From Flavobacteriales bacterium (GTDB lineage: Bacteria; Bacteroidota; Bacteroidia; Flavobacteriales_H; JAHEZO01): a stretch of DNA of 33,033 nt. This document shows positions 1 through 33,033 of the stretch, one piece after another. Under the pieces are notes generated by a model. It saw only the letters and a program-made list of their open reading frames with translations. It was not told the origin of the DNA and searched no databases. Numbering within the stretch: position 1 is the first letter of the stretch; each line of letters starts with the position of its first letter. The stretch spans positions 2,044 through 35,076 of the forward strand of contig JAHEZO010000011.1 in the NCBI GenBank assembly GCA_023250995.1. Reading direction: 5' to 3'. A program made the translations under genes and the position numbers.

Positions 1-1
1 G

Positions 2-238
2 GGTGAGGCCATTAACGGAGGATTTGGTTTGGTGCTTGATGGTTCCATTGAAGCGGAAAAAAAATTAAAATCAATGCTTTTCTGGGATGTAAACAATGGC
101 ATTGCCAGAAGAAGCTGGGCAAGAAACAAGGAAGCCATCTTTGCTATAACCAGGGAAATGAAACGAAACAAAGCACTCCGGGTTACACTGCCAAACCTTG
201 TTGACGAAGCCTTAATAAAAGATTTGTTTTTACCTTAG
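2..238 (+). CDS. hutU: Urocanate hydratase, C-terminal fragment (5' end outside window)
   Basis: Frame is open from base 2: GEAINGGFGLVLDGSIEAEKKLKSMLFWDVNNGIARRSWARN...; resembles the C-terminus of Bacteroidota-type urocanate hydratase from memory, no search run. Confidence 0.6.
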   Translation, partial: GEAINGGFGLVLDGSIEAEKKLKSMLFWDVNNGIARRSWARNKEAIFAITREMKRNKALRVTLPNLVDEALIKDLFLP

Positions 239-304
239 CCAAAATCCGGAAGAACCTAAACCGAAACCGTTTAAAATCTAAATTACTTAATCGCAAAATT
301 AAAC

Positions 305-1525
305 ATGTCATCAAGAAAAAGAAGTCATCTCCGGTTAAAAGATTTTAAACTTAACACCCTGTTGGAAATTACAAAGGCGGTGAATAATAATTTTTCGGCC
401 AAAAAACTTTTTGGTTTATATGAATACGTGGTGATAAACCAATTGGAAATAGGCAAGATTGTTTTATTTAGTTATAACGGAAAATCATGGGAATGTGTAT
501 TGTCGCAGGGAGTTTCCGGCAGCGAAAAACATTTTAATGTAGAAAGGGATTTGCTGCATATTAATGATATTACCCTGATAGAATCTTCCTCAAAAGAACA
601 TTTAAGTTCATTTGATTTTGCCATACCGGTTTATCACAAATCAGCGCCTTTGGCTTTTCTTCTGCTGGGTGATGTGGATGAGCAGAAAATAAATATCAGT
701 CCGATAATCAAGCATCTTCCATTTATCCAGGTTTTAACTAATATTATAGTGGTAGCCATCGAGAACAAACGGCTGGCCCGGGAGCAATTGCGACAGGCAA
801 AAATTGAAAAAGAGCTGGAACTGGCCCGCGAAATGCAATCTATGTTGTTTCCCGGTGTATTGCCAAACGATGATAGGTTGCAGGTGGCTGCGTTTTACCA
901 ACCTCATGCCCAGGTGGGAGGTGATTATTATGATTTTATTGAGTTGAATGAAAACGAGGCTCTGTTTTGTGTGGCAGATGTTTCTGGTAAAGGGGTCTCT
1001 GCGGCCTTGCTGATGGCTAATTTCCAGGCAAACTTAAGGGCAATGGCAGCTTATAAAAATTCTTTGGTTGAAATTGTTTTTGAACTGAATAAAAAGGTAA
1101 TGGGAAATGCCAAGGGCGAAAAATTCATTACTCTTTTCATTGCAAAATACCATTATAAAGACCGGGTATTAAAATATATAAATGCAGCCCATAATCCACC
1201 CTTGCTAAAAAACAATAAATCAATTGAACAGCTCAATACCGGCAGTACCGGACTGGGGATGTTTGAATCTCTTCCATCTATTAATCAGGGACAGATAAAA
1301 GTTGAAAAAAATTCGGTGCTTGTTTGTTATACTGATGGAGTAGTGGAACTGGAAAATGAAAAGGAAGAGCCTTTCGGAACTGATAAATTAAAAGACTTGA
1401 TTGTTTCGAACGGAGAAAAACAAATGAAGGATATGAATAAAAATATTTCCATTGCTCTTGATAGCCATAAGGGTACTATGCCTTATGCCGATGATATTGC
1501 ACTGTTCAGTGTGAGGTTCAGATGA
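305..1525 (+). CDS. SpoIIE/RsbU-family PP2C-type serine phosphatase with N-terminal GAF-like region
   Basis: LAREMQSMLFPGVLP, GGDYYDF, ADVSGKGVSAALLMA, YTDGVVELEN and DDIALF motifs typical of SpoIIE phosphatases. Confidence 0.88.
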   Translation: MSSRKRSHLRLKDFKLNTLLEITKAVNNNFSAKKLFGLYEYVVINQLEIGKIVLFSYNGKSWECVLSQGVSGSEKHFNVERDLLHINDITLIESSSKEHLSSFDFAIPVYHKSAPLAFLLLGDVDEQKINISPIIKHLPFIQVLTNIIVVAIENKRLAREQLRQAKIEKELELAREMQSMLFPGVLPNDDRLQVAAFYQPHAQVGGDYYDFIELNENEALFCVADVSGKGVSAALLMANFQANLRAMAAYKNSLVEIVFELNKKVMGNAKGEKFITLFIAKYHYKDRVLKYINAAHNPPLLKNNKSIEQLNTGSTGLGMFESLPSINQGQIKVEKNSVLVCYTDGVVELENEKEEPFGTDKLKDLIVSNGEKQMKDMNKNISIALDSHKGTMPYADDIALFSVRFR

Positions 1526-1588
1526 TTTTTTTTAGTTTATTTTTCCTATCTTGTCTTTACTGCAGTTTTTTTTTTGAATTAATTATTA

Positions 1589-1815
1589 ACTGATGTTACG
1601 CACATCTCTATTACAAATTACAAATAACAATAATCAAATTGCAAATAAATTCCAAAGACCAATAAAGAAAATTCTAAACCGCTAATGAAGATTTTTTCGA
1701 CAATAATCGAAAAATCAAAATAGCAGACGGTTTGATAATTGAAATTTTGATATTGAATATTATATGTATTTTGATATTTGTATTTTGGAAATTAATGTTT
1801 TTTCGTAACTTCAGT
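1589..1815 (-). mobile_element. MITE-like element, family 1 (copy 1, 227 bp)
   Basis: TIRs ACTGATGTTACGCA ... CGTAACTTCAGT; imperfect 5-bp flanking duplication tatta/tagta (1584-1588, 1816-1820); full-length reverse-complement match to 29702-29928, which has the same length. Confidence 0.85.
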
Positions 1816-1896
1816 TAGTAAATAACATTATTAACCCATAATTTATGGCGGGGTTTATGTTGACAATTGAATAATTGGTTTTAGCTCAGATTTAAA

Positions 1897-2391
1897 TTGA
1901 ATTCCATATTTAAAATGAAACCATCCGCACATATGAACTCATTTCTTATTATTATTTTCATTTGTATTGCATCAAATTTGTCATTCGGCCAGCGAAAATT
2001 TTTCGTCAACGATACCATTATTAATGAACAACAATGCCATAAAATCACCATGCAGAAATTTGATCCTGATACGGTATTGTATTCAGGACATCCTACAGTT
2101 GATAGTGCGTTAATTAATGAGAATTGTATTAAACTGGTTATTTTTTATGGAGGCGGATGCGGAAAAGTAAATTGTAAATTTTTAACAGACGGTAAAATAA
2201 TGAATACTTCACCTCCCCAAATAAATTTTACATTGCAATTTGATGATGCCGATCCTTGCGAAGCATTAATCTGGGAAACAGTCCGTTTTGATATTTCTCC
2301 TTATAAAAAGTATGCATGGGAAAAAGGAATATTATTTCTGATAAATAATAAGGACTTCCACCTGCTCTACAAAATTCCGGCAAGGGAATAG
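1897..2391 (+). CDS. Hypothetical secreted protein
   Basis: Signal-peptide-like MNSFLIIIFICIASNLSFGQ; the likely start is the internal Met at about 1933. No recognised domain. Confidence 0.55.
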   Translation: MNSIFKMKPSAHMNSFLIIIFICIASNLSFGQRKFFVNDTIINEQQCHKITMQKFDPDTVLYSGHPTVDSALINENCIKLVIFYGGGCGKVNCKFLTDGKIMNTSPPQINFTLQFDDADPCEALIWETVRFDISPYKKYAWEKGILFLINNKDFHLLYKIPARE

Positions 2392-2663
2392 CAAAAAAAA
2401 TTTTTTCGGATTTATTCCCTTCCCTTGTATCATTGTGAATAATAGAAAGTTCCTGAACTTTCATCCGCAGTTTTCCGTACAAAACCATAATAATATCAGA
2501 TTTTAATCCTAAAGGTTAATGGACTTTAGTCAATAGTCAAAAGTTTTAAATCCTGGGGCAAAAGAAAAAATTAGTTTCAAGAACTTTTCTTGCCACTAAA
2601 AAAGGTAAGGAGAAAAGAAACTTTTTTTTTGGTACCTTCTAAGAATAAATCAATACGCCACTT

Positions 2664-5600
2664 ATGAAAACAAAACTACTTTTCGCCAGCGTTTTTGCGT
2701 TAAATTTATTTATTGCAAACGGCCAAACATGGTCGGATCTTGGCACCGGAATAAATACAGAAGTGCTGTGTTTATACACTGATGTGGATAATAACCTCCT
2801 GTATGCGGGAGGTGAATTTACTCTGGCCGGTGGTACCCCGGCAAACCGCATTGCAGTTTGGAACGGGTCCATCTGGATGGCGGTGGGTTCGCTAAACTCA
2901 AATTCAGGAGCTGTTAAAGCCATTATTAAGTGGAACGGTGATATTTATGCCGGAGGATGGGGATTGCGGCCCACGGGCAGCAATGATTATTCTAATTTGA
3001 TTAAATGGGATGGAACAACCTGGACCCATGTAGATCTTCAGCTTACCGGAAACACAGAGATAAATGCCTTAGAGGTTTACAATGGTGAGTTGTATATAGC
3101 CCACGATAATGATCCGAGTATGGTTACCGACACCATGCCCGGGTTTGTAAAATGGGATGGGAGTAATATTGTTGAAGTAAGTTCGGGCACGCCCAGGGGA
3201 ACAGGGATTGCAATGCTTGCGGCTAACGGTGTTTTATATGCGTCATCAAAATATATTTATAAGTGGAACGGATCGGTATGGGATACTCTGAACATTAGCC
3301 CTTATTGTCCTTTAGATGGTGCCAGGGCTCTTGCATTTTATAACGGGAAATTAGTTGCAGGGGGAAGAAATCAATCTCTTGCCTGTGGTGGCCTGGGTGG
3401 TTTTTCTGAAAATATCTGGTGGTATAATGAGGTGGAAGGGAATTGGAGTTTTTTATCCACATATCCCTGCGGTTTGGGTGGAATCAGTGCTAACGGGACG
3501 TCCAAAGTAAATGCATTAAAAGTTTATCACAACGAATTGTTTATTGGGGGTGATCTTGATTATATTTATGATGAACAGGGCACGGATTGCCCCAACCTCG
3601 TTTTGCCTTCTGAAAATGTTGGAAAATGGACCGGGTACAATTTTCTTCCCATTTCCCCCGGGTTGAATTACCCCGCAAATTGCTTTGCAGTTTACAATGA
3701 TAAACTGGTAATGGGTGGGTTATTTACCACTTCAAACGGTGCGCCCGCAAATCACATCACCTTGCATGAAACTCCTACGATTGGAAGAATTGAATTTTAT
3801 AATTCGGTTCAGGATTATTCTTTTTTAAATAAGCCTTATCTTATTGGTTTTTCACAATCAAACATGCTTCAAACCAACCCCATAAAAATTTGTGCTGACG
3901 GTACAAGATCTACTCTGGTAAAATTTGTTAAACCCAATATTAACCCCAATGATATCAGGTTCAGGATTAAAGGTGATCCGGATGGTCTGAATCCTTCTGT
4001 ATCCGGAATATTCAAACCAATGGATTACAGTATTAGCGGAGACACTGTAACCGTTCGTTTTACTCACCCCAAACACATGCCAGATACCGGAATTTGCTTT
4101 CACGACACCATAGAGGTTTATGACTTTGCAGGCGGCTTTGTATTGTTCGAAAATCCCGTAGAGTTTTACAGAGCACCTGTCGTTTTTGTACATGGTCTTT
4201 GGAGCAACGGTAATTTCTGGGAAGCCCTTGATTCAGAACTTCAATTGAATGGTTATCCCTCTGCACTTACTTACCGTGCAAGTTACGAAGGAAGTAATGC
4301 CGATCACTTTACAGAAAATATAAAATACATTCCGGCAGCAATAAGAACGGTGATTTTAAAAGCAAGGGGTGAAAAATATTCCTGTGGCGCTGCCGATATT
4401 ATTGGCCATAGCATGGGTGGAATTTTATCACGTCTTTATCTTCAATCGGATGAATATTCTTACAATATTCATAAATTAATTACTGTTAATACTCCGCATT
4501 CGGGTTCCCAGGCCACAAACTTGCTTTTAAATCCTGTTCTTGGTCCTGCTTTATCCTCAATCACCACCTTTATCGGCAACGATTGTTATAAAGGGGCTGT
4601 AGAAGATTTAAGGGTGGGGTATTTTCCGGTTAATGTTGGCCTCAACGGATTTACCATGAATAAAAATATTGTTCCTTCTCATACATTTACCACTCACACT
4701 ACATTTATTCAGAGTGTAATTAATGTGCCCGATTGGGTGGTGGTAATGCTTAGACTCGGAGCCATTGCTTCCACCAAACTTTTTCCTAATCCATATACAT
4801 CAGTTGCCAGTTTCATCATAGATTTTCCTGACTTTTTGTTTATGGGGCAAGATAACGACATTGTGGTTTCTGAGCCATCGCAAACGGGCGGTTGCAGCCA
4901 CACCACATCCTTAATTCCCTACTGGCACAGCACCTGGAAAACGAAAGACACTGCCATTTTTAATCCGCTAATAAATACGTTGAAGAAAGCATCTTATAAT
5001 ACAAACTATTATTCGCAAACCGGTTTTAATCCGCCCGCCCAGAGTTCCCTTTTTAAAACAAATTCAACCGGAAACCACATAATAACAGGAACTGGCGATG
5101 TAATGTTTACCAATATTGCTGATGGCGATACCATTATGTCAAATCAGGATTTTACCTTTGATATTGCAGCCACAGGGGATATACAGCGAATGATGCTCGT
5201 GGTTTCAGGAGGTACCGATAATATGATTTTTGCAGATACCACCGCACCTTCTGCCTCCGTAACATTACATATCGAAAACGGAATTTTTGAAAAAGCCAGA
5301 ATATTGCTTGTGGGATATGATACCACCGGAATTATTGATGTTGATACTTTAAAAGTGATTGTTGCCGATAGTTTGGGCTCCACCTGCACCGCTCTAAGTG
5401 CATATCCTAAAACACTTTTCTTAAACCCGGGTGAAAATGGTTCGGTGGGTGTTAATGCTCAATGTTTGCAGGGAGTACGGTATGTAAGCCATTCTATTAA
5501 CTGCACCTATCAGGTAATAAATTCTTCCATAGCAGCAAATTCTGCTGATAACATTATGGTTGGATTGCAGCCCGGCACCACTTCAATGGTAGTAAGTTAT

Positions 5601-5969
5601 CTTGGACTCACAGACACTGTGGATATAGTTGTAAATGATACAGCATACACTTCAACATTTGTTTCTACAGCACCGGGTAAAACAAAATTAAAAAAGGAAA
5701 GTGTTGAAAATTTAGTTTTGGCTTACCCCAATCCTTTTAATGAAAAAATTTCCTTTTTTATAGATCCAGGGGTTACAATTAACAAGGCCGAGTTAAGTAT
5801 TTATGATATGTTAGGCAGGGAGGTAAAAAGGATAAAAAACATTTCATCAAATCGCTTTGAGGTAGAATCGGACGGCCTTGAAAATGGAATTTACTTTTAT
5901 TTTTTTGCCCCTTCGTCAAAGGAAATGGGAAGAATTTTTACCGGAAAAATTGTAAAGGAAAAACGCTGA
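2664..5969 (+). CDS. Secreted lipase/esterase-like alpha/beta hydrolase with N-terminal beta-propeller-like repeats and T9SS C-terminal sorting domain
   Basis: Signal peptide; repeated W(N/D)G...YAGG units; VVFVHGLWSNGNFW and GHSMGGILSRLYLQ (lipase nucleophile elbow), VNTPHSGSQ; C-terminal AYPNPFNEKISF...LENGIYFYFF. Confidence 0.85.
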   Translation: MKTKLLFASVFALNLFIANGQTWSDLGTGINTEVLCLYTDVDNNLLYAGGEFTLAGGTPANRIAVWNGSIWMAVGSLNSNSGAVKAIIKWNGDIYAGGWGLRPTGSNDYSNLIKWDGTTWTHVDLQLTGNTEINALEVYNGELYIAHDNDPSMVTDTMPGFVKWDGSNIVEVSSGTPRGTGIAMLAANGVLYASSKYIYKWNGSVWDTLNISPYCPLDGARALAFYNGKLVAGGRNQSLACGGLGGFSENIWWYNEVEGNWSFLSTYPCGLGGISANGTSKVNALKVYHNELFIGGDLDYIYDEQGTDCPNLVLPSENVGKWTGYNFLPISPGLNYPANCFAVYNDKLVMGGLFTTSNGAPANHITLHETPTIGRIEFYNSVQDYSFLNKPYLIGFSQSNMLQTNPIKICADGTRSTLVKFVKPNINPNDIRFRIKGDPDGLNPSVSGIFKPMDYSISGDTVTVRFTHPKHMPDTGICFHDTIEVYDFAGGFVLFENPVEFYRAPVVFVHGLWSNGNFWEALDSELQLNGYPSALTYRASYEGSNADHFTENIKYIPAAIRTVILKARGEKYSCGAADIIGHSMGGILSRLYLQSDEYSYNIHKLITVNTPHSGSQATNLLLNPVLGPALSSITTFIGNDCYKGAVEDLRVGYFPVNVGLNGFTMNKNIVPSHTFTTHTTFIQSVINVPDWVVVMLRLGAIASTKLFPNPYTSVASFIIDFPDFLFMGQDNDIVVSEPSQTGGCSHTTSLIPYWHSTWKTKDTAIFNPLINTLKKASYNTNYYSQTGFNPPAQSSLFKTNSTGNHIITGTGDVMFTNIADGDTIMSNQDFTFDIAATGDIQRMMLVVSGGTDNMIFADTTAPSASVTLHIENGIFEKARILLVGYDTTGIIDVDTLKVIVADSLGSTCTALSAYPKTLFLNPGENGSVGVNAQCLQGVRYVSHSINCTYQVINSSIAANSADNIMVGLQPGTTSMVVSYLGLTDTVDIVVNDTAYTSTFVSTAPGKTKLKKESVENLVLAYPNPFNEKISFFIDPGVTINKAELSIYDMLGREVKRIKNISSNRFEVESDGLENGIYFYFFAPSSKEMGRIFTGKIVKEKR

Positions 5970-6012
5970 GCCTAAATTTTATTATTTGTTAAATTTAATC
6001 TTGTGAATTCAT

Positions 6013-6155
6013 CGAGGCTCTGCCTCGGGGTATGCCCAAGCTATTTTTTGTTATAATTTTTTTTCACAGATTATTAAAGAAAAATCTGTGTGAATCTGTG
6101 AAATCTGTGGTAAATAGTACACTAATACCTCGCAGCTCTGCTTCGGGGTTATTCA
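6013..6155. repeat. Intergenic composite repeat: GCTCTGCYTCGGGGT units flanking a CACAGATT-rich block
   Basis: cgaggc-tct-gcctcg hairpin at 6013-6027; related cctcgcagctctgcttcggggt at 6128-6149; cacagatt/aatctgtg repeated at 6065-6110. Lies between convergent genes. Confidence 0.55.
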
Positions 6156-6157
6156 TT

Positions 6158-7483
6158 TTAAATAGTTTCAGGGTCCTTCAGGTGATAAACATCTACTGCA
6201 ACAATGATGGCGATAAAGCCCCAAAACGGCACAGAGGCTTTATCGGTATCCAAAAAATTATTAAGAATGCCATGCACCACATAGGTTGTAAATCCAAGAA
6301 TGGCGGATAGGACAAATATTTTTTCCTCCCTTTTTTTTAATTTGAAATAAAGTTTTGACGCTGAATAAAACACACAAATTATTATTCCTAAAAAGCTAAG
6401 CGCCCCCAAAACACCCGTTTCGGCCAAAGGGCCCAGGTATTCACTATGGGCATTTCCCCTGTCACCGAATTTTGTGCTGATTATGGTAAGCTCGTTGGAA
6501 TGTTGGTAAGGGGAATACAGGAACTGATAAGTGCCCGGTCCCCATCCGAAAAAGGGTCTTTCAAAAAACATTCTCAAAGCACAATTCCACCGGTTTATCC
6601 TTTCTAAATTTGAAGCATCGGAAGCAATATTGGTAACAGATTGTGCATGTTCGGCCAAATCGGTGGAGGAATCCTGTTTGTTTTTTTCCAAATACATAAT
6701 CAAATCATTCTGAAAATACAGGAAAAGAGTGAGGAGGAGAGCAAATCCCAGAACCAGCGTTTGTAACCTCACTCTGAAATAATAAATAAGGAATACACCC
6801 AGGGCAAGGAGCAAGCTAAGCCAGGCTGCGCGGGTGTATGAAAAAACAAGCCCGATTGCAATGATGACAAAAAGCAGCGCTATAAATATTTTTTTTACGG
6901 GAGTTAATTCCCGGCTTAAAAAGGATGAAGGGAGAAAAGGGAAAACCATAGCAAGTATGGCACCATAAGAGGTATGGTCTTTAAAAAAAGGCTGCATTAC
7001 CCAGTGGGCGGGTTTTTCACCAAAGCCCCGCAGCGAATGTTGAAAAAGAGTGTAAATCACCACCACCGAAAGGGGTATGATATATAGCCAGAAAAAAAGC
7101 GGGATGTTTTTTTTATTCCTGAACATTATTGTGCCAATGAAATAAAAACAAACCACGAACCACAACCTGGCCACAAAATGTTTAAATGAAACCAAAGGAA
7201 GTTCACTTGTTATTACCGTAAACAAAAGCCAGGAAAGATTAATAATAATGGCGATAGAAACCGGGTGTTTTAAAATTTTGGCATCAAAATCTTTTTCGAA
7301 AAAAAGCCGGATAAAAAAAATGAGCATTGCCCCAAACATAAGCGGCTCGGTTGGGAGTGCCAGACCCAGACCAAACTGAAGTTGCTCAAGATTTATAGAT
7401 AAAGGAGTGAAGAAAACTACAAAAAGTAAAAGCTTATCGAGAGAAGTAAACGAAACCAAAACAACAATAAGAACCAGAGGCAA
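6158..7483 (-). CDS. O-antigen ligase / Wzy-like polymerase family membrane protein
   Basis: Multi-TM protein; PFFGWGPGTYQFLYSPYQ...NAHSEYLGPLAETGVLG, the Wzy_C signature. The ORF-track start is TTG; the frame stays open to about 7606 without an ATG. Confidence 0.82.
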   Translation of the reverse strand: MPLVLIVVLVSFTSLDKLLLFVVFFTPLSINLEQLQFGLGLALPTEPLMFGAMLIFFIRLFFEKDFDAKILKHPVSIAIIINLSWLLFTVITSELPLVSFKHFVARLWFVVCFYFIGTIMFRNKKNIPLFFWLYIIPLSVVVIYTLFQHSLRGFGEKPAHWVMQPFFKDHTSYGAILAMVFPFLPSSFLSRELTPVKKIFIALLFVIIAIGLVFSYTRAAWLSLLLALGVFLIYYFRVRLQTLVLGFALLLTLFLYFQNDLIMYLEKNKQDSSTDLAEHAQSVTNIASDASNLERINRWNCALRMFFERPFFGWGPGTYQFLYSPYQHSNELTIISTKFGDRGNAHSEYLGPLAETGVLGALSFLGIIICVFYSASKLYFKLKKREEKIFVLSAILGFTTYVVHGILNNFLDTDKASVPFWGFIAIIVAVDVYHLKDPETI

Positions 7484-7742
7484 GAGGTTGAGCCAGTAAA
7501 TTTCTTTATAAATAAAAAATGAATTTAAAGCCAGGAACAGTGCCCCGACAAAATAATACCATTGTATGGATTTCAGCTTAAGGATGGTAGAAAGGAAAAT
7601 GATTTGTTACTATTCACCACCTGCATAATTGAATAAAGAACCTTTGAACATTTGAACAACGAATTAAGAAGTGGATTTAGATTTTGATGAGGGTTAAACA
7701 CTTTTAACAAAAATTGAAATCAGTTCATTACATTCAGTAATA

Positions 7743-7880
7743 CCATTTAGACATTTATTTTAATTTCTTCCTTCTCGCACCCTTTTTCCCTGAAGGGACC
7801 AGCACACCTACTCTTGAGCGTTGATCCTTTTAGGGATAAAGGGTGAGGGTATCAAAAGATTGTTTTATATGTCTAAATGG
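7743..7880 (+). repeat. Palindromic MITE-like repeat, family 2 (copy A, ~138 bp)
   Basis: Perfect 12-bp terminal inverted repeat CCATTTAGACAT/ATGTCTAAATGG flanked by TA; internal ccctgaaggg and caccct/agggtg inverted arms; matches the reverse complement of 12481-12619. Confidence 0.8.
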
Positions 7881-7933
7881 TATAATTCTTTTACTGGCTG
7901 ATCTGCCTTGAAAATTTTTGCTCTCTAATAAAA

Positions 7934-8932
7934 TTATATAGTTACCTTTCTGTAATTTTCAATACCTATTATTATAAGCGTGGCCATCAAAATGGTAGAA
8001 ATGGTTGAAACCAAAACAATGAGCCACCTTACGGGACTGTATTTCTTTTCAGGAACCGAGGCGCTTTCAACAACAAATTTTTGTGGCAACTGTTCTATAA
8101 TATCCACTTTGGCCTCAAAATATTTTGTTCTCAAATCAGTAAATCTTGCCGATTCCTGGGCCAATCTCTCTTTTAAAAAAACATAAGTACCCGAGTATTT
8201 GGCAAGCAAATTCATTTTTTCTTCGAGGGCTTTAATACCTTCCTTTTTGCCTGATGAAAGAGCTTTGGTATACTGACGGGTGTACAAATCATAATCCTGA
8301 ACACCTAATTTTCTTAATAATGACAATGAATCCTGGAGTTGATTTATGTATTTTTCCATTTTAAAATATTCTTCTTCAATAATTCCCAAACCCATTTTTG
8401 CCCGGTCTCTTTGCATTTCAAAAATTACTGTATCTAAAAAGGCCGAAATGTCGTTGGCTATTAATGCTGCGGTATCAGGTGAGTGGTCGAGTACAGTGAT
8501 AAGAACCGATTGAAACTCTGTTTTTTTAAAGGTCACATTATCCTTAAACTCCTCTCTTAAAAGGGTTTTCTTGTACTTGTCATCCGGATTTATTTCATAG
8601 TGGTTCAACAAATCATATTTTTTGTTCAGGCGTTTTAAAATTTCCTCAGAGTTTAAAACCTCCATCATCCTTTCAGAATCATCTTCCTCCCCAAACCGCA
8701 GGATGTCCTTATCCCCCGAATAGGCCGGAGAAAACAAATCTTTTGAAACCGAACCGGGCCTAACCGGGAATAAGGTTACCGAAGCTTTAAACTTGGGTGT
8801 GATAATAAATGAAACCAGAGTTGAAATTACAATGGCGGCACTGCCAAGAATTAAAAAATGTTTCTTCCATTTAAGGAGAAGAACCAACAGGTTTGTTGAA
8901 TCAAAATTGTTCCGGTCTTTTTGTTCGTTCAT
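7934..8932 (-). CDS. Wzz/chain-length-determinant-type polysaccharide protein
   Basis: N-terminal TM after LVLLLKWKKHFLILG, ITPKFKASVTLFP, coiled coil, C-terminal ASVPEKKYSPVRWLIVLVSTIST. Confidence 0.85.
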   Translation of the reverse strand: MNEQKDRNNFDSTNLLVLLLKWKKHFLILGSAAIVISTLVSFIITPKFKASVTLFPVRPGSVSKDLFSPAYSGDKDILRFGEEDDSERMMEVLNSEEILKRLNKKYDLLNHYEINPDDKYKKTLLREEFKDNVTFKKTEFQSVLITVLDHSPDTAALIANDISAFLDTVIFEMQRDRAKMGLGIIEEEYFKMEKYINQLQDSLSLLRKLGVQDYDLYTRQYTKALSSGKKEGIKALEEKMNLLAKYSGTYVFLKERLAQESARFTDLRTKYFEAKVDIIEQLPQKFVVESASVPEKKYSPVRWLIVLVSTISTILMATLIIIGIENYRKVTI

Positions 8933-8991
8933 GAGAGGTAAAATAAAATTACTGGGTTAAGGGTGTTTTCGTTTTAGGATTATGAGTAAAT

Positions 8992-9071
8992 GGGTTATAA
9001 GTTTATGGGTTTAAGAGGTTATAAGTTTAAGAGTTTAAAAGTTTAATAGTTTAATAGTTTAATAGTTTATG
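8992..9071 (+). repeat. Tandem repeat, 8-bp period, about 10 units (AGTTTAAT-like)
   Basis: gggttata|agtttatg|ggtttaag|aggttata|agtttaag|agtttaaa|agtttaat|agtttaat|agtttaat|agtttatg. Confidence 0.9.
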
Positions 9072-9134
9072 TTCAGTGCGAATTAAAAAGGGAATTAAAC
9101 TTACCTTTATTTTCATTCCTGTAAGAGTTCATTT

Positions 9135-10625
9135 TTAGTCGACAGCAAATTCTTCTTTTTGAATTTGGGAAGGAATTTTATCCCCGTTTTTTACAATCTG
9201 ATATAATGATTTTAAGTTAATAATCCCTGTAACAAAGGAAAGCAAAATATAAAAACCGGTCATGGCAGCGAAACAAATAATCCAGTTGCTGTGAACCGAT
9301 TTAGAAATATAACCCAAGGTGAGAATCCCGGCTGCAAAAAATCCAAATTTTAAAATCATGCGCAAATTAACTTTAAATTTAAAAATATATTGCACAATGA
9401 TTATTTGAGTTAACGCGGCAAGCCCCTGAGTAAAAAAACTTGCAATGGCCGACCCAAAGGCCTGGAGATGCGGAATGAGAAAAATGTTCAAAATAATATT
9501 TAATAACATTCCGCCTCCGGCCATTATGTTAAGTGCTTTTAAATTTCCATTGGCGGTAAGCAGCGTGCCAAAAATGTAAGAAGATGAAACAGGGATGAAG
9601 CAGCCCATAAGCAAACCGAAAACAGGCGCTGAAGCTTCCGCATGTTCATGATAGAGTAATTTCATAATTTCCTCTCGGTAAAAAAAAGAACCCGAAGCCA
9701 CCATTATAGCGGGTATCACCAATAGCCGAAATGAAAGCTTTACTAAATCTTCCACCGAATCCTTTTGTTTTAACATCCTCGAAAAAAGAGGCAGGAGTAA
9801 ACCTGCAAATAAATAAGCAATCATATTTGTGGCATCCAAAAGCCGGTAGGCCTGGGCGTAAATTCCGGCCTGTATGTTATTTTCTCCGTCCGGCAGCATC
9901 CGTTCCATCATCACAGTGTCTATCCTGTTATAAAATGTCATTAATAAAATGAGCACTGCAAACGGAAAGCTTTTTTTTAAAATCATCATCGAAAAAGGAA
10001 AATTCCACCTGAGTTTAAAAAACTCGGCCTTCCTGAATACAATGATAAAGGCGATGATAGCAGTAAGTCCGTAGGCAATGGTTTGAACATAAATAAACCA
10101 CTCAATTTTCATGGGCTCGTGTGTCAGGTTACCCCAAAGAAGCACTGCGCAAATGGCAATCATAAAAGTGCGGTCGAGTACAGAAACAACGCTGTCGGTT
10201 TTAAAAAGAAATAACCCGGCAATATTGCTCCTTAAATACAAAATGAGGTAAATTAAAAACTGGTTAAAACAAAGCAAAAGCAGAAACTGAAATTGCTTGA
10301 AAGAATAACCGATGATCCAGGCGCATAATAGTGAAACTATCATGTACAAAATCCCCAGTGAAAGTTTCAAAGAAAAAATACTTGAAAGATGTTTTTTAAT
10401 CAGATGGTTGTTTTGCGAAATATTCCTGTTGTTAAAATTAGTTATCCCAAGGTCGAGAAGAATATTAAGGAGGAAAGAAAAATTAAAAAGGGCGTAGTAA
10501 AAACCGTAATCTTCCACCCCGATTGAATTTTGCACCGCACGGTCAATGCCTAAAATCCAAAAGGGTTTAATAAGCAGGTTAAGAAAGAGAAGTAAGAGGA
10601 GATTTGTTAAAAATTTTCGCTGCAT
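9135..10625 (-). CDS. Polysaccharide flippase (Wzx/MATE-like oligosaccharide transporter)
   Basis: About 12 TM segments; DRAVQNSIGVEDYGFYYALFNFSFLLNILLDLGI and YNRIDTVMM motifs of the polysaccharide biosynthesis protein family. Confidence 0.85.
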   Translation of the reverse strand: MQRKFLTNLLLLLFLNLLIKPFWILGIDRAVQNSIGVEDYGFYYALFNFSFLLNILLDLGITNFNNRNISQNNHLIKKHLSSIFSLKLSLGILYMIVSLLCAWIIGYSFKQFQFLLLLCFNQFLIYLILYLRSNIAGLFLFKTDSVVSVLDRTFMIAICAVLLWGNLTHEPMKIEWFIYVQTIAYGLTAIIAFIIVFRKAEFFKLRWNFPFSMMILKKSFPFAVLILLMTFYNRIDTVMMERMLPDGENNIQAGIYAQAYRLLDATNMIAYLFAGLLLPLFSRMLKQKDSVEDLVKLSFRLLVIPAIMVASGSFFYREEIMKLLYHEHAEASAPVFGLLMGCFIPVSSSYIFGTLLTANGNLKALNIMAGGGMLLNIILNIFLIPHLQAFGSAIASFFTQGLAALTQIIIVQYIFKFKVNLRMILKFGFFAAGILTLGYISKSVHSNWIICFAAMTGFYILLSFVTGIINLKSLYQIVKNGDKIPSQIQKEEFAVD

Positions 10626-10724
10626 AAATTTTTAAAGAGGGGCAAAGGTAACAGATTTGCAAAAATGTTTTGAAATGGAAAATGTTTAAGAGAAAAGAAT
10701 CAGGATTCAGGGGTTAACTTCCCT

Positions 10725-10754
10725 TGCAAATCTGGGGAAGAAACAATATATTTG
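10725..10754 (+). promoter_or_regulatory. Candidate Bacteroidota-type promoter for rnhB
   Basis: TATATTTG (10747-10754) matches TAnnTTTG, with a TTGC-type box about 19 nt upstream. Confidence 0.45.
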
Positions 10755-10790
10755 TAAAAAAAACTCTTACGGGAAAAGTAATGGTTAGAA

Positions 10791-11426
10791 TTGAAGAAAA
10801 AAATAACCCCCTTGCTTAAACCCGTTCACACCAAAGGTATGATTGAAGCCGGTTGCGATGAAGCCGGCAGGGGCTGCCTTGCCGGACCCGTTTTTGCCGC
10901 AGCGGTAATTCTCCCTCCAAAATTCCGGAACTCCATCCTCAACGATTCCAAGCAACTCAGCGAAAAATGCAGGTATGAATTAAGAGATATCATTGAAAAA
11001 AAGGCCATTTCTTTTGCCGTTGCCAGGGTAGAGCATAATGAAATAGATAAAATAAATATTTTAAACGCTTCCATTCTGGCCATGCACAAAGCAATAGGGA
11101 AATTGAAAATTGCACCTCAAACACTTATCATTGATGGAAACCGGTTTAAAAAATATCTGACCAAAGCCGGAAAACCAATTCAGCATTTTTGCATTATTGG
11201 CGGTGATGCAAAATACATGGCCATTGCCGCAGCTTCCATACTTGCAAAAACCTACCGGGATGATTTCATGAAAAAAATTCATTTGGAGTTTCCCCAATAT
11301 AATTGGGATTCAAATAAAGGATATCCCACAAAGGATCACCGAAATGGAATAAAAAGCCATGGTGTTTCCCCCTACCACAGGTTAAGCTTTAAATTGCTTT
11401 CAACCCAATATGAACTGGAGTTCTGA
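10791..11426 (+). CDS. rnhB: Ribonuclease HII
   Basis: [53 protein letters not shown]. The ORF-track start is TTG; an ATG ([12 protein letters not shown]) lies downstream. Confidence 0.95.
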
Positions 11427-11483
11427 TTTTTCTCATTCTCCTTTTTCCAATAGGTATATTCCTTACTTTCGCCCGCTTTAATT

Positions 11484-12455
11484 ATGACATCTTTAGAAAA
11501 CATACAAGCACCCATCCGCAACGAAATGGAGGAGTTTGAACGCAGGTTCAGACAATCCATGAAAAGCGATGTTCCATTGCTTGATAAGGTTACCAGCTAT
11601 ATTTTAAAACGAAAAGGCAAACAGATAAGACCCATGTTTGTTTTTTTAACAGCAAAAATGTTTGGGAAAGTTAACCAGTCGAGTTATAATGCTGCCGCCC
11701 TGATTGAACTTTTGCACACTGCCACCCTCGTGCATGATGATGTGGTGGATGGGGCTTTCGAAAGAAGGGGTTTTTTTTCTGTAAATGCTCTTTGGAAAAA
11801 TAAAATATCTGTGCTTATCGGAGATTATTTATTGTCGAGGGGTTTGTTGCTTGCCGTTGATTCAGGAGAATTTAATTTGCTCCGCATTGTTTCAAATGCA
11901 GTGAAACAGATGAGTGAAGGGGAATTACTTCAGATTGAAAAGGCCAGGAGGCTGGATGTGAATGAAAAAATTTATTTTGAAATAATAAGGCAAAAAACTG
12001 CTGTGCTCATTGCATCCTGCTGCGCCTGTGGGGCTGTTTCGGCAAAAGCGGGTGACGATATTGTAAAAAAAATGTGGGATTTCGGAGAGAAAACCGGAAT
12101 AGCATTCCAGCTAAAAGACGATTTATTTGATTACGGCAGTGCCGACATAGGGAAACCAACTGGAATTGATATAAAAGAAAAAAAAATGACGCTTCCTCTG
12201 ATTTATGCCTTATCAAAATCAACCTGGATTGAAAAGAAAAAAATAATAAATGCCATTAAAAATCACAATGACGATTTTCAGCGTGTTCAGGAAGTGATAG
12301 GGTACGTTCTTAAATCCGGGGGGATTGAATATGCCAAAGAAAAAATGATGAAGTATCAGAATGAGGCCCTGATGATTTTGAATTCATTGCCTGCAAATGA
12401 TTCAAGAGAAAAACTGGAACAACTGGTGAGGTTTACAGTGGAGAGGAAGAATTGA
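11484..12455 (+). CDS. Polyprenyl synthetase family protein (trans-isoprenyl diphosphate synthase)
   Basis: GKQIRPMFVFL, ELLHTATLVHDDVVDGAFERRG, GDYLLSRG, FQLKDDLFDY motifs. Confidence 0.94.
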   Translation: MTSLENIQAPIRNEMEEFERRFRQSMKSDVPLLDKVTSYILKRKGKQIRPMFVFLTAKMFGKVNQSSYNAAALIELLHTATLVHDDVVDGAFERRGFFSVNALWKNKISVLIGDYLLSRGLLLAVDSGEFNLLRIVSNAVKQMSEGELLQIEKARRLDVNEKIYFEIIRQKTAVLIASCCACGAVSAKAGDDIVKKMWDFGEKTGIAFQLKDDLFDYGSADIGKPTGIDIKEKKMTLPLIYALSKSTWIEKKKIINAIKNHNDDFQRVQEVIGYVLKSGGIEYAKEKMMKYQNEALMILNSLPANDSREKLEQLVRFTVERKN

Positions 12456-12480
12456 TGGGTCCCTTTGAAAATAATAATAA

Positions 12481-12619
12481 TCATTAAGACGTATAAAACA
12501 ATCTTTTCCTACCCTCACCCTTTTTTCCCTAAAGGGATCAACGCACCATATTAAGCGGACTGGCCCCTTCAGGGATCATGGGTGCGGGAATGAAGAAATT
12601 AAAATAAATGTCTAAATGG
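12481..12619 (-). repeat. Palindromic MITE-like repeat, family 2 (copy B, ~139 bp)
   Basis: Reverse-complement match to 7743-7880: strongly conserved outer arms, divergent central loop; perfect ATGTCTAAATGG right end, degenerate left end tcattaagacgt. Confidence 0.8.
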
Positions 12620-12689
12620 TATTACTCTTTTATCTTAGGCCGTGGAGCTTTTTTTGGCTCAAGAATTTATCGGGGTATGGTAAATGATA

Positions 12690-13361
12690 TTATTTTTCCC
12701 CCGATACTCTTTCTTCGCCATTTTCTCCAAGATATTTTTTTATTGCCGAATGGCCCGCGTAGATCAGAGGTGTTAACGCCACAGCAATAATAAGTTTGCA
12801 TATATATCCTGTAATAGCGGCATTCATCCAAACGGAAAAGCTCCATTTGCCCGGAATAAAAAATGCAATTCCGGTTACTACAAACGTATCAATGAGCTGT
12901 GAAATGGCCGTTGACCCGGTAGAGCGGAGCCAGAGCATTTTCCCTCCTGTTCGGTTTTTGAAAAACCAAAAAACAAATACATCCACCATTTGCGAAGTAA
13001 GAAAGGCAACAATACTTCCGGCAATTATCCACATTCCCTGGCCAAAAACCGCCTGAAACTGTTCATCACTTACGGTTGAAATATTTGGATAATCAGCAGC
13101 CGGAACCCTGAGGGCAAAAAATAATATTATGAAGGCATAGGTAATTAAGCCCGCTGTGATAAGCGATAACTGCCGAACCCCCTTTTTCCCATAATATTCA
13201 TTTATCAAATCGGTGGTAAGGAAAACAACCGGCCATGGAATAATTCCAATGCTCATAATAAAGGGGCCGAGCATAATTATTTTTCCGCCAATTAGTTCGG
13301 CCACCACGGCATTGGTGATAAAAATTCCGGCAAGGGTGAGATAAACTAAGTTTCTTTTCAC
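12690..13361 (-). CDS. yhhQ: Queuosine precursor transporter (YhhQ/VUT family)
   Basis: AELIGGKIIMLGPFIMSIGIIPWPVVFLTTDLINEYYGKKGVRQ and FWFFKNRTGGKMLWLRSTGSTAISQLIDTFV, characteristic of the family. Confidence 0.9.
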   Translation of the reverse strand: MKRNLVYLTLAGIFITNAVVAELIGGKIIMLGPFIMSIGIIPWPVVFLTTDLINEYYGKKGVRQLSLITAGLITYAFIILFFALRVPAADYPNISTVSDEQFQAVFGQGMWIIAGSIVAFLTSQMVDVFVFWFFKNRTGGKMLWLRSTGSTAISQLIDTFVVTGIAFFIPGKWSFSVWMNAAITGYICKLIIAVALTPLIYAGHSAIKKYLGENGEERVSGEK

Positions 13362-14137
13362 TTTCCTTTGAAATCAGCCTTTCTTTTGTTTAAAAAGGCA
13401 TCCGCTCCTTCTTTAAAATCTTCCGTATTGCAACAATCGCCAAAGGCATTAATTTCAAATTCCAATCCATCCACTCCATCACGGAAGCAGGCATTAACAC
13501 ATTCAATAATTTTTCCAATGGCCAGAGGGGCTTTGGCTTTAATTTTTTCCAGAATCTCAAGGCATTTTGCAATAAGTTGGGCCTGTGGCACCACATAATT
13601 TACAAGGCCAAGCTGAAGTGCTTCATCCGCTTTAACCATATCGGCTGTCATAAGTAACTCCAAAGCTTTTGTTTTTCCGATGAGCTGTATGAGACGTTGC
13701 GTACCGCCATACCCAGGAATAATTCCAAGGTTTACTTCCGGCTGTCCGAACCGGGAATTTTCTGAAGCTACCCGCAAATGGCAAGCCATGGCCAGTTCAC
13801 AACCACCGCCCAGGGCAAAACCATTTACGGCTGCAATAACGGGCTTCGGGCAGTTTTCAATCAGGTTAAAAATTTCATGGCCGTTGGCCGACATATTTTT
13901 GGCCTTTTCAAGAGTTAACCCTCCAAACTCAGTAATGTCGGCTCCGGCAACAAAAGCTTTCTCCCCGGCTCCTGTAATAATAATTCCCTTTACCTCATGG
14001 TTGCTATAGGCATCCTTCATTGTATCTTTAATTTCTGAAAGGGTTGAAGTGTTTAAGGCATTCAACTTATCGGGCCGGTTTATGGTTATTATTAAAATGC
14101 CGGATTCGGTTTTTGTAAGAAGATTTGTGTAAGGCAT
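13358..14137 (-). CDS. Enoyl-CoA hydratase/isomerase (crotonase family)
   Basis: NRPDKLNALN, GAGEKAFVAGADITEF, AVNGFALGGGCELAMACHLRVAS, FGQPEVNLGIIPGYGGTQRL. Overlaps the next gene by ATGA. Confidence 0.95.
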   Translation of the reverse strand: MPYTNLLTKTESGILIITINRPDKLNALNTSTLSEIKDTMKDAYSNHEVKGIIITGAGEKAFVAGADITEFGGLTLEKAKNMSANGHEIFNLIENCPKPVIAAVNGFALGGGCELAMACHLRVASENSRFGQPEVNLGIIPGYGGTQRLIQLIGKTKALELLMTADMVKADEALQLGLVNYVVPQAQLIAKCLEILEKIKAKAPLAIGKIIECVNACFRDGVDGLEFEINAFGDCCNTEDFKEGADAFLNKRKADFKGK

Positions 14138-14158
14138 GAAAAACGAAATTAGTTAATA

Positions 14159-14342
14159 ACTGATGTTACGCAAAAGTCCGAAGGATTAATATTATTATAA
14201 AAAATGAGAGGGTATATAATTTTAAAATCCCGTAGGGATGGCATTATTATATCACCCTTTCAGGGTTTTGTTTCGTTAGGGTTTCATTCTTTTTATAATA
14301 ATAACATCCCTTCGGGATTTTATTGTTTTGCGTAACATCAGT
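14159..14342. mobile_element. MITE-like element sharing family-1 termini (copy 2, 184 bp, different interior)
   Basis: Perfect TIR ACTGATGTTACGCAAAA / TTTTGCGTAACATCAGT and perfect 5-bp TSD taata (14154-14158, 14343-14347); the interior is a long imperfect inverted repeat. Confidence 0.88.
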
Positions 14343-14349
14343 TAATAAT

Positions 14350-15882
14350 TTAATTAACCCCATGCATCCTCTTTTTAAGCCATGGAAACAAAATAAATAA
14401 AACTAAGGATGTGGTTCCGCTTAGTCCAATGAATACGCAAAAAAACGTGAACAGGTTGTTGATTTCAATTCCAAGAAAAGATGGCATAACAGCAGCTGTT
14501 TCAACCGGGCTTTCCCCGGCACCCGGAGGAATGAGAGCGCTTAAAGTTCCGGCAAATTTATTGGCTGCGGCATTGGCTAAAAACCAGGTTCCCATCAGCA
14601 GGGATGAAAAACGCAAAGGGGCAAGTTTGCTAACCATGCTTAAACCAATGGGTGATAAGCTGAGTTCTCCCATGGTATGTAAAATATACAAGGCCCATAA
14701 CCACCACATGGTAATTTTCTCGGTAGATGAAACACCGTGAACAGCATATGCAATTACAATATAACCCAAAGCAAGAAGTAATAAACCAAATGCCATTTTT
14801 AGCGGGGAGGAGGGTTCGAGGTTTCGCTTATTCAGTGCATTCCAGAACATGGTAAACAATGGAGCCAGAAGAACTATTGCCAACGGGTTGATGGACTGAA
14901 ACCAGGAGGCAGGCATTTCCCAGGAGCCGATAAACCGGTTGGTTTGGGAATCGGCAAAAAGGGTAAGCGAAGCGCCCGCCTGCTCAAAGCAGGCCCAGAA
15001 AAAAATAACAAAAAAAGCAAGAATGAAAATAACGCTTATCCTCTCCCGTTCCTCTTTGTTTAATGATTTATCAGAAAAAATAATCAAAGGCATTATTATC
15101 ATTGATGCATATATCAAATAGCCAATGGGATCAAAACTTACGGTAAACATATTTTTAAAGTTCAGCAAAAAGAAAATAATAGCCACTGATCCTCCAATTA
15201 TTCCATAAGTTTTTATATCCATTTTTTGCCTTGGCATCCCAACGGCTTCTCCCTCTGGAGTGATAAGATATTTGTTTTTTAACAGTTCAAAAGTAATGGT
15301 GCTGATAAGCATTCCAGTTCCTGCAGCAAGAAAACCCCAGCGGAAATCATGAATGTTTCCGGTATCTCCTAATCCGCCACATACCAAAGGGGAGAAAAAA
15401 GCCCCCAGGTTAATGCCCATGTAAAATATTGTGAAAGCCCCGTCAATTCGGTGATCTCCTTTTGGATAAATTTGCCCCACCATGGTTGAAATATTCGGTT
15501 TAAAAAATCCATTGCCTATGATAAGAAAAGTTAAGCCGGCCCACATCATCGAAATGGCTGAGGCACTCTGAACCCCATCTGTAACAGTGCTGCCGCTAAA
15601 AAACATCAGAAACTGACCGATAGCCATAAGTATACCCCCAACAAGAATACTCCTGCGATTCCCCCAATACCTGTCACTAATATAACCTCCAAGCAAAGGA
15701 GTTAAATAAACCAGCCCTGTGTAGCTTCCATAAATATTAGAGGCATCGGCATTGGTCATAAAAAGTGCCTTGGTCATAAAGAGAATAAAAATTGCTCTCA
15801 TGCCGTAATAGCTGAATCGTTCCCACATTTCGGTGGCAAACAGTAAGTAAAGTCCTTTGGGATGGCTTTGGTTTGATGACAT
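14350..15882 (-). CDS. POT/PTR-family proton-dependent peptide transporter (paralog 1)
   Basis: HPKGLYLLFATEMWERFSYYGMRAIFILFM, GGYISDRYWGNRRSI, GNGFFKPNISTMVGQIY, FYMGINLGAFFSP. Confidence 0.94.
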   Translation of the reverse strand: MSSNQSHPKGLYLLFATEMWERFSYYGMRAIFILFMTKALFMTNADASNIYGSYTGLVYLTPLLGGYISDRYWGNRRSILVGGILMAIGQFLMFFSGSTVTDGVQSASAISMMWAGLTFLIIGNGFFKPNISTMVGQIYPKGDHRIDGAFTIFYMGINLGAFFSPLVCGGLGDTGNIHDFRWGFLAAGTGMLISTITFELLKNKYLITPEGEAVGMPRQKMDIKTYGIIGGSVAIIFFLLNFKNMFTVSFDPIGYLIYASMIIMPLIIFSDKSLNKEERERISVIFILAFFVIFFWACFEQAGASLTLFADSQTNRFIGSWEMPASWFQSINPLAIVLLAPLFTMFWNALNKRNLEPSSPLKMAFGLLLLALGYIVIAYAVHGVSSTEKITMWWLWALYILHTMGELSLSPIGLSMVSKLAPLRFSSLLMGTWFLANAAANKFAGTLSALIPPGAGESPVETAAVMPSFLGIEINNLFTFFCVFIGLSGTTSLVLFILFPWLKKRMHGVN

Positions 15883-16007
15883 AAATGATTTTATAAAGTT
15901 GGTTTTTTTATGAAAAAAGTGAACAAGGCAAATCTTGTCGGTACCTTACGGAAGGCGAAGGCGTTGGCGAAAATATAATTTCTTAAGTAATAAAGAATTG
16001 TTTTTTA

Positions 16008-17657
16008 TCAGACGGGGGAACCTGAGGCAGTGTTTTCTTCCAAAACACGGCAAAGCCATTTTACTAAAAAAAACATAATGGCTGCACCTGCAAGGCAGAT
16101 AATAACATTAATTCCAAAAAAATAAGCCTTGTTTTCAAAAAGATCCCATTTTCCGGCAATAACTCCCGAAAGCTTATTTCCGATGGAGGTGGCTAAAAAC
16201 CACCCGCCCATCATGAGGGAGGTAATACGTGGCGGACTTAATTTTGAAACCAGTGATAAACCTACAGGACTTAGAAAAAGTTCGCCAATGGTAATAACAA
16301 AATACGACCCGATAAGCCAAAGCGATGTGGCTTTGTTTTCAGTTATGTTTGTAAACAAAACAGCCAATACCATAACCACCGCTGACAAGGCCGTTATAAA
16401 AAGGCTCCATGATATTTTTGCCGGAAGTGAGGGTTCTTTTTTTCTTTTCCGAAGCCAGGCGAAAAACCCAACTACAAGAGGTGTTAACAGGATAATGAAA
16501 AATGGATTTACCGACTGATATATTTCGGTGGAAATAATTTTAATTGAATTGCCTTCTGCCGGCCATTGCGATTTGTCAAGATTTTGCAGGTATGGATGGG
16601 TGCCAAGAATTTTTATTTTATTTCCGCTGCCATCTTTTGCCGGCCTGAAATAGTTATCAATTTTCGGAAAGGAATCGGGAGTAGCACTTATGGATTGTAA
16701 CATACCCAGGGGTTTTGCTACCGGTTCAATTATTTCAGGGATGCTTCTATCGGTATATGATTCGGCAAAAGAAGTTAGGGCCGAAGCATTTTGTTTAAAC
16801 ACGGCCCAAAAAATTATTGCCACGGCAAATATTGAAAGCAGGGCGGCAATGGGTGCCTTGTCTTTTTTAGATGCCCTCCCCCAGAGTGAAATAAAAAATC
16901 CAATGATCGGGATAGCCGCAAAAATAAATGCATCGGTTGAATCGGAGCCGAAAATATTTGAAGGAATGAACCAGCCAAAACCACCAAATATTACAGCCGG
17001 CAAAAAAACAAAAAGCATCACCTTTGAAAAGGGCATATCCTCGGGATTGGGAGGTTTCCTGAGGTCGGCAGAAATTATATGTTTGGTTCCGTTCATAAAC
17101 CAAATCAGACCAATGATCATCCCGATTCCGGCAGCTCCGAAAGCATACCCCCATCCATATTTATTTCTCATGTATGCGGCTACAAAATTGCAAACAAATG
17201 CACCCAGGTTAATGCCCATGTAAAATATACTGTATCCCGAATCTTTGAATGATTTATATTGGTCATTATTATATAAATTACCGAGCAGGGTTGAAATGTT
17301 TGGTTTGAAAAACCCGTTCCCGATAATAATAAGCAAAAGGGAAATCCAGAAGGAAGTGTATCCGGGAATTGACAACCCCAGGTATCCTGCCGCCATCAAA
17401 CTGCCTCCTATTAAAATTGATTTGCGGTAACCCAGAATCCGGTCGGCAAGGAGGCCTCCAAGAAAAGGTGTGAGGTATACAAGAGCAAGGTAAGTACCAA
17501 CAATATCTGATGCGGTTGCTTTATCAAGTCCCATCCCTCCCTTATCCGAATCAGTAAGATACAGGAATAGGATTCCGAGCATGAGGTAGTACCCGAATCG
17601 TTCCCACATTTCGGTAATAAACAGGACAGGTAAACCTTTTGGATGTTTGGTTTGCAA
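16008..17657 (-). CDS. POT/PTR-family proton-dependent peptide transporter (paralog 2)
   Basis: HPKGLPVLFITEMWERFGYYLMLGILFLYL, GGLLADRILGYRKSI, GNGFFKPNISTLLGNLY, FYMGINLGAFVCN. Confidence 0.94.
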   Translation of the reverse strand: MQTKHPKGLPVLFITEMWERFGYYLMLGILFLYLTDSDKGGMGLDKATASDIVGTYLALVYLTPFLGGLLADRILGYRKSILIGGSLMAAGYLGLSIPGYTSFWISLLLIIIGNGFFKPNISTLLGNLYNNDQYKSFKDSGYSIFYMGINLGAFVCNFVAAYMRNKYGWGYAFGAAGIGMIIGLIWFMNGTKHIISADLRKPPNPEDMPFSKVMLFVFLPAVIFGGFGWFIPSNIFGSDSTDAFIFAAIPIIGFFISLWGRASKKDKAPIAALLSIFAVAIIFWAVFKQNASALTSFAESYTDRSIPEIIEPVAKPLGMLQSISATPDSFPKIDNYFRPAKDGSGNKIKILGTHPYLQNLDKSQWPAEGNSIKIISTEIYQSVNPFFIILLTPLVVGFFAWLRKRKKEPSLPAKISWSLFITALSAVVMVLAVLFTNITENKATSLWLIGSYFVITIGELFLSPVGLSLVSKLSPPRITSLMMGGWFLATSIGNKLSGVIAGKWDLFENKAYFFGINVIICLAGAAIMFFLVKWLCRVLEENTASGSPV

Positions 17658-17737
17658 ATTAAGGTATGTTAAAATTTTTAGATTTGAAGATTCAACGTTT
17701 TACCTATATTTTTCCAGGAAACCACTTCTCCGTAAAA

Positions 17738-20113
17738 CTACAAATTCTCAAGAATAAAATTTGTCATCTTAGTATAAAGATGCAGGCGGGTATTGCCTCC
17801 GTAAATCCCATGATTTTTGTCGGGGTAATAAAAAAGATCGAACTGTTTGTTTGCATTTACCAATGCATTTACCATTTCAACCGAGTTTTGAAAATGAACA
17901 TTATCATCGGCTGTGCCATGAACCAAAAGGTATTTTCCCTTCAGCTCATCTACATGGTTAATGGGTGAATTATCATCATAGCCGTTCGGATTTTCCTGTG
18001 GCGTTTGCATGTATCGTTCGGTATAAATTGAGTCGTAAAAACGCCAGTTTGTTACCGGGGCTACGGCAATGGCCATTTTAAAAACGCCTTCCTTAATTGA
18101 ATTTCCTTTTGTTATGCAAAGGGAACTCAAATAGCCTCCGTAACTCCAACCCTGAATACCAATTCTGCTTTTATCCACAAAAGACAAGGAACCCAGAAAT
18201 TTTGCGGCCTCCACCTGATCAATGGTTTCAAGCTTCCCAAGTTCTTTGTAAGTGCATTTTTTGAATTCGGCCCCCCGGGCCCCTGTTCCGCGGTTATCCA
18301 CCGAAACAATAATATAGCCTTTTTGTGAAAGATACTGATACCATAATTCGTTTCCTCCGCCCCATTTGTTTTCAACGGTTTGAATTCCCGGCCCACCGTA
18401 AACATACATCAAAACAGGGTATTTTTTTGAGCTGTCGAAGTTGGCCGGTTTTATCATCCATCCATTGAGCGAATAGCTTTCGGATGTTTTGGCACCCTCG
18501 GCCGATTTGGGAGTGAATTTGAAAAATTCTTTGATTGTAATAGTATAAAGGCCCAGGGTGTCTTTTAAAGTTCGGTTATCTTTAATAACTCTGATTTCTT
18601 TACCAGAGGCATCATTAAGCGTGATTTGATAAGGAGTGTAAGCATCCGAAAAATAATTTATGTAATATTGAAATTGCCCGCTGAAGGAAGCCTCATTAAA
18701 GCCGTTTTTCCCGGTGAGGGTTTTCTTTCCGGTTCCGTCTATTTTTATTGAATACAATTTTCTAACTATCGGACTTTCTTCGGACGAAATATAAAAAAGA
18801 GTTTGGTTTTTTTCATCCACTCCTTTAAAATCTGAAACATCCCAGTTTCCGTTTGTTATCTGCCGGATTAATTTTCCGTTTGTTTCGTACAGATAAATAT
18901 GGTTAAACCCGCTTTTTTCACTGGTCCATATAAAATGTTTTTTATCATCAAAAAATGTCAGGTCGTTGCTGATACCAATGTAGGTTAAACTTGTTTCGCT
19001 GAGTATAGTTTTTGTTTTCCCGGTGGAGGCATCTGCCAGCAAGAGGTCTAATTTGTTTTGATGGCGGTTCATTTTCTGAACAGAAAGGAGGCCCGGATCC
19101 TGAGTCCATTTTATTCTTGGAATGTATTCGGTTTCTTCAGTACCTCCTGCTAAACCCGCGGTAGTTTGTGCTCCTTCAACAGGAATACTTTTTAGGGTTT
19201 CAATGTCGAAAATACGAATGGAAACTTTTGCGTTTTCCTCCCCTGCTTTTGGGTACTTGTAGCGGTACTGGGCAGGATAAAGGGAACCATATTTTTCGAG
19301 TGAAAATTCTTTCACCCTGCTTTCATCAAAACGATAAAAAGCAATTTTTTTTCCATCCGGTGACCAGAAAAATGCCTTGTCGAAAGAAAATTCCTCCTCG
19401 TAAACCCAATCGGTTGCCCCATTTATTGTTTCGTTCCATTTGCCATCCTTGGTAACTGCTGTTTCGGTTCCGCTAATCAGATCTTTTACAAACAAGTTAT
19501 TTTCATTTACAAAGGCCACTTTATTTCCCTCAGGTGAAAATTCGGCCAGCCTGACTTTTGTTTCTGTAAGCGGGGAGAGTTTCTCTGTCTTAAAATCATA
19601 CACAAAGTACAATTCCCTGGTAGAATGCCGGTAGATGGATTCTGTTTCCGATGAAATTAAAACCCTTGTTTCATCTGCCGAAAATTGATAGCTTTCAATT
19701 TCAATTGGATTTTCTTTTCCCTCTGGAATAAGTTCATTTTGTTTTACCAAAGTATCGGTGGCCTTTCCGGTTTTATAAGAATATTTCACAATAAAGTTTT
19801 CTGTTCCGTTGCTTTCTAGCGAGGTATAATGAATGCCATCTTTCATCGATATTAAGCCATCCACGGTTTCGGCTTTGAATTTATTTTCTTTCCATATTTC
19901 TTCGAGGGTAAAATTCCGCTTCGCATTTTTTTGTTTTTCAACCGCAGCAGCGGCACTCCTAATTTGCTGCTGAAGTTTTTGAGTGTCAATTTTAAATTGC
20001 TGGGCAAATATTCCGTTTTCTGAAAACAGAAACATAATGTACAAAAAGAAAAATGGGCCTTTATTGCTGGAAAAAATCAGATTGTGGAAAATAAAAAATC
20101 GGGGATTGCTCAT
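17738..20113 (-). CDS. Dipeptidyl-peptidase IV (S9 family serine peptidase)
   Basis: DPPIV N-terminal propeller; GWSYGGYLSS nucleophile, HGTADDNVHFQNS and KNHGIYGG. Start chosen at MSNPRFF (20113); the ORF track extends to 20155 and overlaps the upstream gene. Confidence 0.93.
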   Translation of the reverse strand: MSNPRFFIFHNLIFSSNKGPFFFLYIMFLFSENGIFAQQFKIDTQKLQQQIRSAAAAVEKQKNAKRNFTLEEIWKENKFKAETVDGLISMKDGIHYTSLESNGTENFIVKYSYKTGKATDTLVKQNELIPEGKENPIEIESYQFSADETRVLISSETESIYRHSTRELYFVYDFKTEKLSPLTETKVRLAEFSPEGNKVAFVNENNLFVKDLISGTETAVTKDGKWNETINGATDWVYEEEFSFDKAFFWSPDGKKIAFYRFDESRVKEFSLEKYGSLYPAQYRYKYPKAGEENAKVSIRIFDIETLKSIPVEGAQTTAGLAGGTEETEYIPRIKWTQDPGLLSVQKMNRHQNKLDLLLADASTGKTKTILSETSLTYIGISNDLTFFDDKKHFIWTSEKSGFNHIYLYETNGKLIRQITNGNWDVSDFKGVDEKNQTLFYISSEESPIVRKLYSIKIDGTGKKTLTGKNGFNEASFSGQFQYYINYFSDAYTPYQITLNDASGKEIRVIKDNRTLKDTLGLYTITIKEFFKFTPKSAEGAKTSESYSLNGWMIKPANFDSSKKYPVLMYVYGGPGIQTVENKWGGGNELWYQYLSQKGYIIVSVDNRGTGARGAEFKKCTYKELGKLETIDQVEAAKFLGSLSFVDKSRIGIQGWSYGGYLSSLCITKGNSIKEGVFKMAIAVAPVTNWRFYDSIYTERYMQTPQENPNGYDDNSPINHVDELKGKYLLVHGTADDNVHFQNSVEMVNALVNANKQFDLFYYPDKNHGIYGGNTRLHLYTKMTNFILENL

Positions 20114-20126
20114 AATAAAATCCTTA

Positions 20127-20723
20127 TTATTGTTTTGTTCTGTAATGAAGAGCAATCACTCCGCCAGAAAATTTTTTCGTTTCTACAAGTTCCAACATAA
20201 TTTTTTCATTTACATTTTTAAATAACGGCATTCCTTGTCCTAATATAATTGGATTAACAAAAAACCAGAATTCATCAATTAGTCCTGAATTAAGAAGGGA
20301 AAGCGATGCGGATGGACTTCCGAAAATTAAAATATTTTTTCCTTCCTCTTTTTTTAATTCATTAATTTTTTCCGAAAGATTTTCGCTGATAACTTTTGTG
20401 TTAATGAGTTCCTTTTCTTTCATTGTTTTTGATAAAACAACCTTTGAAACCTTGTTGTACCAGGTTGAATGTTCAATGTCGTGTTTTGTTGCGTTTGGTT
20501 GTTGGGCTGCTTTTGGCCAGTAACTTTGCATCATTTCATAAGTTACCCGTCCGTAAAGAGCGGTGTCGGCCTGTTCGGTCATGGTGGCAACAAAATCAAA
20601 CATTTCATCGTCAACGTATATCCAGTCCATTTCTCCTTTTAACCCCGCCACAAAATTGTCGAGAGAGGTGTGCATAAAAAAGATTAATTTTCTGCCTGCC
20701 CCGGGTGCTTTTTCTTTGTTCAT
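20127..20723 (-). CDS. Dihydrofolate reductase family protein (RibD C-terminal-like)
   Basis: RKLIFFMHTSLDNFVAGLKGEMDWIY...ALYGRVTYEMMQSYWP...GSPSASLSLLNSGLIDEFWFFVNPIILGQGMPLF. Confidence 0.9.
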   Translation of the reverse strand: MNKEKAPGAGRKLIFFMHTSLDNFVAGLKGEMDWIYVDDEMFDFVATMTEQADTALYGRVTYEMMQSYWPKAAQQPNATKHDIEHSTWYNKVSKVVLSKTMKEKELINTKVISENLSEKINELKKEEGKNILIFGSPSASLSLLNSGLIDEFWFFVNPIILGQGMPLFKNVNEKIMLELVETKKFSGGVIALHYRTKQ

Positions 20724-20747
20724 CTTTTTAATTTTTGAATTTTTTTT

Positions 20748-21536
20748 TCAGGAATCACCATCCAGTAAATTGCCAATGCCACCCAAAATGCTACCCTCTT
20801 CTTTTCTGGTTCCGGTACCATAGGCGAGAATCCTCCCGGCAAGCCGGCTGATCGGGAGAGATTGAATCCAAACTTTTCCGGGTCCGCGGAGGGTGGCAAA
20901 AAACAATCCTTCGCCTCCGAACAAGGTGTTTTTTATTCCGCCAACAAATTGAATGTCGTAATCAACTCCACTGGTGAATGCCACAATGCAACCGGTATCA
21001 ATTTTTATCAGTTCCCCTGCTTTTAAATCTTTTTCTATAATATTCCCTCCGGCATGAACAAAGGCCATTCCATCACCTTCCAGCTTTTGCATAATGAATC
21101 CTTCTCCTCCAAATAAGCCGGTTCCTAATTTTTTTTGAAATTCAATTCCAACGGACACTCCTTTGGCAGCGCACAAAAAAGAATCTTTCTGGCAAATCAT
21201 TTTCCCGTTGAGCAGGGATAAATCCATGGGAATAATTTTCCCCGGATAAGGTGATGCAAAGGTGGCATGTTTTTTTCCGGTGCCAATATTTGTAAAGGCG
21301 GTCATAAAAAGGTTTTCACCCGTAAGAAGCCGCTTTCCTGCCGAAAATAATTTTCCCAGCACTCCGCCCTGGTTTTGAGAACCATCACCAAAAAGAGTTT
21401 CCATCTGAATCCCCTCTTCCATCATCATAAAGCTTCCCGGCTCGGAAATTACGGTTTCATTCGGGTCGAGTTCAATTTCGATGCATTGCATTTCCTCTCC
21501 CGAAATTTTGTAGTCAATTTCATGGTTTTTTTTCAT
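20748..21536 (-). CDS. TIGR00266/AIM24 family protein
   Basis: CIEIELDPNETVISEPGSFMMME, GLFGGEGFIMQKLEGDGMAFVHAGG, LFGGEGLFFATLRGPGKVWIQSLP. Confidence 0.92.
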   Translation of the reverse strand: MKKNHEIDYKISGEEMQCIEIELDPNETVISEPGSFMMMEEGIQMETLFGDGSQNQGGVLGKLFSAGKRLLTGENLFMTAFTNIGTGKKHATFASPYPGKIIPMDLSLLNGKMICQKDSFLCAAKGVSVGIEFQKKLGTGLFGGEGFIMQKLEGDGMAFVHAGGNIIEKDLKAGELIKIDTGCIVAFTSGVDYDIQFVGGIKNTLFGGEGLFFATLRGPGKVWIQSLPISRLAGRILAYGTGTRKEEGSILGGIGNLLDGDS

Positions 21537-21585
21537 GAGAAAAAAGTTTTAAAGGGATTTATATTGAAAGAAATAAAAAAAATTC

Positions 21586-21604
21586 ACCACAGATTGCACA
21601 GATT
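21586..21604 (+). repeat. Short CACAGATT intergenic repeat, same motif as 6065-6110
   Basis: accacagattgcacagatt. Confidence 0.45.
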
Positions 21605-21693
21605 AAAAAAAGGGTTTAATAATCCGATTTTATGCGACAATTTATCCCGATTCAACTATTGCTGCACACGACTCACTTCACACTTCCCTCTAC

Positions 21694-22725
21694 TCACTTC
21701 TCACTACCAACCACCACATTCCCCACAATTCCTTTTTTCACCAGATATTCGGCAATCTGCACAGCATTGGTTGCAGCACCCTTTCGCAGGTTATCGGCCA
21801 CAATCCACATATTAAGCGCCCGGGCATTCGATTCATCTTTCCTTATCCGTCCAACAAAAACTTCGTTTTTCCCTTCAGCAAATTTGGGCATGGGGTAGCG
21901 GTTTTCCCCGGGATTATCCTGAACAATTACTCCTTCGGTTTCATTTAAAATTTTTCTAACTTCTTTAATTTCGTACTCTTTCAAAAACTCCACATTTACC
22001 GCTTCGGAATGGCCTCCAACCACAGGAACCCTTACGGCAGTTGCTGTTAAAGCTATGGTGTAATCACCTAAAATTTTTCTCGTTTCATTCACCAGTTTCA
22101 TTTCTTCTTTGGTATAGCCATTTTCTAAAAAAACATCACAATGCGGAATGCAGTTTTTATCAATAGAATAATGATAGGCATTTTGTTCTTTTTCTTTTTC
22201 ATCCTGCATCCCGGCTCTTTCCCTTTCCATTTGCCTTACTGCTTTTACTCCGGTCCCGGTAATGGATTGGTAGGTTGAAACAACAACCCTTTTAATTCCG
22301 TATTTTTTATGAAGGGGGGCAAGAACCATTACAAGTTGTATCGTGGAGCAGTTCGGGTTTGCAATAATTTTGTCGGCCTCGGTTAAAATTCCGGCATTTA
22401 TTTCCGGCACAATTAATTTTTTATCAGGGTTCATTCTCCAGGCAGAAGAATTATCAATAACGGTGGTTCCGGCTGCGGCAAATTTTGGTGCAAGTTCGAG
22501 AGAAGTTGAACCCCCTGCCGAAAACAAAGCAATTTCGGGGAGTTTTTTTATTGCTTCATCCGAGGAAACAATTTTATATTTTTTTCCTTTGAAAGAAATT
22601 TCTTTTCCAATTGATTTTTCAGTGGCAACGGGAATTAGTTCAGATACCGGGAAATTTCTTTCTTCCAGCACTTTTAACATTACTCCGCCAACCAGGCCGG
22701 TGGCTCCTACAACTGCAACTTTCAT
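21694..22725 (-). CDS. asd: Aspartate-semialdehyde dehydrogenase
   Basis: MKVAVVGATGLVGGVMLKVLEERNFP, SAGGSTSLELAP, DNSSAWRM, IIANPNCSTIQLVMVLAPL, TYQSITGTG, VPVVGGHSEAVNVEF. Confidence 0.96.
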   Translation of the reverse strand: MKVAVVGATGLVGGVMLKVLEERNFPVSELIPVATEKSIGKEISFKGKKYKIVSSDEAIKKLPEIALFSAGGSTSLELAPKFAAAGTTVIDNSSAWRMNPDKKLIVPEINAGILTEADKIIANPNCSTIQLVMVLAPLHKKYGIKRVVVSTYQSITGTGVKAVRQMERERAGMQDEKEKEQNAYHYSIDKNCIPHCDVFLENGYTKEEMKLVNETRKILGDYTIALTATAVRVPVVGGHSEAVNVEFLKEYEIKEVRKILNETEGVIVQDNPGENRYPMPKFAEGKNEVFVGRIRKDESNARALNMWIVADNLRKGAATNAVQIAEYLVKKGIVGNVVVGSEK

Positions 22726-22816
22726 AAAAATATTATTTTAATTTTTTGCCGAAATTAAATTAATTTTTTTTTGGGTTAATTTAATTTTGATGTGATGGCT
22801 GAATTTCCGAGAGTCA

Positions 22817-22891
22817 CGGTAGGGACAAAATATCGGTAGAAGAATCCCTTTAGAGACACACAAGTGCCGTCAGGCACGGAATATATTTCCA
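22817..22891. repeat. Intergenic interspersed-repeat-like sequence with gtgcc-gtca-ggcac hairpin
   Basis: cggtagggacaaaatatcggtagaa...agtgccgtcaggcacggaatat; hairpin at 22864-22877. Resembles hairpin repeats recalled from Bacteroidota genomes; copy number not checked. Confidence 0.4.
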
Positions 22892-23021
22892 ATATGATTA
22901 TTCCATTTCCCATTTGAATTAGTCCAAAAAATTATCCAAATTATTATCCTGGCACTCAATCATATTTCGTGAACTTTTCTATCAATAGTTTTTATTTATT
23001 TTCTCACTTTTTTTATACGAC

Positions 23022-23174
23022 AAACAGCCTGTGGCTGTTTGAGCGAGCCCCCGTAAAAGTAAGCAAAAAATCGAAAAATCTGATGAACCCTGCGATGGCT
23101 GTTGTCGCACATCCAGCGGCCTACCGGGCCACATCCATTACAACAGCCCCCAAACGCTTCCGCACCAGATTTTT
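23022..23174 (-). other. Candidate structured RNA or structured repeat (nested stems in a GC-rich island)
   Basis: aaacagcc-tgt-ggctgttt (23022-23040); 12-bp outer stem 23074-23085/23163-23174; perfect 9-bp stem 23097-23105/23140-23148; ggcc/ggcc inner stem 23119-23130. Strand preferred because the outer-stem mismatch becomes G-U on the minus strand. Confidence 0.4.
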
Positions 23175-23509
23175 CAGAGAGCCCCCCGCGATTTGAGATG
23201 TAGATTGTTTTCTCTTTAGATGGAATTTCTAATAAAATGCAGGCTTAACATACAAAGAAATTTACTAGACTAAATTATTTGGGTAATGGTATTATATTTC
23301 GTCCCTGAGAACATTGGTTTTGGGTTGTGGTTTTCTACTAATTTATTGTTCCTGGCGGAACAAAAACAAAATTCATATATATTTAATTTCTCTACAACCC
23401 ATCAAAATTATTATAACCCCTCAAACCTAAAAAATGGTTTACATAACGTCATAGTATTATCTTTGCTTTAAATATTAATCCATATTCCTTACCTCCTATT
23501 CTTTTCCCC

Positions 23510-24703
23510 TTGAATCAACAAAATTTATCTTCTCAATTTGTTGCGAAAACACTTTTCGGACTGGAAGGAATCCTGGCTGAGGAACTAAAAAATTTAAGAG
23601 CCACCAAAATTGTTGTTCTTCACCGCGCGGTTGGTTTTTCGGGAGATAAAAAATTAATGTATGAGGCCAACCTTAAGCTAAGAACTGCATTGCGGATCTT
23701 AAAAAGAGTTTTTTCTTTTTCCGCAACCAATAGTCAGGAACTTTACACTAAGGTGCAGGAAGTTTATTGGGATAGGTTTTTCAGTGCGGAGGATACCATT
23801 GCGGTTGATTCATCGGTGAGTTCCGAACATTTTCCGCATTCACAATTTGTATCTCAAAGGGTAAAGGATGCCATTGTGGATCAGTTTAGGGAAAAAACAG
23901 GTAAAAGGCCTTCGGTGGATCTCGAAAACCCGAAGTTCAGAATCAATATTTACATAAACAAAGATTCCTGCACCCTATCGCTCGACAGTTCGGGAGCCTC
24001 CCTTCACAAAAGGGGTTACCGCTTGCAAATGAGCGAGGCTCCTCTGAGTGAGGTTTTGGCTGCGGGATTAATTCTTCTTTCAGGGTGGGATGGGAAATCA
24101 ACTTTAATTGATCCCATGTGCGGATCGGGAACCATCTTAATTGAAGCGGCATTGTTTGCAAGTAAAATTCCCCCCGGAATATTCAGAGAGAATTTTGGCT
24201 TTATGAATTGGAAAGATTTTGATCCGCTTGTATGGGAAGAAATTTTAAAAACTTCGAGAGAGAGTATTTCGTTATTCCCGGGCAAAATTATTGGGTCAGA
24301 TATTTCGGCAAATGCAATTGAAGCGGCAAAAAAAAACATTATTAACGCAGAGTTTGATGTAAATTTAAAGGATGGTAATTACATAACTTTAATGAAATCG
24401 GCCTTTGATTTACTTGAAAAGACGGAGGATGCTGGATTGATAATAATGAATCCCCCTTATGGAGAAAGAATAAAACAGGATGATATTATTTCATTTTACA
24501 AAATGATTGGTAATACCCTGAAACAAAAGTATGAGGGATATGATGCCTGGGTTTTAAGCGCAAACCTGGAAGCGTTAAAATTTGTGGGTCTTCATCCTTC
24601 TAAAAAAATTTCATTGATGAACGGACAACTGGAATGTAAATTTCAGAAGTACGGCATTTATCCGGGGACAAAAAAAACATCCACCGTTTCCCTTATTGAG
24701 TGA
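23510..24703 (+). CDS. THUMP-domain class I SAM-dependent rRNA methyltransferase (RlmL N-terminal/TrmN-like)
   Basis: FVAKTLFGLEGILAEELKNL, DPMCGSGTILIEAALFA, IIGSDISANAIEAAKKN, LIIMNPPYGERI. Start is TTG. Confidence 0.9.
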   Translation: MNQQNLSSQFVAKTLFGLEGILAEELKNLRATKIVVLHRAVGFSGDKKLMYEANLKLRTALRILKRVFSFSATNSQELYTKVQEVYWDRFFSAEDTIAVDSSVSSEHFPHSQFVSQRVKDAIVDQFREKTGKRPSVDLENPKFRINIYINKDSCTLSLDSSGASLHKRGYRLQMSEAPLSEVLAAGLILLSGWDGKSTLIDPMCGSGTILIEAALFASKIPPGIFRENFGFMNWKDFDPLVWEEILKTSRESISLFPGKIIGSDISANAIEAAKKNIINAEFDVNLKDGNYITLMKSAFDLLEKTEDAGLIIMNPPYGERIKQDDIISFYKMIGNTLKQKYEGYDAWVLSANLEALKFVGLHPSKKISLMNGQLECKFQKYGIYPGTKKTSTVSLIE

Positions 24704-24992
24704 AAACTTTACCTGGACAGAAAACATAAGATTACCCGGTTCCTAAAACCCTTGTTTTTTATCAAAACAATTCCAGGTGTATAGCAAATTGGGTCATAAG
24801 ATGAATTTGTTTTGGTAAAAAAAAAATGATGGGATTTTGTCCCTCGGTGTTTTAGTGGAAGTTCTTTTTTTGCCACAAAAGCATTAAACATCACACATTG
24901 GTGCAGCAACACTTTGGTGTGCAGGCACAACTGTGTGCAGAAATATTTCCTTATGCGGCAGGCTGTCCGCGACCCCATTTCGTCACTATAAA

Positions 24993-25024
24993 TTTCCAAT
25001 CGCCAGAAAAAAAATGTACCTTTG
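24993..25024 (+). promoter_or_regulatory. Candidate Bacteroidota-type promoter for the PIN toxin-antitoxin pair
   Basis: TACCTTTG (25017-25024) with TTTC about 20 nt upstream; the ATG follows at 25042. Confidence 0.45.
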
Positions 25025-25041
25025 AAAAAATTCATTTGACA

Positions 25042-25491
25042 ATGAGGCTTTATGTTGACACATCAGTTTTCGGTGGTTATTTTGAGAAGGAATTTCAACG
25101 ATGGACTCGTAAGCTTATTGACGAAATATTTAAAAGTAAGTACACGGCTATAGTTTCTGATATTACTTTAGCTGAGTTAGAAATGGCCCCTCAAAACGTT
25201 CGAGATTTAGCAGACAAAATTATTTCAGAAAATGCTGAACTTGTGACAGCGGGACCACTTGACAAGGGTTTAGCCGAAAAATACTTATTAGAAAAAATCG
25301 TGACAGAAAAATTTCGTGCTGATGCATTACATATTGCCATTGCGACAATAAACAAGGTTGATGTACTTGCGAGCTGGAACTTTAAACATATTGTAAATTT
25401 AAATAGAATACGACAATATAATTCAGTAAATTTAAAACATGGACATTCAATGATTGAAATTCGAAGTCCAATGGAAATCGTAGAAATATGA
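25042..25491 (+). CDS. PIN-domain protein, probable VapC-type toxin
   Basis: MRLYVDTSVFGGYF N-terminus, SDITLAELE, RADALHIAIATINKVDVLASWNFKHI (PIN acidic residues). Start is the internal Met of the 24898 ORF. Confidence 0.82.
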   Translation: MRLYVDTSVFGGYFEKEFQRWTRKLIDEIFKSKYTAIVSDITLAELEMAPQNVRDLADKIISENAELVTAGPLDKGLAEKYLLEKIVTEKFRADALHIAIATINKVDVLASWNFKHIVNLNRIRQYNSVNLKHGHSMIEIRSPMEIVEI

Positions 25492-25679
25492 AAACAAAGG
25501 CAGAAAAAAAATCCAGCAAAGGCCGGACAAAATTTAGAGCGGTAGAATTTCAAAGAAAAAGACGACAGGAGTTAAGTGATTTATTTAATTCTGACCCGAC
25601 TGAATTTTGGAAACGATTAGAGATTGTGCGAAAAAAATATCGCAATAAATTCAGACAAAAGGAGAAGCACTCCGCATAA
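25488..25679 (+). CDS. Small basic protein, probable cognate antitoxin
   Basis: 63 aa, overlaps the PIN stop codon by 4 bp (ATGA); charged EFQRKRRQELSDLFNSDPTEFWKRLEIVRKKY. Confidence 0.6.
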   Translation: MKTKAEKKSSKGRTKFRAVEFQRKRRQELSDLFNSDPTEFWKRLEIVRKKYRNKFRQKEKHSA

Positions 25680-25989
25680 AAGGTTGCTTAAATACAATTT
25701 AGGTTTTGCTGGTGGGTCCGGGTTCGCCTCGGCTTTTATTTTTTTTACTTTCGAATGGTTGGACAAGGCCGTGGCAGTTAATAAAGAAACCCTAAACCCG
25801 CATTTAGCACAATACGCTGTGCAATCCCCCTGCATGCAGAAACTCTTCGGTATGCAGGCACACTTCCAAAGAGAAACTTTTCGTAATGCAGGTATTAAAG
25901 TCCCAATGGTCATGCAGCCTTTATAAAAAACCCCTCTTAATTACCAAAAACAATAGTACCTTTATGCCTTCTAAAATGAATCATCTTTA

Positions 25990-28900
25990 ATGAAAAAATA
26001 TTTACTTTCCCTTATAATCATCCCTGCATTTGTTTTAATAATTAATCCGGCACTTGCCAGCCACATTTCGGGAGGAGAAATAACCTATCAATGCCTTGGA
26101 AATAATCAATACAAAATAATTCTTAACCTTTTCAGGGATTGTTCGGGAATTGATATGGCTGCTTCCGAAACCATCACTGCCTCCAGCGGCTGTGGTACCC
26201 AAACTTTATCTGCAACATTAATGAACCCGGGAGGAACTGAAATTTCACAAATATGTTCTGCGCAGATTGGAAACAGCACCTGCAATGGCGGGTCCCTTAC
26301 CGGCATGCAAAAATATTCTTATGAGGCCATGGCTACTCTGCTGCCCTGTGCCAATTGGGTTTTCAGCTGGACCACCTGTTGCAGGAATGTAACCGTGAAT
26401 GTTCCTACAAGCACAGGGGATGGGTCATACCTTGAGGCAACTTTAAACAGCACGGTAAAACCCTGTAATGTTTCCCCCGAATTTTTTGCCCAGCCCATTC
26501 CAAGTGTTTGCATAAATCAACCGGTAATTTATAATTTATCGGCTTCAAACAATGATGGCGATTCACTGGTTTACTCTTTTATTGCAGCAAAAAGTGATGC
26601 CACCACCCAACTCGTTTATTCATCTCCGTACTCTGCCACCAACCCCATCAATGGAATATCTATTAATTCGCCCACCGGGACTTTAAATTTTACCCCTTCT
26701 ACCCTTGGAAATTTTATTGTGGCCGTTCAAATTTCAGAGTACAACTCTTCGGGTATTTTAATTGGCACCGTAATGCGCGACATTCAATTCATGGTTGTTA
26801 GCTGCACAGGAAACAGTTCCCCTAATGCATCTTCAGGAACCATAACAGGATTAACCGGAACAGCGGTAGCCACCGGTTCCTACGCACTTCAGCTTTGTTC
26901 AGGAGGAAATTTTTCTTTTAATATTCAGGTGGGAGATAATAATGCAGCCGACACGGTATTATTAACTTCAGATATCGCCTCAATTTTACCGGGGGCTTCT
27001 TTTTCTTCTTCCAGCGGAAATCCTGCATCTGCGGTAATATCTTGGTCAGATACAGGTTCCTTTACAGGTACAAAAAATTTCACAGTCACTGCTAAAGATA
27101 ATGTATGCCCGGTTCCGGGAATACAAACTTTTGTTTATACCGTTACCATTAATAACGGAACTTACGCCTGGGGTAGCTCCACCATCTGCGGAAATCAGCA
27201 ATCCCAGTTAAATGCCAGCGGAGGCAGTATTTTTCAGTGGACAGTCCTTAGTGGAGATTCAATTGTGGTTGGAACAAATTTTTCGTGTAATCCCTGTTCA
27301 AATCCCCTCGCAGGTCCCGACACTACCACTTCCTATCTTGTTACGAGTAATATTTCGGGAGCCTGCGCAAATAAAGATACTGTAGTAGTTTCAGTGGTAC
27401 CCGGCTTTACTTTTTCAAAAACGCAATCAAAAACATCCATCTGCCTTCAGGAGCAGGTGCAATTTTTGGTTACTGCCACCGGTTCTTTTTCCTACCAGTG
27501 GTCCCCTTCTTCGGTTTTTAATAATGCTGCGGTAAATAATCCTATTGCCACATTTTTTTCAGGTGGGACAAAAACGGTTTACTTTACAATTACCAATTCA
27601 TCAGGTTGCTCTAAAACAGATAGTATGACCGTGGTGGTGTCTCAGAGTCTAAAACCCGACATTGTTATTGTTGCCGATACCACTGTTTGTGCCGGAAGCC
27701 CGGTACAAATGAATGCAACCATTGTGAATACCATTCCTTCTTCATGTGGGTTGAGTTCGGGAAACTGCCAGGGAAGCCCTTCTCAAATTACTGTTGGAAC
27801 AGGTTTAAATCTCTTAAATAATACCACTTACCCTTCTCCCTACGGAAACTGGTACATGGGTGCAAAACACCAGCTTCTTTTTACTGCATCTGAACTTAAT
27901 TCTTTAGGATTTCAGGGAGGTCAAATTACTTCCATTGCATTAAATGTTTCCTCCATCAGCGGCACCACCATTTATAAAAATTTTGAAATAAAAATGGGAT
28001 GCACTCCACTCGATTCGCTTACCGCATGGCAAAACGGGTTAGTAACTGTTCTCCCAGCACAAACTGTAAATATTATTGCCGGATGGAATTTTCATACCTT
28101 TTCTAACGGTTTTGACTGGGATGGCACTTCAAACATTATTGTTGAATTTTGTTTTAATAACCAACCTGACACATGGACAAATAACTCTCCCACATTTTAT
28201 ACCCCAACTTCGTTTAATTCGGTAATATATTATAATGCCGATAACTCCCCTATGTTATGCTCTTCCCCTGCATTTGCAACCACCAGCATCAACCGGCCCA
28301 ATGTTTTGTTTTCGGTTTGTTCAGGAGGCAGCGGAAATAGTGGATATTCCTATGCATGGTCCCCTGTTTTTGGTTTAAATAATCCGGGTATTTCAAACCC
28401 CGTTGCAACCATTAACAACGATACTTCTTACAATGTAATTGTTGCCGATACCATTGGAGGTTGCAGCGATACTGCAAGTATTAATCTCCATATTGTTCCG
28501 AACTTTACTTATGTACTTTCCCAATCAGATTCTGCTGTTTGCGAGGGGGATTCTGTAATGTTTTCAATTACCCCAAACCCTCAGGGTAACTATTTTTATG
28601 ACTGGAGTCCGGATAACCTTTTAAACGACACATCAATTTCAAACCCGGCAGGTATTTTCGACAGTGCAGGAACGTTTAAATTTTTTGTTGAAATTTCAAG
28701 TGAAGGAGGTTGTTCGAAAATGGACAGTGCAACTGTAAATGTGGCCGCAACCCCGTTGCTTAATGTAACTGGAGATGCGGGCATCTGCAAAAATGATTCG
28801 AGCCAGCTCCTGGTTACAGGTGGAAATAATTATTCCTGGTTGCCCTCTAACGGGTTAAATAACGATGGAATTTCAAATCCCAAAGCCAGCCCATCCTCAA

Positions 28901-29706
28901 CCACAATGTATACTGTTTCAAGCTCCGGAGCTAATGGATGCAATGGCACTGCAGATTTTACTGTTAATGTTTTCCCGTTACCAATAGTTAACCTGGGTGG
29001 TGATACTTCCATTTGTGCTTCTATTATTTTAAATGCCGGGAGCGGTTTTGTTTCGTACCTCTGGTCAACGGGCTCTACGGCTCAAAGCATTAATGCCAGC
29101 GTTGCCGGAACCTATACCGTTGCGGTAAAAGATTCCATGGGCTGCACAAATAAAGATACCATCGTAATTTATGATTCGGGTTCGTTGGCGCAGATTACAA
29201 ATGCACCCGATACTATTTGCATTACTGATAATTCTACTTCACTAAGCGGAACCCCTTCGGGAGGGAACTGGTTTGGACTCGGAATTTCGTCCAATGGAAT
29301 TTTCAATCCGGGGTTGGCGGGAACAGGGCTTCATAATATCATTTATTTGGTTTCTGTAAATGGGTGCACCGATGCCGATACTGTATTGATTTTTGTTGAT
29401 TCCTGTTTGGTAGGAATTAATTATCCGGAGGAGAAGGAAATGAATATTAAAATTTTCCCCAATCCGAATGAGGGGAAATTTTCTGTTTTGGTTTCACCCA
29501 TTGCTTCAGGATTGAAAAACATCAGATCCGGTATTTATGATTTGGAAATTTTCAATATTTATGGCGAGGTTGTTTACAAATCATTTTTTACGGCCGGTTT
29601 GGGGCAAAGGGTAGAAGTAGATTTATTAAAACCCGGCCAGGGAATTTACTTTTTAAGAATTGCCGGAGAAAATTTGATAGCCGTTAAAAAAATATTGATT
29701 AACTGA
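25990..29706 (+). CDS. Large T9SS-secreted multi-domain protein with repeated Ig/PKD-like units (putative adhesin or surface protein)
   Basis: Signal peptide; SHISGGEITYQCLGNNQYKIILNLFRDCSG N-terminal domain; repeated Y.WSP...LNN..ISNP.A...... units; T9SS C-term IKIFPNPNEGKFSVLV...GQGIYFLRIAGENLIAVKKILIN. Confidence 0.85.
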   Translation: MKKYLLSLIIIPAFVLIINPALASHISGGEITYQCLGNNQYKIILNLFRDCSGIDMAASETITASSGCGTQTLSATLMNPGGTEISQICSAQIGNSTCNGGSLTGMQKYSYEAMATLLPCANWVFSWTTCCRNVTVNVPTSTGDGSYLEATLNSTVKPCNVSPEFFAQPIPSVCINQPVIYNLSASNNDGDSLVYSFIAAKSDATTQLVYSSPYSATNPINGISINSPTGTLNFTPSTLGNFIVAVQISEYNSSGILIGTVMRDIQFMVVSCTGNSSPNASSGTITGLTGTAVATGSYALQLCSGGNFSFNIQVGDNNAADTVLLTSDIASILPGASFSSSSGNPASAVISWSDTGSFTGTKNFTVTAKDNVCPVPGIQTFVYTVTINNGTYAWGSSTICGNQQSQLNASGGSIFQWTVLSGDSIVVGTNFSCNPCSNPLAGPDTTTSYLVTSNISGACANKDTVVVSVVPGFTFSKTQSKTSICLQEQVQFLVTATGSFSYQWSPSSVFNNAAVNNPIATFFSGGTKTVYFTITNSSGCSKTDSMTVVVSQSLKPDIVIVADTTVCAGSPVQMNATIVNTIPSSCGLSSGNCQGSPSQITVGTGLNLLNNTTYPSPYGNWYMGAKHQLLFTASELNSLGFQGGQITSIALNVSSISGTTIYKNFEIKMGCTPLDSLTAWQNGLVTVLPAQTVNIIAGWNFHTFSNGFDWDGTSNIIVEFCFNNQPDTWTNNSPTFYTPTSFNSVIYYNADNSPMLCSSPAFATTSINRPNVLFSVCSGGSGNSGYSYAWSPVFGLNNPGISNPVATINNDTSYNVIVADTIGGCSDTASINLHIVPNFTYVLSQSDSAVCEGDSVMFSITPNPQGNYFYDWSPDNLLNDTSISNPAGIFDSAGTFKFFVEISSEGGCSKMDSATVNVAATPLLNVTGDAGICKNDSSQLLVTGGNNYSWLPSNGLNNDGISNPKASPSSTTMYTVSSSGANGCNGTADFTVNVFPLPIVNLGGDTSICASIILNAGSGFVSYLWSTGSTAQSINASVAGTYTVAVKDSMGCTNKDTIVIYDSGSLAQITNAPDTICITDNSTSLSGTPSGGNWFGLGISSNGIFNPGLAGTGLHNIIYLVSVNGCTDADTVLIFVDSCLVGINYPEEKEMNIKIFPNPNEGKFSVLVSPIASGLKNIRSGIYDLEIFNIYGEVVYKSFFTAGLGQRVEVDLLKPGQGIYFLRIAGENLIAVKKILIN

Positions 29707-29928
29707 TATTACGCAAAAACATTAATTTCCAAAATACAAATATCAAAATACAAATAATATTCAATATCAAAATTTCAACTTTCAAACCGTCTGATATCTT
29801 GATTTTTCGATTATTGTCGAAAAAATCTTCTTTAGCGGTTTAGAATTTTTTTTATTGGTCATTGGATTTTTTTTGCAATTTGATTATTGTTATTTGTTAT
29901 TTGAAATAGGGATATGCGTAACTTCAGT
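29702..29928 (+). mobile_element. MITE-like element, family 1 (copy 3, 227 bp)
   Basis: TIRs ACTGATATTACGCA ... TGCGTAACTTCAGT; perfect 5-bp TSD gatta (29697-29701, 29929-29933); nested internal inverted repeats aaaccg/cggttt and gatttttcga/tcgaaaaaatc. Confidence 0.9.
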
Positions 29929-30085
29929 GATTAGCTGATTTTAAGAAGAAGGTTTATTAATCGTAGGTTTTAGTATTTACGACTTACGACTCATATGGAT
30001 TACGAAAAAATTTAAATTTTAAGAGAACAGGTACTAAACCTTGCGTAAAATCAGTAATATTAAAATAAGAAACAAAATTTTACCT

Positions 30086-30718
30086 ATGGAAGCAACGATA
30101 ACACCGGTTTCGGTTTATGCCGAAAGCACACCGAATCCCACCACCATGAAATTTGTTGCAAACAAATTATTGATTGGTAATGGAGTTACGGTTGAATATA
30201 CTTCGGCTGCTGAAGCCAAAGAATTTCCGCTTGCTGCACAGCTTTTTAATTTTCCGTTTGTAACCGGGATTTTTATTGCCGGAAATTTTATTTCAGTAAC
30301 AAAAAACAATCTGGTTGAATGGATGGATGTAACCCTTGAACTGAGGGAATTCATCAGAGATTATCTGGCCTTGAATAATAATAAAACATTTATTCCAGAG
30401 GCCGTAAACCCCAAAGAAAAACCCACAACAGAAACAGGAGAAAATATTAAAATTTTAACCGATGATTCCGGAGAAAAAGTATTCACTCCAATTGAACAAC
30501 GCATTATTGAACTTTTAGAAGAATACATTAGGCCTGCTGTAGAACAGGATGGCGGGGCCATTCAATTTAAATCGTATGATAAGGGCACATTAAGGGTGGT
30601 GTTAAAGGGTTCCTGCAGCGGGTGTCCCTCCTCCTCTTTTACATTGAAGGCCGGAATACAAGGTCTTTTTCAAAAAATGCTTCCCGAAGTTACAGAGGTG
30701 GTGGCGGAGGAGGCGTAG
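30086..30718 (+). CDS. Nfu/NifU-type iron-sulfur cluster scaffold protein
   Basis: Nfu N-terminal ESTPNPTTMKFVANKLL; NifU C-terminal IRPAVEQDGGAIQFKSYDKGTLRVVLKGSCSGCPSSSFTLKAGI. Likely Met start at 30086; the ORF track starts at 30041. Confidence 0.92.
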   Translation: MEATITPVSVYAESTPNPTTMKFVANKLLIGNGVTVEYTSAAEAKEFPLAAQLFNFPFVTGIFIAGNFISVTKNNLVEWMDVTLELREFIRDYLALNNNKTFIPEAVNPKEKPTTETGENIKILTDDSGEKVFTPIEQRIIELLEEYIRPAVEQDGGAIQFKSYDKGTLRVVLKGSCSGCPSSSFTLKAGIQGLFQKMLPEVTEVVAEEA

Positions 30719-30815
30719 TCTTCAGCCAGAACTTTCCATCCAATAGTAAAACAATTTTAAAATCTTCAATTATTTATCCCAGGTACAGAATAAAATAAAT
30801 CCGGTGGCCTCCATA

Positions 30816-33033
30816 ATGAAGTATTTTCTGATTGTTTTTTTTGTTGTAATTTTTTCGGATTGCATTTTTTGCCAACAAAAATCAACAATCGACTCCCTTA
30901 CCCTCGAACTTAAAAACTCGAAACAGGATACCTCCCAGGTAAAAATTTTGCTCGATTTAACTGCTGAATATTACCTTTCTGATCCTTCGCGGGCAAATGA
31001 ATTTTGCGAGCGGGCCAGAGAGGTTTCGGAAAAAATAAATTTTAATTTCGGGTTGGCTGAATCTTACGGATGGCTGGCATTCTTTTACAAAATGAAAGGG
31101 GATATTCTTCTCGCTTTGGATTATTATAAAAAATCTCTTTTTTATCAGGAGGTCCTTCAGGATAAGGAAGGAATGGCCAGTGCCATAAACAATATTGCTT
31201 TAATCTATCAGGATCAGGGTGACATTCAAAGGGCATTAGAATTTTTTCAAATGTCGCTTTCAATTTTGGAGGAAAATAAGGATACAAACAACATTCCCCG
31301 CATATTGAATAATTTGGCCTTTATCTACCAAAACCAGGGCGATTTATTAAAGGCATTGGAATATTTTAACAAAGCATTGGTAATTTTTGAAAACACCAAG
31401 AATAAAGGGGCCATCGCTGTACTGTTTAACAATATGGCGTTGGTTTACCAAAAGCAAAACGAGGTTGCCAAGGCATTGAATTATTTTAATAAGTCCCGTT
31501 CTCTTTATGAAGAAATTAATGACAGGAAAGGAATCTCAATTTCGCTTAACAACCTTGGCAAGATTTACGAAAAACAATGGGTTGAAAAAACGGAAAAGCC
31601 CCGCCATGACGATTCGCTTTTAATAAAGGCAATGGAATTTTATCGTAAGTCGCTTGCAATAAGAGAAGAAATCAAAGACAAACGGGGCATGGCGGTTTGT
31701 TTTATAAATATCGGTTCAGCTTTCCTTCAAATTGCTCAAATTGAAAAGGGGGTGAAAACGGAGAATCTGGATAGTGCTCTGAAGTATTCCGGTAAAGCAC
31801 TCACCATTTCAAAAGAATTGGGTTTCCCCGAAATTATTCGGGATGCTGCAAACGTGATGAATAAAGGTTTTCGCCAAAAAAAACAATGGGAAAAGGCATT
31901 GGGGTATTATGATATTTTTATCACCATGCGGGATAGTATTTTAAACCAGGAAACCCGCAAGGCCTCTGTTAAAAAACAATTGCAATATGAATTTGATAAA
32001 AGGGAAGCAGCACTTAAGGAGGAGCAAGCCAGAAAAGAGGCGGTAGGAAAGGAGGAATCAAAACGCAAAACAATTTTTTTATTGCTTGTAATTGCTCTTG
32101 CAGCGGGTACCGGAGTGATAGCGGTGATAATTCTCCGTGCTCTGAAAGTGGCCAGAAAACAAAAGGGAATTATCGAGGAACAAAAACGGATGATAGAGGA
32201 AAAGCATAAAGAAACCACCGATAGTATTAATTATGCCAAAAGACTTCAACAGGCAATTTTGCCTCCTGTTGAATTTATTAAAAAGTATTTACCCGAAAGT
32301 TTTCTTATATACAAACCAAAGGATATAGTGGCGGGAGATTTTTATTGGATGGCCTCCCTTCCGCCCGAAGGGGGGAACACCAAAACACTGGCGGGAAGCC
32401 ATGTGCAAAGCGAACTCCCCCCTTCGGGGGGCGGGGGGGCTGTTTTCATTGCTGCTGCCGATTGCACGGGCCACGGTGTGCCGGGTGCATTAGTTTCTGT
32501 GGTGTGCTGCAATGCACTTAACAGATCGGTAAAAGAGTTCGGCCTTCGTGACACGGGAAAAATACTTGACAAAGTTACCGACCTGGTTTTAGAAACATTT
32601 TCTGCCTTCGATAAATCTTCGGCAGACAAGGAAAAAAATGGAGAACAAATAAAAGACGGAATGGATATTTCTCTGCTGCGAATAGAACACTTTTCTCCTC
32701 CCTCCCCGGGAGATAAACCGGTGGTTAGAATTCAATGGAGTGGTGCAAATAATCCGCTTTGGTATTTTATAAATAATGAATTTAAAGAAATTACTGCCAA
32801 TAAACAACCCGTTGGGAAAAGTGATAACCGGAAACCGTTTACAACACATAATATTGAGGTTTTCGCGGGTATTAAAGAGAAGGAATCGCAGGTAACTTTT
32901 TATTTGTTTACCGATGGTTATCCCGACCAGTTTGGAGGCCCCAAAGGGAAAAAATTCAAATATAAACAACTGGAAAAAATGCTCTGTTTAAATAACAATT
33001 TGCCATTGGAAGAACAAAAAATCCTTCTTGAAA
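30816..33033 (+). CDS. TPR-repeat membrane protein with C-terminal SpoIIE phosphatase domain (3' end outside window)
   Basis: Not in the ORF track because it has no stop in the window. MKYFLIVFFVVIFSDCIFCQQK signal; TPRs (NNIALIYQDQGDIQRALEFF...); TM IFLLLVIALAAGTGVIAVIIL; SINYAKRLQQAILPP, AGDFYWM, ADCTGHGVPGALVSVV, FTDGYPDQFGG. Confidence 0.92.
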   Translation, partial: MKYFLIVFFVVIFSDCIFCQQKSTIDSLTLELKNSKQDTSQVKILLDLTAEYYLSDPSRANEFCERAREVSEKINFNFGLAESYGWLAFFYKMKGDILLALDYYKKSLFYQEVLQDKEGMASAINNIALIYQDQGDIQRALEFFQMSLSILEENKDTNNIPRILNNLAFIYQNQGDLLKALEYFNKALVIFENTKNKGAIAVLFNNMALVYQKQNEVAKALNYFNKSRSLYEEINDRKGISISLNNLGKIYEKQWVEKTEKPRHDDSLLIKAMEFYRKSLAIREEIKDKRGMAVCFINIGSAFLQIAQIEKGVKTENLDSALKYSGKALTISKELGFPEIIRDAANVMNKGFRQKKQWEKALGYYDIFITMRDSILNQETRKASVKKQLQYEFDKREAALKEEQARKEAVGKEESKRKTIFLLLVIALAAGTGVIAVIILRALKVARKQKGIIEEQKRMIEEKHKETTDSINYAKRLQQAILPPVEFIKKYLPESFLIYKPKDIVAGDFYWMASLPPEGGNTKTLAGSHVQSELPPSGGGGAVFIAAADCTGHGVPGALVSVVCCNALNRSVKEFGLRDTGKILDKVTDLVLETFSAFDKSSADKEKNGEQIKDGMDISLLRIEHFSPPSPGDKPVVRIQWSGANNPLWYFINNEFKEITANKQPVGKSDNRKPFTTHNIEVFAGIKEKESQVTFYLFTDGYPDQFGGPKGKKFKYKQLEKMLCLNNNLPLEEQKILLE
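32352..32440 (+). repeat. GC-rich palindromic sequence inserted in frame in the SpoIIE coding region
   Basis: cctcccttccgcccgaagggggg ... ctccccccttcggggggcggggggg inside an AT-rich gene; encodes ASLPPEGGNTKTLAGSHVQSELPPSGGGG between conserved GDFYW and ADCTGHG. Confidence 0.72.

Follow-up and report, generated by a model that had tools for sequence, protein, structure and literature searches.

If a GC-rich palindrome lies within a protein-coding gene and preserves its reading frame, did it arise from within that gene, or is it a piece of mobile DNA that the encoded protein has come to tolerate? The question is raised by one end of the window (i.e., the whole stretch of 33,033 nucleotides from a Flavobacteriales bacterium that we analyzed), where an open frame of 743 aa (30804..33032, + strand) encodes TPR repeats, a transmembrane helix and a SpoIIE/PP2C-type serine phosphatase domain. 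The nearest solved relative of this domain is the PP2C domain of SiaA (6k4e), and relatives of the gene were found in Bacteroidota MAGs. The 3' end of the gene is missing, in that its contig (C318) stops at window base 33033.

A palindromic insert in a phosphatase loop

Within the phosphatase domain, 36 codons of a single open frame lie between the motifs GDFYW (32334-32348) and ADCTGHG (32457-32477). This loop (32349..32456, + strand) exceeds the usual length of 12 by about 24 codons: in a census of 91 related loops most were 12 aa, with a range of 12 to 50 aa, and the equivalent gap in the window's second SpoIIE gene (305-1525), FIELNENEALFCV, is 13 aa. The earlier note on this DNA was thus correct in describing the gap as expanded and in frame, and the circumstance that it had set against its own reading, that orthologs share a loop of similar length, is contradicted by the census. 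Because the loop at this position is 22-50 aa long in four other SpoIIE paralogs of the same genome (none of them with a clear palindrome), the GDFYW-ADCTGHG site evidently tolerates insertion. In an AlphaFold model of the domain, built with 62 relatives and having a mean pLDDT of 83.9, the insert (pLDDT about 51-58) falls between strands 46-54 and 78-90 (residues of the 32199-33032 translation) and is predicted to form a low-confidence beta-hairpin tip, in keeping with the earlier proposal that it occupies a hairpin loop of the enzyme.

The insert consists of two hairpin units in inverted orientation, a left unit GCCTCCCTTCCGCCCGAAGGGGGGA (32352..32376, - strand) and a right unit TCCCCCCTTCGGGGGGCGGGGGGGC (32416..32440, + strand), separated by a spacer of 39 nt (32377..32415). 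Its arms, which had been recognized as GC-rich and palindromic from the letters alone, are 25 nt each and 84% complementary, and the reading frame is kept throughout. When 131 nt were folded, the free energy was -76.5 kcal/mol (z = -6.06), a value equaled by none of 200 shuffled sequences, and CCCCTTCGGGG occurs once in the window against an expectation of 0. No DUF559 gene lies between the window units, which enclose only the 39-nt spacer; the full form, with such a gene, sits in the acs gene of the same genome (see below). The spacer resembles that of a SpoIIE paralog on contig C261 and does not resemble DUF559.

The earlier note had also considered that the sequence might lack any other copy in its genome. 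This is true of the entire 99-bp insert, for which we found no second near-identical copy in the host genome, but not of its parts: the terminal unit recurs in an intergenic position on C284 and bounds the acs-DUF559 insert on C126 at either end, and the equivalent loop of the C261 paralog contains a diverged copy of the whole insert (77% over 61 bp). A high-copy repeat family in this genome (G000) was considered and rejected, since GC hairpin patterns fell below the reversed-pattern control and units were few. Weak BLAST matches on C1, C327, C322 and C164 look like chance.

A second palindrome-like stretch, CTCCCTCCCCGGGAG (32690-32720; peptide SPPSPGD), occurs in another loop of the same SpoIIE domain; that loop is longer than its counterpart in L031, and the stretch is perhaps a decayed unit.

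Hairpin units across Bacteroidota

The right unit, together with the T that follows it, fits a dispersed motif (TCCC..GGGNGG..GGGGCT), and a motif search recovered units from 8 of 18 Bacteroidota genomes, the reversed control giving 0 matches. Alignment of 34 units revealed hairpins of the CCTCCC..GGGAGG type with G-rich tails. Many units lie in frame within genes for GatB, MutS, GlyRS, FtsY, MurG, IleRS, MetH and LeuRS, and GatB of genome G009 contains an exact copy of the right unit of the window.

These units seem to target SpoIIE genes often. In genome G001, the same SpoIIE loop carries a pair of units resembling two intergenic copies (L128, L132), and further SpoIIE paralogs have one unit each in a different loop, the one that precedes YLFTDG; in a relative (G320), a unit pair occupies the same loop in three SpoIIE genes. 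Among the SpoIIE genes examined, none had the full DUF559 element at the GDFYW-ADCTGHG loop. At five loci (L137, L143, L034, L148, L151), units occur singly or in pairs in other loops of SpoIIE paralogs, namely those preceding YLFTDG or GDFYW and the WY..N.E loop.

DUF559 nucleases nested in conserved genes

DUF559 was present in all 8 of the unit-bearing genomes vs. 7 of the 10 without units, such that co-occurrence at the level of genomes is uninformative. In the host genome, the acs gene (C126; L119:652-3012), encoding the only Acs match above threshold in that genome, is interrupted by an in-frame insert of 156 aa, arranged as unit, DUF559 nuclease domain, unit, at a point whose neighboring residues correspond to 296 and 298 of the solved Acs 2p20. 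Comparison of the insert ends with the window unit gave a score of 22, as against 17 for the best of 500 shuffles. Acs was matched in 34 of the 40 genomes searched (its own included), and in most of the relatives examined the site is empty, the two parts of the protein adjoining with no unit between them. With the unit-like remnant at the insertion site in G318, the site is observed in three states, i.e., empty, remnant and full. The Acs of G009 is interrupted at the very site used in the host genome by a DUF559 domain only 40% identical, which clusters with the DUF559 within RecJ of G002.

This arrangement is not confined to acs. Matches to PF04480 were found in 15 of 18 and in 171 of 296 genomes, many of which are MAGs, and many of the matches lie in open frames of 600-1480 aa. 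The Pfam domains surrounding DUF559 include LeuRS (two sites), Acs, MetH (two sites), RecJ, TsaD and RecG, as well as methylmalonyl-CoA mutase, HsdR, HsdM, type ISP and Eco57I-like enzymes, and UvrD-like helicases; for coproporphyrinogen oxidase, an M23 peptidase and locus L268, an internal position of the insert does not follow from the boundaries of the host domain. Since nested loci were drawn from the best-scoring matches and chosen as open frames, their counts are no census, their in-frame state is in part a consequence of the selection, and insertions out of frame would be missed.

GC-rich hairpins are closely associated with the nested nucleases: they occur within 150 bp in 68 of 92 flanks but in only 4 of 92 at a distance of 750-900 bp (Fisher p = 2.5e-24), with hairpins undetected on one or both sides at 19 of the 46 nested loci. 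The same count for stand-alone DUF559 genes gave 64/87 vs. 3/83. In the DUF559 phylogeny, a single supported clade of 31 holds 29 nested copies, residing in unrelated host genes and accounting for most of the cases in housekeeping genes; the nested state requires 9 changes on the tree, compared with 30.5 when labels are shuffled. The nested copies retain ExDG..H in all 46 cases and, where dN/dS could be computed, have values of 0.06-0.26, and are under purifying selection. Between the RecG genes of G101 and G306 (L261, L265), dS is 0.38 for the host but 0.03 for DUF559, and identity peaks over the insert, a pattern that, in this single pair, is only suggestive of a homing tract.

Two further features of the nested loci were observed. 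A motif, [YWF]xT[AG][DNR]...L, precedes the DUF559 domain at 22 of 46 nested loci and at none of 45 stand-alone copies. In HsdR of G280 (L229), a GIY-YIG nuclease domain lies upstream of the DUF559 insert in the same protein and is perhaps a second nested nuclease.

Origin of the coding palindromes

The explanation that we favor, with a probability of roughly 0.6, is that the window insert is the short, gene-less form of a family of mobile elements that end in palindromes and, in their long form, carry a nuclease of the DUF559 type. The short form would comprise two inverted hairpin units and a spacer, to which the long form would add DUF559, a Vsr-like nuclease of the PD-(D/E)XK type, and the tie between the window's short form and DUF559 is confined to the terminal 25-40 bp, its spacer being unlike the ends of the elements. 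Both forms would enter protein genes in frame and be translated within the host protein, and the phosphatase would presumably still work with the insert in place. Mobility, which we infer from comparison, would depend on the nuclease cutting or nicking DNA, such that the element is moved or copied; short forms would then be non-autonomous derivatives or remnants of DUF559 elements. The Caulobacter DUF559 protein VsrA is needed for the DNA-damage response upon loss of a methyltransferase, and the authors of that study propose breaks made by VsrA (PMC12907096), a proposal that fits nuclease action of DUF559.

Could the units instead be repeats of the REP/BIME type, moved by RAYT (Y1 tyrosine) transposases and only incidentally linked to DUF559? 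BIMEs typically contain hairpin units paired in inverted orientation, and Y1 transposases occur in 12 of the 18 genomes, the window's own among them. However, across 20 Y1 loci (of which 1.7-3.4 kb were read), units were near two only, neither of them adjacent and one being the FtsY unit; the density of units is 0.036/kb at Y1 transposase loci vs. 0.32/kb at DUF559 loci; and G001 and G002 have units but no Y1 match, although both genomes may be incomplete. We consider movement by RAYT unlikely. REP/BIME sequences are short hairpin units, often in inverted pairs, that are mostly intergenic and sometimes within genes (PMC3733652), and the likeness of the window family to both the GTAG and the CGTC types lies in these inverted pairs of short hairpins. 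The 34 aligned units have no evident GTAG tag at the foot, and the CGTC tag and AT-starting stem of the latter family (PMC3733652) are absent from CCTCCC..GGGAGG units. CGTC REPs reportedly have no transposase of their own, whereas units of the window family adjoin DUF559 genes.

That DUF559 is a mere passenger, either inserting into palindromes already present or accompanying palindromes that spread independently by recombination, would account for the frequency of DUF559-less units in G009 and G013 and for the one common site in MetH that holds a unit-only form in G016 and the full form in G008. It is harder to reconcile with the inverted hairpins that closely flank DUF559 on either side, as expected of the ends of an element, or with the empty Acs site that has no unit in most of the relatives examined, and we find it improbable.

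The suggestion that the element is removed after transcription (by an unknown type of intron, intein-like splicing or ribosome bypassing), leaving a mature phosphatase without the insert, draws on the strong RNA hairpins at the borders, which are also a feature of bypassing elements. Inteins and intron-borne homing endonucleases do resemble the nested elements, in that a nuclease lies within conserved genes at recurrent sites that are empty in relatives. But none of the nested inserts interrupts the reading frame (as follows from the selection of cases), such that the insert is presumably retained, and Pfam scans of the nested proteins detected no splicing domain, the Hint domain of inteins included. 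Nor did Rfam detect a group I or group II intron near the inserts at nine host loci, the sole group II match (L178:3113-3187) being far from DUF559; removal of this kind is very unlikely.

Ordinary variation in loop length, in which slippage or recombination expands a GC-rich stretch and yields a palindrome by chance, is in line with the range of 12 to 50 aa and with the several paralogs having long, non-palindromic loops, but it is already disfavored by the dispersal of one unit among unrelated genes and genomes, the absence of matches in the control and a fold z of -6, and we give it hardly any weight.

Among known systems, the closest in mode are the Rickettsia palindromic elements (RPEs), i.e., palindromic repeats that are read in frame in protein genes and tolerated by the host protein (PMC3733652). 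The RPE-like nature claimed for the window insert at the outset stands with regard to kind, this being an in-frame palindromic repeat of the mobile type tolerated in a loop, but not with regard to family: the host is a bacteroidote rather than Rickettsia, copies are few where an RPE requires many dispersed ones, and the family, in which CCTCCC..GGGAGG hairpins with G-rich tails are paired in inverted orientation, is better defined by its link to DUF559. By analogy, the window element would work as an RPE does, the likeness drawn here being one of mode. Stand-alone DUF559/Vsr-like endonucleases (PF04480; e.g., PDB 3hrl and Caulobacter VsrA) have the same domain but are known as separate genes, as opposed to the nesting between palindromes seen here.

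Together, a hairpin repeat and a translated DUF559 within essential genes suggest an undescribed type of selfish element, and no description of DUF559 elements nested between palindromes was found in the literature searched, a body from which most subscription papers fell outside. The broader proposal, toward which we lean slightly, is that DUF559 nucleases mark out a class of selfish DNA that enters conserved genes in frame by homing or transposition, that persists unspliced as a domain of the essential host protein, with translated palindromic ends, and whose gene-less derivatives explain inserts such as the one in the window. The class to which the window copy points may be categorically new.

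Palindromes inserted in frame have been described from Rickettsia and from some other bacteria, and a large group of REP repeats reportedly has no enzyme of its own. Here, coding palindromes become tied to a specific nuclease family, which itself sits apparently unspliced in essential enzymes and at recurrent sites, and this link makes the origin and movement of such palindromes directly testable. Such elements also show how proteins can acquire loops and whole domains, and they may account for annotated fusions of DUF559 to unrelated enzymes.

Because palindromes at 9 of 13 DUF559 loci in plasmid records, mostly from Alphaproteobacteria, exceed the 95th percentile of controls, the partnership between DUF559 and palindromes may reach beyond Bacteroidota. 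Repeats of the CGTC type were mostly absent beside the plasmid DUF559 genes, with a weak CGTC-like hairpin pair in L360 only; in L353, two CGTC repeats lie about 2 kb from DUF559. In plasmid records from Alphaproteobacteria and others (L353-L366), GC-rich hairpin pairs with CCCTCACCC-type tails adjoin the DUF559 genes, and the pair in L355 resembles the RIME elements of rhizobia.
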